A stretch of DNA of 64,000 nt from Betaproteobacteria bacterium (GTDB taxonomy: Bacteria; Pseudomonadota; Gammaproteobacteria; Burkholderiales; Burkholderiaceae_D). The stretch is from positions 1-64,000 of the forward strand of contig JANYFL010000038.1 in NCBI GenBank assembly GCA_025362735.1, in the 5' to 3' direction. The notes beneath the pieces are model-generated. The model was not told where the DNA came from. It did no database searches and worked only from the letters and a program-made list of their open reading frames with translations. Shown here one piece after another: positions 1 through 64,000 of this stretch (position 1 is its first letter; the number at the start of each line of letters is the position of its first letter). The position numbers and the translations under genes were made by a program.

Positions 1-1
1 G

Positions 2-133
2 TACAACTATCGCGGTGTTTCCCGTTATCATTTCCCCATGTATCTTAAGGAAATCGAATACCGCTACAACCACCGACATGACAACGTCTTTAAGCTGTTC
101 CTGAAACTCTTCTTTGGTTACGTTTCGCCCTAA
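2..133 (+). pseudogene. IS1595-like (ISXO2-type) transposase, C-terminal end only
   Basis: The reading frame enters from the left window edge and stops at TAA 131-133, giving 43 residues. The segments FPMYLKEIEYRYNHR and LFLKLFFGY match the end of the ISXO2-like transposase domain, where the RYN(H/N)R signature sits shortly before the C-terminus. Only the end is visible, so whether the element is intact upstream of the window cannot be told. The stop abuts the stop of the convergent truncated hicA, and I see no terminal inverted repeat after it. Assignment is from remembered family motifs. It could be another DDE transposase of the same superfamily. Confidence 0.7.
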
Positions 134-271
134 TTACCAATCTTTTTTTGGATGCGGCACAGTGACAACGCCCGGTCTTCCCGGTTTGGCTAATTGGTGG
201 TGACTGCTCTTTACCCGAATCACTTCGAAGCCAGCGTCTTTCAGGACTTGCACCAGTTTTGCGCTATTCAT
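134..271 (-). pseudogene. hicA: HicA-like mRNA interferase toxin, 3'-truncated
   Basis: Forty-five codons from ATG 271 encode a protein starting MNSAKLVQVLKDAGF, then RVKSSHHQLAKPG and VTVPHPKKDW. This is the HicA toxin fold, a small double-stranded-RNA-binding-like mRNA interferase, with its conserved active-site histidine region SSHH. Intact HicA proteins are about 58-65 residues and continue after PHPKK(D/E) with a final helix. That helix is missing, and the stop directly abuts the end of the convergent transposase gene. No hicB antitoxin follows. It is probably a remnant cut by the mobile element, but a short active form cannot be excluded. A palindrome just upstream looks like the HicB operator. 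Confidence 0.7.
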
Positions 272-290
272 GATGTGTATGATACACATC
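272..290. promoter_or_regulatory. palindromic operator upstream of hicA
   Basis: A perfect 8-bp inverted repeat, GATGTGTA-TGA-TACACATC, lies immediately before the hicA start codon. HicB antitoxins repress their own operon by binding such palindromes. Its preservation next to a broken hicA suggests recent decay, or use by a HicB encoded elsewhere. Confidence 0.55.
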
Positions 291-319
291 AAACTGTGAC
301 GGGCAAGGGGTCGGTTGGA

Positions 320-417
320 AATGGGCAAAAAAAAGCGCGGCATCAGCCGCGCTTCGATACGAAGGCTTTTCAGCCTTCGCTTGCGCCCAAAAGGAGGAGG
401 AGGAAACGGGCGCAACA
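320..417 (-). ncRNA. candidate structured small RNA with CCUCCUCCUCC loop
   Basis: Read on the minus strand there are three consecutive stems. H1 is 8 bp (TTGCGCCC at 415-408 paired with GGGCGCAA at 388-381) with a loop containing CCTCCTCCTCC. H2 is 8 bp (379-360) closed by a GAAA tetraloop. H3 is 8 bp (353-334) followed by a U-run, a Rho-independent terminator. A loop rich in CCUCC resembles the anti-Shine-Dalgarno loops of proteobacterial CcsR-type RNAs. The 5' end is unknown and I see no convincing promoter. The alternative is the 3' end of a decayed gene: one minus-strand frame here is open for about 75 codons but has no start and no family I recognise. Confidence 0.45.
327..353 (-). terminator. 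Rho-independent terminator (minus strand)
   Basis: AGCGCGGC-ATCA-GCCGCGCT is a perfect 8-bp stem, and the A-run before it on the plus strand becomes a U-run on the minus transcript. Confidence 0.8.
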
Positions 418-588
418 AACTGGTCAGCCAGATTGATCGCGTATTCATTGCATCGAGCAAACTGCTGTTGCAGTGCAATATAGACGGCCTTGGGGTTTCA
501 TGCAAATACTGAATTCTGATTGTAAGCATTAGAATTTTCGATAGTCTTTGAACCCGGTTACAAATGCCCAGTCCCGAAGGCCCTTGAA

Positions 589-1092
589 CTAGCCAAATAA
601 ACCGGTTTCCTGACCACGTTCGAGGGCAAGCAGGCATTTTTTGCGTTCCAGCCCACCTCCATAACCGGTCAGGCTGCCATTGGCACCGATGACCCGGTGA
701 CAGGGAACGATGATCGAAACGGGGTTGCGGCCGTTGGCCAAGCCAACGGCACGCACCGCTTTGGGATTGTTGATGCGCTGCGCCAATTCACCGTAACTGA
801 CGGTCTGTCCGTAGGGAATACCCATGAGTCCATTCCATACCGTTTGTTGAAACGGCGTGCCTTGCAAATCGAGCGTAACGTCAAAGCGAGTGAGACGTGC
901 GGCAAAGTATTGTTCGAGTTGTTGGATGACATCTGCGAATGGAGCCGGGTCAGAGACCCATTCGGGATCGATACCAGTCGGGCCATGCTTGCCATTCTGC
1001 ATATGCAAACCGCTCAGGCCACGCGCGGTCGCCATCAACAGCAGTTCGCCGATGGGGCTGGGTATGCGGGTAGTGTAGGTCTTCACGATCAA
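589..1092 (-). CDS. ogt: methylated-DNA--protein-cysteine S-methyltransferase
   Basis: A 167-residue DNA repair protein that removes alkyl groups from O6-alkylguanine or O4-alkylthymine by suicidal transfer to its own cysteine. The active-site motif PCHRV has Cys131. It is preceded by the helix-turn-helix region (GTPFQQTVWNGLMGIPYGQTVSYGELA split across residues 78-104) and followed by the GYGGG-ER-K-LL signature of the family. Length is normal for Ogt/AGT without an Ada regulatory domain. Gene symbol ogt is preferred over ada because no N-terminal zinc/transcription domain is present. It stands alone, with no partner gene in the same orientation. Confidence 0.93.
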   Translation of the reverse strand: MIVKTYTTRIPSPIGELLLMATARGLSGLHMQNGKHGPTGIDPEWVSDPAPFADVIQQLEQYFAARLTRFDVTLDLQGTPFQQTVWNGLMGIPYGQTVSYGELAQRINNPKAVRAVGLANGRNPVSIIVPCHRVIGANGSLTGYGGGLERKKCLLALERGQETGLFG

Positions 1093-1269
1093 TCTAAACG
1101 GCGAAGTACATGGGATTGGATGGCCAGTTGAGCCAATAATATTGAACCAGGCTCCATCCTTTGCTCAGGATTCTATACGCCACAACAATCCGATTTAGTT
1201 ATCCTCAGATTTTCAAATAAGCCTCGCGTATCATCCGGGCTGCGCATCATTCTTGCTACAAGTTTCCGT

Positions 1270-1800
1270 ATGACTAAAATCCAAATCCCCACCGACCTTC
1301 CCAGCAAAACCTCTGGCCGCAAAATTGCCGTGCGCCAATCCGGTATTCACGGCAAAGGCGTCTACGCCTTGCAGCCGCTCAAAAAGGGCGAACGCATCAT
1401 CGAATACAAGGGCGAAGTCATCGACTGGCCCGAAGCCCTGCGCCGCCACCCGCACGACCCCAGCGACCCCAATCACACTTTCTACTTCACCCTCGACGAC
1501 GAGTTCGTGATCGATGGCAAGGTCAACGGCAATTCCGCGCGCTGGATCAATCACGCTTGCGACGCCAACTGCGAAGCCGATCTGGTTGAAGTCGGCGGTC
1601 GCACCCGCGTCTTCATCGAAGCCCGACGCAACATCCAGCCTGGCGAAGAATTGTTCTACGACTACGGCCTCGTGCTCGACGAGAAGCACACCAAAAAAAT
1701 CAAGAAAGATTTCGCCTGCTGGTGCGGAACCAAGAAGTGTCGCGGCACCATGCTGGCTCCGCAGGAAAAGAAAAAAAAGAAAAAGGGCAAGAAGAAGTAA
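1270..1800 (+). CDS. SET-domain protein lysine methyltransferase-like protein with post-SET cysteines
   Basis: A 176-residue protein consisting almost only of a SET domain. Visible motifs are HGKGVYA (27-33), RWINHACDANC (91-101, the NHxCxxNC SAM/pseudoknot motif), ELFYDYG (127-133, with the catalytic tyrosine) and a post-SET CWC....C cluster (Cys150, 152, 157) that with a SET-core cysteine can bind zinc. The last 12 residues are almost all lysine. In eukaryotes these enzymes methylate histone lysines; in bacteria the known or suspected targets are nucleoid-associated, ribosomal or secreted host-directed proteins. I infer an intracellular target because there is no signal peptide. The neighbours are unrelated. 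Confidence 0.85.
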   Translation: MTKIQIPTDLPSKTSGRKIAVRQSGIHGKGVYALQPLKKGERIIEYKGEVIDWPEALRRHPHDPSDPNHTFYFTLDDEFVIDGKVNGNSARWINHACDANCEADLVEVGGRTRVFIEARRNIQPGEELFYDYGLVLDEKHTKKIKKDFACWCGTKKCRGTMLAPQEKKKKKKGKKK

Positions 1801-1803
1801 TTC

Positions 1804-1883
1804 TGTAGGGTGGGCAAAGCACAGCGTGCCTACAATTAGTGCCAATTTGCGTGGACTCAGCTTTCACCATTGCCCACTCTACG
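1804..1883. repeat. intergenic palindromic element, GTAGGGTGGGCAA family
   Basis: The ends GTAGGGTGGGCAA and TTGCCCACTCTAC form a 13-bp imperfect inverted repeat about 80 bp apart. The element fills the gap between two convergent genes (SET protein and O-methyltransferase), where it could act as a bidirectional terminator. Confidence 0.65.
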
Positions 1884-1900
1884 CTTGTAAGGCTTTACCC

Positions 1901-2569
1901 TCAGGCGGAGACAATTGCTAATGAGAAGCCATCGAATCCCTTGCTTCCAACGGTTTGGATTGCGGTTGCTGAGAGGCGTGGATTTTCTGCCATGAGTTCA
2001 AAGAAGCGGCGAACGCCTACAACGTTTGGATCAGTGCTAGTTGCATCAGCGACGGCCCCATTTCTAACAACATTGTCCCCAACAATGACCGTCCCCGCAC
2101 GAGAGAGCTTCACAGACCACTCAAGGTATTTTGGATTGCTGGGTTTGTCAGCATCAATGAAAATAAAGTCAAAGGGCGCAATCCCTTCTTGAGCTAACAA
2201 GGGTAAGGTATCTATGGCCTTACCGATGCGAATATCGACAACGTGAGAGAGGCCTGCTCGCGCGATGTTTGCTTGAGCAACCGCTGCGGCTTCTGGATTG
2301 GCCTCCAATGACACAACGCAGCCCCCTGGTGGCAATGCACGCGCAAGCCAGATCGTGCTGTAGCCCCCAAGAGTGCCAAATTCCAGAATCTTTCTAGCGC
2401 CTTGAAGTTTAGCGAGAAGGTACAGAAGCTTGCCTTGGTTGGGTGTGACATTGTGCTGCGGAAGCCCTGCTGCATCACTGTCGCATAGAGCATCGGATAA
2501 AACCTGATCGAAAGGAATAAGAGTTTCGCAGAAGTACTCGTCAACGATAGACCATGTTTCTTGATTCAT
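1901..2569 (-). CDS. class I SAM-dependent O-methyltransferase (catechol/caffeoyl-CoA type)
   Basis: A 222-residue protein of the methyltransferase_3 family, which transfers methyl from SAM to a hydroxyl of a small aromatic or CoA-linked substrate with a divalent metal. The SAM motif I is ILEFGTLGGYSTIWLA (about residues 61-76). The motif DFIFIDADK with later GDNVVRNG carries the metal-binding aspartates and asparagine. Length is typical. No pathway genes lie nearby, so the substrate cannot be inferred. Cytoplasmic, with no signal peptide. Confidence 0.88.
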   Translation of the reverse strand: MNQETWSIVDEYFCETLIPFDQVLSDALCDSDAAGLPQHNVTPNQGKLLYLLAKLQGARKILEFGTLGGYSTIWLARALPPGGCVVSLEANPEAAAVAQANIARAGLSHVVDIRIGKAIDTLPLLAQEGIAPFDFIFIDADKPSNPKYLEWSVKLSRAGTVIVGDNVVRNGAVADATSTDPNVVGVRRFFELMAENPRLSATAIQTVGSKGFDGFSLAIVSA

Positions 2570-2697
2570 AAGAGGGATTGATTGAGAAAGAGAGCCTAAT
2601 CATAAAACGACCAAGATCGATAGATTCAGCGCAGATGACATTCCACTAAACATTACTGCATTTTTCTCTAAGAATTTGTACATGCGAAAATCCGCGC

Positions 2698-3672
2698 ATG
2701 GACAATGTTGATCTAAACGTACTCAAGACCATCGCCGCCTGGACTGCTGCGGAGCATCGTGTCGTGCTGGGCACCATCGTGCGCACATGGGGTTCGGCAC
2801 CACGACCGATTGGTTCGCTGGTGGCGGTGCGAGACGATGGGCAGATTGCGGGTTCGGTTTCGGGTGGTTGTATTGAGGATGACTTGATCGAACAGGTGCG
2901 GGAGCGTTTGCTGGATAGCCCAACGCCAGCCAAGCTGCACTACGGCATCTCGGCAGAGGAGGCGAATCGTTTTGGTCTGCCTTGCGGCGGCAGTATCGAA
3001 CTGGTGGTCGAGCCGGTTGTGGCGCATAGCCGCATTGATGAATTGCTGAATCGTTTGCTGCAGGGCGAGCGCATTGAGCGCACGCTTGAGCTTGCGACCG
3101 GGCGGGTTGATCTTCAACCTGGCGATGGCCCGGATCGTCTGCTACTGACCGCAACTCACCTCACAACTCGTCATGGCCCGCAATGGCGTTTGCTGATCGT
3201 CGGCGCAGGGCAGATGACACAGTATCTCGCCAGCATGGCTTTGGCGCTCGACTATGAAGTGCTGATTTGCGATCCGCGCGAGGAGTATGCGGACACCTGG
3301 CAGATCGAAAATACGACTTTACTGCGCGATATGCCCGACGATGCCGTACTCGCCCTCAAGCCCGACGCGCACACCGCCATTGTCGCGCTAACGCACGATC
3401 CCAAGCTGGACGATCTGGCCTTGATGGAGGCACTCAAGACCGAAGCGTTTTACGTCGGTGCCATTGGCTCGCAATTGAATCAGGAGAGGCGTCGTGCGCG
3501 GCTGTTGGAGTTCGACGTGAGCCCGCAGCAATTGGAACGTCTGCACGGCCCGGTCGGGATTCGCAATGGCGCGCGCACGCCTCCCGAGATCGCCGTTGCC
3601 ATCCTAGCCCACATTACTGCAGAGCGTTACGGTTACACGATTGTCGCAAGCCCGGCGGTGAAACCGGAGTAA
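2698..3672 (+). CDS. XdhC/CoxI family molybdoenzyme maturation protein
   Basis: A 324-residue protein with the N-terminal XdhC/CoxI domain (GSVSGGCIE at 52-60, GLPCGG at 93-98) and a C-terminal Rossmann domain (LLIVGAGQM near 166-173). It ends in the family signature R-NGARTPPEIAVAILAHI. XdhC proteins bind sulfurated molybdenum cofactor and help insert it into xanthine dehydrogenase-type enzymes. Two conserved cysteines (59 and 97) fit this role. No xdhAB or coxLMS genes are in the window, so its client enzyme must be elsewhere. The ATG overlaps a small palindrome (CATGCG...CGCATG, 2681-2700). Confidence 0.88.
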   Translation: MDNVDLNVLKTIAAWTAAEHRVVLGTIVRTWGSAPRPIGSLVAVRDDGQIAGSVSGGCIEDDLIEQVRERLLDSPTPAKLHYGISAEEANRFGLPCGGSIELVVEPVVAHSRIDELLNRLLQGERIERTLELATGRVDLQPGDGPDRLLLTATHLTTRHGPQWRLLIVGAGQMTQYLASMALALDYEVLICDPREEYADTWQIENTTLLRDMPDDAVLALKPDAHTAIVALTHDPKLDDLALMEALKTEAFYVGAIGSQLNQERRRARLLEFDVSPQQLERLHGPVGIRNGARTPPEIAVAILAHITAERYGYTIVASPAVKPE

Positions 3673-3708
3673 ATCGCAACACGCTGTAAGGGCTTTCATA
3701 CTGGCGCA

Positions 3709-4305
3709 ATGATTTTGCTTTACAGTGTGGTAATGCCTGCGACTCTCATCCTTGGACTTGATATTGCCGGACAACCGTTTCGATGGTTGACGCCGGAGGA
3801 TGCAGTTTCGTATAACGCCACCGGCAAGGTGGCCTGGTCGATCGGTGATCCGGTTGTCATTTTCCACGGTGGTTATAACCATTTGGGTCAGCAGTCGATC
3901 ATCGCCAGCGCGCCGATCATTGCGATTGCCCGTTCCGACATCATGGCGTCCAAGGCGCAAGCCTATCCGCCCTTGGGTGACCGCAATGATCTCTTGTTCA
4001 AGCGTGACCGGCATATCTGCGCTTACTGCGGCGATCAGTTCGGGCGCGACAAGCTGACGCGTGACCACATCCTGCCGCGTTCACGCGGAGGCAAGGACAG
4101 CTGGCCGAACGTGGTGGCGGCTTGTCGCTACTGCAATCACAAGAAGGGTGCGCGCACGCCTGAAGAAGCGCATATGCCCCTGCTGTATCTGCCCTATGCG
4201 CCCTGCCGTTACGAACATTTCATCCTGTCCGGCCGCAATATCCTGGCCGACCAGATGGAATATCTGGCGGCCATGCTGCCCAAGCACAGTCGTCTCGCGG
4301 CGTGA
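3709..4305 (+). CDS. HNH endonuclease family protein
   Basis: The C-terminal half is an HNH nuclease domain: CAYC (104-107), RDHILPRSRGGKDSWPN (118-134, the His-Asn core) and CRYCNHKKG (139-147), so two CxxC pairs hold a structural zinc. The N-terminal ~90 residues begin with a beta-rich segment around LGLDIAGQPFRWL. Total is 198 residues from ATG 3709, but ATG 3733 (MPATLILGLD) fits the start of homologues I recall better. Proteins of this architecture are single genes in many betaproteobacteria and their substrate is unknown. The stop overlaps the start of the next gene. Confidence 0.85.
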   Translation: MILLYSVVMPATLILGLDIAGQPFRWLTPEDAVSYNATGKVAWSIGDPVVIFHGGYNHLGQQSIIASAPIIAIARSDIMASKAQAYPPLGDRNDLLFKRDRHICAYCGDQFGRDKLTRDHILPRSRGGKDSWPNVVAACRYCNHKKGARTPEEAHMPLLYLPYAPCRYEHFILSGRNILADQMEYLAAMLPKHSRLAA

Positions 4306-4694
4306 TCAAATCTCTGTTGGTCTATCTGGCAATCCTGGTCGTCTTTCTGGCGGCGGACTTCATCTGGCTGGGCTTTATCGCCAAGGGCTTTTATCAATCG
4401 CAAATCGGCAACCTGCTGCTGGCCAAGCCGGATTTGGCGGTGGCGGCGGTGTTTTATCTGCTCTATGCGCTGGGGGTGCTGTTGTTTGTAGTGATGCCAG
4501 CCATTGACGCGGGTAGCTGGGCCAGGGCGACCCTCTACGGCGCACTCTTTGGGCTAATCGCCTATGCGACTTACGACCTCTCCAATCTGGCCACTCTCAA
4601 GGGCTGGACCCTGAGTTTTGCGCTGGTGGACATGCTTTGGGGCGCATTTGTGACGGCGCTTTCGGCCACGGCGGGTTATTTTGCCGGGCGCTGA
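4302..4694 (+). CDS. DUF2177 family membrane protein
   Basis: A 130-residue integral membrane protein with four predicted hydrophobic segments, starting at GTG and overlapping the HNH gene stop by four bases (GTGA), which implies translational coupling. The motifs ADFIWLG near the N-terminus and YGALFGLIAYATYDLSNLATL in the third segment are typical of DUF2177. Function is unknown. The overlap argues that it is co-expressed with the HNH gene. Confidence 0.85.
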   Translation: MIKSLLVYLAILVVFLAADFIWLGFIAKGFYQSQIGNLLLAKPDLAVAAVFYLLYALGVLLFVVMPAIDAGSWARATLYGALFGLIAYATYDLSNLATLKGWTLSFALVDMLWGAFVTALSATAGYFAGR

Positions 4695-4871
4695 CGAGCC
4701 AACCAAGGTCCGCTCGCCCTGGTTAGGGGCTGAGTAGGCAACCTCCTCGCCGGTTCGTAGGGGTAAGGAAGGTTTTCAATACGCGGTCACCGCACCCATT
4801 GCATCTGCCCCGCTGCTGTGCTGTAATCGCTGGCCTCCAATTTCTTTGCCGTATTGCCAGAGGAAGCCAGC

Positions 4872-5933
4872 ATGTCTGAAGTCCAGAGTCCGCGCCTGAT
4901 TCCCGTTACCATCCTCACCGGTTTTCTCGGTGCGGGTAAGACCACCCTGCTCAACCGTATCCTGACCGAACAGCATGGTCACAAGATCGCCGTCATCGAA
5001 AATGAGTTCGGGCCGGAGGGCGTGGACAATGAGTTACTTATCCGCGAAGAAGGCGAGCAGATCGTCGAGATGAACAATGGCTGCATCTGCTGCACCGTTC
5101 GCGGTGATCTGGCGCGCATCCTGAAAGATCTGGCTCTGAACAAGATGGCGGGCACGCGCGATTTCGAGCGCGTCATCATTGAGACCACCGGCATGGCGAA
5201 TCCCGGCCCGGTCACGCAGACGTTTTTTATGGACGAGGATGTGGCGACGCATTACATCCTCGATGCCGTCATCACGGTGGTGGATGCCAAGCATGGCAAT
5301 CAGACTTTGACCGAGCAGCCCGAGGCACAGAATCAGGTGGGTTTTGCTGATCGCATCCTGCTTTCCAAAACCGATCTGGTGGACGAGGCCGAGGTCAAGG
5401 ATTTACGGAATCGTCTGGTGAACATGAACCCGCGCGCGACCATCAAACCGGTGTCTTTTGGTCAAGCTGACATTGCGGACATTCTGGATATTCGCGGCTT
5501 TAATCTGAACGCGATTCTGGATATTGATCCGCACTTTCTTGATCCCGAACATCCTGATGCGGTCGAAGCCCATGACGATCATGACCACGATCACGGGCAT
5601 GCCCATAATCACCATGACGATGCGATCAAGGCTTTTGTGTTTACCGCCGAACAGCCGTTTGATCCCTTGCGGCTCGAAGAATTTCTGGGCGCAATGACGC
5701 AGGTATACGGCCAGGACCTGTTGCGGTATAAAGGCATCCTGTGGGTCGAAGGGACGGATCGGCGCGTCGTGTTCCAGGGCGTGCATATGCTGATGGGTAG
5801 CGATCTGGGACGCGAGTGGGAAGCCGGTACGCAGCGTTCGAGTAAAATGGTGTTCATCGGCAGAGATCTGCCGCAGGAGACCCTACTGCAAGGTTTGAAA
5901 AATTGTCTGAACCCTGTCACAACAATTCAGTAG
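4872..5933 (+). CDS. CobW/COG0523-family GTPase, putative zinc metallochaperone
   Basis: A 353-residue G3E-family GTPase. Walker A GFLGAGKTT is at 17-25, the metal-binding GCICC at 70-74, the ETTG switch near 104-107 and the nucleotide base motif SKTDL near 165-169. A histidine-rich loop (AHDDHDHDHGHAHNHH, 233-248) precedes the CobW C-terminal domain. These proteins use GTP to load metal, usually zinc, into client proteins. The start at ATG 4872 is preceded by AGGAAG, and an upstream TTG at 4854 is less likely. It lies 16 bp before dksA, a gene whose product is often zinc-linked, although this DksA lacks the zinc cysteines. Confidence 0.88.
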   Translation: MSEVQSPRLIPVTILTGFLGAGKTTLLNRILTEQHGHKIAVIENEFGPEGVDNELLIREEGEQIVEMNNGCICCTVRGDLARILKDLALNKMAGTRDFERVIIETTGMANPGPVTQTFFMDEDVATHYILDAVITVVDAKHGNQTLTEQPEAQNQVGFADRILLSKTDLVDEAEVKDLRNRLVNMNPRATIKPVSFGQADIADILDIRGFNLNAILDIDPHFLDPEHPDAVEAHDDHDHDHGHAHNHHDDAIKAFVFTAEQPFDPLRLEEFLGAMTQVYGQDLLRYKGILWVEGTDRRVVFQGVHMLMGSDLGREWEAGTQRSSKMVFIGRDLPQETLLQGLKNCLNPVTTIQ

Positions 5934-5949
5934 AATCCAAGAGGTCGAA

Positions 5950-6735
5950 ATGGGAGCCAAGACCAGCGCCGCTAAAGCTGTAAAAACCGTTGCAAAGAAA
6001 GCCACTCCGGCCAGCAAGCCAGGGGGCAAGCTCGCTTCTAAAACGGTTTCCAAAGCAGCTCCGAAGGTTGCTACCAAGGTGACACCCAAGCCTGCGGTTA
6101 AAACCGCAGCAAAATCTGCGGCCGTCAAGCCAGCGGCCAAGACTGCCGTAAAAAGCACGGCAGCTTCCACCAAACCACAAACGATTGCGAAGACTGTTAC
6201 CGCAAAACATGTTGCAGTAACTCAACCCGAACCGCAGTCCCCTCTCCAGCCGATCCACTCAAGTCAGACTGCCAAAGCATCCATGAATACCGAAACAACC
6301 GTCAGCCGAACCGCATCATCCGGAGTAAAGATTTTGACCGAGGCCGAGATTCTCAAAGCCCCTGAAAAAGATTATATGAACGCCTCGCACCTGGCGTTTT
6401 TCAAGAATCGTCTGCAGGAAATGGAACGCGAAATCCTGCGCAATGCAGGCGAAACGACCGAGCACTTGCGTGAAAGTGTGATCGTGCCCGACCCCGCTGA
6501 TCGCGCCACCATCGAGGAAGAGCATGCGCTCGAATTGCGTACGCGTGATCGTGAGCGCAAATTGCTGAAGAAAATCCAGCAGTCGATTCTGCGCATCGAT
6601 TCCGGTGATTATGGCTATTGCGATGAAACCGGCGAGCCTATCGGCATTCCACGTTTGCTGGCTCGCCCTACGGCAACCTTGTCGCTGGAAGCGCAAGAAC
6701 GTCGCGAGATGAAGCAGAAAATGTTTGGCGATTAA
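5950..6735 (+). CDS. dksA: RNA polymerase-binding regulator DksA, zinc-less, with H1-like N-terminal extension
   Basis: DksA binds the secondary channel of RNA polymerase and with ppGpp controls rRNA and amino-acid promoters. The last ~150 of 261 residues are DksA: a coiled coil (about 146-212) with tip motif DPADRA (181-186), then the globular YGYCDETGEPIGIPRL (221-235). Only one zinc-finger cysteine (224) remains and the others are Thr, Ser or Ala, as in the zinc-independent DksA of many alpha- and betaproteobacteria. The first ~110 residues are Lys/Ala/Pro/Thr-rich and resemble histone H1 tails. An RBS (AGAGG) precedes ATG 5950. An internal ATG at 6283 (Met112) could give a normal-length form. 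Confidence 0.92.
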   Translation: MGAKTSAAKAVKTVAKKATPASKPGGKLASKTVSKAAPKVATKVTPKPAVKTAAKSAAVKPAAKTAVKSTAASTKPQTIAKTVTAKHVAVTQPEPQSPLQPIHSSQTAKASMNTETTVSRTASSGVKILTEAEILKAPEKDYMNASHLAFFKNRLQEMEREILRNAGETTEHLRESVIVPDPADRATIEEEHALELRTRDRERKLLKKIQQSILRIDSGDYGYCDETGEPIGIPRLLARPTATLSLEAQERREMKQKMFGD

Positions 6736-6746
6736 GCTGACGTAAA

Positions 6747-6766
6747 GGCGCGCTGCTCGGCGCGCC
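6747..6766 (+). terminator. GC-rich hairpin after dksA
   Basis: GGCGCGC-TGCTCG-GCGCGCC is a perfect 7-bp stem 12 bp after the dksA stop. The following sequence (ATTTTACTTTTA) is only moderately T-rich, so this is a likely but not ideal terminator. Confidence 0.5.
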
Positions 6767-6814
6767 GGAACATTTTACTTTTAGTGCGGTCGTAGCACAG
6801 TTATCGCTACTCCC

Positions 6815-7264
6815 ATGCGCATATTCCGCTCCTCTCCCCAACAGTCCCATCGCCAATGTTTTGTGGCGATATTGGTCATGGCTGTTCTGTGGGCGCAGTG
6901 GCTGGGGCTGGAACATGCCGTCGTTCACGGTTTCGGGCCGGTTCATTACACGCTTCAAACCGGGCGCGCCGCGACACCGGGCATGAAGCCCAAAGAGCAG
7001 TCAGCGGACTATGGCCTGAGCGCGCTTTTCGGCGACACTGATTTTGCTTCAAGTACCCGTCAGGGATCATCGACCGCGCATCACTCGTGCGCAGCGTTTG
7101 ATACCGCGACCCTTGGCGCCAGTGCTCCGGCTACTTTGCTCGCGCAACCGGTTTGCCCGTTTCATCACATCCAGGCAGACCATCGGATTCCCGAGTTTTA
7201 TCTGCCCTTGTTTGCCGCGCTATTCAATAGTCGCGCGCCTCCACTTTTCTCCCATCCCTCCTGA
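6815..7264 (+). CDS. small secreted Cys/His protein paired with a TonB receptor (DUF2946-like)
   Basis: A 149-residue protein. A hydrophobic segment at about 16-31 (VAILVMAVLWAQWLGLEHAV) acts as signal peptide or anchor. The rest is low in secondary-structure signal but has HHSCAAFD (about 89-96) and PVCPFHH (about 111-117) followed by a C-terminal SRAPPLFSHPS. Similar short proteins, often labelled hypothetical or DUF2946, occur next to TonB-dependent metal receptors and carry HxxC or HSC motifs suggestive of copper or other metal binding. The receptor gene starts about 100 bp downstream on the same strand. The function is inferred only from context. Confidence 0.7.
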   Translation: MRIFRSSPQQSHRQCFVAILVMAVLWAQWLGLEHAVVHGFGPVHYTLQTGRAATPGMKPKEQSADYGLSALFGDTDFASSTRQGSSTAHHSCAAFDTATLGASAPATLLAQPVCPFHHIQADHRIPEFYLPLFAALFNSRAPPLFSHPS

Positions 7265-7367
7265 ACCGGGGCGCTGACCGCGCCTCTCCATTTTTCAGAT
7301 TTTGATGCCGTCGTGCCGCGCGCTGTGTCACGCGCCGAGCACACCATCTCGCGCTTTGGGAGTTTTA

Positions 7368-9572
7368 ATGAATCACCATCATCGGGTTGTATCCGTTCGC
7401 TTTTTATCTATTCACTCAACCTTACCCTTCAAGCTCGGCGTACTCAGCGTGGCCTTGCTATCGTTATCAATGCCTGCTGCCAAGGCCGATGATTCAGCAA
7501 CTCAGAATTGGGCTCTGGCTAGTGTTACAACGACCAATTACAATCCGCAAACGATTGCACCCATCGAAGTCAGTGCACAGCGGCTCGATGCCGCTCGCAA
7601 TCGACTTTCTCCGGAAACGGGCAGTACGGTTTATCGCTTCGACAGCCAGGACATTGCTCGGCTGCCCCTGGGTGACGACACGCCCCTGAATCAGGTGATT
7701 TTGCAGTCGCCCGGTGTGGTGCAGGATTCATACGGCCAGTTGCATGTGCGCGGCGACCACTCCAACCTGCAATACCGCATCAACGGCATCGTCATTCCAG
7801 AAGCCATCAGTGGCTTCGGCCAGTCCCTTGATACGCGCTTTGCCGATCACATCAATATTCTCACTGGCGCATTGCCTGCTCAGTACGGCTATCGCACTGC
7901 GGGGGTTGTTGATATCCACACCAAAGGCATCAGCGGTAGCGGGGGCAGCATCAGTGTGCTCGGTGGCAGTAATGAACACCGGGAAACGGGATTAGAGCTC
8001 TACGATTCTCACGATGGGCTTAGTTATTTTTTGACCGGTTCTTATCTGCGCGACAACATGGGCATCGAGAATCCAACGTCAGAAAAGCAAGCTTTGCACG
8101 ATGAGACCAAACAGGCCAAAGGCTTCGGATATCTTTCTTATGTTCTCGATAGCGATAGCCGGGTGAGTTTAATGTTTGGCGCCTCGAACAATCAATTCCA
8201 GATTCCGAATGTGCCCGGTCAGGCACCAGCGTATTTCCTGGATACGTCTTATTCAATGGCGACCGTGAATTCGGCAGCGCTGGATGCGCGTCAGAATGAG
8301 AAAAACAATTTCCAGGTGGTGTCCTACCAAAAAAGTCTGAATGAGGGCACTGATCTGCAAGTGTCGATATTTCACCGGACGACTGATCTTCATTATCAGC
8401 CGGACGTTGTGGGTGAGTTGGCTTTCAACGGTGTGGCTGGGCAGATTTTGCGCAAGAACGAATCAACCGGGATGCAGATGGACTTCAGCACTGAACTCGG
8501 TTCTGGCCATACGCTGCGCAGCGGTCTGAATTTCAGTCACGAGCGTGCGACGACAGGCAATCATTCGCTGGTCTTTCCAGCCGATGACGACGGCAATCAA
8601 ACCAGTGGCGTACCGATGAGTATTGTCGACAACAGTCAGCTTGCCGGTTACCAGTACGGCATCTATCTGCAAGATGAGTGGGCGATCAGCAAGACGCTGA
8701 CCTTGAACTACGGCGCGCGTTATGACAAGGTCAATACCGTGACCAACGAGCAGCAACTGAGTCCGCGTCTGGGTGTGGTCTACGACCTTAGCCCACAGAC
8801 ACGCATCCATGCCGGTTATGCCCGTTACTTCACGCCGCCTGCCAGCGAGAAAATCGACAGGACATCGGTGCAGAAATTTCTGAATACGACCAATGCCCTG
8901 CCATCCGATGCCAATACCTCGGTCAAATCCGAGCGCTCAAATTATTTCGATGTCGGCCTTTCGCACCAGTTGACCAAAACGATTACTTTGGGCGTGGATG
9001 CCTACTACCGGAAAGTCAGAAACCTGCAGGATGAAGGCCAGTTTGGCAATGCGCTGGTCTATTCGGATTTCAACTATGACCAAGGGCGCATTCGAGGACT
9101 GGAGTTGTCGGCTTCCTACCGCAATCAAGGGCTGAGCGGCTATGTCAATCTGGCCTGGTCCAAGGCCGAAGCGAAAAACATTGTTACCGGGCAATTCAAC
9201 TTCGATCCGGATGAACTCGCCTATATCGCCAGTCATTGGGTGCATCTTGACCATGATCAGAGTTACTCGGCTTCTGCGGGCATGAGTTACCAGTGGAATA
9301 GGACCACTCTGGGTGCCGACCTGCTCTATGGCAGCGGATTGCGCAGAGGCTTTGCCAACACTGACCATCTGCCGGCTTATACGCAGGTGAACCTCAGTGT
9401 TCAGCAGGGCTTCAATCTTGCAGGAATCGGGAAAATCGAAGGACGTTTGGCAATGATCAATGCCTTCGACAAAATTTATCAATTGCGCGATGGCACGGGT
9501 ATCGGTGTCGGGGCACCGCAATACGGGCCGCGCCGCACGTTTTATGTCGGACTCAGCAAGAGCTTTGACTAA
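7368..9572 (+). CDS. TonB-dependent outer-membrane receptor
   Basis: A 734-residue outer-membrane receptor using TonB/ExbBD energy to import a siderophore, metal complex or cobalamin-like ligand. An extended signal peptide has its hydrophobic core at about 22-38 and ends AKA. The probable TonB box is IAPIEVSA (about 66-73). The plug domain includes LNQVILQSPGVVQDSYGQLHVRGDHSNLQYRINGI, broken here across about 106-140. The remainder alternates aromatic-rich strands typical of a 22-stranded barrel and ends FYVGLSKSFD. Start ATG 7368 gives the full signal peptide. The ligand cannot be read from the sequence. The upstream Cys/His protein hints at a metal. Confidence 0.9.
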   Translation: MNHHHRVVSVRFLSIHSTLPFKLGVLSVALLSLSMPAAKADDSATQNWALASVTTTNYNPQTIAPIEVSAQRLDAARNRLSPETGSTVYRFDSQDIARLPLGDDTPLNQVILQSPGVVQDSYGQLHVRGDHSNLQYRINGIVIPEAISGFGQSLDTRFADHINILTGALPAQYGYRTAGVVDIHTKGISGSGGSISVLGGSNEHRETGLELYDSHDGLSYFLTGSYLRDNMGIENPTSEKQALHDETKQAKGFGYLSYVLDSDSRVSLMFGASNNQFQIPNVPGQAPAYFLDTSYSMATVNSAALDARQNEKNNFQVVSYQKSLNEGTDLQVSIFHRTTDLHYQPDVVGELAFNGVAGQILRKNESTGMQMDFSTELGSGHTLRSGLNFSHERATTGNHSLVFPADDDGNQTSGVPMSIVDNSQLAGYQYGIYLQDEWAISKTLTLNYGARYDKVNTVTNEQQLSPRLGVVYDLSPQTRIHAGYARYFTPPASEKIDRTSVQKFLNTTNALPSDANTSVKSERSNYFDVGLSHQLTKTITLGVDAYYRKVRNLQDEGQFGNALVYSDFNYDQGRIRGLELSASYRNQGLSGYVNLAWSKAEAKNIVTGQFNFDPDELAYIASHWVHLDHDQSYSASAGMSYQWNRTTLGADLLYGSGLRRGFANTDHLPAYTQVNLSVQQGFNLAGIGKIEGRLAMINAFDKIYQLRDGTGIGVGAPQYGPRRTFYVGLSKSFD

Positions 9573-9588
9573 GTTCTGGTAGGACTGC

Positions 9589-9621
9589 GTCTGGCAGAGC
9601 TTAAGGGCACCTCTGCCAGAC
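9589..9621 (+). terminator. long hairpin after the TonB receptor gene
   Basis: GTCTGGCAGAG and CTCTGCCAGAC form a perfect 11-bp stem with an 11-nt loop, 17 bp after the stop, followed by TTCGTTCTT. Confidence 0.7.
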
Positions 9622-9806
9622 TTCGTTCTTGTGACAATGTATTGTCCTACCCATTTTTTCAAACGCTTGATTTATAGTGTCGGGATAGAGGTGCGTGCTA
9701 GACTTAATTTCGGCCCAGTGTTGGCAGTCAGTGAAGCACGCTTACAGTTGACGCTGGGGTATGAAGCTGACTTCGAGGCTGACAGTCGCAAAGAACAGAG
9801 GATTGC

Positions 9807-11354
9807 GTGGTTTTCTCGAGCTTATTCGGAAAGAAAAAAGACCAGGGTAAAGAGCCGGCCAAAAAGGCCAAGGGCGAGCCTACCTCTTACGGTATGAAAG
9901 ATACCGTCGCCACACCGAATCCAGGTAGCAGTAAAGTAGAGACCCCTTCTGGGCACCGGCTCGGTTTTGGCGGCAACGCCCGTGACTTGGCCAATGCGAC
10001 GGCCAAGAAAATTGATCTGATCGAGTCCGAGATGTCCCGCGAACTTTCGCAAGCTCAGGCCGGATCACGCGCTGCATCGGCTGAACCCAAACCGAAGACA
10101 AGCCCGGCGCCGGCTGACTCAAGTATCGGGGCCAACAGTTTAGGTCCTCGCGTCAATACCGTGACCGGCACACCCGGAAACACTCGCCCCCCACAAATGC
10201 CCCAGGGAACGCCGAAACCTCAGCAAACGTTTATCGGCATGGGCACGACCACGCCTTCGGTCGGGCAGTCGACTGACATTTTGTTGGGTGATTCGATGTT
10301 ATCCAATGCCATCGAATTATCGGATTCGATTACCAATCCGGCCATTGAAGAAGCGGCGATTTTGTTTGCCTATGGTGAATCGGCTTCGGCAATCGAAGTA
10401 CTGGGCGAATCGATACGCGAGGGCGGCTCCAATCATGCAAACAGTCAGGCCTGGTTGATGGGTTTGGAGCTTTATCAGGCGGCAGGCGACAAGGCTAGTT
10501 TCGAGAATCTTGCGATTGATTATGCCTTGCGTTTCGAGAGTTCCGCACCGACCTGGTCTGAGGATGTCAGTCAGCACGCCAATGTCCCGCTGACTCAGTC
10601 GACAAACGGTCCGCTGGGGCGCATGAGTGTTTTGTTTGGTGGCGCGCTCGATGCTTCCATCTCACCCAAACTTGAGCAGCTCAAGCAACTCACCACCCAA
10701 CATCATCGCGTGCATGTCGATTTCAGTCAGGTGAACAGCGTGCATGGCGATGGCGCAGATTTGATTTTGCGGACGCTGAACACATTCAGCAAATCGGATC
10801 ATGTGCTGGTAATCCACGGAGCCGATCATTTGATCGAGCTTTTATCCACCAGTCTTGAGGTCGGACAAAGTGATACGGCCAAGTCGCTCTGGACACTTTT
10901 GCTCGATCTTTATCGTCTGCAGGGAAGACAGGCGATTTTCGAAGAAAAGAGTATTGATTACTGTGTGACCTACGAAGTCTCGCCGCCTTCGTGGGAGGCT
11001 TATCCTGCGAATATCAAACTGGATGATCAGACGACGATTATCGATGCCGTCACAATCGCGGCTCAGCAGACTGAGTTGCCGCCAGATACGATTGCCCTAA
11101 CAGGCGAGCTACTCGGTAAGGCTGAAAATGATCTGGCCTTGCTGACCAATTTCGCCAATGCCTTGAACCACATCGTGATTGATTGCAGCAAGCTGATGCG
11201 TGTCGATTTCACTGCGGCCGGGGCTTTGCTGAACTGGGTGGTGAGTCAACAGTCAGCCGGTAAGACAATCGAATTCCGCAAGGTGAGTTATCTCATCGGT
11301 GCCTTGTTCATCGTGATGGGCATCCATGAAGTGGCCCAAATCGAACGCCGTTAG
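9807..11354 (+). CDS. two-STAS-domain protein with basic low-complexity N-terminus
   Basis: A 515-residue protein starting at GTG. It begins SSLFGKKKDQGKEPAKKAK, followed by ~150 residues of Pro/Thr/Ser-rich linker. A helical repeat-like segment (AAILFAYGESASAIEVLGESI near 184-204, and again near VGQSDTAKSLWTLLLDLYRLQGRQ) brackets the first degenerate STAS fold (about 270-350: MSVLFGGALDASISP, VHVDFSQVNSVHGDGADLI). A second STAS closes the protein (about 420-515: IALTGELLGKAEND, IVIDCSKLMRVDFTAAGALLNW). STAS domains usually bind nucleotides or partner proteins, as in anti-sigma antagonists. No serine kinase or sigma partner is adjacent. Function is unknown. Confidence 0.8.
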   Translation: MVFSSLFGKKKDQGKEPAKKAKGEPTSYGMKDTVATPNPGSSKVETPSGHRLGFGGNARDLANATAKKIDLIESEMSRELSQAQAGSRAASAEPKPKTSPAPADSSIGANSLGPRVNTVTGTPGNTRPPQMPQGTPKPQQTFIGMGTTTPSVGQSTDILLGDSMLSNAIELSDSITNPAIEEAAILFAYGESASAIEVLGESIREGGSNHANSQAWLMGLELYQAAGDKASFENLAIDYALRFESSAPTWSEDVSQHANVPLTQSTNGPLGRMSVLFGGALDASISPKLEQLKQLTTQHHRVHVDFSQVNSVHGDGADLILRTLNTFSKSDHVLVIHGADHLIELLSTSLEVGQSDTAKSLWTLLLDLYRLQGRQAIFEEKSIDYCVTYEVSPPSWEAYPANIKLDDQTTIIDAVTIAAQQTELPPDTIALTGELLGKAENDLALLTNFANALNHIVIDCSKLMRVDFTAAGALLNWVVSQQSAGKTIEFRKVSYLIGALFIVMGIHEVAQIERR

Positions 11355-11419
11355 GCGATATTGAATCTGTATGTACCACCTTGGACGTACCCAAGTTCTG
11401 GGCACGTCCACTACTCACC

Positions 11420-12223
11420 CTATTTTTTACTTTTTGCTGCCGTCTTGGACGCTGGCTTTTTGGCAGCTGCTTTGGTACCGGCTGCTTTAGACTCTGTGCC
11501 GACCGCTGGCGGAATCGATTTCATGGCAACCTGCTTGAATTGATCCTGCAGGAAATTCATCCATGCGCCCGCAGATGCGGCAGCCTGTTCAGCGGCATTG
11601 GCGGCACCACTCTCAGCGGGGGCAGCGGACTTATTGGCCACTTTTTTGGCGACTGGTTTTGCCTTCACTGCAGGGGCTTCTTTTTTGGGTTTGCTGGTCT
11701 TCTTGGTCTGCGGTGCTGGCGTCGCGCTTGATGTGGGCCAACCGGGTGGCAGGCCCGAATTCGCCTGCTCCTTGGACTTGCGTTGACGTGACTTGGTTGG
11801 CTCAGGAGTCGGTGCTGTTGTCGGCAGACTGGCAGAATAGGCGACTGAAGACGCTGCTGCGCTGTCCATCATGCTTTTCGTCGCATCGGCCGTGCTGGCA
11901 CTCATCGAATCGCTCAGGGCATGAATGGTTGCTATGGTGCTGTGTTGAACTTCCAGAGCCTGAATGGTCGTACGTAGCATGTTGATGTTGACATCCAGCC
12001 AGCCCTCGACCGCTTTCAAGTCCTTGATGCGTTTTTCCAGCTCTTGCAGATCTATCGTGGGCACCACGAGGCCGGGCACGCCGCTGGCGGAGTTACTCCA
12101 GAAATTTTTGATGAAATCCATGCCGCCCGCCAAGCCGTTGGTGAACGGATTATTGAGATGACTGGCTGATCCGGTGATCGATGGCATTTCGGGCCAACCG
12201 GGGATATTTTGATTCTTGGCCAT
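11420..12223 (-). CDS. phaM: PhaM-family polyhydroxyalkanoate granule regulatory protein
   Basis: A 267-residue PHA-granule-associated protein. The N-terminus (PGWPEMP, then NPFTNGLAGGMDFIKNFW) and the coiled coil around LEKRIKDLKAVEGWLDVNINMLRTTI (about 61-86) match PhaM, which activates PHA synthase PhaC and links granules to the nucleoid. The C-terminal ~120 residues are rich in AKKxA and KPxA repeats and end KTAAKSKK, the DNA-binding tail of this family. No phaCAB genes lie in the window. The gene is convergent with the STAS gene. Such a protein implies the organism stores PHA. Confidence 0.88.
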   Translation of the reverse strand: MAKNQNIPGWPEMPSITGSASHLNNPFTNGLAGGMDFIKNFWSNSASGVPGLVVPTIDLQELEKRIKDLKAVEGWLDVNINMLRTTIQALEVQHSTIATIHALSDSMSASTADATKSMMDSAAASSVAYSASLPTTAPTPEPTKSRQRKSKEQANSGLPPGWPTSSATPAPQTKKTSKPKKEAPAVKAKPVAKKVANKSAAPAESGAANAAEQAAASAGAWMNFLQDQFKQVAMKSIPPAVGTESKAAGTKAAAKKPASKTAAKSKK

Positions 12224-12491
12224 GTGGTTCTCCTTGGTCTCGCTTAGGGTCCATTAACAAACCGTCCGTCACGGATTCAAGCCAGCATCAACCTGACATG
12301 CTGGTGAGTTTGTACCGTGCCGCCTTTGGCCGAAAGGTATCATTCAATCGTACCAATACCCTTGCCCGATGCCTTTCGCCCTTGCCAATCAAGTATGACA
12401 GTCTTCCGACAACGAATAAAGCACTGTTGTTTGATGCCAGCACAGTATCTGGCAGTTCCAACTTGTATGAGGACTGTATGAGGTGTAACCC

Positions 12492-13619
12492 GTGGCCGTG
12501 TCATTGAATCCAGGGCGACGTCGGCTCCTTCTGTTGTTGGGCTTGTCGCTGCTGCTGCATTTGCTCACGATCAGCGGCCTGCCCGGATGGTCGGAGCCCT
12601 CTTTCCAGGAACCGCACACGCTCAACGCCACTCTGTTGCCTCCACCGCCCAAAGAGCCGGAGCCGATTCCTGAGAAGCCGCCCGAACCGGCTCCAGTGGA
12701 AAAGCCTGTTCCTCGCCAGCAGGATTCAAAACCTCTGCCAGTTTCTCCAAGCCCATCTTTGCCCGAACAGATCCAGGCCAGTACCGCCTTGCCGGAAACG
12801 ACCGCTTTACCGCCACCACCGGTGTTGCTGCCTCCAGCAGAGGTCGTCAAGCCGACGACTCGCTCCGCACTATTGGCGGTTCCACCCTCCTCGGCCACAT
12901 TGCAATACCGGGTCGAAGCCAACGACCCGCGTAGCGATCCGCCACGCATGTACTACGGCACCGCAAGCATGCTATGGAAAACCAATGGCGAGCGTTATGA
13001 CCTTGACCTGCAGATTCGCGTCAACATCTTGTTCGTCTCGATCGGCGCGCTCTCGTCGCATAGTGAAGGTCGCGTGGACGAGACCGGCTTGATGCCGCTG
13101 CGTTATACCGAAACGCCGCGCAACCGCTCGACGCTTTCAGTGAATTTTAATCGCGACGAACGCAACTCCGTCACATTTAGCGCATCGACAAACAGCCTGT
13201 CTTTGGCGGCGGGCATGCAGGACCGGCAAAGCGTGCTCATTCAATTGGGTTCCGTGTTACGTGGCAATCCGGCCTTGAATCAGTCCGTTTTGAATGTGCC
13301 GAATGCTGCTTTTGACACTGCCGTGGCAAGCCCGCGTGGCACGGTCGAGGCGTGGCGTTTTATACCGGTGGGGAAAGAGAATGTTGAAACGCCTGCGGGC
13401 CTGTTACCCACCTTGCACCTGCGCCGCGCGCCGCGCACTCGTACCGATCCGGGCAGCCCGCAAGGCGAAGACAATCAGACGATGGATATCTGGATTGCTA
13501 CCGGCTCCACTCCGGAAGGCTCGGATGTCCACGCCAGCGCGCAAGGCTATCCGGTGCGCATCCGCTTTGCCGATGCTAACGCGGTGGGCTATGACTTGAA
13601 GCTGGAAAAAATCGAGTGA
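12492..13619 (+). CDS. DUF3108 domain-containing secreted or membrane-anchored protein
   Basis: A 375-residue protein starting at GTG 12492. A single hydrophobic segment (LLLLLGLSLLLHLLTISGL, about 12-30) is followed by a Pro-rich region (about 48-115, repeated PPPP, PEP, EKP) and then a beta-rich DUF3108 domain (about 128-375: YRVEANDPRSDPPRMYYGTASM to the end). This resembles TonB-like architecture with a periplasm-spanning Pro-rich linker but has no TonB C-terminus. The DUF3108 function is unknown. The 268-bp gap upstream (12224-12491) holds no gene I can support. Confidence 0.83.
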   Translation: MAVSLNPGRRRLLLLLGLSLLLHLLTISGLPGWSEPSFQEPHTLNATLLPPPPKEPEPIPEKPPEPAPVEKPVPRQQDSKPLPVSPSPSLPEQIQASTALPETTALPPPPVLLPPAEVVKPTTRSALLAVPPSSATLQYRVEANDPRSDPPRMYYGTASMLWKTNGERYDLDLQIRVNILFVSIGALSSHSEGRVDETGLMPLRYTETPRNRSTLSVNFNRDERNSVTFSASTNSLSLAAGMQDRQSVLIQLGSVLRGNPALNQSVLNVPNAAFDTAVASPRGTVEAWRFIPVGKENVETPAGLLPTLHLRRAPRTRTDPGSPQGEDNQTMDIWIATGSTPEGSDVHASAQGYPVRIRFADANAVGYDLKLEKIE

Positions 13620-13683
13620 GTTTGATTAAGCTGATTGAGGGAGACTCAAGGAGACGCTGAATAAGGGGTGAGATGTACGGGCC

Positions 13684-13802
13684 AAAACCTCTCAACACAG
13701 AGACACAGAGGGCGCAAAGGAACACAGAGATTTCTTCGGTACGCATCGCTCTTGTTTTTCTCGGTGTCCTCGAAGGTCTCTGTGTCAAGATTTTTGGGTT
13801 TG
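13684..13802. repeat. intergenic element, CACAGAG family copy 1
   Basis: Begins AACCTCTCAACACAGAG and ends CTCTGTGTCAAGATTTTTG. Repeated ACACAGAG words on the left are answered by CTCTGTG words on the right, giving a long imperfect hairpin between two convergent genes. Confidence 0.75.
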
Positions 13803-13824
13803 AATGGACTTCATCAGAGACTCC

Positions 13825-15282
13825 TTAGCTTTTTTTCAGCGGTCGCTCTTGTTCGCGTGGCTGCCCCATAGTCGGCATTAGCGAGCCGACCACCATGCCC
13901 AGCAGACTCATGATCAAGCCCAGCAGTTGCGGTGGCAGCGGGGCATCCGGGTTGGTCGTTTCCATGCCGATCCATGACACGAGACCCAAGCCAATGGCCA
14001 GCATCGCGCCTTGCGTATTGGCACGCTTCCAGTAGAGGCCAAACACCAGCGGAACAAAGGCGACAACCAGCGTGACCTTATAGGCGTTCTCGACCATGTT
14101 GTAGATCGGCAGGTTGGAACCAACCGAATACAACGTCACCAGAATCGTGAAGCAGAACACGACCATGCGCATCGTCTTCAGCAGGTTTGCATCGGTCACA
14201 TTTTTGAACGCGGGTTTGAGAATGTTTTCCGCAAACGTGACCGAGGGCGCTAACAACGTCGCCGAAGCGCAGCTTTTGATCGCAGACAGCAGCGCGCCGA
14301 AGAACATGACCTGGGCAAAAAATGGCGCGTGATTCAGGATCAGTTGCGGCAGGATTTGCTGGCTGGCGCGTTTTTCCTCGCTCTCCAGCAACGGTGTCAC
14401 CATCTGCGGGTCAATCAACGTTGCCGCATAAGCCAGAAACATCGGAATAAAAGCAAAGCAGAAATACATCACGCCACCGAGTACCGATGCGCGCCCGGCA
14501 ATTTTCTCGCTCTTCGCGGAGGCCACACGCTGGAAGACGTCCTGCTGTGGAATCGAGCCCAGCATCATCGTCACCAACGCGCCGATAAAACCCAGTACGC
14601 CCACCCAGTTCAGCGAGGGCCAGAAATTGGCGAACTTGCCCGCATCAATCGCATGGTTGACCACGTGCATCACGCCACCCGCTTGCCCGCTGACTTCGCT
14701 ACTGATGTAGAGCATGCCCACGACGATGACGATCATCTGGATAAAGTCAGTGATTGCCACCGACCACATGCCGCCGTAGATCGTATAAACCATGACGGTG
14801 GACGCGCCAATGACTTTGCCCATCGTCTCTGAAATCACGCCCTCTGAAACGACATTGAACACCAGCCCCAAGGCTGAAATCTGCGCACCGACCCATCCGA
14901 GATAAGAGATCACAATCGCCAACGAAGTGAGGACTTCGACAATGCGGCCATACTTGTTGCGATAAAAGTCACCGATGGTCAGCAGGTTCATCCGGTACAG
15001 CGGCCGGGCGAAAAACAGGCCGACCAGTACCAGACACATCGATGCGCCGAAAGGATCGGCCACCACGCCGCCCAGGCCTTCTTTCAAAAACGAGGCCGGA
15101 ATACCGAGCACGGTTTCGGAGCCGAACCAGGTCGCGAACACCGTCGCGGTGACCACGTACATCGGCAGCGCCCGCCCCGCATTGGCGTAGTCGCTGGAAC
15201 TGTGCACGAGCTTGCCCGCGTACAGGCCGATGGCGACCGAGATGATCCAGTAAGCAATTACAAACCAGAAGAGTCCGCTCAT
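13825..15282 (-). CDS. sodium:solute symporter (SSS family)
   Basis: A 485-residue integral membrane protein with about 13 hydrophobic segments, opening GLFWFVIAYWIISVAIGLYAG and containing NAGRALPMYVVTATVFATWFGSE (unwound TM1 region, with the sodium-site pattern). FYRNKYGRIVEV in the TM3 loop region and GGMWSVAITDFIQM in TM5 are typical of SSS proteins. It couples sodium entry to uptake of a small solute. The subfamily (proline, pantothenate, carboxylates) is not clear. No catabolic genes adjoin it. Confidence 0.88.
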   Translation of the reverse strand: MSGLFWFVIAYWIISVAIGLYAGKLVHSSSDYANAGRALPMYVVTATVFATWFGSETVLGIPASFLKEGLGGVVADPFGASMCLVLVGLFFARPLYRMNLLTIGDFYRNKYGRIVEVLTSLAIVISYLGWVGAQISALGLVFNVVSEGVISETMGKVIGASTVMVYTIYGGMWSVAITDFIQMIVIVVGMLYISSEVSGQAGGVMHVVNHAIDAGKFANFWPSLNWVGVLGFIGALVTMMLGSIPQQDVFQRVASAKSEKIAGRASVLGGVMYFCFAFIPMFLAYAATLIDPQMVTPLLESEEKRASQQILPQLILNHAPFFAQVMFFGALLSAIKSCASATLLAPSVTFAENILKPAFKNVTDANLLKTMRMVVFCFTILVTLYSVGSNLPIYNMVENAYKVTLVVAFVPLVFGLYWKRANTQGAMLAIGLGLVSWIGMETTNPDAPLPPQLLGLIMSLLGMVVGSLMPTMGQPREQERPLKKS

Positions 15283-15381
15283 GGTGTTCCTAAAGAAAAT
15301 GACGCGCCAATGACTGTAAGACCAGGAAAATTTGCGTGATTATAGCGAGGCAAGACCTGTGCCGATCTGTTGTGCGCAACA

Positions 15382-15407
15382 AAAAGCCGGGTCGCAACCC
15401 GGCTTTT
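15382..15407 (-). terminator. Rho-independent terminator downstream of fpr
   Basis: AAAAGCCGGGT-CGCA-ACCCGGCTTTT is a perfect 11-bp stem with T-runs on both strands. It lies 18 bp past the fpr stop (minus strand) and 100 bp upstream of the symporter start, so it separates the two minus-strand genes. Confidence 0.85.
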
Positions 15408-15425
15408 GTCCGCTTGCTTCGTCCA

Positions 15426-16199
15426 TTAACGTTCGACGAAGGCTCTCTCGATGACATAGTGACCGGCATGCGACATATTTCCTTCGACGAACTTGCGTTC
15501 ATCCAGTATCTGACGCACATCCTTCAACATCGCCGGGCTGCCGCATAGCATCAGGCGGTCGTGCTCGGGGTCAATGGGCGGCACACCCAGGTCGGTAAAC
15601 AGTTTGCCTTCCTTGATCAGGTCGGTGATGCGGCCTTCATTGCGGAACGAATCGCGCGTGACTGTCGGGTAATAGACCAGCTTGCTGCTGACGTCTTCAC
15701 CGAGTAATTCGTGCTGGGGCAGTTCATGCATGATCAGATCGTGATAAGCCAGTTCCATGCTGAAGCGGCAGCCATGCACCAGAACGACCTTCTCGAAGCG
15801 CTCATAGGTTTCCGGATCTTTGACTACCGAGAGAAACGGTGCAAGGCCGGTGCCGGTGCTGAGCAGCCACAGCGTTTTGCCGGGCAGCAGATTCTGCAGG
15901 AGCAAGGTGCCGGTTGGCTTACGGCCCACCAGCAAATTGTCACCGACGTTCAAGTGTTGCAGGCGTGAGGTCAGCGGGCCATTGGAAACCTTGATACTGA
16001 AGAACTCCAGGGTTTCTTCGTAGTGCGCGCTGACGATACTGTACGCACGCATCAGCGGCTTGCCCTCGACTTCAATGCCGATCATCGTGAACTGACCACT
16101 CAGAAACCGGAAAGCCGGATCGCGCGTGGTCGTGAAGCTGAACAGGCTGTCGGTCCAGTGATGGACAGTCAGCACTTTTTCTATATTGAAGTTGCTCAT
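15426..16199 (-). CDS. fpr: ferredoxin/flavodoxin--NADP+ reductase
   Basis: A 257-residue FAD enzyme that passes electrons between NADPH and ferredoxin or flavodoxin. RAYSIVSA (near 50-57) is the FAD-binding RxYS motif, VSNGPLTSRLQ follows it, GTGLAPF (near 116-122) is the NADP-binding glycine loop, and LMLCGSPAML binds the adenine/ribose. The protein ends with the short C-terminal aromatic-poor stretch of the bacterial (subclass I) type. Length is standard. A single-gene transcript closed by its own terminator. In other bacteria it is induced by oxidative stress, but no SoxR or OxyR site was looked for reliably here. Confidence 0.92.
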   Translation of the reverse strand: MSNFNIEKVLTVHHWTDSLFSFTTTRDPAFRFLSGQFTMIGIEVEGKPLMRAYSIVSAHYEETLEFFSIKVSNGPLTSRLQHLNVGDNLLVGRKPTGTLLLQNLLPGKTLWLLSTGTGLAPFLSVVKDPETYERFEKVVLVHGCRFSMELAYHDLIMHELPQHELLGEDVSSKLVYYPTVTRDSFRNEGRITDLIKEGKLFTDLGVPPIDPEHDRLMLCGSPAMLKDVRQILDERKFVEGNMSHAGHYVIERAFVER

Positions 16200-16340
16200 A
16201 AAATGAAGGACGTGCAGCGGACTAAAGGTATAAAGGCCGCTATTATCGCCTGAGTTGCCACTTTATGCTGGCCTGCAACATCCGGTTGTTTCACCATCGA
16301 ATGGCCTGCATAAAAGTGACGGATAGCTTGTCCAAAGTTG

Positions 16341-16715
16341 TTACGACTGGTCAGCGTAGTAAATGTTTAATTTATTGCCATCCAGATCCCTGAAATAGCC
16401 ACAGTAATAACCCCCTTTGCGTAAGCCGGGGGCGCCTTCGTTAGTTCCCCCGAGGGCAAGAGCCTGGGCGTGAATCACATCCACCTGATTGGTATTGTCT
16501 GCACTCAAGGCGATCATGACGCCATTGCCTACGGTCGCCACATTCCCATCGTATGGGTAGGTCACCCCGAAGAGAGGCACCTGTCCCTCTTTCGCCCAAG
16601 CGACAAATCGGGGAAGGTCATAGACCTTTTTTGCCCCGAGGATCGCGAACAGTTCATCATAGAAAGCGGCTGCTTTAGCGAGGTCTTTGGTACCCAGCGT
16701 GATATATCCAATCAT
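16341..16715 (-). CDS. VOC (glyoxalase/bleomycin-resistance-like) family protein
   Basis: A 124-residue vicinal-oxygen-chelate fold protein: MIGYITLGTKDLAKAAAFYDELF is the first beta-alpha-beta unit and the end YCGYFRDLDGNKLNIYYA has the C-terminal metal-ligand Asp-Gly-Asn-Lys pattern. Close matches in memory include uncharacterised glyoxalase-like proteins of Proteobacteria. Substrate is unknown. It lies 40 bp before the end of the EamA transporter and may be co-transcribed with it. Confidence 0.85.
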   Translation of the reverse strand: MIGYITLGTKDLAKAAAFYDELFAILGAKKVYDLPRFVAWAKEGQVPLFGVTYPYDGNVATVGNGVMIALSADNTNQVDVIHAQALALGGTNEGAPGLRKGGYYCGYFRDLDGNKLNIYYADQS

Positions 16716-16755
16716 ACAAACTCCATTTTCTAGGGATCAGGCTTAGTCGGGCCAC

Positions 16756-17673
16756 TTAGTCAGGCCGAGAAGCGGTATCGTCCGAAACGACGCCGGCAGC
16801 GACAAGGGGTTTATTCTCAAGGATAACCAAGGCAATGCCACCGATGATGGCGACCGACGCCAACACCAGACGCGTGCTGAGTGTTTCGTTCAGAAAGAGA
16901 ACACCTCCTAATGCCGCGATGACCGGAACGCTGAGTTGCACCGTTGCTGCTTGAGTCGCTTTCAACAAAGGTAAAGCGGTGTACCAGATGGCATAGCCAA
17001 TTCCGGAAGCCATTGCGCCCGACAAGACGGCGTACCCAACGCCTGCGATGTCCACTGAAGCACTGCGATAAGTCAACGCACTCAATGCGATGGCAATCGG
17101 GACTGAGCGTATGAAATTCCCCGCAGTCACTCGCGTGGGGTCGCCTGCGGCGCTTTTGCCGCGCAAAGAATAGATGCCCCACGCAATGCCTGCGCTGACC
17201 ATCAACAACCCGCTCAACAGAGGCGGTGCCGACAGACCCGGCAGCAACAAACCCACCAAGCCGCCAAGGGCCAACACCAGACCGACGAGTTGCCAGGGTC
17301 GCAGTCGTTCTCCAGACCACATGCCCCGGCTGATCATGGTTGCCTGAACGGTACCAAAAAGCAGCAGCGCGCCCGTCGCTGCAGTCAGACTCACATAGGC
17401 AAATGAAAAACAGGCGGCATAGGCAAACAATGCAAAAGCGGATCGCCAATTGCCCGCACCCGAATGCACGCCAGCACGCAAGCGCACGACCAGCCAAAGC
17501 ATCAACGCGCCGGAGACCATTCGAATGCTGGTGAAACTGGCCGGATCAATAGTGGTGTGTTTAAGCGCGGCGCGGCAGAGCAAAGAGTTGCTCGCAAACG
17601 CAATCATCGCCAGTAGTGTCAGAACAAACGCGCGCAGGATCGACGACGAAAATGTTCTGGTGGTGTCAGCCAT
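16756..17673 (-). CDS. EamA/DMT-family transporter (RhaT-like exporter)
   Basis: A 305-residue membrane protein with ten hydrophobic segments arranged as two EamA repeats. The first includes LAMIAFASNSLLCRAALKH and the second starts at about ALGGLVGLLLPGLSAPPLL and contains GVGYAVLSGAMASGIGYAIWYTAL. These transporters export amino acids, nucleosides or other metabolites. No substrate clue is present. It is followed after 40 bp by a VOC protein on the same strand. Confidence 0.88.
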   Translation of the reverse strand: MADTTRTFSSSILRAFVLTLLAMIAFASNSLLCRAALKHTTIDPASFTSIRMVSGALMLWLVVRLRAGVHSGAGNWRSAFALFAYAACFSFAYVSLTAATGALLLFGTVQATMISRGMWSGERLRPWQLVGLVLALGGLVGLLLPGLSAPPLLSGLLMVSAGIAWGIYSLRGKSAAGDPTRVTAGNFIRSVPIAIALSALTYRSASVDIAGVGYAVLSGAMASGIGYAIWYTALPLLKATQAATVQLSVPVIAALGGVLFLNETLSTRLVLASVAIIGGIALVILENKPLVAAGVVSDDTASRPD

Positions 17674-17733
17674 CGTCAGGAACCCTGGGAGAGCGTTGAA
17701 GTGGATTCAGAAAAAAAGCGTTCTTGCCAACCG

Positions 17734-18522
17734 CTAGTTAGGGACGATGCCCTTCACAGCATTGGCCCGGGCGCTGTAAGTAATGCGGCCATCGGCATCG
17801 ATGGGTAGGCATTCGCGCATTCGGGTCTTAAGAAGAGAGAGTTCGTCGACCGTCATTGCTTTGAGTGATTGCGCAACGCTGGGGCCCCCAAGAATGGTGT
17901 TCCAGTAATCGTCGAAGTCAGCGAAAGTTCTTTGCACCACAATCTCACGCGTTTCGATTGCTTCCAGACCAGCGCTCGCCCACAGACCTTGCATTACATC
18001 AATGCGCGACGCTTCTGCACTCGGCGGCGCAGGAACGGCAACGCCCATCTCGCGAATTTCAGTGTGCAAGGCATGGTAAGGAAAACCTCCACCAACCATG
18101 TCCCAAGCGTATGCAGTGACGGCGCCTCCCGGGCAGACCACCCGTGTCATTTCTTCGACGCCTTTGATCGGCTCGGGCACAAAAAAAATCACCAGAGGCA
18201 TAACGGCCACGTCGAACTTTTGGTTATCAAAGGGCAATGCCATTGCATCGCCAAGAGAATATTGCGCGAGTCGCGCAGAGGGTTGTGCGCGCGCAAATGC
18301 AAGCTGTCCTTCCGATGGGTCGATGCCATGCACCGAAGCGGGCGCGCAACGGTCGACGATCAACTCGGTAAATGCCCCGTTACCGCAACCCACGTCCAGC
18401 CAACGCAAACCCGATTTGGGCGCAAGCCAGTCCAGAAAGATTTCTCCAGCCAGTTGGCTCCAATGCCCCATATATCGTTCGTAGGCGGCGCCGTCATCGA
18501 AACGGATTTGATTGCTTGACAT
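17734..18522 (-). CDS. class I SAM-dependent methyltransferase
   Basis: A 262-residue methyltransferase_11-type enzyme. WLDVGCGNGAFTELI is SAM motif I (about 43-57), GIDPSEGQL is motif II and FDVAVMPLVIFFV is motif IV. The chosen ATG 18522 (MSSNQIRFDDGAAYERYMG) matches the start of related proteins better than the in-frame ATG at 18603, which would add 27 poorly conserved residues. The substrate is unknown. It is flanked by an EamA transporter downstream and an unknown module upstream, and a 60-bp gap separates it from the transporter. Confidence 0.87.
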   Translation of the reverse strand: MSSNQIRFDDGAAYERYMGHWSQLAGEIFLDWLAPKSGLRWLDVGCGNGAFTELIVDRCAPASVHGIDPSEGQLAFARAQPSARLAQYSLGDAMALPFDNQKFDVAVMPLVIFFVPEPIKGVEEMTRVVCPGGAVTAYAWDMVGGGFPYHALHTEIREMGVAVPAPPSAEASRIDVMQGLWASAGLEAIETREIVVQRTFADFDDYWNTILGGPSVAQSLKAMTVDELSLLKTRMRECLPIDADGRITYSARANAVKGIVPN

Positions 18523-18612
18523 GAATGTTGTCCTTTGTATAGCTGGCTCAATGTAGCGATGCGAATCGGGATCAAGTGATGCCTCACGTATCAAGTTAGG
18601 CATCTTGTGCGT

Positions 18613-19383
18613 TCAGAAGGATGCATGACCATCAGCTGCGACCTTGGAAAAGTGCTCCTTCATGGCGTCAACGATGACCCTATGACGCTCGCTAACTTTC
18701 GTGCGCATTAGATCGGCCCCTTGAATCCTTTCAATCGTTTCCAGTTCGACTGCGTATTGATGAAACGATAACTCCGTAAGCTGTAGGCAGACATAGGAGA
18801 CAAACAACGACAAATAGATCTCGGTTTTACGGATTGCCTCCTTGCCCGGAGCTACCAATCCGAAGAACTGAAACTTCGGTTCCCCGTCCGTCACGACCAT
18901 TGAGGGCGAACTATTGAGCGCACTTGTGTGGACGCTGAACTTTGATAAATATCCGTAAAGCTTTCCGATTTCTTCGCACACCTCTTTGACATTTGAGATG
19001 CTGTAAGTTGAGTCAAACTTGCGATTTGCCTTCCACTGCTCAAAGCGTGCAGGGTTGTGTACCAAGTCCCAGGCAGTGGAGAAGCCTTCAAGTGAGCTGC
19101 GCAATAGAATGGAAGGCTCCCAAAGATAGCCACTGAGCGACAGCTGGAAAGCAGCCATCAGAGTATTGGTACCCTTCGTCATGAGCCCAAAAGCTACCTG
19201 CTTCGGATTCTCTGGATCTTGCTGCGGGTTGGTTCTATAGTAATTCTGCAGTGTTTCCATTGCTCTCGAAACGAGGAGCGACATTTCCTCGACTTCGGCG
19301 GCAAAATAAGCGGTGAGACGTGCGGTTGAATCTGGTGCCAGTTGGCGCAGATAGTTCAATGCGGTGTCTTGCATGGTTCGCAT
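18613..19383 (-). CDS. uncharacterised helical protein (DUF5677/HEPN-like features), module partner
   Basis: A 256-residue, mostly helical, cytoplasmic protein. The central RSSLEGFSTAWDLVHNPARFEQWK (split across about 92-115) resembles the core of DUF5677-type proteins, which are distant HEPN-like helical bundles, but I do not see a full RxxxxH motif and the assignment is tentative. The first of two possible starts is ATG 19383 and ATG 19374 is the other. It starts 12 bp after the DUF4160-like gene, so the two form a pair. Base composition is slightly more AT-rich than neighbours, consistent with an accessory module. Confidence 0.6.
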   Translation of the reverse strand: MRTMQDTALNYLRQLAPDSTARLTAYFAAEVEEMSLLVSRAMETLQNYYRTNPQQDPENPKQVAFGLMTKGTNTLMAAFQLSLSGYLWEPSILLRSSLEGFSTAWDLVHNPARFEQWKANRKFDSTYSISNVKEVCEEIGKLYGYLSKFSVHTSALNSSPSMVVTDGEPKFQFFGLVAPGKEAIRKTEIYLSLFVSYVCLQLTELSFHQYAVELETIERIQGADLMRTKVSERHRVIVDAMKEHFSKVAADGHASF

Positions 19384-19395
19384 CTATGTAGGCCT

Positions 19396-19758
19396 TTATC
19401 CACGATACACACCAACAGAGCAATCAGAGGGCCGAGATCTATCCCATGTAGTAATCAATAAATTTTTATTCTTATCATGCCACTTTCGAATATTGCGAAG
19501 ATATTTTTCCAATCCTGTATCGTCAAGAGGCGAACAGTCGCTGATCTTGAAACGTCGAGAGCCCTCTGAACACTTCACGAGGAAATGCGGCGGGGGATGC
19601 TCGTCGGAGTAGACGATAATTTTGAGATCACCAATTCGATCAACCTCACGCTCAACAAGAACTCTGCGCCCTTGATCATCAATGATGGGGCCTTGATTAA
19701 ATGACTCTTGAAGTTCAGCCACTTCTGAGCCCGAGACTTCGACTTCCCAATGTGTCAT
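19396..19758 (-). CDS. DUF4160-like protein, first gene of a two-gene module
   Basis: A 120-residue protein from ATG 19758 with an upstream AGGAG. The core IIVYSDEHPPPHFLV (about 48-62) is the DUF4160 signature (YxNEHxPPHxHV), and WHDKNKNLLITTWDRSR (about 92-108) matches its C-terminal W-E-N-x-L-L-x-x-W helix. DUF4160 proteins are small, often linked to toxin-antitoxin-like or mobile regions, and have no proven activity. N-terminal ~40 residues are unlike the short family members. Its partner is the helical protein immediately downstream. Confidence 0.7.
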   Translation of the reverse strand: MTHWEVEVSGSEVAELQESFNQGPIIDDQGRRVLVEREVDRIGDLKIIVYSDEHPPPHFLVKCSEGSRRFKISDCSPLDDTGLEKYLRNIRKWHDKNKNLLITTWDRSRPSDCSVGVYRG

Positions 19759-19856
19759 GGTCAGTACTCCTAAGGTAAAACTGGAATTAAGGGGGCCAAG
19801 CTCGAGCATTTTATGCGCTCTTCCAACTTGGCGAACCCGCCCCTTTAATTCCATTA

Positions 19857-20372
19857 TTAAACCGGCAGCACATAGCTCATGCCAACCGCACACATATAGA
19901 GGCCGACCCCGAAGGCGGTATGCGCCATCAGACTTTTCAGCCGGGCTTGGGTTGGATTCGGCGTTTTCGATGCAGCAATGCCAAGCCCGAATGAGGGCTG
20001 CATGATCAGGAACGGCATCAGCACGGTGCCAACGCCAAAGAGCAGGGCAGGCAACAAAGTGGGGTGGGCGATCCATTCACCTGAAACAATGGCGACAAGT
20101 GCGAGCGCATACATGGCACCAATGACGTAGTGGGTGATCCAGCCGACCATGCATTCAAAACTTTTCGGCGCAGCGTTGGCGATACTCGCATGCATGAACC
20201 TGCCTTCGGGCATATGGCGAAGCCAGCGCCCGACCAGGCAATAGTTGGTCGAAGCAATGCCGAAGACGCGCTTCAGGAACAGCGCCCAAAGGTCCATAAA
20301 CAACGTTGCGCCAAGCCCGACGACCACTGCGCCTGAGAGATAAATTGCTTCAGTGCTCAAAGTCTGCCTCAA
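19857..20372 (-). CDS. DUF2938 family membrane protein
   Basis: A 171-residue protein with four hydrophobic segments and the motifs GATLFMDLWALFLKRVFG (about 21-38) and LVGRWLRHMPEG (about 46-57) typical of DUF2938. The first codon used is TTG at 20372; GTG or TTG codons slightly downstream are equally possible, so the start is uncertain. Function is unknown. It stands alone between the accessory module and ubiB. Confidence 0.85.
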   Translation of the reverse strand: MRQTLSTEAIYLSGAVVVGLGATLFMDLWALFLKRVFGIASTNYCLVGRWLRHMPEGRFMHASIANAAPKSFECMVGWITHYVIGAMYALALVAIVSGEWIAHPTLLPALLFGVGTVLMPFLIMQPSFGLGIAASKTPNPTQARLKSLMAHTAFGVGLYMCAVGMSYVLPV

Positions 20373-20422
20373 TAACGATGTAAAGATCAGGCCTCGCTAC
20401 AAGTGCGTGACATTGTTTAGTT

Positions 20423-21973
20423 TTAATGACGCAATAAAAAGAACAGCAGCAATGCAAAAGTCCCGGCCAGAATTCCTGCGATCAGCCCCAAACCAGCGGA
20501 AAGAATGCGGTTCGTTTTGGCTTGCTCATCAGCCAATCGTCTGACTTCATCCGCGCTCGGCATGCTGGCTTGTTGGGTCAGCACCTGATGCAGTAGTCGC
20601 GGAATTTGCGGCAGGAGTTGCGAATATTGGGATGCTTCCTGCTTGACGCGTTCACGGAAACCGCGCCAGCCAACTTGTTCCTGCATCCACTTTTCAAGAA
20701 AGGGCTTGGCGGTAGCCCAGAGATCGAGATCAGGGTCGAGATCGCGGCCCAGGCCTTCGATGTTAAGCAAGGTTTTTTGCAACAGGACCAGTTGCGGCTG
20801 GACTTCGATGTTGAAGCGGCGCGAAGTCTGGAATAGGCGCAACAAAACCTGACCGAGCGAGATGCGTGCGAGTGGAAGGTCGAATACCGGTTCGCAGCAG
20901 GCGCGGATCGCAGCTTCGAGTTCATCCTCGCGCGTTTCTTTGGGCGCCCAACCAGACTCGATATGCAGCGTGGCCACACGCTTGTAGTCGCGTTGAAAAA
21001 AGGCGAGGAAGTTCTGCGCGAGATAGTTCTTGTCGAAGTCAGTCAGCGTGCCGACGATACCGAAGTCGAGCGCGATATAGCGATTGAAATCTTCACCGCC
21101 TTCACCAACGTAGATATTGCCGGGGTGCATGTCGGCGTGGAAAAAACCATGGCGAAACACTTGGGTGAAAAAAATCTCCACACCATCGCGCGACAGTTTT
21201 TTCAAGTCGATGCCCGCCGCACGCAACTGATCAATACGACCAATGGGAATGCCGTGTACGCGCTCCATCACGATGACCGATTCCGAGCAGTAATCCCAGA
21301 TCATCTCCGGTACATGCAGCAGATCGGAATCGGCGAAGTTGCGGCGCAACTGGCTGCCGTTGGCGGCCTCGCGCATCAGGTCGAGTTCATCGTGCAGATA
21401 CTTGTTGAACTCGCCCACGACTTCGCGTGGTTTGAGGCGCTTGCCATCGGCCCAGAGCTTTTCGACCAGAATGGCCGCTGTTTCCATCAGCTCCAGATCG
21501 CGGTCGATGGCGCGGCGCATATTGGGCCGCAAGACCTTGACGGCGACTTCGCGGCCATTGTGCAGCGTGGCGAAATGGACTTGCGCAATCGAGGCCGAAG
21601 CATGCGGGGTGCGCTCGAAGCTCGCGAACAATTGGTCCGGATGCTTGTGCAGCGATATCTCGATTTGCTTGATGGCGAGGTCAGGATCAAACGGTGGCAC
21701 GCGATCCTGCAGCAGCGTCAATTCGTCGGCCATGTCCGGCGGCAACAGATCGCGCCGGGTCGAGAGCATTTGACCGAACTTGACGAAAATCGGGCCGAGG
21801 TCTTGCAGAGCTTCGCGCAGGCGCTGACCGCGCGGCGTCTTGAAGTCGCGTCCGAAACGCAGGGCACTGCTGATGCGATGCAGGGCCGGTGAACGCAGAC
21901 TCTCGACGGCGATTTCATCAAGCCCATAGCGCCACATGACATGGGCGATTTTTAGCAGTCGGAAAATACGCAT
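20423..21973 (-). CDS. ubiB: ubiquinone biosynthesis ATPase/kinase-like protein UbiB
   Basis: A 516-residue atypical kinase-like ATPase of the ADCK/ABC1 family that supports membrane extraction or organisation of ubiquinone intermediates. Visible are the KxGQ motif ([16 protein letters not shown], about 64-79), the alanine-rich loop ASIAQVH (about 126-132), HADMHPGN (about 282-289) and DFG (LDFGIVG, about 303-309). Two C-terminal hydrophobic segments end the protein (about 489-515). It is 114 bp downstream of ubiJ, and the gap carries a palindromic repeat. Confidence 0.95.
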
Positions 21974-21982
21974 ATCTATTCG

Positions 21983-22056
21983 CTCGTCATTCCAGCGCAG
22001 GCAGGAATCCAGAGACTTAACGTCACTAGGTTCCAGCCTGCGCTGGAACGACGGTA
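21983..22056. repeat. intergenic element, GTCATTCC...GGAATGAC family copy 1
   Basis: GTCATTCCAGCGCAGGCAGG at the left is answered by CCTGCGCTGGAACGAC at the right, around GAATCCAG. It lies between ubiJ and ubiB, inside the probable operon. Confidence 0.7.
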
Positions 22057-22087
22057 GTTGTTGGCGTTCGTTGCCAAGAAAACGGTC

Positions 22088-22711
22088 TTAGCCATTTTTC
22101 TTGCCCAGCCGTTCAACCCGTTTCTCTAGCCGCGCAACATCATCCCGCAAGGTACGCACCTGTTCGGCAAAACTGTTCACACTGCGTGGTCGCACCAATT
22201 GTGGATTTTCTTCGAGCCAGTATTCGGCGATGTTGGCCGCAAGTTTTTCCTGTGCGGCCTTGGCTTGGGTGACAAACGACCGGGCATCGGTGGTCATGCG
22301 ATGTGCCAGAGCATCCCCGACGACTTTGCTCAGGTCTTCTTCCACTTCCCAACGCAGGTTCTCGACCAGAAAAGAAACAGTGTGGGCAAAATCGGCATCA
22401 CCTTCAAGTTTCATCTGGCGCATTGCGGCCGGTCGGCCTTGCATCACGATTTGCGGTAAGGCTGAGAGTGGAAGTTCAATACGGACTGCGTGTTCTGCCT
22501 CCGGCTTCGCCAGTTCAGCGTAGCCCTCTTCGGTCACGCTCAGACTTAAATCAAACGGACTGACGACCAGCTTCAGCGTCTTGCCCGCATAGGGGAGCAG
22601 CTTTTCACGCGCCCAGGGTTCCTGCTTCAGCAGGTGATTGATGGCCTGAGGGAGCAGGACCAATGGTGACGGCCACGGTGGTAACGCGAAGGTTTTGCGG
22701 GCGACGCTCAA
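22088..22711 (-). CDS. ubiJ: ubiquinone biosynthesis accessory factor UbiJ (SCP2 domain)
   Basis: A 207-residue protein with an SCP2 lipid-binding fold at about 20-130, then a helical region and a C-terminal coiled coil ([19 protein letters not shown]). UbiJ with UbiK binds the hydrophobic intermediates and scaffolds the soluble ubiquinone-synthesis complex. Its start overlaps the ubiE stop by four bases, and ubiB follows, the standard ubiE-ubiJ-ubiB order. All steps are cytosolic or at the inner membrane face. Confidence 0.93.
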
Positions 22712-23448
22712 AGCTTGATGCCTTCGTGCAGCGCCACCATGCCTGCGGCCAGATTAAAGACCTGAACGCGTTCCAGCCCGGCGGTTTCCATCATGGCCTT
22801 GAGGGTTTCCTGATCGGGGTGCATGCGGATCGACTCGGCGAGATAGCGGTAGCTATCGGCATCGCCCGCAATTTTGCTGCCGAGCCACGGCAGAACCTTG
22901 AATGAGTAGGCATCGTAGATCGGCTTAAGCGGTTCCCAAACCTTTGAGAATTCCAGCACCATGACCTTGCCGCCGGGTTTGACCACGCGATACATCTCGG
23001 CCAGCGCGGCTTCCTTGTGCGTCATGTTGCGCAGGCCAAAAGCGACGGTGACGACGTTGAAATAATCAGAAGGAAACGGCAGCTTCTCGGCATCGGCCAG
23101 CGCCACAGGAACCAGCAAACCATCGTTGATGAGGCGGTCCCGGCCCACGGTCAGCATGGATTCGTTGATATCGGTCAGCCAGACTTCGCCGGTCTGGCCT
23201 GCACTTTTGGTGAAGCTGCGGGCCAGGTCGCCAGTGCCTCCGGCAATATCCAGCACTTTGTAACCCGGGCGAACCCCGGCGCGCGCGATGGTGAATGCCT
23301 TCCACAGCCGGTGTAAACCCGCCGACATGACATCGTTCATCACGTCGTATTTCTGTGCTACCGAATGGAAGACGCCAGCGACTTTGGCGGCTTTTTCGTC
23401 CTCGGCGACAGTTTCATAGCCGAAATGCGTGGTTTTGGCGGAAGTCAT
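22708..23448 (-). CDS. ubiE: bifunctional demethylmenaquinone/ubiquinone C-methyltransferase UbiE
   Basis: A 246-residue C-methyltransferase acting on 2-polyprenyl-6-methoxy-benzoquinol (and demethylmenaquinone where present). SAM motif [12 protein letters not shown] is near 65-76, and [25 protein letters not shown] (about 135-159) is the family signature. Length is the usual ~250. It heads the ubiE-ubiJ-ubiB unit. The 345-bp region upstream to hslV is divergent and mainly occupied by palindromic repeats. Confidence 0.96.
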
Positions 23449-23527
23449 GGGCTTGGGTGAGAATGGAGTGACGTATTCTAGCGCGCTGTCTGGGTGATTC
23501 CGACTCTGGAGATTTCAGGCTGTGCCT

Positions 23528-23699
23528 CCATTTTCCATTCATCCTTCGATACACCGCACTGTGTGCGGCACTCAGGACGAACGGGAAATGGAGAAATACC
23601 TGGACTGGGTGCGGTCGTATTACAAATTCCCGTTCGTATCTTAAGTCTCCGTTCGTCCTGAGTAGCCCAACGGGCGTATCGAAGGATGGGCGGAGATTT
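23528..23699. repeat. two inverted copies of the CCTTCGATAC...CAGGACGAACGG element
   Basis: At 23528-23591 CATCCTTCGATACACC...CACTCAGGACGAACGGG is bracketed by CCATTT and AAATGG. At 23645-23699 the reverse order CGTTCGTCCTGAGTAGCCC...CGTATCGAAGGATG is bracketed by GTCTCCG and CGGAGATT. The pair fills most of the divergent ubiE-hslV gap. Confidence 0.75.
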
Positions 23700-23793
23700 A
23701 AGATACGGCTAACCGGCTTGCAACTTTGAAGTTATGCGGACTTGAATTCCAGCTACCGGCCCTCAACTCAGATTTTCTAATACAGGAGTCCGC

Positions 23794-24330
23794 ATGGAGC
23801 AATATCACGGTACGACCATCGTCGCGGCACGGCGTGGCAATCAGATCGCGCTGGGTGGCGATGGCCAGGTCACCCTTGGCAATATTGTCATCAAGGGTAC
23901 GGCGCAGAAAGTCCGGCGCCTTTATCAGGGCAAAATCCTCGCCGGTTTTGCTGGAAGTACAGCCGATGCCTTTTCTTTGCTCGACCGATTTGAGGCCAAG
24001 CTGGAAAAACATCAAGGCAATTTACAGCGTGCCGCTGTTGAACTTGCTAAAGACTGGCGCACCGACCGCGTCCTTCGGCGGCTCGAAGCGATGTTGATCG
24101 TCGCTGACCGCGATCACACCTACATGATTACCGGCAATGGCGATGTGCTGGAACCTGAAAATGGCGTCGCAGCCATTGGTTCGGGCGGCTCGTATGCGCA
24201 GTCCGCCGCGATTGCGCTGTTACAGAACACCGATCTGGCCCCGGCTGATATTGTCAAGAAGGCGCTGACGATTGCGGGCGATTTGTGCATCTATACAAAT
24301 CAGTCGCACGTCATCGAGACGCTTGAATAA
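23794..24330 (+). CDS. hslV: ATP-dependent protease peptidase subunit HslV
   Basis: A 178-residue threonine peptidase forming the double hexamer core of the HslVU protease. After removal of the first six residues (MEQYHG) Thr7 becomes the nucleophile. [18 protein letters not shown] and the C-terminal [12 protein letters not shown] segments are conserved. The gene begins after a GGAG-type RBS (AGGAGTCC). HslU follows after 142 bp that contain a palindromic repeat. Members of this operon are heat-shock induced in other proteobacteria. No clear heat-shock promoter was found. Confidence 0.97.
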
Positions 24331-24341
24331 CCACTCAAATT

Positions 24342-24448
24342 CTTTCCCCTCACCCTAGCCCTCTCCCGTGATCGGGAGAGGGAACCAGTCAGAGGTGTTT
24401 TTAGCTACCTCGCCCACATTAGTGGGAGAGGGCTGGGGTGAGGGAAGA
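24342..24448. repeat. intergenic element, CCCTCACCC...CTCTCCC family copy 1
   Basis: CCCCTCACCCTAGCCCTCTC on the left pairs with GAGAGGGCTGGGGTGAGGG on the right, and CTCTCCCGTGATCGGGAGAG forms an internal hairpin. It lies between hslV and hslU and could lower expression of hslU or stabilise the hslV message. Confidence 0.75.
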
Positions 24449-24472
24449 TTTTTATGTCCAAGAAAGTAATCC

Positions 24473-25831
24473 ATGTCCCAACACATGACCCCGCAGGAAA
24501 TCGTCTCCGAGCTCGACAAGCACATCGTTGGGCAGACCAAGGCCAAGCGCGCCGTTGCAGTGGCGTTGCGCAACCGCTGGCGGCGCCAGCAGGTAGCCGA
24601 GCCGCTGCGTTATGAAATCACGCCGAAAAACATTCTGATGATCGGGCCGACTGGCGTTGGCAAGACCGAGATCGCGCGGCGTCTGGCCAAGCTGGCTGAA
24701 GCGCCTTTCATCAAGATCGAAGCGACCAAGTTCACCGAGGTGGGCTATGTCGGTCGCGATGTCGATACCATCATCCGCGATCTGATCGAAACCGCGGTCA
24801 AAGAAACGCGCGAAAGCGAAATGAAAAAAGTGCGTGCGCGTGCTGAAGACGCAGCGGAAGAGCGCGTCCTCGATGCGCTGCTGCCGCCACCCCGCGACTT
24901 TGGCTTTACCCCTGGAAATACGGAAGCTGAGCCAGCCGGTGGCAACAAGGATGAATCATCGGCGCGTCAAAAATTCCGCAAGAAACTGCGCGAAGGCGAA
25001 CTCGACGACAAGGAAATCGAGATTGAAATCGCGGTGCCGACGGCCAGTATGGAAATCATGGCGCCACCTGGCATGGAAGAAATGACCGAGCAGATCAAGA
25101 ACATGTTCTCCAACGTCGGCGGCGGGCGCAAGAAATCGCGCAAGCTCAAGATCAAAGAGGCGTTCAAGATGATGATCGACGAGGAGGCGGCCAAGCTCGT
25201 GAACGATGAAGACTTGAAGGCACTCGCGGTGAAGAATGTCGAACAGAACGGCATTGTCTTTCTCGATGAGATCGACAAGATCGCCTCGCGTCAGGAATAC
25301 GGTGGCGCTGATGTTTCGCGTCAGGGCGTGCAGCGCGATCTGCTGCCGCTGGTTGAAGGCACGACGGTTTCGACCAAGTACGGCATGATCAAGACGGATC
25401 ACATCCTGTTCATCGCATCAGGCGCGTTTCATCTGGCCAAGCCGAGTGATCTGATTCCCGAACTGCAAGGGCGTTTTCCGATCCGGGTCGAACTGGAATC
25501 CTTGTCGGTTGCTGACTTTGAACAAATCCTGACCAATACCGACGCGGCGCTGACCAAGCAATACCTCGCCCTGTTGGCGACCGAAAACGTCACGCTGGAA
25601 TTTGTGCCGGAAGGCATCAAGCGCCTTGCCGAGATTGCGTTCGCAGTCAACGAGAAGATGGAGAACATCGGTGCTCGTCGGCTCTACACGGTGATGGAAC
25701 GTCTGCTCGAAGAGCTTTCCTTCGAGGCCAGCAAGTTGTCCGGGCAAAGCATCAAAATCGACGCGGCGTTTGTCGATGAGCGTTTGACCGATCTGGCCAA
25801 GAGTGAGGATTTGGCGCGCTACGTTTTGTAA
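24473..25831 (+). CDS. hslU: ATP-dependent protease ATPase subunit HslU
   Basis: A 452-residue AAA+ unfoldase that feeds substrates into HslV. Walker [10 protein letters not shown] is at 58-66. The family's insertion (I-domain) spans roughly 110-240 and is charged and Met-rich. Walker B is FLDEIDKIA and the C-terminal sensor region and YVL tail, which dock into HslV, are intact. The second Met (ATG 24485) is an alternative start. It sits in the standard hslVU order. Confidence 0.97.
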
Positions 25832-25835
25832 ATAT

Positions 25836-26039
25836 GTAGCCCGGTTAGAGCGCAGCGAAAACCGGGACGTATTGTCGGCGGGTCTACGAATAAAAACCCA
25901 AAAGCTTGACACAGAGGTCACGGAGAAAAACCGGAGACACAGAGGAATACCTCAAGATTTTCTCTGTGAATCTCCGTGCCTCGGTGTCTCTGTGTTGAGA
26001 GGTTTGATTTGAGTGTATAGAGATGCCCGGGCGGGCTAC
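25836..26039. repeat. GTAGCCCGG...CGGGCTAC element with CACAGAG element nested inside
   Basis: The outer ends GTAGCCCGG (25836) and CGGGCTAC (26032-26039) enclose a complete copy of the CACAGAG palindrome (about 25892-26009, with AAGCTTGACACAGAGG left and GTCTCTGTGTTGAGAGG right). The right end supplies the stop codon of higA. The element separates the convergent hslU and higA genes. Confidence 0.7.
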
Positions 26040-26350
26040 GCAACCGGCGCTTCCTCGCGCGGGTGAATGCGTTTCAATTGCGCTTTGAGTTCCTTTGAAC
26101 TCGTTTTCAGGTCGTAATCCGCTTGCAGGCCCATCCAGAATTCGGCACTGGTGCCAAAGTAACGCGCCAGCCGTAAAGCCGTGTCTGCCGACACACCGCG
26201 CTTTTCCCGTGCGACATCATTGATGCGAGGCGCGGGGACTTGCAGGGCAATCGCCAGTGCGTTGGCTGAAAGTCCAAGTGGCAGCAAAAATTCCTCCCGT
26301 AGCACTTCCCCCGGGTGGACGGGCCGTAGACCATTCACGATTTCAGACAT
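26036..26350 (-). CDS. higA: HigA-family antitoxin (XRE-type)
   Basis: A 104-residue helix-turn-helix protein. RPVHPGEVLREEFLLPLGLS (about 9-28) is the HigA/VapI-like signature, followed by the recognition helix region PAPRINDVAREKRGVSADTALRLARYFG. As antitoxin it neutralises HigB and represses the operon. It follows higB by 19 bp, in the toxin-first order of higBA. Its TAG stop lies inside the end of an intergenic repeat. Confidence 0.92.
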   Translation of the reverse strand: MSEIVNGLRPVHPGEVLREEFLLPLGLSANALAIALQVPAPRINDVAREKRGVSADTALRLARYFGTSAEFWMGLQADYDLKTSSKELKAQLKRIHPREEAPVA

Positions 26351-26369
26351 ATCGTTCTCCTAAATGGAT

Positions 26370-26648
26370 TCAGTGATAGTCGACAATCTCGACTTCAAAA
26401 GCATGGCCGCTCTCAAAACGAAAGCACAAACGCCATTGGTCGTTGATGCGGATACTGTAGTTGCCAGCACGATTACCTTTGAGAGCCTCAAGCCGGTTGT
26501 TCGGTGGTACCCGTAAATCATCCAGCCGGGTTGCCCGATGCAGCATCTGTAATTTGCGTTCGGCAACTGTGCGGATATTGACGAATCGCGCTACCGTTTT
26601 CCCGGAAAAAAGGCCTTGTGTGTCACCATCAGCGAAAGACTGGATCAT
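26370..26648 (-). CDS. higB: HigB-family mRNA interferase toxin
   Basis: A 92-residue RelE/HigB-superfamily ribosome-associated endoribonuclease. Conserved segments are MIQSFADGDTQGLF, LDDLRVPPNNRLEALKGNRAGNYSIRINDQWRLCFRF and the final FEVEIVDYH, with the basic and aromatic residues typical of the active site. Length is complete. It is the first gene of the pair and its promoter region holds a near-perfect operator palindrome. Confidence 0.92.
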   Translation of the reverse strand: MIQSFADGDTQGLFSGKTVARFVNIRTVAERKLQMLHRATRLDDLRVPPNNRLEALKGNRAGNYSIRINDQWRLCFRFESGHAFEVEIVDYH

Positions 26649-26656
26649 GCCAAATC

Positions 26657-26677
26657 ATATAACGCGTTGCGTTATAT
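26657..26677. promoter_or_regulatory. higBA operator palindrome
   Basis: ATATAACGC-GTT-GCGTTATAT is a perfect 9-bp inverted repeat centred 19 bp upstream of the higB ATG. It overlaps no gene but ends one base before the stop codon of the upstream SDR gene, so the higBA promoter must lie in or beside the SDR 3' end. Confidence 0.75.
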
Positions 26678-26678
26678 A

Positions 26679-27440
26679 TCAAACGTTTCGTGGCTTGTGC
26701 GGGGCTTTGGAAAAAGCCCAGTCATACAACCAGTTCGGCAAGGCGCGCAGCAGTTTGGCAACAATGCCCATCTGCCAGGGAATGACCGTGTAGCTCGTGC
26801 CCTTCTCAATGGCTTGGATGGTGCGTGCCGCAAAGTCATCGGGCTGCATCAGGAAAGGCATGGCGTATGGGTTGTGCGCGGTCATCGGTGTGGCGATGTA
26901 GCTAGGGGCAATTGTCACCACTTTGATGGATGTATTGCGCAGTTCGACCCGTAAACTTTCGCAATAACTAATGACCGCTGCCTTGGAAGCCGAATAGGCT
27001 TCTGCACCGGGCAAGCCGCGAATACCAGCCACGCTGGCAATGCCCACCAGCCGTGCTTTCGGCAAGGTTTTCATCGCAACAACAAAAGATTGGAAGGTTG
27101 TGACCGTCGCGATCAGATTGGTCTCGATGATGCGCTGAAAGACTTCGAGGTCTTCGGCATATTCAGTCAAAGTGCCGACTGAAATCCCGGCGCTGGCGAT
27201 CACGATATCCGGGATACCGACCGTATCGATGAAGTCCTGTGCTGCTGCACTCAGGGCAGCACTGTCGGTGACATCCAGCGCATAGATCCGATGCGACTGA
27301 GCTTGGGGCAGGCTAGCAATGAGTGCAGTCAGGACTTCATGGCGACGTGCAACCAGCCCAACTTGTGCGCCACGTTCGGCATAGGCACGTGCCAGAGCTG
27401 CGCCTATGCCGCTGGAGGCGCCAGTGATGAAAACTTTCAT
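26679..27440 (-). CDS. SDR-family oxidoreductase
   Basis: A 253-residue short-chain dehydrogenase/reductase. NAD(P)-binding TGASSGIGAALA (6-17) and the catalytic YSASK motif (near 150-154, with Ser ahead at about IASVAG) are intact. The C-terminal ~40 residues carry hydrophobic and basic residues (MGIVAKLLRALPNWLYDWAFSK) as in membrane-associated SDRs. Its substrate is unknown. It follows dsbA (27-bp gap) in the conserved argS/SPOR/dsbA/SDR order. Confidence 0.9.
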   Translation of the reverse strand: MKVFITGASSGIGAALARAYAERGAQVGLVARRHEVLTALIASLPQAQSHRIYALDVTDSAALSAAAQDFIDTVGIPDIVIASAGISVGTLTEYAEDLEVFQRIIETNLIATVTTFQSFVVAMKTLPKARLVGIASVAGIRGLPGAEAYSASKAAVISYCESLRVELRNTSIKVVTIAPSYIATPMTAHNPYAMPFLMQPDDFAARTIQAIEKGTSYTVIPWQMGIVAKLLRALPNWLYDWAFSKAPHKPRNV

Positions 27441-27466
27441 CCGGCTGACGCCTCGGATTAGAAAAA

Positions 27467-28141
27467 TCAGCCTTTCTTGGCAGCAGCCGATTTGTTAAGC
27501 AGGGCGCGTTCCGCATTGACGAAGTAATCAATGTTGCCAAACGTATTAGGGCCAAGACCGAGAACCACTTTGCCGTTCACGCTGATCGAGGGCACCCCTT
27601 CCAGACCATAAGCAAGACTCATCTGACCTGCGCGCTGCACCTTTGCTTGCACGGTAAATGAATTGTAGGTGTCCAGAAATTTCTTGCGATCAATGCCATT
27701 CTTGGCGGCCCAGTCGGCCATGGCTTCTGGCGTGTTCAACATGTTTCTTTCGTTATGGATGGTACCGAAGACTTTGCTACGCAATTCGGTTTCCTTGCCC
27801 AGCGCTTCGAGTGTGTAGTACAGGCGTTGATGAGGCATCCAGGCATTACTGAAGGCAGCCGGTACGTGCTTGATCACCACATCGGGTCCTTGACGTTTGA
27901 TCCATTCGTTCAAGGCGGGCTCAAGTGCGTTGCAGTGCGGGCAGCCGTACCAGAAAAACTCGATGACCTCGATCTTGTTGGGAGACTCGGTCGGTTGAGT
28001 GGGCTTGAGGATGCGATAGTCCACGCCTTCTTCGGGTACTTTCTGCGCACTTGCGCCGAAGCCGACTCCCAGCAGACCCAAACCAAGGGCGGTGCTGAAT
28101 AAAGCGCGGGTGAAAAAGCGAGTCAGAATATTGTGTTTCAT
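27467..28141 (-). CDS. dsbA: thiol:disulfide interchange protein DsbA
   Basis: A 224-residue periplasmic oxidase that introduces disulfides into exported proteins, reoxidised by DsbB. Signal peptide at about 1-32 (core STALGLGLLGVGFGA, cleavage after SA). The active site is CPHC (Cys67, Cys70), and the cis-proline loop is GVPSISV. The spacing and helical insert are typical. No dsbB is in the window. Confidence 0.94.
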   Translation of the reverse strand: MKHNILTRFFTRALFSTALGLGLLGVGFGASAQKVPEEGVDYRILKPTQPTESPNKIEVIEFFWYGCPHCNALEPALNEWIKRQGPDVVIKHVPAAFSNAWMPHQRLYYTLEALGKETELRSKVFGTIHNERNMLNTPEAMADWAAKNGIDRKKFLDTYNSFTVQAKVQRAGQMSLAYGLEGVPSISVNGKVVLGLGPNTFGNIDYFVNAERALLNKSAAAKKG

Positions 28142-28274
28142 CTCGGATGCCTTTGTTTGAGAAAGAACAAATCGTATAAGAGGGGAGAGAAAAAGGGGAA
28201 AAGAAAAAGCGAAAAAAATCGGAGGATTCAGGGCTTGGATGGCAACTCGGTCCAGGAGTTCCTACACAAAAGCA

Positions 28275-28826
28275 TCATCCGCCGGGAACCAAGGCCACGT
28301 CGACCCCATTTTCGGTCAGACGCTGACGCACTCGATTCAGATCGTCGATGCGTCCGTATGGACCGAGACGCACGCGATATAAGGTTTCATTATTGATGAC
28401 CGTTGGGGAGGTTTGCGCTTCGAAACCCAGCAAAGCGAGCTTGGCCTTCATGTTTTCAGCTTCTGCAGCACTCCGGAATGCACCGGCTTGCAGATAATTC
28501 GTGGCGGTCCCAGGCTGGCCCGCAGGTTGTGGTCCAACCAGCGTGGGCGCAGCGACCGTAGGTGGACTGGAGATCGAAACAGGCGGCGTGTCTTTGGAAT
28601 AAAGCGTTTTGTTGGGATCCGGCAATTTGCCCGCCGCAGCTTCTTCCGTAACGGGGGCCGTTCCGCTGGGCGTGACCTTGTTCATGAAAGGCATGGGCCC
28701 CTTGGTGATCGCTAAGGCGACCGCCAGGGCAATTGCCAGACCAACGACCAGGCCGACAATGAAACCCACCATCGTGGTGCCCCGCTGTCGTTGAAAAAAA
28801 TTACGGTTTGAAAACGAACTCAACAT
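28275..28826 (-). CDS. SPOR-domain cell-division/peptidoglycan-binding protein (FtsN-like)
   Basis: A 183-residue inner-membrane protein with one transmembrane segment (about 20-42, VGFIVGLVVGLAIALAVALAI), a Pro/Thr-rich periplasmic linker and a C-terminal SPOR domain (about 108-183: YLQAGAFRSAAEAENMKAKLALLGFEA to the end) that binds denuded septal peptidoglycan. Smaller than FtsN of E. coli but in the conserved place between argS and dsbA. The 130-bp gap to dsbA is purine-rich and without a gene. Confidence 0.88.
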   Translation of the reverse strand: MLSSFSNRNFFQRQRGTTMVGFIVGLVVGLAIALAVALAITKGPMPFMNKVTPSGTAPVTEEAAAGKLPDPNKTLYSKDTPPVSISSPPTVAAPTLVGPQPAGQPGTATNYLQAGAFRSAAEAENMKAKLALLGFEAQTSPTVINNETLYRVRLGPYGRIDDLNRVRQRLTENGVDVALVPGG

Positions 28827-28893
28827 ACAAACCTCTCCGAAAGTATTGGGGGTAACGTGTGCATGGTTTAGTGGTCAACAGGCACTAAGGCTG

Positions 28894-30597
28894 CTACATT
28901 TTTTCTGGCGCGGAAACACCAATCATCGCCAATCCATTTTGCAGCACTTGTCGCGTCGCCAGCAGCAAGGCCAAGCGAGCCTGTTTGAGCGCCGGATCAT
29001 CCACCAGCACGCGCTCTGCATTGTAATAGCTGTGCAGGTCGGCGGCGCAATCCTTGAGATAAAACGCGACTTGATGAGGCGCCAGATCCTGCGCGGCCAT
29101 CGTCAGGGTTTCAGGAAACTCGGCCAGCCGCTGTAGGAGAGCCGCCTCACGAGGCGAGGTCAGTGGACTGAGATCAACATCGGAAAGAGTGGCCGTATTG
29201 CCACCCCACTGATTCAGCACCGAGCAGATGCGTGCATGCGCGTACTGAACGTAGTACACTGGATTTTCTTCTGATTGCGACAGCGCGAGATCGACATCGA
29301 AAGTGAATTCGGTGTCGGCCTTGCGGCTGATCAGGAAGAAACGCACGGCATCACGCCCGACCCACTCAATGAGGTCGCGCACCGTGACATAACTGCCTGC
29401 CCGTTTGGAAATCTTGACCTCTTCCCCGCCGCGCATGACCCGAACCATTTTGTGCAGCACGTAATCGGGATAAATTTTCGGCAAGCCAAGACCTTGCGCG
29501 TCCGAGACGGCACGCAGGCCAGAGCGCACCCGCGCGACGGTGCCGTGATGGTCGCTGCCCTGCACGTTGATCGCCTTGGCAAAACCGCGCTGCCACTTGT
29601 TGAGGTGATACGCCACGTCCGGCACAAAGTAAGTGTAAGTGCCGTCCGACTTGCGCATCACCCGATCCTTGTCGTCGCCGATATCGGTGAATGCGGTGGT
29701 GCGCAGCCACAGCGCGCCGTCCTGCTCGTAGGTGGTACCGGCCTCGATGAGTGCTTTGACGGTCGCTTCGACACGGCCTTCGGTATAGAGCGATGACTCC
29801 AGAAAATAATTGTCGAACTGCACGCCAAAGGCTTGCAGATCCAGATCCTGTTCGTGACGCAAATACGCGACGGAGAATTGGCGAATGGAATCGACATCAT
29901 TAACATCGCCCGAAGCGGTGAAGCTGCGGTCATCAGCAGTCACGGTTTTTTTCGCGAGGAAATCAGCAGCAATCTCGGCGATGTAATCACCGTTATAAGC
30001 GGCTTCCGGCCAGCCCGCATCGCCCGGTTTTACGCCTTTGGCGCGGGCTTGAACCGAAGTGGCCAGCGTCGCAATCTGCACACCCGCATCGTTGTAATAG
30101 AACTCACGCGTCACGGGGTGTCCCTGCGCTTCGAGAAGTGCTGCCAACGCGTCACCCAACGCAGCCTGACGGCCATGACCGACATGCAAGGGCCCGGTCG
30201 GATTGGCCGAAACGAATTCAATCAGCACCTTTTCCCCATTGCCAGGTTGCGTGCCAAAGGCCTTGCCTTGCTCGAATACTTTTTTGACGACGACCTGCTT
30301 CGCTGCAGCGGTTAAACGCAAGTTGATGAAACCTGGCCCGGCAATTTCTGCCGCTGCGATCAAAACCTTTGCATCTGCATTGGCCGCAAGCGTATCAACA
30401 ATCGCTTGTGCCACTTCGCGCGGATTGCGCTTGAGTGGTTTGGCAATCTGCATCGCGATATTGCAGGCCAGATCGCCATGCTCGGCGACCTTGGGACGCT
30501 CGAGCAAGACAGTCGGTTTCAGATCGGTTCCGGCCAACAACGGTGTCAACGCGGCAGCAATGTGATGGGCAATCTGTTGTTTTTGAATGGGGAGCAT
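28894..30597 (-). CDS. argS: arginyl-tRNA synthetase
   Basis: A 567-residue class I synthetase. The HIGH signature is HVGHGR within [13 protein letters not shown] (about 130-142), and the KMSKS equivalent is KISKRAGS (about 380s). ArgS has an N-terminal additional domain and an alpha-helical anticodon-binding end; both are present, ending SAPEKM. Length is normal. It is followed by the SPOR protein and dsbA in the same direction. Confidence 0.96.
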
Positions 30598-30690
30598 AAG
30601 TGAGCGTGAAGCGGGCGCATCGATTGATGCGCAAGCCTTGAATTATAACGACCGCATTAAGCGTACCAATATTTGGTGTCGCGCAATTAA

Positions 30691-30924
30691 AATCTGAAAG
30701 CTTTACACAGAGTTCACAGAGATGAAGGGCATTTACTTAAGCACCGTCATCCCCGCGAAGGCGGGGATCCAGTGTCTTTATCCACCTGAAGTCGCTGGAT
30801 TCCCGCCTTCGCGGGAATGACAAAATATGGAAGACACGCCTTAAGTAAGTGCCATTCGCCACAGAGATATCTTCCGATTTTCTCTGTGAAACTCCGAGTC
30901 TCTGTGCCTCTGTGTTGAGAGGTT
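30691..30924. repeat. CACAGAG element with a GTCATCCC element nested inside
   Basis: Outer ends: TTACACAGAGTTCACAGAG and CTCTGTGCCTCTGTGTTGAG. Between them GGCATTTACTTAAG (30728-30741) and CTTAAGTAAGTGCC (30840-30853) form an inner perfect 14-bp inverted repeat apart from one T/G mismatch, and inside that a second family, GTCATCCCCGCGAAGGCGGGG...CGCGGGAATGAC (30746-30831). This is the clearest three-level nesting in the window. It fills most of the 342-bp argS-xerC gap. Confidence 0.75.
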
Positions 30925-30939
30925 TACTTCAAAGCACAG

Positions 30940-31980
30940 TCAGCGCTTCTTGGCCCTTGGATGCGCCTCGTCATACACCTTGGCCAGCCTCTGAAAATCC
31001 AGACTGGTGTAAACCTGAGTTGCCGCAATGCTGGCGTGGCCGAGCATTTCCTGTACGGCGCGCAGGTCGCCACTGGACTGCAACACGTGCGAGGCGAATG
31101 AGTGGCGCAACATGTGCGGATGGACTTTGGCGGGCATACCCAAGCGGATCGCGTGGGCCTTGAGGCGCAGTTCAATACTGCGGCCCGACAAACGCGTGCC
31201 GCGTTCAGACAAGAATAGGGCGTACTGTTCCCCTTCCTTAGGTTTCTTTTTCTTACTGGATTTAATAAATTGATCCCGCACATTGAGCCAGGCTTGAAGC
31301 GCAGTCAAAGCCGGTGCGCCGACAGGCACGGTGCGTTGTTTGTTGCCTTTGCCGGTGACAGTGATCTCACCGGCCTCGAAATCGATCCAGCCGGAAGATT
31401 TGTACTCGCCATCTTTGACGTAATGCTGATCCAGTCCCACGACTTCGGAGAGCCGCAGTCCCGACGAATAAAACAGTTCGAACATGGCGGCGTCACGCAA
31501 AGCCAGTAAAGCATCGTCTTCGTTTTTCAGGCTGGTCTGGCTGACCAGCTCGACTGCCAAGTCGGGTGACAACGCCTTGGGCAGACGTTTACCCGGTTTG
31601 GGTGCTCTGATATCGGCCACCGGATTAGCCTTGACGTTCGCGTCACACTCTTGCCGCAACATCAGCCATTGATAAAAAGTACGCCAGGCCGAAAGACTGC
31701 GGGCAATGGAACGCGCAGATAAGCCTTGGGCATGCAGCTTACCCGCAAAGCGCCGGATGTGATGATCTTCCAGTTGATCGAGCGCGACTTTGGCATGCTC
31801 GGCAGTAAACCCGGCCAGACGCAGCAAATCGCGTTGGTAGTTGCTGAGGGTATGCGATGAAAGCTGGCGCTCGAATTTGAGGTGGTCGAGATAGCGTTGG
31901 ATCAAATCCGGCTTGATTGAATCAGGCTTAGTTAAATCCAACTGAGTCAAATCCGATGACAGGGCCGCTGCATCGGTCAT
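30940..31980 (-). CDS. xerC: site-specific tyrosine recombinase XerC
   Basis: A 346-residue chromosome-dimer resolvase acting with XerD at dif. The N-terminal SAM-like core-binding domain covers about 25-120. The catalytic domain has YSSGLRLSEVVGL (Arg), LRHSFASHVLQSSGD (HxxR region), GHASIAATQVYTSLD (final His and Tyr). The first ~25 residues (three LTQLDLTKPDS-like repeats) are an unusual N-terminal extension with TKPDSIKPD wording. It sits with the DUF484 gene and dapF, as usual in this lineage. Confidence 0.94.
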   Translation of the reverse strand: MTDAAALSSDLTQLDLTKPDSIKPDLIQRYLDHLKFERQLSSHTLSNYQRDLLRLAGFTAEHAKVALDQLEDHHIRRFAGKLHAQGLSARSIARSLSAWRTFYQWLMLRQECDANVKANPVADIRAPKPGKRLPKALSPDLAVELVSQTSLKNEDDALLALRDAAMFELFYSSGLRLSEVVGLDQHYVKDGEYKSSGWIDFEAGEITVTGKGNKQRTVPVGAPALTALQAWLNVRDQFIKSSKKKKPKEGEQYALFLSERGTRLSGRSIELRLKAHAIRLGMPAKVHPHMLRHSFASHVLQSSGDLRAVQEMLGHASIAATQVYTSLDFQRLAKVYDEAHPRAKKR

Positions 31981-31991
31981 CGCGGCACTCC

Positions 31992-32651
31992 TCAGGTCAA
32001 CAGGCGCGTGAGTGCGGCGCTGGCGGTTTCACCGATATGCGACAAAAAGTCGGTGCCCATTTCACTATGAAAGCGGCGTGGATCGGCCGAGCCGAGGACG
32101 AGCAGGCCAAAGCTTTCTGAAGCGGCGCCGCGTCGCAATGGAATCAAGGCGATTGATTGAATGTTGGCCTCCTTGAGCAATGCGACCGCGTCGGCTTTGG
32201 CTTCGGTGGCCGGGCCGCAATAGGGTGATTGCTGCTGGTCCGCTTGACGAATCAACTCAACGGGGACGGTCTCGGTACAAGCCAGGCCGGTCAGTTCAGG
32301 GCTGCTGGCCCAGACCCGCAAGGCCAGATGCGGAACGTTGAAAATTTCGCTGAGCGACGCGGTCAATGTCTCCGGCACCAGGTGAGCCTGACGTTGCAAC
32401 AACAATAGCCGCGTCCAGCGCTGGAATTTTTCGGCAATCGCTTCGTTCTCCTGACCATAGCGCATCAGTTCAGCGATTTTCAGTTCCAGCACTTTGTTTT
32501 TTTCGCGCAGCGTCATCATCTGGCGCTCAGTCAGCGAAATGGCGCGACCGCCATGTGCAGAGGGCAGGGTCAGCGAAGCAAACAGTTCGGGGTGCTGCTC
32601 AAAAAATTCGGGATGATCTTGCAGATAGGAAATGATTTCTTGCGGGTTCAT
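31992..32651 (-). CDS. DUF484 family protein
   Basis: A 219-residue protein with an N-terminal helix-rich part (YLQDHPEFFEQHPELFASL) and a GAF-like C-terminal domain, ending HIGETASAALTRLL. DUF484 genes nearly always lie between dapF and xerC, as here, but have no demonstrated role. It runs in the same direction and is separated from xerC by 11 bp. The dapF-DUF484-xerC unit may be one transcript. Confidence 0.93.
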   Translation of the reverse strand: MNPQEIISYLQDHPEFFEQHPELFASLTLPSAHGGRAISLTERQMMTLREKNKVLELKIAELMRYGQENEAIAEKFQRWTRLLLLQRQAHLVPETLTASLSEIFNVPHLALRVWASSPELTGLACTETVPVELIRQADQQQSPYCGPATEAKADAVALLKEANIQSIALIPLRRGAASESFGLLVLGSADPRRFHSEMGTDFLSHIGETASAALTRLLT

Positions 32652-32710
32652 TGATTCTGGCTTTCTGTTAGTCCATTTCAGAGAGGCGATTTTATGCTCT
32701 CCCCGCGTAA

Positions 32711-33592
32711 TTAAATTTCGATCTCGCCTTCAAATACTGTGACCGCCGGGCCCGTCATCAGCACCGGTTGCAATTGACCCTCGCTTTCACCGGCCCAGCT
32801 GATCATCAGATCACCACCCCGTGTGTGTACTGTCACAGGCACGCCAACATCAAGCAGACCCCGCCGTATGCCAGACACGACGGCGGCACAAGCGCCAGTG
32901 CCGCAGGCCAGGGTTTCTCCGGTACCCCGTTCATAAACCCGTAGATAAATTTCGTTTCGGCTGATGATCTGCATGAACCCGGCATTGACCCGCTTGGGAA
33001 AATGCGCATGATTTTCGATCAGCGGCCCGTCGGTTTCCACGGGCGCGGTTTCGACGTTATCGACAATCTGCACAGCATGCGGATTTCCCATCGACAGCAC
33101 CGAGACCCAAACGGTTTCAAAACCGAAAGAACTTTCCAACCCCAATGGCCAGAGCATGTCACTGCCTTCCGGTCGCGACATCAGGCCAAAGGCATCGAAC
33201 GGGACAAGGGACGGATCAAAAATCGGCGCGCCCATGTCCACCGTCACCAAACCATTATCTTCCAGGCGTGGCTCGATGACGCCGCTCATGGTCTTCACCT
33301 TGAGCGCCGTTTTGTTCGACAAGCCTTTTTCGTGGACGAATTTAACAAAGGCCCGCGCACCGTTTCCACACTGCTCGACCTCGCCACCGTCATTGTTGAA
33401 AATGCGATATGAGAAATCAATCTCGGGCGTGTTTGAAGTGCCCACGACCAGAATCTGATCCGCACCAATCCCGAAGCGTCGATCTGCAATTGCCTTCCAT
33501 TGTTCCGGCTTCAATTCCAGCGGCGTGCGCGTCGCATCCAGCACGACAAAGTCGTTGCCTGCGCCGTGCATCTTGGTGAATTTAAGCCGCAT
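32711..33592 (-). CDS. dapF: diaminopimelate epimerase
   Basis: A 293-residue epimerase that makes meso-DAP for lysine and peptidoglycan. The two active-site cysteines are in [15 protein letters not shown] (Cys75) and [11 protein letters not shown]. The start at ATG 33592 ([15 protein letters not shown]) is the classical DapF start; a longer in-frame opening further upstream reads through the CACAGAG repeat and is not real. It leads the dapF-DUF484-xerC unit. Confidence 0.95.
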
Positions 33593-33651
33593 GTCTGTAG
33601 GTGGAATTGAATTGGCGTGATTATGGACGATGTTGTGGGAGTGAGGAATAA

Positions 33652-33767
33652 AAAATCTGACGCGGAGGCGCGGAGTACGCAGAGAAAACCGGGCTACAGG
33701 CCAACTGTCCACACTGCACAAGGGATTTTCTCTGCGTACTCCGCGGCTCCGCGTCGAAAGCTTTTTT
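33652..33767. repeat. intergenic element, CACAGAG family copy 4 (GCGGAG variant)
   Basis: CGCGGAGTACGCAGAGAAAA (33669-33688) is matched exactly by TTTTCTCTGCGTACTCCGCG on the right (33726-33745), and TCTGACGCGGAGG by CTCCGCGTCGAAAGC further out. It lies between lpxL and dapF. Confidence 0.75.
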
Positions 33768-33774
33768 GCCCGTA

Positions 33775-34641
33775 TCAATAATACGAAGCTTCTCCCTCGG
33801 GCCGTGTCTTGAAGCGCTTGTGTGTCCACAAGTATTGCTCAGGCATTTCCAAAACACGCTGTTCGATGAAAGCATTCATTTGGGCCGTCGCCGCTTCAAT
33901 ATCATCACCGGGATAATTCTCCCAGGCAGGATACAGATGCACATCGTAACCGTCTGGAGTCATGCGCGTGACGCATGGAACGACCAGTGCGCTAGAGAGT
34001 TTTGCCAGTCGGGCTAGGCCGGTAATGGTCGCGGTTTGAATACCGAAAAAAGGTACGAACACTGCATCACGCCGACCCAGATCCATGTCGGGCAGATAGT
34101 AGAAGGGCAGGCCTTCCTTGAGCATTTTCAAGGTACGACGCACACCGTCCTGCCTGGTCAATAGCACCGGCTTGTTGAAACGGTTGCGCCCGGCCAGAAC
34201 TGCAGCGTCAAAATCAGGATTCTTCTGTGGCGCATACATCGAGCCCGCTCGACGGTCCATTCCCAACAGGATGCCGCCTGCATCCAGGCCCACAAAATGC
34301 GGTGCCAGCAAGATCACCGGCCCGCGCGCCAGGGCCGCTTCGAAATGGTGATAGTCGATCCAGTGCACGTGCTGTTGAATCCGCTCGGCACTGGCCCACC
34401 AGAGCAGACTGCGATCCATGATGCTTTGCGCAAAGACTCGAAAATGCGCGCGCGCGATGCGCTTGCGCTCCGCTTCGGTTTTGTCAGGAAAGCACAGCCG
34501 CAGATTGATCAGGGTGATGCGGCGTCGGGCTGCGCCCAAGGTATAAAACAACCATCCTAGAGCCACTCCGAGCGCACGCACCAGCGGCAACGGCCAATTG
34601 CGCATTGCCGCCAGCAGGCGCAACGCCACACGTACCATCAT
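33775..34641 (-). CDS. LpxL/HtrB-type lipid A acyltransferase (second copy)
   Basis: A 288-residue membrane-bound lauroyl/myristoyl acyltransferase that adds a secondary acyl chain to lipid A. One N-terminal hydrophobic segment (about 18-35) anchors it, and the catalytic HxxxxD motif is HFVGLD (about 115-120). The C-terminus [17 protein letters not shown] is the family signature. It overlaps the next acyltransferase gene by four bases, so both are translated together. Confidence 0.9.
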
Positions 34642-35531
34642 GACCTATCCTTTTCTGTTGTTGTAGGAGATGGTACCGCTGCTTTCGGCGACTTGTAGCG
34701 GTTGTAGCTCCAGTAATACTGTTCGGGACAGCGGCGAATCAGGTTTTCCATCGCCACATTGATCTGCTGTGCCTTTTGTTCGGCGGTGCCCAATAAGGGG
34801 TCATCAAATGGATGAAAGCGCACGATCCAGCCCTGACCTTTGGGCATGCGTTCGCCATACATCAAAATGATGCGTGCGCCGGTCATGTTCTGTAGCCGTG
34901 CTGGCAGCGTAACGGTGAACGCGGGTTTGCCGAAAAAAGGCGCCCAGACTCCATCGCCTTTGTTGGGAACCTGATCAGGCAAAATGCAGATGGCTTCACC
35001 ACGCTTGAGCACACGCACCATTTGACGTACGCCACTCAGATCGGCTGGAACGGCATGGAGGTTGTGGCGCGCGCGCCCTCGTTCCACGAGCGGTCGCAGC
35101 CAGGACTTGCGCGGTGGGCGATACATGGCCGTGAGCGCGGCTCCATCGGGCGCGGGCATATCGGCCAGATATTGACCGGTGATTTCAAAGCAGCCCAGAT
35201 GCGGCGTCAGAAAAATAATGCCTTTGCCGGTTTGCTGCGCAGTATTGCGCGCGGCCAGGACCAGTGGCCAATTACTCGCGCTGATTTTTCTGACGACATC
35301 CTTTGGCGAGCGTAGCCAGACATAAGGGAGTTCCAATACGCCCTTGCCCATTTCTTCGGCGACGCGCCGCATCAAGGCTTCACTAAGCAGGCCGGCCTGG
35401 GCCAGGTTTTCCATCACATGCCGACGATAGCCTTTAGACCAGCGCAACACCAGACGTCCCGTCAAGGCGCCAATCGCGTGCAGCCATGAAAGCGGCAGAC
35501 AGGCTAGTAAACGGAACAGTGCGGTCAACAT
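34638..35531 (-). CDS. LpxL-type lipid A acyltransferase (first copy)
   Basis: A 297-residue protein with the same fold as its neighbour: an N-terminal hydrophobic segment ([21 protein letters not shown], about 4-24), HLGCFE around residue 130 as the HxxxxE/D catalytic motif, and [15 protein letters not shown] near the end. Two tandem LpxL-type genes before metK are a recurrent betaproteobacterial arrangement. The start ATG 35531 is used because an upstream in-frame Met would include sequence from the metK promoter. Confidence 0.9.
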
Positions 35532-35580
35532 GGTTAGTGAGGCGAACTTGTAAGAACGACAGGCAACAGAAAGTTGGCCG

Positions 35581-35586
35581 TATAAT
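35581..35586 (+). promoter_or_regulatory. -10 box of the metK promoter
   Basis: A perfect TATAAT in the gap between the divergent acyltransferase gene and metK. A matching -35 is weak. It would give a leader of about 175 nt before the metK ATG, long enough for regulation, but I recognise no SAM riboswitch in it. Confidence 0.45.
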
Positions 35587-35767
35587 AGCGGCATTCATTT
35601 GCGGGCCAGCCAAGTTAATTCGACAACTTGCGGGGCGGCCCGGATCCGGTCACAAGCCCGATCGAATTCCGCTAAAGCGTCGCCGTCCTTCGAGACCCAG
35701 CAGAATTTTCCAAGTCTCTCCCGGTCGGCCACGCAATGTGAGCCACTTTTTTGACCAGGAGTACTTT

Positions 35768-36934
<1,167 letters not shown>

Positions 36935-36950
36935 GGGCTGATTTGCGGTA

Positions 36951-36981
36951 AAAAACGGGTGCCTGATTGGCGCCCGTTTTT
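36951..36981 (+). terminator. Rho-independent terminator after metK
   Basis: AAAAACGGGTGCC-TGATT-GGCGCCCGTTTTT, with one G-T pair in the stem, 16 bp after the metK stop. Confidence 0.88.
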
Positions 36982-37113
36982 ATTTGTGTCAAAGTGTCTT
37001 ACAGTTCAAGAATTAGACTTTTATCCCGATATGTTGAGAACAGGACTTCACGCACAGTGTGTCTCCCCCTAAACCAATAGCCATCATTCCCTTCCTGTCT
37101 TCATCGAGAATTC

Positions 37114-38400
37114 ATGCTCAAGCGGATTAGCGTCAAACATCTAAGAAAAGGAATGTACGTCCGCGAATTGTGCGGCTCCTGGATGGAGCATCCCTTCTGG
37201 CGCACCTCATTCCCCATCGTCAAAGACAAAGATCTCCAGCAGCTTCTGGAAAGCAGCATCACCGAGGTCTGGATCGATACGGTAGTGGGTCTCGATGCCG
37301 ATTATGGTCAGACTCGCGAAGAGGTGGATGAGGCGGTCGCACAACGCTTCAAGCAAAGTTTTATTTCCGGCGGCCCAATCGCAACGGTATCGATGCAGGA
37401 GGAGCTCCAGCATGCGGCAGCCCTTTGTGCCAAGGCCAAACAAGCGGTCGCAGCGATGTTTGGCGAAGCCCGCGCGGGTCAGCCCCTCGAGCTCGATCAG
37501 GCATTGCCGATGGTGGAAGAGATTTCGGGTTCTTTGATACGCCATTCGGGCGCCCTGATCAGTTTTGTGCGTCTCAAAGCGCCCAACGAATACGGGTACA
37601 TGCATTCGATTGCGGTTTGCGCACTGATGACTGCACTGGCACGACAACTCAATCTTGACCCCGAACAAATCATTCAGGCCGGCCTGGCGGGCTTGCTGCA
37701 TGACATCGGCAAAGCCCGCGTGCCCGAAAGAATTCTGGACAAGCCGGAAAAGCTGACCGACGAAGAATTCCGATTAATGAAAAGCCATCCGGAAATGGGT
37801 TACAACATCCTGGCCGAGAGCGAAGGGGTGGGCCAGATTGCCCCCGATGTTTGCCTGCATCATCATGAAAAGATTGATGGCAGTGGTTATCCTCATCGTT
37901 TGACTGGAGAAAAGATCAGCCTGTTCGCCAAAATGGCTGCCGTCTGCGATGTTTATGACGCCATCACTTCGAGCCGACCCTACAAGGAAGGCTTGGACCC
38001 CGCCGAGGCGCTGCGCAAGATGGCTGAATGGGGCAACGGACATTTTGACGAGCGCATCTTCCAGTCCTTTGTCAAAGTGATGGGCATTTATCCGATTGGT
38101 TCGCTAGTGCGGCTCGAATCGGGTCGCCTCGGTGTGGTGGTCGAGCAGAACCCCGCTTTTTTGCTGCTACCGCGCGTGCGCGTGTTTTTCTCTGCTCAGA
38201 CTGGCAATCTCATCCAGCCCGAGCTGGTTGATCTGGCGCAAGTCAAAGACCCCATTACCCGGCGAGAAAGCGCGGGTAAATGGAAGTTCAATAATCTCGA
38301 TCAATTGTGGGCCGGTGATGTGCTGCGCCTGCATCGCGTCCCAAACAACTTTATCGGGAAAGCGCCGCTTGATGGGGCAGCTCCCGGGCTGCAGACGTAA
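37114..38400 (+). CDS. HD-GYP domain protein, putative cyclic-di-GMP phosphodiesterase
   Basis: A 428-residue protein. An N-terminal DUF3391-like region (about 1-75) precedes the HD-GYP domain: LLHDIGK (194-200, with the HD at 196-197) and [12 protein letters not shown] (249-260). HD-GYP proteins hydrolyse c-di-GMP to pGpG or GMP, lowering biofilm and raising motility. The C-terminal ~110 residues ([18 protein letters not shown]) form a small beta domain. No partner GGDEF gene is nearby. It overlaps the convergent LLM gene by 50 bp. Confidence 0.92.
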
Positions 38401-39367
38401 TCGCATACGAACGCAGCCGGGCAGCATGATCGAAAATCTGTGAAGTGATCATCAACTCATTGGCGCCGGTGCGGGCGATAAAAGCATCCATTTCGGTCCG
38501 GACGGTTTCAGGCGAGCCTATCGCCGAGCAGGGCAGAACCTGATTGAGGATGGCCTTTTCCGCAGGGCCAATGCGCTTCAGAAAATCCGGATCGGGTGGT
38601 GCCAATTGCGTCGGGCGACCCGTGCGCAAATTGACAAAAACCTGCTGCATCGACGTGGCGAGCAAATGCGCTTCTTCATCCGTATCCGCAGCAAACACAT
38701 TGAAGCCCAACATGACGTAGGGTTGTTCCAGGTGTGTTGATGGCCTGAACTGCGCGCGATAAATTTCAATCGCCTGCAACATCATCGCCGGAGCAAAGTG
38801 GGAAGCGAATGCAAACGGCAGGCCCAGCATCGCCGCCAATTGCGCGCCGAACAAACTGGAACCCAGAATCCAGATCGGCACATCGAGGTCAGCACCGGGA
38901 ACGGCTCGAACCACATTTGATTCCGGCGACTGGAAGTAAGCCATCAACTCCAGCACGTCCTGCGGAAATTGATCCGGGCTGCTCGCAAGATTGCGACGCA
39001 AAGCGTGCGAGGTCGCTTGATCCGAACCCGGCGCACGTCCCAATCCGAGATCAATGCGTCCCGGAAACAAGGAGGCCAGCGTTCCGAACTGCTCTGCAAT
39101 CACCAGCGGCGCATGGTTCGGCAGCATGATGCCGCCTGCGCCAACGCGTATCGTGGAGGTACCCGCCGCCACATGCCCCATCACCACCGCAGTCGCGGCA
39201 CTGGCAATTCCCCGCATGCCGTGATGCTCAGCCAGCCAGAAACGCTGGTATCCCAGGCGCTCCGCATGTTGCGCCAATGACAGACTGTTGCGAAAGGCTT
39301 GCGCTGCTGTGCTGCCCTGCGTGATGGGAGCCAGGTCGAGAACGGAGAAGGGAATCATTGATGGCAT
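38351..39367 (-). CDS. LLM-class flavin-dependent oxidoreductase (luciferase-like)
   Basis: A 338-residue F420/FMN-type monooxygenase fold (bacterial luciferase superfamily). [25 protein letters not shown] (about 43-67) and [37 protein letters not shown] (about 78-115) are the signatures of the LLM group with the MsnO8-type core. The start is ATG 39367 or 39358. Substrate unknown. Its 3' end overlaps the HD-GYP gene on the other strand by 50 bp, so each mRNA carries antisense to the other. Confidence 0.9.
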
Positions 39368-39417
39368 GTCGGGGCGTAGACCGGTGAATCAAGGGTTGTG
39401 CCGGGTCTCAATAACTA

Positions 39418-39730
39418 AAACCGTTCGCCCTGAGTAGCCGAAGGCGTATCGAAGGGTGAGTCGCAAGGCGTTAAGGTTCGCACGCCGTGGTTGTTCATCC
39501 TTCGATACGGCTGACGATGGTGAAGCAATCGCCAGCCTACTCAGGACGAACGATTTGCCATGACTGACTGGAGCAACGCCATTTGTCCGCAGCAAAACCA
39601 AACGCCGTTCGCCCTGAGTAGCCGCAGGCGTATCGAAGGCAGCTTGCAACGCATTGAACCCGCTACTCCGTGGGATTAATCCTTCGATACGGTAAGGGTT
39701 GGTTGTCTACCCAGAACGAATGGCAAGTGG
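39418..39730. repeat. two tandem copies of the CGTTCGCCCTGAG...GACGAACGG element
   Basis: Copy a (39418-39561) and copy b (39598-39730) both begin CGTTCGCCCTGAGTAGCCG, continue through GGCGTATCGAAGG, share a central GCAA(G/C)GC(G/A)TT motif and TCCTTCGATACGG, and end with (A/C)GAACG. The whole 39368-39824 gap holds no gene. Confidence 0.75.
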
Positions 39731-39824
39731 AAAATGATTGTTGCAAGTAGTCATTTTGGCCGCATCTCAGGAAAGTTTCCTTGGGGGGCTGCCAGGTAGC
39801 TGGACTGGGAATTGCCCCGCGAGA

Positions 39825-40883
39825 TTAAACGTGTACTGCTGTTTCGATCCAGCCTTCTTTGGCTAGCCTGTTCCAGGCGACCTGAACATGTGACGGCTGC
39901 ATAAGCTTGCGTTTGCGCTCATTCCAACTACCCACAGCTTTAAGGGCATCGTTGGGCGTCAAAACATCCGGATCGTGGGTTGCCACCCAATGTACCGTTG
40001 CAAGTAATTCCATTCCATACGAGGTCTGAAAACCATCAATAAGCTGTGCTACCCGAGCAACCCGATCGTCGAGTTGTTTATCGCCGGTCGACTGAATAAA
40101 GGCTTCTGCATCAACAAGAGCTTGGGTATCCGGCTCAATTTCCGATTCCACTACACCATCGCCCACGCCACGAATAAAGTGCCCTTCCATACGGTTCAAT
40201 GCATGACGTAACTCATCAGAATAGGGGCCGTACTCGTTTTTGGTGAACGAAAGCTTCAAATTTTCTCCAGCCTCTTGAAGAAAATAGGCAAGTTTCTGTA
40301 CCTCAACTCGTGAGAGTCCATAGTTGAGGGTGCGATAGGTATTCAACACCTTGAGAATTGCGGCCCGCCCACGTGTCATGTTCGGACGTTCGGTTCGTAC
40401 TTCCATGCTCTTGGCATCGGGCGCCCCAAACGGCTCAAAAAGACGCACCTCTACATCAGGCAATACGGCAAATGCGGACTCAATCAAAGGACGTACTTCT
40501 TTCCAATCGAGCCCGCCATTGCCACAACCTAGGGGAGGAACGGCCAGTGAGCGAATGCCGAGTCGCTTCACTTCCTTAACCAAATCCACCAGGCCATCTC
40601 GAATGAATTCGATGCGCGACTTGCCACGCCAGTGATCTTTAGTGGGAAAATTGATAATGAAATTGGGTTTGACCAGGCCGCCGGAGTCGAACACAAACAT
40701 GTGCCCAGGGCGAACCAGCCCTGCTTTGCAAGCGGCTTCGTAGGCAGTGAAATTTTCAGGCCACTTGTTCTTGAATTGCAAGGCAATGCCCTTGCCCATC
40801 ACGCCGACGCAATTGACCGTATTGACAATGGCGTCCACATCATCCTGCTTCAGTAGATCGCCCTGGGTAAGTTTGATCGCCAC
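39825..40883 (-). CDS. darG: DarG-type antitoxin: macro-domain DNA ADP-ribosylglycohydrolase
   Basis: A 352-residue protein of the DarG family. Residues 1-155 are a macro domain with NTVNCVGVMGKGIALQFK (about 21-38) and PPLGCGNGGLDW (about 116-127), the loops that bind ADP-ribose and remove it from thymidine on DNA. The C-terminal ~180 residues (QKLAYFLQEAGENL, YGPYSDELRHALNR) resemble the DUF4065/Panacea-like fold, inferred only; in known DarG this part also binds the toxin. It starts at GTG, two bases after the darT stop, so the pair is coupled. Confidence 0.88.
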   Translation of the reverse strand: MAIKLTQGDLLKQDDVDAIVNTVNCVGVMGKGIALQFKNKWPENFTAYEAACKAGLVRPGHMFVFDSGGLVKPNFIINFPTKDHWRGKSRIEFIRDGLVDLVKEVKRLGIRSLAVPPLGCGNGGLDWKEVRPLIESAFAVLPDVEVRLFEPFGAPDAKSMEVRTERPNMTRGRAAILKVLNTYRTLNYGLSRVEVQKLAYFLQEAGENLKLSFTKNEYGPYSDELRHALNRMEGHFIRGVGDGVVESEIEPDTQALVDAEAFIQSTGDKQLDDRVARVAQLIDGFQTSYGMELLATVHWVATHDPDVLTPNDALKAVGSWNERKRKLMQPSHVQVAWNRLAKEGWIETAVHV

Positions 40884-40885
40884 AG

Positions 40886-41566
40886 TTATTGCCCCAAAAA
40901 GTACCAGTCAGGTTTGACTTCCACCGGTAAGTGTACCCCTGCTTGTTCAAGAATGGCGCGAACCTGGGTTCGCTTTGCTGCATCAATTACACCTATCTTG
41001 CTTATGTGGGCGAGTGGTACATGTGTCTTTACCAAAAATTCTGCTTGCCTGCGTTCCATCCGGTCTGAATAACGGTCATGACCAGGGCGGCTTTGCCAAT
41101 ATTTGCAAAACCCGTCCAGAGCTTGATCTTCAGTAAGCAAATCCCAAGCTATTCGGTCCAATTTATCCAAAGTTGTGTATGCCGAACTCCAGGCCAAGGT
41201 TGCATTGCAGTCGTAGAAAACAAACTCTGCCCCACTATCCGTAAGTTTTTCAACTGTGGTTTCCAAATGCACGATGTCACTTTGTTTCAAGTCACAGCCT
41301 GCTACCCGTCCACCATGGATAGCAAACAACATTGGGGAGCGCGGGGCAAAATAAAACGGCACAAAATCATGTACCAACCCGCCCGGTGGATTGGGCACAT
41401 TTCGTCTAGCTCGTGCGTTTTGAGCGCCTTGATGGGCAATGTTCTGATAATTGATGCCTGCAGTAGCACCGGCATTCTTTGCTAACAACGAACCCGATGC
41501 ACAGATTTTTTCCAGATTGGCAATCGCCGTAATATGAAAAAGGCGAGTTGGCTGTGGAATTGGCAT
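40886..41566 (-). CDS. darT: DarT-type DNA ADP-ribosyltransferase toxin (DUF4433)
   Basis: A 226-residue toxin that attaches ADP-ribose from NAD+ to thymidine on single-stranded DNA. LFHITAIANLEKICASGSLLAKN (about 9-31) is the NAD-binding start, VPFYFAPRSPMLFAIHGG (69-86) the core, and RRQAEFLV has the catalytic Glu176. ATG 41566 (MPIPQPTRLF) is preferred over ATG 41611, which overlaps the res gene. It lies 14 bp after the res stop and is probably cotranscribed with mod and res. Confidence 0.9.
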   Translation of the reverse strand: MPIPQPTRLFHITAIANLEKICASGSLLAKNAGATAGINYQNIAHQGAQNARARRNVPNPPGGLVHDFVPFYFAPRSPMLFAIHGGRVAGCDLKQSDIVHLETTVEKLTDSGAEFVFYDCNATLAWSSAYTTLDKLDRIAWDLLTEDQALDGFCKYWQSRPGHDRYSDRMERRQAEFLVKTHVPLAHISKIGVIDAAKRTQVRAILEQAGVHLPVEVKPDWYFLGQ

Positions 41567-41580
41567 GGACGAGAGTTTGC

Positions 41581-44274
41581 TTAGACCGCAGACGTGGTCG
41601 CGCGCATCCACTCGCGCACGCCTTCAAGATCGTCGCCGTCAACGGCCATGCCCAGACTGCCGTCATCATTCACGACGCGCAGGCGTTGTTGATCTTTGGT
41701 CAGGAACAAGACCTTGCCGTAAGCCTTCGGGATGCGCCGCGCTTTGCGAGCGGCATCTTTGACATCCTGCTTGGTTTCGATCAGACGGGCCGTCGGGGTT
41801 GCTCCGTCAAAGCTGCTTAGGCAAACGACAAAATCTGGATAGAAATAGTTTTGATGCTCGCCTCGCACCAGGCGTACCGAGTACGGTTTACGGTCTGGAT
41901 TTCGATGCCACCACTGCACAAAATCGGCGCGATCCAGCGCCTTGGCAAACGCCCGTTCCTCGCCATTGAGTTTGCTCAAACCGTCATATCGGCCAATGCG
42001 CCAGGGTTGACCATCAACGGCAAGTTCGCGGTCGGCTAGCCACTCGCGCTGTTCCAGCAGGAGCGTTTGTTCAACTTGCGCCAGATCATCTTCTGAAGGT
42101 GGCAGCACGCCGTAAATATTCCGGCGCGAGCTGATTAGAGGCAGATGAGCGGGAAAGACCATCGCATCCGGGAGCGGCGCGGCATGATCCACGGTCGTGT
42201 GCTCGGCAACGATGCTCTGCATCAGTTCCACCAACTGCTCTGCTTCCCGCCGAATCACCCAGAACGCCGCATCGCGTGCATAGCGTTTCAGCTCCTTTTC
42301 ATCTGGCTGCTGATCATCATCCTGATGCTCATGCGCCTCCTTGATTGCAGGCTGCAGCCGCATTGTTAGCACGTTCACGATGATGCGCACGTCCTCATCC
42401 TCCACCTGTGGCAGAGTCTTGAGGCAGGCAATCGCTTCACGCGACAGCGCATTGCGGTCGGTGATGATCTGCACGTCTTCCTCGTGCCTTGCGCCCTGTG
42501 TCAACTCGGTATGAACTTCCTTTTCCTTGAGCCGATTGAGTGCGGCCCGCGCCGCGTTGCGAGCCAGTTCATCCGATAAAGGCAGTCGTGTCGCCACTGC
42601 TTCCGAAACCTTGCCCATGTTCTGCATCAAAGGCCGCTGCTCGCGCGCCAGTGCCAGCGGCAAATCGGCCAGGCCGGATTTGCGCCGATAAGCCCGCACT
42701 TCGTTGACCTTGAACACTTCCATCAACTCGGCCTCGGTCACAGGCTCGGTAGGCACAAGCCTAGGCTTTGCCGCGGTCAAGATTACCTCGTCAAGAACCT
42801 CATCCTGTTCCGAATCGGACGTGCTCTGGCCGGCCTCATCGTTATCGTCAAACAGAGTCTTCTGCGGCCCGAATGAATCAATACCAGGGGCAGGGGGCAC
42901 CTCCAAATGCGGGTCGCTATCGGGCATCGGCAAATCGTAAAGCACTGGCATTTGCGGCGTCTCGCGGTTCGTGTACACCACCGCACCGGACTGTGTTTGC
43001 CGTGTAATCAACTTTTCAGTTTGGCCTTCAAGCTGGTTCTTCACGTTCTGGCTGGCTAGCACCGCCGCCTCAAAGCCGCTTTGCGCCTCGGCATCGGCCA
43101 GATAAACGTAAGCCGTGTCGAGATCAGCCGGAACCTTGACCGACTTGGGAAATTTCTCGCGGATTGCCCGTGCCACCCGCATCACGCGGCCAATAAACTG
43201 CATGGCAAAGTCAGGGTCGTTGACTGGCTTGGTCGAGGCCAGCACAAAGGCGCGTGGCGCATCAAAGCCGGTGCCCGCCGACTGCTTGAAGATCAACACT
43301 TCTTTGCTGGAGTCATTGGCAATCGCCGCCATCAACACCGGGTCAGGGGCATTTGACGAATGCTTGCCAATCACAGCAATCGGCACCTTGCATAAGGTAA
43401 CCAGATCTTTTTCAACTTCATCCACCGTTTTGTCGCCATTGGCTACCTGCACCAACAGCAGCGGTGTCAGCGCCACGCCCGCTTCCTGCAACTGACGCTT
43501 CAGGCGCAGATGCCGCTTCCACGCCTGCCGCAGCACCGTGCGCTTCAGGTCGGCCACGGTCTGTACGCTTTGGCGCAGGTCATACACCACCGCCTCAATG
43601 TAACGCTTGTTCAGGCGTGCACTTACGACTTCATCGCGACTGACGGCAAAGCTTTCAAACGCGCTCTTGCCGGTGAATTTGAGAAACTCCAGCAGCCGCT
43701 CGTCCTTCGGCGTGGCCGTTGCCATGATGAGAAAATCCGCATTCAGCCACTGCGCAAACTTGCCGAACTCGGTCGCGCTGTCCAGGCCGATATGGGCCTC
43801 ATCCACCACGAGGCCGATGTGCAGGCCGCGTGCTCTGGCCCGCGCAATCATCGCCGCCAGCGTGCGGGTGTCGTCATCACCATCGGCGTCATAAGCGGCG
43901 TTGCGATCCCGCGCCCGCGCTACACCTTGCGCCGTCGAGAGCAAGACCATGCCCGCCTGCGCTTCCTGATTGCGCCCGGTCGCAAACATCACCGGCGACA
44001 GGCCGGGGCAATTGGCCGCCAGCGCGTCTTCCGTCTGCTGCACCAGATTCACAAACGGCACAAACCACAACCACAGCGTGGGCGTGGCTGCGCTGATATT
44101 TTCCAGTACGCGCGAAATCATGAAAGTCTTGCCCGAGCCGGTGGGCGCACGCAGCAGGCAAGGGGGCGAGGGTTGACGCAGCAGCGCCCGCGTCATGCCG
44201 TCAATCAGGCTGCTTTGAAAAATTTCAGGTTCCAGCGAGGCCGACTGTGCGGCATACAGATTCAGGCTACTCAT
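41581..44274 (-). CDS. res: type III restriction enzyme Res-like helicase-nuclease
   Basis: An 897-residue SF2 helicase. Walker A APTGSGKT is at 43-50, DEAH at 158-161, motif III TATPK near 182-186 and motif VI GRVMR in the second RecA-like domain. The C-terminus carries a PD-(D/E)xK nuclease: YPD (Asp814) and ETK (Glu833, Lys835). This is the Res architecture of type III restriction systems, though the ~350-residue middle region is unlike classical EcoP1-type Res and I cannot be sure of the exact subtype. The ATG overlaps the mod stop as ATGA. It is followed directly by darT. Confidence 0.85.
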   Translation of the reverse strand: MSSLNLYAAQSASLEPEIFQSSLIDGMTRALLRQPSPPCLLRAPTGSGKTFMISRVLENISAATPTLWLWFVPFVNLVQQTEDALAANCPGLSPVMFATGRNQEAQAGMVLLSTAQGVARARDRNAAYDADGDDDTRTLAAMIARARARGLHIGLVVDEAHIGLDSATEFGKFAQWLNADFLIMATATPKDERLLEFLKFTGKSAFESFAVSRDEVVSARLNKRYIEAVVYDLRQSVQTVADLKRTVLRQAWKRHLRLKRQLQEAGVALTPLLLVQVANGDKTVDEVEKDLVTLCKVPIAVIGKHSSNAPDPVLMAAIANDSSKEVLIFKQSAGTGFDAPRAFVLASTKPVNDPDFAMQFIGRVMRVARAIREKFPKSVKVPADLDTAYVYLADAEAQSGFEAAVLASQNVKNQLEGQTEKLITRQTQSGAVVYTNRETPQMPVLYDLPMPDSDPHLEVPPAPGIDSFGPQKTLFDDNDEAGQSTSDSEQDEVLDEVILTAAKPRLVPTEPVTEAELMEVFKVNEVRAYRRKSGLADLPLALAREQRPLMQNMGKVSEAVATRLPLSDELARNAARAALNRLKEKEVHTELTQGARHEEDVQIITDRNALSREAIACLKTLPQVEDEDVRIIVNVLTMRLQPAIKEAHEHQDDDQQPDEKELKRYARDAAFWVIRREAEQLVELMQSIVAEHTTVDHAAPLPDAMVFPAHLPLISSRRNIYGVLPPSEDDLAQVEQTLLLEQREWLADRELAVDGQPWRIGRYDGLSKLNGEERAFAKALDRADFVQWWHRNPDRKPYSVRLVRGEHQNYFYPDFVVCLSSFDGATPTARLIETKQDVKDAARKARRIPKAYGKVLFLTKDQQRLRVVNDDGSLGMAVDGDDLEGVREWMRATTSAV

Positions 44275-46220
44275 GCGGCCACTCCCGCTTGTGCGCGCAG
44301 CAGTGTTTCCACCAGCCCGTAAGTGTTGGCCTGTACCCCGCGTGCAGCGAGCTGTTCGCGCAGTGTGTCGGGCCGCAGGCAATACACCGCCAGCCGCGCC
44401 GCGCCCGATTGTGCGGGCCAGGCCGCAAGCTGCTCGATCACATCGTCAGTCACTTCATGGCAGACCAGCAACTCACAATCATCCACGCGGCCCAGTCGCT
44501 GTATTGGCGCGTCAGAATGCGGCAGGGCCACGCCGAGCCGATGCAGCGCCAGCCACTGAAAAGCCAGCGCCGGACTGGCCTCGAAATAAGCGTCGGCAGC
44601 CTGAATTTTTTCAAGCTGCAAATAGGCAAACTCGCCACCCTGCGCCACGCTGTAACCCGGCTTGTTGCCATAGCCCTGCATCACCCGGCGCATGCGTTCG
44701 GCACACAAATCGCGGCACAGATTCTTCTCCGGCTCTTTGACCGTTGCTTCAGTGCTGGAGCAGAGAATGAAGCGCCGTTGCCCGCCGTCTTCCGCATTCA
44801 GTTCGAGGACGGCTTGACCGGTGGTGGCTGAGCCTGCGAAAAAATCCAGAACAATGTCATTGGGCTTTGTCGCTTGGGCAAGCAAGCTATAAATCAGAGA
44901 AAAAGGTTTGGGATAAGGGAAATCTTTGTTGCCGATAATTTTCTTAACCAAAGCAGTACCTTCGGAAGTATTTCCGACAGTTAAAGTAATCACGTCGTCT
45001 GCATCTTCATCATCAAGCGCACCTTCTGCCGCAGGTTGCATCCATGACGATAAGGGTGTTACATCACGCAGTAAATTCCGTCTAAATCGTTTGTACCGTG
45101 GTTTGCCGTAACCAATTTTTCGACCAACCCAGTTTTGGAGAGGCTCGATATAGCTCAGCAACCGGTTAACTTTAGGATCTTTTTCTGCAAGGGCCGCTAA
45201 GTTTTTGAGTTGAAGGTAAATGCGTAGCTGCTTTGGGGCTACCCCTGCTTTTATTGCTTTTAGCAACTCTTGTTCGGTTGCATATATGGCCGTTTCTTCG
45301 TTTGTTGGCCACAGAATGCGTTTCTCTTGAATGATGGTTTCAATCGGGTCGGCCTGTAGTTTCTTTTTTAAGGGCCGGCTTGTCGAAGAAAAACGCCAGA
45401 CGCTATCTGGATCACATAAATACCAAGTATCAGTTTCCGGATTGAGGATTGAGTAGTAAGCCTCAGGTCTTTCTTTGGCGTTGTGAGCTTTAACCAAATT
45501 GTCGTTGATCCATGCACCTCTTTGATCGTTGTCAGGATTTCCGTATTGATCTTCATCGCGACCACTACCAGTGAATTCAAAACCTTCATTTGCATAGATC
45601 AACACATGCTCATGGTTGGTCGAGTGGAAAGCGCCTTTCGTATCATTCCCTCCGGTTCGACTGCGCCAAACAAAGCTACCCACTCGCCGCCCCGGAAACA
45701 CCTCGTCCATCAACAGCTCTAGCCGCGCCCGGTTTTCATCGTTGATCGAAACCAGAATCACGCCGTCAGGCGTCAGCAGATCACGCGCCAGCGTCAGGCG
45801 GCGATAAAGAAATTCCAGCCACATCGAATGCCGCCAGCGGTCGTTGGCACCCACATAGTGGTCGTTGTAAACCCAGTCCTTGTTGCCGGTGTTGTAGGGG
45901 GGGTCGATGTAAATGACGCGGACGCGCCCTGCATGAGTGCTGCGCAAGAGCCGCAGCGAATCGAAGTTGTCGCCTTCGATAATGAGGTTACGATGGGGCG
46001 CATCGGCCGCCATGTCGTTGGGTCGATGGCTCCACTCTTGCACCAGACGCGGCAGCGGCATATCCGCATTCAGCGCCGCATCCCGTTCGATGGCGCTGGC
46101 TTCCCAATACAGGCCGAGCTTCTGCTTGGTCAAATGTTCCACCAGCAGACGGCGCAACTGCTGGGCGTTGAGGCCGTCCAGTTGTGCGAGTAAGTTTTTG
46201 GGGGCTTGCGGAGTGCTCAT
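44271..46220 (-). CDS. mod: type III DNA methyltransferase Mod-like
   Basis: A 649-residue site-specific adenine methyltransferase of the beta class: DPPYNTG (106-112) comes before the SAM motif DFFAGSATTGQ (about 460s). The region from about residue 210 to 430 (about 44930-45590) is the variable target-recognition part, and it is visibly more AT-rich than the flanks, as in recombined recognition domains. It modifies the sites that Res would cut. First gene of the mod-res-darT-darG operon. Confidence 0.92.
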   Translation of the reverse strand: MSTPQAPKNLLAQLDGLNAQQLRRLLVEHLTKQKLGLYWEASAIERDAALNADMPLPRLVQEWSHRPNDMAADAPHRNLIIEGDNFDSLRLLRSTHAGRVRVIYIDPPYNTGNKDWVYNDHYVGANDRWRHSMWLEFLYRRLTLARDLLTPDGVILVSINDENRARLELLMDEVFPGRRVGSFVWRSRTGGNDTKGAFHSTNHEHVLIYANEGFEFTGSGRDEDQYGNPDNDQRGAWINDNLVKAHNAKERPEAYYSILNPETDTWYLCDPDSVWRFSSTSRPLKKKLQADPIETIIQEKRILWPTNEETAIYATEQELLKAIKAGVAPKQLRIYLQLKNLAALAEKDPKVNRLLSYIEPLQNWVGRKIGYGKPRYKRFRRNLLRDVTPLSSWMQPAAEGALDDEDADDVITLTVGNTSEGTALVKKIIGNKDFPYPKPFSLIYSLLAQATKPNDIVLDFFAGSATTGQAVLELNAEDGGQRRFILCSSTEATVKEPEKNLCRDLCAERMRRVMQGYGNKPGYSVAQGGEFAYLQLEKIQAADAYFEASPALAFQWLALHRLGVALPHSDAPIQRLGRVDDCELLVCHEVTDDVIEQLAAWPAQSGAARLAVYCLRPDTLREQLAARGVQANTYGLVETLLRAQAGVAA

Positions 46221-46280
46221 CTGGTTTTATTCTTCAGCTCAAATGCCGACAGGATTATGCATCAGTCCACACACCTGATT

Positions 46281-46421
46281 CCGTTTGCTACTTCGAAAAG
46301 CTCAGGACATGCTCTGGTTAGCCGCAGGCGTATCGAAGAGCAAGTCGCAAGGCGTTGAACCTGGTACTTCGTGGTTTTCATCCTTCGATACGGCCTTTGG
46401 CCTACTCAGGACGAACGGACT
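46281..46421. repeat. copy of the CTGAG...GACGAACGG element upstream of mod
   Basis: Contains GCTCAGGACATGCTCTGGTTAGCCGCAGG in the left end (partly degenerate) and GCGTATCGAAGAGC, GCAAGGCGTTGAACCTG, TTCATCCTTCGATACGG and CCTACTCAGGACGAACGG. It is in the same orientation as the copies at 39418-39730, so the defence operon lies between direct repeats. Confidence 0.7.
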
Positions 46422-46436
46422 GGGGGAATTCATACA

Positions 46437-46492
46437 CATGTATAGAAAACCGTACTTTTCTATACATGCCGGGCTGATGTGCATAGAAAACA
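46437..46492. promoter_or_regulatory. triple TATAGAAAA half-site array between mod and ahcY
   Basis: CATGTATAGAAAA (46437-46449) and TTTTCTATACATG (46456-46468) form a perfect 13-bp inverted repeat with a 6-bp spacer. A third, same-direction half-site, TGCATAGAAAA, is at 46480-46490. This lies in the divergent promoter region between mod and ahcY. A regulator is not identified. Confidence 0.5.
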
Positions 46493-46537
46493 GCACTCAT
46501 TGACGCGGTTTCCCAAGCTTGAGTTAAAATCACTGCC

Positions 46538-46624
46538 TGCCAAGGAGCGTTGCGATGGATCTTCGATCCACCAGGCTTGGCTGATGCGGACGTTCAGTCC
46601 CATTCATTTGGAACCGCGCTCGCC
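46538..46624 (+). promoter_or_regulatory. S-adenosylhomocysteine (SAH) riboswitch
   Basis: GCCAAG (46539-46544) pairs with CTTGGC (46576-46581), enclosing a TGGAT-CTTCG-ATCCA hairpin (46556-46570), and GAGCG (46545-46549) pairs with CGCTC (46617-46621) as the H-type pseudoknot. This is the architecture and the core sequence (AAGGAGCGTTGCGATGG) of the SAH riboswitch, which activates ahcY when SAH accumulates. It lies 31 bp before the ahcY ATG. The core -10 TTAAAAT is just upstream at 46524-46530. Confidence 0.88.
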
Positions 46625-46654
46625 CACTTTTATTTTTCTTAAAGGAGGCGCGAG

Positions 46655-48073
46655 ATGAGCGCTGTATTGAAATCCACCAACTTTACCGATTACAAGGTTG
46701 CCGACCTGTCGCTGGCCGACTGGGGCCGCAAGGAAATCCGCATTGCCGAAACGGAAATGCCGGGTTTGATGGCGATCCGCGCGGAATACGCGGCCAGCCA
46801 GCCGCTCAAGGGCGCGCGCATTACCGGCTCGTTGCACATGACGATTCAGACGGCGGTGTTGATTGAGACGCTGGCCGCACTGGGTGCCCAAGTCCGCTGG
46901 GCCTCGTGCAATATCTTCTCGACGCAAGATCATGCTGCTGCGGCCATCGCTGCTGCGGGTATTCCGGTGTTCGCGCACAAGGGCGAATCGCTGAAGGAAT
47001 ACTGGGACTTCACGCACCGCATTTTCGAGTGGGCCGATGGCGGTCTGACGAACATGATTCTGGATGACGGCGGTGATGCCACACTGTTGCTGCATCTGGG
47101 CACGCGCGCCGAGAAAGATATTTCGATTATCAGCAAGCCGGGCAGCGAAGAAGAAACTGAATTGTTCGCGGCCATCAAGGCCAAACTGGCAACCGATTCG
47201 ACCTGGTATTCCAAACGTCTCGCCGCCGTCAAGGGTGTGACTGAAGAAACTACGACGGGCGTGATGCGTCTCTATCAGATGCACAACGAAGGCAAGCTGG
47301 CCTTCCCCGCGATCAACGTCAATGACTCGGTGACCAAGTCCAAATTCGATAATCTGTATGGCTGCCGCGAGTCGCTGGTCGATGGCATCAAGCGCGCGAC
47401 CGACGTGATGATTGCGGGCAAGGTGGCCGTTGTGGCCGGTTATGGCGATGTCGGCAAGGGTTCGGCGCAGGCGCTGCGTGCGTTGTCGGCGCAAGTGTGG
47501 GTGACGGAGATCGATCCGATCTGCGCGTTGCAGGCGGCGATGGAAGGCTACCGTGTCGTGACGATGGATTACGCCGCCGACAAGGCCGACATTTTTGTGA
47601 CGACGACCGGCAACTTCAAGGTCATCACGCACGATCACATGGCGAAGATGAAAGACCAGGCCATCGTCTGCAACATCGGCCACTTCGACAATGAGATCGA
47701 CGTCGCCTCGCTGGAAAAATATCAATGGGAAGAAATCAAGCCGCAAGTCGATCACGTGATCTTCCCGGATGGTAAGCGGATTATTCTGCTGGCCAAGGGG
47801 CGTCTCGTGAATCTGGGTTGCGGCACGGGCCATCCGAGTTATGTGATGTCGTCGTCGTTCGCCAATCAGACCATCGAGCAGATCGAGTTGTGGACGCGCA
47901 ATGCTGACTATCCGGTCGGCGTGTATGTGCTGCCCAAGCATCTCGATGAGAAAGTGGCACGCTTGCAGTTACAGAAACTCAACGCCACGCTGACCGAGTT
48001 GACGACCGAGCAGGCCAATTACATCGGTGTGTCGCAGCAGGGGCCGTACAAGAAGGATAGTTACCGCTATTAA
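46655..48073 (+). CDS. ahcY: adenosylhomocysteinase
   Basis: A 472-residue enzyme that hydrolyses S-adenosylhomocysteine to adenosine and homocysteine and so relieves inhibition of methyltransferases. NAD-binding [15 protein letters not shown] is near 263-277, and the C-terminal KDSYRY is the NAD-lid signature. Length is normal. Controlled by the SAH riboswitch upstream, with metF and a membrane protein following on the same strand after a repeat. Confidence 0.97.
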
Positions 48074-48085
48074 CGCACTGAACGA

Positions 48086-48192
48086 ATCCCCTCCCCCTCT
48101 GGGGGAGGGTTAGGGTGGGGGCCCGCTTTCACTGGTAATTGCATTGAGCAGCTGGCCCCTATCCCAACCTTCCCCCAGAGGGGGAAGGAGTC
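48086..48192. repeat. intergenic element, CCCTCCCCC...GGGGGAGG family copy 2
   Basis: CCCTCCCCCTCTGGGGGAGGG and CCTTCCCCCAGAGGGGGAAGG, with GGTTAGGGTGGGGGCC and GGCCCCTATCCCAACC between. The same layout as the copy in hslVU. Between ahcY and the holin-like gene. Confidence 0.75.
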
Positions 48193-48224
48193 ATAAGCAA
48201 GCAGGAATACAAAGGAAAACCATC

Positions 48225-48569
48225 ATGCGCCTCATCCTCGTCTGGCTCATTAACGCGGTCGCCTTGTTGGCCGTGCCCTATGTCATGCCATCGATTTCAG
48301 TCAGCAGTTTCAGTACGGCATTGATCGCTGCGCTGATCCTCGGCTTGGTCAACGCAATCATCCGGCCGATTCTGGTGATCCTGACCTTACCCGTGACCTT
48401 GCTGACGCTTGGACTGTTCATCTTCGTCATCAACGGCCTTCTGTTCTGGTTCGTCGGCAATGCGCTGGAAGGTTTTCATGTGGCCGGTTTATGGGCAGGG
48501 GTATTCGGCGCCATCGTCTACAGCGTCATTTCATGGCTGCTCTCCGCACTGCTGCTGGGCAAAGATTAA
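48225..48569 (+). CDS. phage-holin-family (superfamily IV) four-TM membrane protein
   Basis: A 114-residue protein with four hydrophobic segments, annotated in this family as mycobacterial-type phage holin superfamily IV. It is a common chromosomal gene in betaproteobacteria beside ahcY and metF and does not show prophage context here. ATG 48225 is preceded by AAAGGAAAA. It is probably co-transcribed with metF, whose start is 8 bp downstream. Confidence 0.87.
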   Translation: MRLILVWLINAVALLAVPYVMPSISVSSFSTALIAALILGLVNAIIRPILVILTLPVTLLTLGLFIFVINGLLFWFVGNALEGFHVAGLWAGVFGAIVYSVISWLLSALLLGKD

Positions 48570-48577
48570 AAAACAAT

Positions 48578-49417
48578 ATGAACGAACGTACTTTCAGCTT
48601 CGAATACTTTCCACCCAAGACGCCGGACGGCGCGGAAAAACTGCGTGCGGTGCGCCAGACTTTGGCGGCACTGAAACCGAAATTCTTTTCAGTGACTTTT
48701 GGTGCAGGCGGTTCGACCCGGGAAGGCACAATGGCGACCGTCAAGGAAATCTGCGCCGAAGGTCGTGTGCCCGCTGCGCCGCATCTCTCCTGTATCGGTT
48801 CCACGCGCGCCAACATTCGCGAGTTGCTCAAGGAATATCAGGCGCTGGGCGTGCGCCGTATCGTGGCCTTGCGCGGCGACCAGCCTTCGGGCTCGGGACC
48901 ATCAAGTTCGGGTGAATTCCGTTTTGCCAACGAACTGGTGGAATTCATGCGAGCCGAAACTGGCAATCAGTTTCATATTGAAGTGGCGGCCTATCCCGAG
49001 TTTCATCCGCAAGCGCATACACCCAAGGATGATCTGAATGCCTATGTGCGTAAGGTCAAGGCTGGCGCCGATTCAGCCATTACGCAGTTCTTTTTCAACG
49101 CCGATGCATACTTTCGTTTCGTTGAAGATACGCGCAAGCTCGGCGCCGAAGTGCCTGTGGTACCCGGCATCATGCCGATCACGAATTACATGCAACTCAA
49201 GAATTTTTCGGAGAAATCCAGCATCGATATGCCACGCTGGATTGAGGAACGCCTGCGTGGTTATGGCGATGATGTTGCTTCGATTCGTGCTTTCGGGCTG
49301 GATGTAACTGTGCATATGTGTGAACAGTTGCTGACTGGCGGTGCGCCCGGTTTGCATTTTTATTCGATGAATCAGGCTGGTCCATCGATGGCCGTGTGGC
49401 AGGCGCTCAAGCTGTGA
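48578..49417 (+). CDS. metF: methylenetetrahydrofolate reductase
   Basis: A 279-residue FAD TIM-barrel enzyme that reduces methylene-THF to methyl-THF for methionine synthesis. The first residues FSFEYFPPKTPDG are the FAD-binding start, GAGGSTREGT binds folate and ALRGDQPSGSG the flavin. Together with ahcY and metK it forms the methyl cycle. Length is normal for the bacterial short form. Confidence 0.95.
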   Translation: MNERTFSFEYFPPKTPDGAEKLRAVRQTLAALKPKFFSVTFGAGGSTREGTMATVKEICAEGRVPAAPHLSCIGSTRANIRELLKEYQALGVRRIVALRGDQPSGSGPSSSGEFRFANELVEFMRAETGNQFHIEVAAYPEFHPQAHTPKDDLNAYVRKVKAGADSAITQFFFNADAYFRFVEDTRKLGAEVPVVPGIMPITNYMQLKNFSEKSSIDMPRWIEERLRGYGDDVASIRAFGLDVTVHMCEQLLTGGAPGLHFYSMNQAGPSMAVWQALKL

Positions 49418-49455
49418 TAGTCCGGCACTTCGAATTGGCGCATTCATTCCTTTAG

Positions 49456-49571
49456 AAAACCTTCTCAACACAGAGACACCGAGGCACTGAGATTCACAGA
49501 GAAGTGCATGTCATCCTGAGCACAGCGAAGGATCTCAGGCATCTCTGCGTACTCTGTGTCAGGCTTGAAAG
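49456..49571. repeat. CACAGAG element copy 5 with a GATCCT-type insert
   Basis: AACCTTCTCAACACAGAGACACCGAGG to CTCTGTGTCAGGCTTGAAAGC, holding CATCCTGAGCACAGCGAAGGATCTCAGG (49512-49539), which is itself a known-style palindrome. Separates convergent metF and the cyclo-ligase gene. Confidence 0.7.
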
Positions 49572-50204
49572 CTATGCCCAACCTGCTTCGGTGACGATGC
49601 GAGTCAGTGCAGCATCATGCGGTTCCGGTACAAACCCGTCCTCAGAAGTGATGCGTGAGCACTGATAGGCCACGCCGATAGTTGCAGCGGGATGCGCCGC
49701 CAGCGTGCGGTCGTAGTAACCACCGCCATAACCCTGCCGGAAGTGTCGCTGGCCTGTGCTGAAAAAACCCACACAGGGAAGCAAGAGCAATTCGGGAGTC
49801 ATCGGCTCGGCCGCATCCGGAATGGCGATCTTGTGAGCATCCATGCGCATCGGACTATCTGCATGCCAGCGCAAAAACTGCAGAGGCGCATCCGCAGCAA
49901 TAACCTGTGGCAAGCCAATTTCAAACCCGGCTCGATCCAGCTCTTTTAGAAGTCCGCGCAAGTCGGGTTCGTTGCGGATTGGCCAGTAAGCGCCGATCTT
50001 GCGTAAGCCCAGTTCCAGCAAATACGGGCGCAAATGCCCGATGATTGATCGATCCCAAGCTTCGCGCTGTGCGATAGTGGCTGCCATGCGCGCATCAATG
50101 AGTTTTTTGCGCAGGCTCGAACGGCTTGGTTCTACCCCTGTCTGATTGTTGGAATGAGGCGTCATGGTGAGCATGCCTGGCGGCTGCAAAGGATTGTCAT
50201 CCAT
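49572..50204 (-). CDS. 5-formyltetrahydrofolate cyclo-ligase
   Basis: A 210-residue ATP-dependent enzyme converting 5-formyl-THF to methenyl-THF. The signature GYGGGYYDRTL (about 159-169) is the ATP-binding site and RKKLIDARM is near residues 32-40. Often annotated ygfA or fau. ATG 50204 is used; two Mets at residues 11 and 14 are alternatives. It is convergent with metF and supplies the same folate pool. Confidence 0.93.
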   Translation of the reverse strand: MDDNPLQPPGMLTMTPHSNNQTGVEPSRSSLRKKLIDARMAATIAQREAWDRSIIGHLRPYLLELGLRKIGAYWPIRNEPDLRGLLKELDRAGFEIGLPQVIAADAPLQFLRWHADSPMRMDAHKIAIPDAAEPMTPELLLLPCVGFFSTGQRHFRQGYGGGYYDRTLAAHPAATIGVAYQCSRITSEDGFVPEPHDAALTRIVTEAGWA

Positions 50205-50313
50205 TAAAACATGTAGACGTTAGCTCTAGAAAGCCCGTTGTCATTGTTCGACGAGAAAGTGAGACGGAAGTGTGTCCCATATCTGTTTTAATGGATGGTC
50301 AGCCTTGGATTTT

Positions 50314-52476
50314 ATGAAGCAAGCTATTTTGAAACTTTTTCTGCCTATGTCTTTGTTTTGTGTCCGGCCATGGCGTGTTTTGACCACTGCCTTGGTTTTG
50401 TTGTTGCTGATCAGCCTGCCTGTAACCACGGTCAACGCACGAGCAGCAACTAAATCGTCAGCCCCAACAACTGCGGATGATGCCTTTCTGGCCGTACGCG
50501 ATGCGGTGCGTGCCGGACGTCTGGATCGCGCCGCCGATGCCGCAGCACTGATGGCCCGTCTTGAACCCACTCATCCTTTGTTGCCTTATGCCGAGTATTG
50601 GCAAATCAGCGCGCAGTTGAAAGCGCGGCCGGTAGCGATCGATGATGCCAGTGTGCTTGGCTTTATCCAGCGTAATCACGGCAGTCTGGTTGCCGATCTG
50701 GCTCGGCGTGACTGGTTATTGGCGCTGGGCAAGCGCGGTGACTTTGCCGCATTTGATACGGTCTATCCCGCCTTCGTGCTTAATGACGATGCGCAGGTTA
50801 CTTGCTATGCCCTGCTGTCGCGCTACCGTGCCGCCACTATTTCTCTCGCCCCGGTTCCAGAACTGGAAAACCTGCTGAAAAACATCCGTACCGTTCTGTC
50901 AAATCCGCGCAACATCGAAGGTGAAGGATGCTCTGCTTTGGGCAACGCGCTGAATATTGATGGCCGCCTCAAGCCCGAAGAAATCTGGACTTGGGCTCGG
51001 CTCGCCGCAGATGCCAATCTGAATAGTGCGGTTCGACGTTATGTCGATTTTCTGTCCGATGTTCCTTCACCCAACGCTCCGCCCCAGACAGCAGTGTTAA
51101 CGGTCATCCTCGACAAGCCTTTGTCGTGGCTGCAGAAGTTTAGTGGTGAGCCGACCTATACAGCACGCGAGTTGGTCTTGATGGCTTTTTCGGAGGTGGC
51201 CAGAAGTGATCCAGAACAGGCCGCGCGCATGCTCGAAGAGTTGCCTTGGTCAAACCGGCTCAAGCAAGAAGATCGCGACTATATCTGGGCCCAGATTGGT
51301 GCCGCCGCCGCCCGGAAGCAGTTGTTGCAAGCGTCCGAGTGGTCGCGTAAATCGCTTGCTGTTCCGGGTCTATCTGAGGAGATTTTGAGTTGGCATGTGC
51401 GTGCGGCCTTGCGTGCCCAGGACTGGTCTCTGGTTCATGCATTCATCGAAAAAATGCCAATAGAGATGCGACGCAATAACGATGGTGCCTGGATCTACTG
51501 GCTCGGACGTGCGCTGAAAAAGGAAGGCAAGCTCGAAGAGGCCCGGGCGCAATGGCGCTTGCTTGCTGGGCAAACTAATTTTTACGCGCAGCTTGCTACA
51601 GAAGAACTGGGCTTGCCGGTGACAATTCCGCCGCGTGCGCTGCCGGTCACTGAAACGGAACTGGCCGAGGCGCGAGACCGGCCGGGCTTTACCCGCGCGC
51701 TGCGTTTTTATCAAATTGACCTGCGCAGTAACGGCAATGTCGAATGGAATTTCACCGTGCGCAGCTTGAATGACCGCCAGTTGTTGGCCGCTGCTGAGTG
51801 GGCGCAGCAGAATTCCATTCTGGATCGAGTCGTCAGTACCGCCGACCGTACGCGTACTGAACATAATTTTAGTTTGCGTTATCTGATGCCATTCAAGGCG
51901 GCGCTTGCCGATAAGGTCGACAAAGCCGGGCTGGATATCGAATGGGTCTATGGCCTGATCCGTCAGGAATCACGCTTCGTCACCGCTGCCCGCTCTTCAG
52001 TGGGGGCCTCAGGTCTGATGCAGGTGATGCCCGGTACGGCCAAGTATGTCGCTCGAAAAATTGGCATGAGCGATTATCGGGCGAATGCGATTCAGAGTAT
52101 GGAGACCAATCTGACCTTGGGCACCCAGTATTTGCGAATGATTTTGGACAATCTCGACAAGCTGCCTGTGCTCGCCACAGCCGGATATAACGCTGGGCCG
52201 GGCCGTCCGCGCGCCTGGCGTTCGAGCTTGATCAAACCGGTTGAGGGCGCTATTTTTGCGGAAACGATTCCGTTCAACGAGACGCGCGACTACGTCAAGA
52301 AGGTCATGAGCAATGCGGTTTACTATGGGCTACTGGACGGCAAGCCGCAATCGTTGAAAACACGTCTGGGTCTGGTCGTGCCGAGCGCGGGTAGTTATCT
52401 TGACACGGCTTGCATTCCGACGGGCAATGACGATGCGAACGGAACAAATGGAACGGCAAGACCTGAGGTTTGTTAG
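50314..52476 (+). CDS. soluble lytic murein transglycosylase (Slt family)
   Basis: A 720-residue periplasmic enzyme. A signal or anchor segment is at about 18-42. Most of it is a helical superhelix (about 60-540). The catalytic Slt domain is about 550-690: LIRQESRFVTAARSSVGASGLMQVMPGTA, split across residues, contains the catalytic Glu in RQES, and YNAGPGRPRAW follows. It cleaves glycan strands with formation of 1,6-anhydro-muramic acid. ATG 50314 is chosen over the GTG at 50272. First of the slt / NDUFA9-like / cca set. Confidence 0.92.
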   Translation: MKQAILKLFLPMSLFCVRPWRVLTTALVLLLLISLPVTTVNARAATKSSAPTTADDAFLAVRDAVRAGRLDRAADAAALMARLEPTHPLLPYAEYWQISAQLKARPVAIDDASVLGFIQRNHGSLVADLARRDWLLALGKRGDFAAFDTVYPAFVLNDDAQVTCYALLSRYRAATISLAPVPELENLLKNIRTVLSNPRNIEGEGCSALGNALNIDGRLKPEEIWTWARLAADANLNSAVRRYVDFLSDVPSPNAPPQTAVLTVILDKPLSWLQKFSGEPTYTARELVLMAFSEVARSDPEQAARMLEELPWSNRLKQEDRDYIWAQIGAAAARKQLLQASEWSRKSLAVPGLSEEILSWHVRAALRAQDWSLVHAFIEKMPIEMRRNNDGAWIYWLGRALKKEGKLEEARAQWRLLAGQTNFYAQLATEELGLPVTIPPRALPVTETELAEARDRPGFTRALRFYQIDLRSNGNVEWNFTVRSLNDRQLLAAAEWAQQNSILDRVVSTADRTRTEHNFSLRYLMPFKAALADKVDKAGLDIEWVYGLIRQESRFVTAARSSVGASGLMQVMPGTAKYVARKIGMSDYRANAIQSMETNLTLGTQYLRMILDNLDKLPVLATAGYNAGPGRPRAWRSSLIKPVEGAIFAETIPFNETRDYVKKVMSNAVYYGLLDGKPQSLKTRLGLVVPSAGSYLDTACIPTGNDDANGTNGTARPEVC

Positions 52477-52485
52477 AGGCAAAAA

Positions 52486-53454
52486 ATGAAACATCAAAAT
52501 ATTCTTGTGATTGGTGGTGACGGTTTCATTGGCAGTCATCTGGTTGCGCAACTGGCCGCATTGGGAAGACGCATCACGGTTCCTGCACGACGCCGCGAAC
52601 GCGGCAAGCACTTGATCATGCTGCCGACGGTTGATGTGGTCGAGGCTGATGTCAACGATGCTGGTCAGCTCGCTGCACTGATACAGGGCCAGGACGCCGT
52701 GATCAATCTCGTTGGTATCTTGCATGGAGATACCGGGATTCCTTACGGTAAAGCTTTTGCTGCAGCCCATGTGGACTTGCCGAAAAAAATCATTGCGGCC
52801 TGCCAGTTAGCCAGAGTCAAACGCATTTTGCATATGAGCGCATTGGGTGCCGACGTGAGCGGTCCCTCCATGTATCAGCGTTCCAAAGCGGATGGGGAAC
52901 ATGCGATTTTTATCGACCCCGCTATCGCCGTAACCTGTTTCCGGCCCTCTGTGGTCTTTGGCCGTGAAGATCATTTCCTCAACCTGTTTGCGACTTTGCA
53001 AAGATGGTTTCCGTTCATTCCACTAGCAGGCGCAAATGCGCGTTTTCAGCCGGTCTATGTGAGCGATGTCGTGACGGCTTTTGTTAACGCGCTGGATGAT
53101 CCGGAAACCTTTGGCAAGACCTATGAGTTGGTGGGCCCGCAGGTCTACAGTCTCGCGCAACTGGTCAAGTTTGCGGGTACAGCCAGCGGATACCCTCGCC
53201 CGATCCTCGGTCTACCTGATGGCTTGGGTCGATTGCAAGCCACCATGATGGAATTCGCACCGGGCCCAACGCTGATGTCGCGCGACAATTTTGATTCGAT
53301 GAAAGCCGACAATGTCGCCTCTGGTCGCCTACCTGGATTTGAGGCTTTAGGCATTCAAGCGACGCCGCTGGAGCAGGAGGCACCGCTTTATCTCTCCGGC
53401 CAACACCCGCGTACGCGCTATGACCATTTGCGCGAACGCCACGCTGGAAATTAA
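52486..53454 (+). CDS. complex I NDUFA9-type NAD(P)-binding protein
   Basis: A 322-residue extended SDR (Rossmann). GGDGFIGSHLV (about 10-20) is the dinucleotide-binding site, and the YQRSKADGEHA segment carries the YxxxK. Related to the NDUFA9-like group by position and by length. It lies between slt and cca, as is frequent in betaproteobacteria. The substrate is unknown; a role in respiratory complex I assembly is only a family-level guess. Confidence 0.85.
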   Translation: MKHQNILVIGGDGFIGSHLVAQLAALGRRITVPARRRERGKHLIMLPTVDVVEADVNDAGQLAALIQGQDAVINLVGILHGDTGIPYGKAFAAAHVDLPKKIIAACQLARVKRILHMSALGADVSGPSMYQRSKADGEHAIFIDPAIAVTCFRPSVVFGREDHFLNLFATLQRWFPFIPLAGANARFQPVYVSDVVTAFVNALDDPETFGKTYELVGPQVYSLAQLVKFAGTASGYPRPILGLPDGLGRLQATMMEFAPGPTLMSRDNFDSMKADNVASGRLPGFEALGIQATPLEQEAPLYLSGQHPRTRYDHLRERHAGN

Positions 53455-53465
53455 TTTGTTCTGAT

Positions 53466-54677
53466 ATGAAAACCTATGTCGTTGGCGGAGCGGTGCGCGA
53501 TCGCCTGCTCGGCCTGCCAGTGCAGGATCGTGATCATGTCGTCGTTGGGGCCTCCCCTGAGAAGATGCTCGCGGAAGGCTATACGCCAGTGGGACAGGAC
53601 TTTCCCGTGTTTTTGCATCCCGATACGCATGAGGAATATGCACTGGCGCGTACCGAGCGCAAGACGGCGCCGGGTTACAAGGGTTTTGTTTTTCATGCGG
53701 CACCCGATGTCACGCTCGAACAGGATCTGGCGCGGCGCGATCTGACCATCAATGCAATGGCCGAAGATGAGAATGGACGAATCATTGATCCTTACGGCGG
53801 CCAACAAGACCTGCAGGCGCGCATCTTTCGACATGTGGGACCCGCTTTCGTCGAAGACCCGGTTCGAATTCTGCGTGTGGCGCGCTTTGCGGCACGCTTC
53901 ACTGACTTCAGTGTCGCGCATGAAACTTTGAAGTTGATGCAAGCTATGGTCAGTCGGGGTGAGGTAGATGCGCTCGTCCCCGAACGCATTTGGCAAGAAT
54001 TGGCTCGCGGGCTGATGGAAGCGCGTCCCTCACGCATGTTCGAGGTCCTGCGGGAATGCGGTGCCTTGGAACGCCTGCTGCCGGAAGTTCAGCGTCTTTG
54101 GGGCGTGCCCCAGCGCGCGGACTATCACCCAGAGATTGATACGGGTATCCATAACATGATGGTGATCGATATGGCGGCCCGTCTGGGCGGCAGTCTGCCG
54201 GTACGTTTCGCGGCGCTGACACACGATCTGGGCAAAGGCACGACGCCAGCAGAGATACTGCCCCGACACCTCGGTCACGAAGGGCGCAGCGTTGAGTTGC
54301 TTGAACAGGTGTGCTCACGCTTGCGCGTTCCGAATGATTGTCGTGAACTGGCAATCGTTGTGGCACGAGAGCACGGCAATATTCATCGTTCCGGTGATTT
54401 TGGCGCGGAGGCCGTCGTGCGACTACTGGAGCGTTGCGATGCCCTGCGTCGGCCCGAGCGTTTCGCCGAGATTTTGCTGGCCTGCGAAGCCGATGCCCGA
54501 GGACGCTTGGGATTTGAGGAAACACCCTATCCGCCCACGCAAAGACTTTTGACAGCGCTGGATCGGATCGCCTCCATCGATGCTGGGGCAGTCGCCCAAG
54601 CGCATGCTGCAACGCCGCAAAAAATACCATTGGCCGTTCGCGCGGCGCGGATCCATGCCTTGGAGGCCCTTGTCTGA
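53466..54677 (+). CDS. cca: CCA tRNA nucleotidyltransferase, HD-domain type
   Basis: A 403-residue enzyme that adds or repairs the CCA end of tRNAs without a template. VVGGAVRDRLLGLPVQDRD (about 5-23, split) is the head domain with the DxD carboxylates, LARRDLTINAMA recognises the nucleotide. A C-terminal HD domain has THDLGKGTTP (about 250), giving phosphatase and phosphodiesterase activity. Length is usual for the multifunctional type. It ends the slt/NDUFA9/cca run. Confidence 0.95.
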   Translation: MKTYVVGGAVRDRLLGLPVQDRDHVVVGASPEKMLAEGYTPVGQDFPVFLHPDTHEEYALARTERKTAPGYKGFVFHAAPDVTLEQDLARRDLTINAMAEDENGRIIDPYGGQQDLQARIFRHVGPAFVEDPVRILRVARFAARFTDFSVAHETLKLMQAMVSRGEVDALVPERIWQELARGLMEARPSRMFEVLRECGALERLLPEVQRLWGVPQRADYHPEIDTGIHNMMVIDMAARLGGSLPVRFAALTHDLGKGTTPAEILPRHLGHEGRSVELLEQVCSRLRVPNDCRELAIVVAREHGNIHRSGDFGAEAVVRLLERCDALRRPERFAEILLACEADARGRLGFEETPYPPTQRLLTALDRIASIDAGAVAQAHAATPQKIPLAVRAARIHALEALV

Positions 54678-54754
54678 AAAATGACACATGCAAGGCGAGT
54701 TTGCTCCGGATTTTGCGAGCTAACTCGTAGGGACTGTTGTATTCTGGCAACCAC

Positions 54755-54779
54755 TTTTGAACGGTCGTTCTGTTCAAAA
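54755..54779. promoter_or_regulatory. palindromic operator of unknown regulator
   Basis: TTTTGAAC (54755-54762) and GTTCAAAA (54772-54779) around GGTCGTTCT, also containing GAACGGTCGTTC. This is a shape typical of TetR-family operators, but no regulator or nearby regulated gene is seen; the next gene (porin) is 500 bp away. The rest of 54678-55283 has no gene I can support. It is AT-rich around 54850-54990 and probably holds the porin promoter. Confidence 0.35.
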
Positions 54780-55237
54780 TCCATCAAAAAAATGTGCACT
54801 TGCAACATTTTTTTACAATTTGCTGATCGGGTGGGTGAGCCAACACTATCCTACAAAAATAATTAATAATAAATTAAACGAATCAATTGCTTAATAAATT
54901 CACGCGCCGATTTTGTTGACTGTGTCTGACGTTCTGAGCGGACTAATTTTGCATAAATAATAAGCATATAAAAAACAAAGCCCGAGTAATTATTGCTGCG
55001 CAGCATGATTGCCGCTGCTATGTTGCAGGTGCAAATTTTCTGGCTTTTCGCGAACCTTTGAACATAGAATGTGTCAGGTACATGGCTGCAAGGTCGCTGA
55101 TTCTTCAGCACGAAACATGGATAGTCGAAAGACAGAAAATTTGTTTTTTGGCCCAGTCGAAGGCTTTGAAGTCAGGTCAATTTACCGGTTGAAAGCATAG
55201 TGAAGGGTCTTTCAGATTGACCGAAACGCTTTCAACA

Positions 55238-55266
55238 ATCCGCTGGTAGCGGATACCTATTTTTTT
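55238..55266 (+). promoter_or_regulatory. hairpin with U-run in the porin leader
   Basis: ATCCGCT-GGT-AGCGGAT (55238-55254) is a perfect 7-bp stem followed by ACCTATTTTTTT, a terminator-like pattern, just ahead of the porin RBS (GAGGAAG, 55271-55277). It may attenuate transcription or stabilise the porin mRNA. Confidence 0.45.
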
Positions 55267-55283
55267 AATGAGAGGAAGTAACG

Positions 55284-56408
55284 ATGAACAAGAAACTCCT
55301 AGTTGCTGCGATTACTGGTGTTGTTTTAGCTGGTGCGGCGCAGGCCCAATCGAATGTCACCCTGTACGGTATTGTGGATGCGGGCGTGCAATCGGCCAAC
55401 AGCCCGAACGGTAATGTCGGACGGCTCCAAAGCGGTCTCCAGAACGGCAGCCGTTGGGGCCTCCGAGGCACCGAAGACCTCGGCGATGGTCTGAAAGCCA
55501 ACTTCAATCTGGAAAGCGGCTTCACCACCGATACCGGTGCCAGCGCACAGGGCGGCCTGTTGTTTGGTCGTCGTGCCACAGTCGGCCTGCAAGGCGGATT
55601 TGGCTCGGTTCAACTGGGTCGTCGCGACTCGCCTTTGGCCGACACACTGTATGCCGTCGACCCCAATGGCGTTGGCAGTGCCCTCGGTTTCAATGACATC
55701 CTGACCCAGGCTGGTCGCGGTTATACCCGTCGCATCAATAATCAGATCCGTTATGAAACCCCTGACTTCAGTGGTTTCAAAGCCCAAGCGCTGTACGCCT
55801 TCGGCGAAAGCAACACCGTTTCTGGCACCGCCAAATCGGTCAACGACGTGGTTGGTTTGAGCGCCAGCTATGCCAACGGCCCTCTGTATCTCGGTTATGC
55901 CTACCAAAGCAGCAAAGACCCTGCAGTCACCACGCTGGGTGTAACGACGGGCACAACGTCGAACAAGTTCAACACCATTGCAGGTAGCTATGATCTGAGC
56001 GTCGTCAAGTTCAGCGGCTTTTACCTCACCAACAAGAAAGATGTTGCTCCGTTGGTGCCGGTTCCGACCGATCAGCGCATCTACTCGCTGGGCGCGTCAG
56101 TACCGTTTGGTGCCAACCTGATTGCAGTTCAGTACGGCAAGGTCAAGGACAAAGTCAGCACGCTGTACCGTCCGACCGGTCCAGCCGATGCCCGCATGTG
56201 GGGTGTGAACTATCAATACAGCCTGAGCAAGCGTACCAATCTGTATGCCGGTTACACCAACATTCGTAACGACAACTTCACTTCCGCAGTGGGTGGCTTT
56301 ACGGCGTATTCGGACGGCTTGTTCGATACCACCAGCAACAGCACACTGAGCAACCACATCTCTGCCAAGAGCGATGCCTGGATTGTCGGTGTTCGTCACA
56401 TGTTCTGA
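55284..56408 (+). CDS. general outer-membrane porin (Burkholderiales type)
   Basis: A 374-residue porin. The signal peptide is at about 1-20 (KKLLVAAITGVVLAGAAQA). QSNVTLYGIVDAGVQ starts the mature protein, and the C-terminus DAWIVGVRHMF ends in Phe as required for OMP assembly. The typical SRWGLRGTEDLGDGLKANFNLES segment near 52-74 marks the OmpC/Porin_4 family common to betaproteobacteria. It forms trimeric channels for small hydrophilic solutes. Highly expressed, with its own terminator. Confidence 0.95.
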   Translation: MNKKLLVAAITGVVLAGAAQAQSNVTLYGIVDAGVQSANSPNGNVGRLQSGLQNGSRWGLRGTEDLGDGLKANFNLESGFTTDTGASAQGGLLFGRRATVGLQGGFGSVQLGRRDSPLADTLYAVDPNGVGSALGFNDILTQAGRGYTRRINNQIRYETPDFSGFKAQALYAFGESNTVSGTAKSVNDVVGLSASYANGPLYLGYAYQSSKDPAVTTLGVTTGTTSNKFNTIAGSYDLSVVKFSGFYLTNKKDVAPLVPVPTDQRIYSLGASVPFGANLIAVQYGKVKDKVSTLYRPTGPADARMWGVNYQYSLSKRTNLYAGYTNIRNDNFTSAVGGFTAYSDGLFDTTSNSTLSNHISAKSDAWIVGVRHMF

Positions 56409-56442
56409 TGTAGCTCTAAGTATCTAGCTTCATGTAGCTCTA

Positions 56443-56474
56443 CTAAAGGCACCCTCGGGTGCCTTTAGTTTTTT
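56443..56474 (+). terminator. strong Rho-independent terminator after porin
   Basis: CTAAAGGCACC-CTCG-GGTGCCTTTAG is a perfect 11-bp stem with a stable tetraloop followed by TTTTTT. Confidence 0.93.
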
Positions 56475-56490
56475 CAGTGCTGCTATCCAT

Positions 56491-57702
56491 TCAAAGCGTA
56501 TGACTGCGGTTGCCGCGCTCAAAGCCAATCAATTCAAAATCAATCCCTTTGCCAAAGGCGATGACTTTGAACAACTCACCCATCTCTGCCTCGGAAATTA
56601 GTTTTTGCAACACATTGGTCTGACGTAACCATGCTGCACTGTCTTCGCCATTGGGTCCCGGCATTCCTTGGAGCAGATCGGTGATGCCGCAGTTGATTAG
56701 AAAGTGGGCCTGGCTGGTGTAGCCCAACATATCAGCCTCTGCATTGAGTGCGGCTACTTGTACTGCACTGAAATCGACGTGGGCAGTAATGTCCTGCAAG
56801 CCGGGCCAGAGAAATGGATCCGAATGGGCTTGATGCCGATAATGCATCATCAACGTTCCATTCATGCGTTGCGGATGATAGTACTCACGCTCAGGAAAAC
56901 CATAGTCGATCAGAACCACGGCGCCTTGATGCAGCTGCTGCGTGATGGTGGTAACGAACGCCGTTGCCGCGCGATTGATTTCGGTAACATAACCGTCGGG
57001 CAAGTGGCCTGAATCGGAAATGGTGGATTCAATTGCCGTGATCAATGCAGCATCGGCTATTTGATTCAGTGAGCGATCCTGGAATATCAGACCACCTTCT
57101 TTGTCAGCCGCTACGCCACGCTCCAGCCAACCATCTGCTGATTTGACGACCAGATTAACGGGCATCGCATCCAGTACCTCGTTACCGATCACGGCACCGT
57201 CAATACGGTCAGGCAAGCTATCGAGCCAAACCACACGTTCAATTAAATGGGGCGCATGCGTCGCAATAGTCTGCTGCTGACGCACACGCAGATCAGCAGA
57301 AAGATCAAGAATGGCATAACGTTCAGGCAGGGCATTGATGCGTTCCAGCTCAAGCAGAATATCTACGGCCAGCTTCCCGCTACCGGCGCCAAATTCCAGT
57401 ATCTGCGGCGATGAATATTCCATGATCTGTGCAACTTGCCGGGCGAGCGCGCGGCCGAATACCGGCGTCATCTCCGGTGCCGTGCTGAAGTCGCTGTCGT
57501 CCTTGAAACCCTGGCCAAGCTTGGTCGAGCCGCCACTGTAATAACCCAACCCAGGCTCATACAAAGCCAGTTCCATAAAGCGGGCAAACGAAAGCCAACC
57601 GCCTTGTCTGCTGATTTCGGCCAGGATGCGTTCGACCAAGCTGGTGCTGATGGCGAGGGCGCTCTGAGACGGGGTTGGGAGTGCAGTTCGGTTTTTATGC
57701 AT
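56491..57702 (-). CDS. MidA/NDUFAF7-family SAM-dependent methyltransferase
   Basis: A 403-residue protein of the group including MidA/NDUFAF7. FARFMELALYEPGLGYYSG and DFSTAPEMTPVFGRAL (about 77-92) mark the family, and LEFGAGSGKLAVDIL is SAM motif I (about 100). NDUFAF7 dimethylates an arginine in complex I in eukaryotes; bacterial members are uncharacterised. It is divergent from the FolM-like gene. Confidence 0.88.
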   Translation of the reverse strand: MHKNRTALPTPSQSALAISTSLVERILAEISRQGGWLSFARFMELALYEPGLGYYSGGSTKLGQGFKDDSDFSTAPEMTPVFGRALARQVAQIMEYSSPQILEFGAGSGKLAVDILLELERINALPERYAILDLSADLRVRQQQTIATHAPHLIERVVWLDSLPDRIDGAVIGNEVLDAMPVNLVVKSADGWLERGVAADKEGGLIFQDRSLNQIADAALITAIESTISDSGHLPDGYVTEINRAATAFVTTITQQLHQGAVVLIDYGFPEREYYHPQRMNGTLMMHYRHQAHSDPFLWPGLQDITAHVDFSAVQVAALNAEADMLGYTSQAHFLINCGITDLLQGMPGPNGEDSAAWLRQTNVLQKLISEAEMGELFKVIAFGKGIDFELIGFERGNRSHTL

Positions 57703-57809
57703 GACGATATTTTAGTGGGTGTGTCGGCATGGCCGCTTTCACCTTGGGGCGTCTACTCAGGCTGCGGTGATGGCTTAAACTCTCACCTTTGCCATTCATC
57801 CCCTCCCGC

Positions 57810-58580
57810 ATGTCAGATGTAAACCCACAACGTATTGCACTGGTAACCGGCGCAGCCAAGCGCATCGGTCGCGGCATTGCGCTCGCGCTGGCGCGACAAG
57901 GATGGGATGTGGTCGTACATTATGGGCACTCTACTAACGATGCAGCACAGACCGTCGCTGATATTAATGCCCTGGGCCGCAAGGCGCTGGCCCTGCAAGC
58001 TGATTTGTCGAACGAACATGAAGTCCTCGCATTGATTGGCCGTTGTTGCGAGGGCCTTGGTCTACCTACTTGTATCGTCAACAACGCTTCCTTATTCGAC
58101 TATGACGATACAACCAGTTTCAGCAGCGCAAGTCTGAATGAGCAAATGCAGGTCAATCTGACAGCGCCAATTTTGCTTGCACGCGAGTTGCACAAGGCTT
58201 TGCAGGATGATCAACGTGGCGTGATTATTAATCTTCTCGACCAGAAGCTGTTCAATCCCAATCCGGATTTTCTGTCGTACACACTTTCCAAAGCGGCACT
58301 ACATACTGCAACGACTTTACTGGCGCAAGCACTGGCACCCAAGCTCAGAGTCGTAGGCATAGCGCCCGGAATTTCTTTACCCTCCGGCAACCAGACCCAG
58401 ACAGGTTTTGAGCGTGCACATACGGCGACAGTTCTTGGTCGTTCCAGTACGCCGGAGGACATCGCACAGGCCGTCTGCTATGTTGCCGAAGCGCCTGCCA
58501 TGACCGGGACTACGCTGCTGATTGATGGCGGCCAGCATCTGGTGCCCAGTGCGCGCGACATCATGTTTCTTGCGAAGTAG
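57810..58580 (+). CDS. SDR-family pteridine reductase-like protein (FolM-like)
   Basis: A 256-residue SDR. TGAAKRIGRGIALALA (about 12-27) is the pteridine-reductase-type NADP loop, with Arg following the glycines as in FolM/PTR1, and the YTLSKAALH motif (about 158-166) is catalytic. ATG 57810 is preferred over the TTG at 57789. It is followed by folB after 6 bp and probably has a role in reduced-pterin supply. FolM itself reduces dihydromonapterin. Confidence 0.85.
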   Translation: MSDVNPQRIALVTGAAKRIGRGIALALARQGWDVVVHYGHSTNDAAQTVADINALGRKALALQADLSNEHEVLALIGRCCEGLGLPTCIVNNASLFDYDDTTSFSSASLNEQMQVNLTAPILLARELHKALQDDQRGVIINLLDQKLFNPNPDFLSYTLSKAALHTATTLLAQALAPKLRVVGIAPGISLPSGNQTQTGFERAHTATVLGRSSTPEDIAQAVCYVAEAPAMTGTTLLIDGGQHLVPSARDIMFLAK

Positions 58581-58586
58581 ACAACC

Positions 58587-59000
58587 ATGCTCAGTTCACT
58601 CTCTCATTCACAACTGTCTGATTGCCGCCGAATTTTTCTGCGCAACTACGCCATAGATGTGAATATCGGCATTCACGATTTCGAAAAAAATGGTGCCCAG
58701 CGCATCATCATCAATGCCGACTTGTTTGTGGCGCTGGCCGATACCCGTCCCGTGCATGACAAGATTACTGAAGTGCTGGATTACGATTACATCCGCGAGA
58801 GTATTCGCGCCCGCATCGGCCAGGGGCATATCAATCTGCAGGAAACTTTGTGCGATGACATTGCCCATGCCTTGCTGAAACATCCTCTGGTGCGGGCGGT
58901 ACGCGTTTCGACTGAAAAACCGGATGTTTACCCCGATTGCGATGCGGTTGGCGTGGAAGTTTTTCATTTCAAGGACGGAGTGAAGAAGGGGAACGGCTGA
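58587..59000 (+). CDS. folB: dihydroneopterin aldolase
   Basis: A 137-residue folate-pathway aldolase. [19 protein letters not shown] is the N-terminal signature (about 16-34), with the catalytic Glu in LQETLC and Lys in [11 protein letters not shown] later. A slightly longer N-terminus than usual. Its stop shares one base with the ttcA start codon. It follows the FolM-like gene and together they suggest reduced-folate synthesis. Confidence 0.93.
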
Positions 59001-59932
59001 TGAATGCACCGCTCGCTTCAGTGCAGGCTGCGAATCTGAAAGACGCAGAGAAGGTTGCCTACGAGAACAACAAACTCGAAAAACGCCTATGCCGCTTGAT
59101 GGGCCAAGCGATTGGCGACTTCAACATGATTGAAGACGGCGATCGTGTGATGGTCTGCCTGTCCGGCGGTAAAGACAGTTACGGTCTGCTCGACATTCTG
59201 CTCAAAATGCGCCAGCGCGCACCCATCAATTTTGATGTCGTCGCCGTCAACCTCGACCAGAAACAACCCGGCTTTCCCGCGCACATCCTGCCGGAGTACC
59301 TGAAGAAAATCGACGTGCCGTTTCACATCGAAACGCAGGACACCTACTCCATCGTCAAGCGTCTGATTCCCGAAGGCAAAACCACGTGCTCGCTGTGTTC
59401 GCGACTACGGCGCGGCATTTTGTATCGCGTGGCCGGTGAACTCGGTGCAACCAAAATTGCACTCGGTCATCATCGTGATGACATACTGGAAACCTTATTC
59501 CTCAACATGTTCTATGGCGGCAAGCTCAAGGGCATGCCGCCCAAGCTGGTGTCGGACGATGGCAAGAACATTGTCATCCGTCCTCTGGCCTATGTGCGCG
59601 AACAAGACCTGGCGCGCTGGGCCGAACTCAAGCAATTTCCGATCATTCCCTGCGACTTGTGCGGCTCACAGGAAAATCTCAAGCGTAAGGAAATGAAAGC
59701 AATGCTGCGCGACTGGGAGAAGCGCTATCCCGGCCGCATCAAAAGCATCGTCAGTGCCGTGTCAGCGGTGACGCCGTCGCATCTGATGGATCGTTCGCTT
59801 TATCCATTTGAAACCTTGCATGCGACTGGACAGGCCGATGTTAACGGAGACATTGCTTTCGATGAAGATCCTTGTGCCAATGACGCAGGTGACTTGAAAT
59901 CAATTCAGATCGCCGCATTTAACGAAGACTGA
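59000..59932 (+). CDS. ttcA: tRNA 2-thiocytidine(32) synthetase TtcA
   Basis: A 310-residue ATP-pyrophosphatase-type enzyme that thiolates C32 of some tRNAs. SGGKDS (55-60) is the PP-loop, CSLC (Cys130, 133) and CDLC (Cys218, 221) provide the [4Fe-4S] cluster ligands. The start overlaps the folB stop by one base (TGATG), so it is translationally coupled with it. Confidence 0.95.
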
Positions 59933-59954
59933 AATCCTCAAGGAAGGAAGCGCC

Positions 59955-60155
59955 ATGGCAGGCCAGGGTTCCGGCGGCAACGTACTTGCCGCAATTTGCA
60001 GTTTTTTTATACCCGGACTGGGCCAACTGGTCCAGGGTCGGGTTCTTGCCGCGCTGCTGTTTTTTGTCTCGGCAGGAGTTTTGTGGATTGTGTTGCTGGG
60101 CTGGATCATGCACCTATGGTCGGTGATTGATGCGGCACGCTGGACACCGGATTAG
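59955..60155 (+). CDS. small TM2-like membrane protein
   Basis: Sixty-six residues with two hydrophobic segments (LAAICSFFIPGLGQLVQG and LAALLFFVSAGVLWIVLLGWIM) and the GLGQLVQGR turn, which is the signature of small TM2-type or DUF-like membrane proteins that often end in a short WSVIDAA tail. Preceded by AAGGAAG. It follows ttcA by 22 bp and may share its transcript. Confidence 0.75.
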   Translation: MAGQGSGGNVLAAICSFFIPGLGQLVQGRVLAALLFFVSAGVLWIVLLGWIMHLWSVIDAARWTPD

Positions 60156-60208
60156 ATGAGATTTCGTCTGTGCACGGTGCCAAGACTAAAGCAGGCAGCA
60201 GCTTCTCA

Positions 60209-60451
60209 TCATCGAAAAAAATAAATACAGGCACATAAGCCAGCACCGACCAGATAGAGAGCCCATGTCTGTGAAATGATATAGGGATAGAGCATGAGAG
60301 CCACGCCGATCCATTTGATGTTGCTGGTGGAAGTTTTCTTGCCGTAACGATAGGCACCAAACCCGATCACACTAAAGAGAATCGAGCCCAACAAGTAGGC
60401 CCCACTGGGAAGTGCAAAACCCAAGGAGCCAATCGACTGTGGATCATCCAT
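60209..60451 (-). CDS. small membrane protein of unknown function
   Basis: Eighty residues with three hydrophobic segments (LPSGAYLLGSILFSVIGFGAY, IKWIGVALMLYPYIISQTWALYL, VGAGLCACIYFF). The RYGKKTSTSNIKWIGVALMLYPY stretch, in split form, is conserved in small proteins of Beta- and Gammaproteobacteria that I recall, so I accept it as real. No known function. It is convergent with the TM2-like gene. Confidence 0.7.
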   Translation of the reverse strand: MDDPQSIGSLGFALPSGAYLLGSILFSVIGFGAYRYGKKTSTSNIKWIGVALMLYPYIISQTWALYLVGAGLCACIYFFR

Positions 60452-60491
60452 TTCGCGCTATTTTTTCTGTCGCATATCGATGGCCCAATCA

Positions 60492-61190
60492 TCAATCCTG
60501 AATCTTGAACGGATTGAAGTTCGTTCCAAGGTCGTAGTAATCCTCATTCTCTTTGCGCTTCAAAAAACCCACAACCTTGTAGGTCACTGGGGTCATGACG
60601 ACTTCCCAACCGGTCTTGAGGAAATACTGGGTAATGGCAACGATGATTACATCGTGCGTTTCCCAGATGCCATAAAAGGCGATGAAGTAAAACAGCGATG
60701 AATCGACCAATTCGCCCACAATGGTCGAGCCGATTGTACGCGTCCATAGACGTTTACCATTGCTCCAGACTTTCATCTTTGCCAGCACGTAGCTGTTGGC
60801 AAAACTGCCACACCAGAACGCGATCATCGAGCCCAGTGCAATGCGCCATGCGTTGCCGAATACTGTTTCTAGCGCAGGTTGATATACCTTCATATAGTCG
60901 CTTGGCCCGGCCGGCAAATTCACCACGACCCATGACATGAACGAAGCAAAGACCAGCGCTCCAAAACCTGCCCAGACCACGCGCCGGTCACGGCCATAGC
61001 CGTAGACCTCGGTGAGGATGTCACCAAAGATGTAGGAGATCGGAAAGAACAGGATGCCCGCGCCGAAAGGAACGGTACCGACGATCGGCAATGTGACCAC
61101 TGCCTGTTTGGCGGCACCGATAAAGTTGGAACATAACAGCACGCAGACGAAAGCGGCCATCACGAAATCGTAGTATTTGTAATGTTTCAT
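60492..61190 (-). CDS. yhhQ: queuosine precursor (preQ0/preQ1) transporter, VUT family
   Basis: A 232-residue membrane protein with six hydrophobic segments. SNFIGAAKQAVV, FFPISYIFGDILTEVYGYGRDRRVVWAGF (split across about 50-78) and the IAFWCGSFANSYVLAKMK segment are the VUT/YhhQ signatures. It imports queuosine precursors, which supports tRNA modification. No preQ1 riboswitch is recognised upstream. Confidence 0.9.
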   Translation of the reverse strand: MKHYKYYDFVMAAFVCVLLCSNFIGAAKQAVVTLPIVGTVPFGAGILFFPISYIFGDILTEVYGYGRDRRVVWAGFGALVFASFMSWVVVNLPAGPSDYMKVYQPALETVFGNAWRIALGSMIAFWCGSFANSYVLAKMKVWSNGKRLWTRTIGSTIVGELVDSSLFYFIAFYGIWETHDVIIVAITQYFLKTGWEVVMTPVTYKVVGFLKRKENEDYYDLGTNFNPFKIQD

Positions 61191-61319
61191 AGTAAGTCTT
61201 CAGCGAATGAAAATGAGGTGCGACGCAAAGGCTTTGCAGGTCTAGGCTGTGCTTGGGCGTGTCATCCGTTTCTTCATGCCCACGATACTTTGACACAAAA
61301 TGAAGCAAAGGACGATGCG

Positions 61320-62363
61320 ATGACCACGATTAAATTCATGGAATGGAATGTCGAGTGGATGAATGACTTGTTCGTTGCCGGGAGCGGGGCTGCCGCATAC
61401 CGACCCGACACCGAACATCCTTACCATGCCAATAGCAAAGTCACAGTCAAGCAACGGCGTACTGATTTAAGCGGTGTGATCAACGAATTTGCGCCCGAAG
61501 TGGTCGTGGTGCTTGAGGGACCATCCTCGCGCGACGAATTGCAGTTGTTTTTCAACAGCGATGTACAAGGGAAGTGGCAGGTTCATCTGCAACCCGGCTC
61601 GTCACAAAGTATTGGCATTGCCGTGCGCACCGATACCGGCAAATTTGCAGCCCAGCCATTCACCGTATTTGACACGACCAAAGGCAAACCAGACGGCAAG
61701 GCCTTCGATGATTTTTTATATGACACCGATGGCGACAAGGTCGATGAAATGTACAGTTTCGAACGCCGTCCTGCTTATATCGAACTGAATCTTACAGGGG
61801 GCAAGAAATTCCGGGTCATGGGCTTGCATCTGAAAAGCAAAGGCATTTTTGATTCACTGGAATGGAGTCGCTGGTGGAAAGTGAGCGAGGGCAATCGCCG
61901 CAAGATCATGGCTCAAGCCCAGCGTGTTCACGACGAATTTGTGCGGCCCTATCTGATGAATGCGGCGACCAAAGACGTTCCACTCATTGTTTGCGGTGAC
62001 ATCAATGATGGCCCCGGATTGGATGAGGCCGAACGCAAACTGTTTGGCTCCGGTGTCGAAGCGTTGCTTGGAGATGTCTGGGAGCCGCAATACTGTCTGC
62101 GTAGTGCGCTGTTTGAAACCCTGCCAGACAAGAAGCGCGTGGCGCTTGATTTCAGTGATCTGGCAACGACGCGTTTTTCCGATCCGATTTTCAACAATGT
62201 GGTTCAGGCGGAATGGATCGACCATGTGCTCTACACGCAGAACCCTAATCCCTGGATACAAAATGCTCGCATCATCGACCAGCTGGCTGATGGGTCGTTT
62301 CTGACCAAGAAGTATCCGCACGCGTCGGATCATCGGCCTGTGGTGGTAGATGTGGTGCTTTAG
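61320..62363 (+). CDS. endonuclease/exonuclease/phosphatase (EEP) family protein
   Basis: A 347-residue metal-dependent hydrolase. EWNVEWMND at the start, VVVLEGPSSRDELQ (with Glu), GLHLKSKG, GDINDGPG (about 224-231) and the final SDHRPVVVDVVL carry the five EEP catalytic residues. No signal peptide is seen. The substrate (DNA, phospholipid, or sugar phosphate) is unknown. It is followed by a palindromic repeat and the convergent ilvA. Confidence 0.87.
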   Translation: MTTIKFMEWNVEWMNDLFVAGSGAAAYRPDTEHPYHANSKVTVKQRRTDLSGVINEFAPEVVVVLEGPSSRDELQLFFNSDVQGKWQVHLQPGSSQSIGIAVRTDTGKFAAQPFTVFDTTKGKPDGKAFDDFLYDTDGDKVDEMYSFERRPAYIELNLTGGKKFRVMGLHLKSKGIFDSLEWSRWWKVSEGNRRKIMAQAQRVHDEFVRPYLMNAATKDVPLIVCGDINDGPGLDEAERKLFGSGVEALLGDVWEPQYCLRSALFETLPDKKRVALDFSDLATTRFSDPIFNNVVQAEWIDHVLYTQNPNPWIQNARIIDQLADGSFLTKKYPHASDHRPVVVDVVL

Positions 62364-62375
62364 CAGACTACTAAA

Positions 62376-62466
62376 AAAACTTTCGACGGAGAGACTCAGA
62401 GGCGCAGAGAAATTCAGTATGGCCTCTCTGGTTTTGCTCCGCGCCTCAGCGTCGAGAATTTATTGA
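62376..62466. repeat. intergenic element, CACAGAG family copy 6 (degenerate)
   Basis: TTTCGACGGAGAGACTCAGAGGCGCAGAG is answered by CTCCGCGCCTCAGCGTCGAG. It lies between the convergent EEP and ilvA genes. Confidence 0.65.
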
Positions 62467-62480
62467 GTCAGTAAACCAAT

Positions 62481-63995
62481 TCATCCCAAAAAAAGCTTGT
62501 AGGCCGGATTGTCCGTCTCTTCTTCATACGGATAGCCGAGCGTCTTGAGAAAGTCGTGGAAGGCTTTTTTCTCATTCGCTGGTACCTGAATGCCGACGAG
62601 AATGCGGCCATAGTCGGAGCCGTGATTGCGGTAGTGAAACAGGCTGATGTTCCAGTTTGGATGCATGCTCGACAGAAACGCCATCAGCGCGCCGGGGCGT
62701 TCCGGGAACAGGAAGCGATAGAGCAATTCGTCTTTCGCCAATGCAGAATGACCGCCGACCATGTGGCGCAGATGCGTGCTCGCCAGTTCATCGTGAGTCA
62801 GGTCGATGGTGGCAAAATCGTGCTTGATGAACTGCGCAGCCAGTTTCGCGCTGTCGCCGCGCGCACGAGTCGCCACACCAACAAAAATATGCGCAGCTTT
62901 TGAATCGGCGATGCGGTAGTTGAATTCGGTGACGCTGTGTTCACCAACGAGCTGGCAGAAGCGCTTGAAACTGCCGCGCTCCTCAGGAATGGTGACGGCA
63001 AAAACGGCCTCGCGCTCTTCACCCACCTCGGCGCGTTCGGCAACGAAACGCAGTCGATCAAAGTTCATGTTCGCGCCACAGGCGATGCCGACCAGAGTTT
63101 CGCCTTTTAATTTTTCGCGCTCCGCATAGGCTTTCAGGCCGGCAATCGCCAGCGCACCCGCAGGTTCCAGCACGCTGCGCGTTTCCTGGAATACGTCCTT
63201 GATCGCAGCGCAGACCGCATCGGTATCGACCGTGATCACGTCATCGACATATTTCTTGCACAACCGGAAAGTTTCTTCGCCAACGAGTTTCACCGCCGTG
63301 CCGTCGGAAAACAGACCAACGTTCGCGAGCGTCACGCGGCGTCCCGCTTTGAGTGAACGTGCCATCGCGTCCGAGTCATTGGTTTGCACGCCGATGATCT
63401 TGATTTCAGGGCGCACCTGTTTCACATAAGCCGCCACGCCAGCGATCAATCCGCCGCCGCCAATGGCGACAAAAATCGCATGGATCGGTCCCTGATGCTG
63501 GCGCAGGATCTCCATCGCGACCGTGCCTTGACCGGCGATGACATCAGGATCATCGAAGGGATGCACGAAAACGAGCTTCTGCTTTTTTTCAATCTCGAGC
63601 GCATGCGTATAGGAGTCCGAATAGCTGTCGCCAAACAAGACCACTTCCGCACCGCGCGCCTTGACGGCATCGACCTTCAATTGAGGCGTTGTCGTTGGCA
63701 TCACAATCACCGCACGGCAGCCCAGCCGCTTCGCACCCAGCGCCACGCCTTGTGCGTGATTACCTGCCGAAGCGGCGATCACGCCGCGCTTCAATTGCGC
63801 TGGCGTGAGTTGCGCCATCTTGTTGTACGCGCCGCGCAGCTTGAAGCTGAACACCGGCTGGTTGTCCTCGCGCTTGAGCAGGACGTTGTTCTTGATCCGG
63901 GCCGACAGCAACGGTGCCGGTTCGAGCTCGGTTTCTCGCGCCACGTCATAGACGCGTGCGGTCAGGATTTTTTTGAGATAGTCAGGGTGTTTCAT
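62481..63995 (-). CDS. ilvA: threonine ammonia-lyase (biosynthetic threonine dehydratase)
   Basis: A 504-residue PLP enzyme making 2-oxobutanoate for isoleucine. The PLP lysine is Lys52 in SFKLRGAYNK. IGGGGLIAGVAAYVK is the cofactor phosphate region. Two C-terminal ACT-like domains begin near 330 (VFAVTIPEERGSFKRFC) and 420 (RFLFPERPGALMAF) and bind isoleucine/valine. The gene is complete, with its start 5 bp from the window edge. Confidence 0.95.
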   Translation of the reverse strand: MKHPDYLKKILTARVYDVARETELEPAPLLSARIKNNVLLKREDNQPVFSFKLRGAYNKMAQLTPAQLKRGVIAASAGNHAQGVALGAKRLGCRAVIVMPTTTPQLKVDAVKARGAEVVLFGDSYSDSYTHALEIEKKQKLVFVHPFDDPDVIAGQGTVAMEILRQHQGPIHAIFVAIGGGGLIAGVAAYVKQVRPEIKIIGVQTNDSDAMARSLKAGRRVTLANVGLFSDGTAVKLVGEETFRLCKKYVDDVITVDTDAVCAAIKDVFQETRSVLEPAGALAIAGLKAYAEREKLKGETLVGIACGANMNFDRLRFVAERAEVGEEREAVFAVTIPEERGSFKRFCQLVGEHSVTEFNYRIADSKAAHIFVGVATRARGDSAKLAAQFIKHDFATIDLTHDELASTHLRHMVGGHSALAKDELLYRFLFPERPGALMAFLSSMHPNWNISLFHYRNHGSDYGRILVGIQVPANEKKAFHDFLKTLGYPYEEETDNPAYKLFLG

Positions 63996-64000
63996 GAATG

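Follow-up and report, generated by a model that had tools for sequence, protein, structure and literature searches.

The minus strand at positions 415–332 of the analysed stretch of DNA (64,000 nucleotides; hereafter the window) folds into three consecutive stems of 9, 9 and 10 pairs, the first of which presents an anti-Shine–Dalgarno (aSD) loop and the last of which is an intrinsic terminator. We propose with moderate confidence that this stretch encodes a small trans-acting aSD RNA that would repress mRNAs via their ribosome-binding sites. With its expression predicted, it is probably a lineage-specific aSD-loop sRNA and another example of a known functional kind.

Fold of the candidate RNA and exposure of its loop

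Hairpin 1 (381–415, minus strand) comprises, in the computed fold, a 9-bp stem in which 415–407 pairs with 389–381 through eight Watson–Crick pairs and one G–U pair (arms UUGCGCCCG/UGGGCGCAA), and a 17-nt loop at 406–390 that reads UUUCCUCCUCCUCCUUU. Hairpin 2 (359–380, minus strand) abuts it with a gap of 0 nt; its stem joins 380–372 to 367–359 by 8 perfect pairs, 9 in the computed fold, beneath a GAAA tetraloop. Three nucleotides further on, hairpin 3 (327–355, minus strand) joins 355–346 to 341–332 around the loop UGAU, with 9 perfect pairs that the fold extends to 10, and is followed by eight U (334–327), with a predicted 3′ end at about 327. Refolding bears out what the earlier note had read from the letters, namely three near-adjacent perfect stems (8–10 pairs, depending on the closing G–U pairs), the second closed by GAAA and the third a terminator (9–10 pairs) with a U-run. 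No terminator results when these letters are read on the plus strand, and hairpin 3 is the sole terminator-like site in window positions 1–1300.

The three-hairpin arrangement is real and above chance, as judged by its stability against shuffles, by simulation counts and by loop exposure. Its minimum free energy is −49.1 kcal/mol compared with −29.4 ± 3.8 kcal/mol for dinucleotide shuffles (z = −5.3), none of the 200 shuffles being as stable. Inverted repeats of 8 bp (loop 3–20) number 37 across the window compared with 19.4 in simulations, and three tandem 8-bp stems within 100 nt occurred in none of 40 Markov-simulated windows. The aSD loop remains unpaired with a probability of at least 0.997 (99.7%) in all transcript lengths tried, from 98 to 434 nt. 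A further perfect inverted-repeat cluster, with three 8-bp stems in about 140 nt, is found at window positions 30748–30888, and its long hairpin bears a chance likeness to miRNA models.

Within the loop of hairpin 1, and in none of the other two hairpins, lies the aSD motif CCUCCUCCUCC (403–393), which is complementary to GGAGG Shine–Dalgarno (SD) sequences, as had been claimed for the first loop. Predicted duplexes of the loop with SD sequences range from −10 to −16 kcal/mol, and those with genuine start sites of window genes reach down to −17 kcal/mol, the best realistic start region being TTAAAGGAGGCGCGAGATG. An exposed aSD, a stable fold and an intrinsic terminator, the structural features by which an aSD trans-acting sRNA is judged, are all present.

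The arrangement is also rare in the genome. The 11-nt aSD run CCTCCTCCTCC has two copies in the 3.0-Mb genome, and no comparable loop surrounds the second one, on contig C16. The shorter CTCCTCC occurs 125 times, not above a reversed control pattern. We surveyed the context of 100 of these 125 sites for two features together: the motif sitting in a hairpin loop closed by 6 bp or more, and a terminator no further than 130 nt away. Among the sites scored, only three loci show this combination: the window RNA, an RF02278 RNA on contig C38 and an anti-hemB RNA on contig C21, the latter two belonging to established sRNA families. That the window RNA has its loop-plus-terminator arrangement in common with established sRNAs is the strongest support for its sharing their functional kind. 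The fold, its terminator, the exposure of the aSD loop and the rarity of the arrangement in the genome are direct observations.

Relation to known aSD RNA families

The covariance search against Rfam that the earlier note had suggested recovered no family at its cut-off in the region. Since none of the four families RF02837, RF02278, ar14 and CcsR reaches its cut-off, the window RNA is, on sequence grounds, not a member of any of them. It probably works like ar14 and anti-hemB, by analogy of design, rather than belonging to either. The genome itself carries one clear member each of RF02837, which adjoins hemB at C21:57789–57872 (56.7 bits), and of RF02278, at C38:1754–1818 (72.2 bits). Its complement of RNA families suggests that the bacterium is probably one of the Burkholderiales. 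Both families are widespread in relatives (42 of 60 pass the RF02837 cut-off, 27 of 40 that of RF02278), and the earlier statement that no equivalent had been described in this group does not stand: anti-hemB has the exact hairpin order, and RF02278 is a second published aSD family. RF02278 gives up to 26 matches per genome in relatives, some of them close together.

The anti-hemB RNAs of Burkholderiales (ncS04, RF02837; 80–105 nt) likewise consist of an aSD-loop hairpin, an abutting second hairpin and a terminator, and carry their aSD, UUCUCCUCCCUGA, in loop 1 as the window RNA does. Their first stem, however, has a near-invariant CCCGC/GCGGG and their terminator loop usually contains CUCCCCUUU, both of which are missing from the window RNA; they adjoin hemB, whereas the window RNA is flanked by ogt and a hicA fragment. 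A search of window positions 310–440 against Rfam gave no RF02837 match at E ≤ 10 (cut-off 49.5 bits). With our own anti-hemB model, built from 30 members, the window RNA obtains the best score in the 64-kb window, yet only 12.2 bits (E = 0.07). The RNA ncS04 binds Hfq, as cited in PMC5688073. Directly after anti-hemB on contig C21, at L205:340–401, a near-threshold match to the Xanthomonas sRNA sX9 (42.1 bits, cut-off 44) is possibly a dispersed repeat.

RF02278 (Betaproteobacteria toxic small RNA, or double-hairpin; ncS27/bdhR1, Bordetella S17) resembles the window RNA in its CU-rich loop CTCCTCCTTT and its terminator. It differs in having two hairpins, with no middle one, and a second aSD in a single-stranded 5′ end. 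According to a published proposal, its CU-rich aSD stretches mask the ribosome-binding sites of mRNAs (PMC5688073, PMC11722255). The RF02278 model gives the window RNA 18.2 bits against a cut-off of 50, in a match that skips hairpin 1.

The ar14 RNAs (RF02344; NfeR1 of Sinorhizobium), of which NfeR1 has been shown to silence mRNAs through SD pairing (PMC10746234), also form three hairpins with variable stem sequences and the aSD CCUCCUCCC in unpaired regions. That motif stands in all three of their hairpins (PMC10746234), whereas the window RNA has it in the first only, and ar14 is alphaproteobacterial, the window RNA coming from a different bacterial class. The whole ar14 model aligns with the window RNA and scores 27.2 bits (cut-off 58.8), equal to the 26.8 bits that it gives a true anti-hemB RNA. 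This sub-threshold match is not a strong one and should not be overread, because a hairpin-rich control stretch of the window yields equally small E-values for animal and plant miRNA families.

The earlier note had called the candidate a trans-acting RNA of the CUCCUCC-loop type, like CcsR. The architecture and the exposed loop match the type; the kinship is not supported. CcsR1–4 of Rhodobacter (RF02791, which Rfam names after its CCUCCUCCC motif) have a CUCCUCC-type motif in common with the window RNA, and searching Rfam with the window RNA gives no CcsR1 match at E values of 10 or less (cut-off 65.3 bits). Rhodobacter makes the CcsRs by processing the transcript of a DUF1127 (ccaF1) operon, which has an RpoHI/RpoHII promoter (PMC10253847), whereas no DUF1127 gene adjoins the window RNA.

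Searched with a single-sequence covariance model of the window RNA, the 294 family genomes yielded no homologue. Among the matches inspected, the best, at 28–34 bits, have mainly the terminator and adjoining U-run in common with it, and the CCUCCUCC loop is in none of the matches listed. DNA searches of 60 relatives, plasmids and phages produced nothing beyond matches of 20–33 nt, and a structural DNA pattern gave 20 matches in viral contigs, a number compatible with chance. There is accordingly no sign of selection, no homologue having been found in the 294 family genomes, plasmids or phages. If functional, the RNA is apparently restricted, as far as these sequence comparisons indicate, to the source lineage among the genomes searched, which include no other member of the source genus.

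Genomic setting and competing readings

Upstream of the RNA and on the same strand lies a gene (589–1092, minus strand) that we take, from the sequence motif VPCHRVIG of its product, to be ogt-like, encoding the DNA-repair enzyme methylated-DNA–protein-cysteine methyltransferase; tblastn retrieved relatives of this product. In GTDB genomes the nearest of them reach no more than 64% identity and belong for the most part to unrelated phyla, which leaves ogt-anchored synteny uninformative. The ogt stop codon is 173 nt upstream of hairpin 1 and no other terminator-like site intervenes before hairpin 3, which an ogt mRNA would share.

Downstream of the RNA is a 45-residue hicA toxin-gene fragment ending in PHPKKDW (135–272, minus strand; Pfam PF07927, 46.7 bits). 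A 21-nt operator-like palindrome, TGATGTGTATCATACACATCA (271–291), is intact at its start, and the fragment is broken off where the tail of an IS1595-type transposase (weak matches) sets in, at the contig end.

A possible sigma-70-type promoter read from the sequence (477–505, minus strand) consists of TTGCAT (505–500), a 17-nt spacer and TATATT (482–477), and a promoter scan returned the identical −10 with an overlapping −35 (9 of 12 matches). This candidate is weak, because chance alone would produce about 1.2 sites of this quality per 1300 bases. A transcript starting from it would measure about 143 nt (469–327). The −10/start region overlaps TTGCACTGCAACA (466–478, minus strand), a sequence similar to the operator consensus described for PhaR in Ralstonia eutropha, and a related TTGCGTTGCAACA lies upstream of this genome's RF02278 RNA. 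The genome encodes PhaR (C57:6743–6922), and the operator-like pattern is about twofold enriched, with 33 matches compared with 14 for a reversed control. A putative PhaR operator at the window RNA is only a lead, since the neighbours of the motif sites, named from their sequences as ubiD, a PTS IIA-like gene and an APC permease, are not clearly PHB genes. Several RF02278 RNAs (L018, L021, L022, L027) have a palindrome-like motif, TTGCGNNGCANCA, ahead of their −10, which resembles the PhaR operator consensus YTKNTGCRNYGCANMAR and might tie RF02278 sRNAs to PHB status.

This setting supplies the main rival of a trans-acting sRNA, according to which the hairpins form the end of the ogt transcription unit: the terminator is real, the one or two additional hairpins either shield the 3′ end or keep the hicA promoter insulated, and the C/U-rich loop is fortuitous, with no regulation in trans. 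The position of hairpin 3 as the sole terminator-like site downstream of ogt and just ahead of the hicA palindrome and start, together with the want of conserved relatives of the RNA, fits such an arrangement. A plain terminator, however, could do without hairpins 1 and 2, the 11-nt aSD run appears only twice in 3 Mb, and among the 100 of 125 sites scored only two genuine aSD sRNAs share an exposed loop before a terminator, and we consider this reading somewhat unlikely.

The earlier note had also raised the tail of a decayed gene, on which reading the minus-strand frame reading ...IALQQQFARCNEYAINLADQFVAPVSSSSFWAQAKAEKPSYRSAADAALFF (497–327), which is open and runs through the hairpins, was once coding and the stems arose inside it or are incidental. 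We regard this as possible, do not favour it and would call it distinctly unlikely. The part of the suggestion that stands is the weakly gene-like codon use of this one frame. Its codon score over 327–497 is 0.17, inside the 5–95% span of real gene segments of the window (0.00 to 0.48) and higher than the 95% level of off-frame segments (−0.24), and any open frame scoring at least 0.15 arises in just 2.6% of simulated sequences; the area is moreover disturbed, with the truncated hicA and IS1595. What speaks against it is that the codon signal is stronger upstream (419–497, 0.30) than across the hairpins (0.03), that the frame has no ATG, GTG or TTG start ahead of the RNA, that the protein reading matches no Pfam family and no convincing NCBIfam family, and that three perfect tandem stems are unexpected in a decaying gene. 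A conserved protein-coding frame, named beforehand as grounds for abandoning the RNA, did not emerge either: tblastn in 60 genomes, plasmids and viral contigs gave no convincing relative. The best tblastn match (E = 0.005, in one genome) has an internal stop codon and is no better than chance would give across 60 genomes.

It is highly improbable, in our judgement, that the stretch is a cis-acting element or a diverged member of a catalogued family, such as a rearranged RF02278 or anti-hemB copy. The loop string that it has in common with this genome's RF02278 RNA, the TTGCNNTGCAACA motif upstream of both and the RF02278 score of 18 bits would suit a diverged copy; against this, RF02278 has no middle hairpin and its match passes over the very hairpin that carries the aSD, at 18 versus 50 bits, while the nearly invariant anti-hemB stem CCCGC...GCGGG is missing and RF02837 is unlisted at E ≤ 10.

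Proposed mode of action

We infer that the RNA is transcribed, binds Hfq and represses targets. As a trans-acting aSD sRNA, it would be a minus-strand RNA of about 100–145 nt, made from its own promoter or cut out of the 3′ end of the ogt transcript. Hairpin 2 and the terminator would stabilise it, and its U-tail may bind Hfq. Through the C/U-rich loop of hairpin 1, the RNA would base-pair with GGAGG sequences in the ribosome-binding sites of several mRNAs, and this pairing would block ribosome entry and so repress translation. NfeR1 has been demonstrated to repress in this way (PMC10746234), and the same mode of repression has been proposed for the RF02278 and anti-hemB RNAs (PMC5688073).

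A bolder version, which we think rather unlikely, holds that this aSD sRNA is confined to its lineage and came into being only recently in the ogt 3′ region, perhaps from a decayed gene, independently of anti-hemB and RF02278, and that it represents convergent design within one genome, possibly with a PhaR-type operator. If expressed, the trans-acting sRNA would bring to three the aSD regulators of a small genome with a clear member of both known Burkholderiales aSD families. It would then also offer a test case for the new birth of aSD RNAs, having the same order of loop, hairpin and terminator without shared sequence.

Elsewhere in the window, positions 46536–46628 (plus strand) match the SAH riboswitch (RF01057) at 58 bits.
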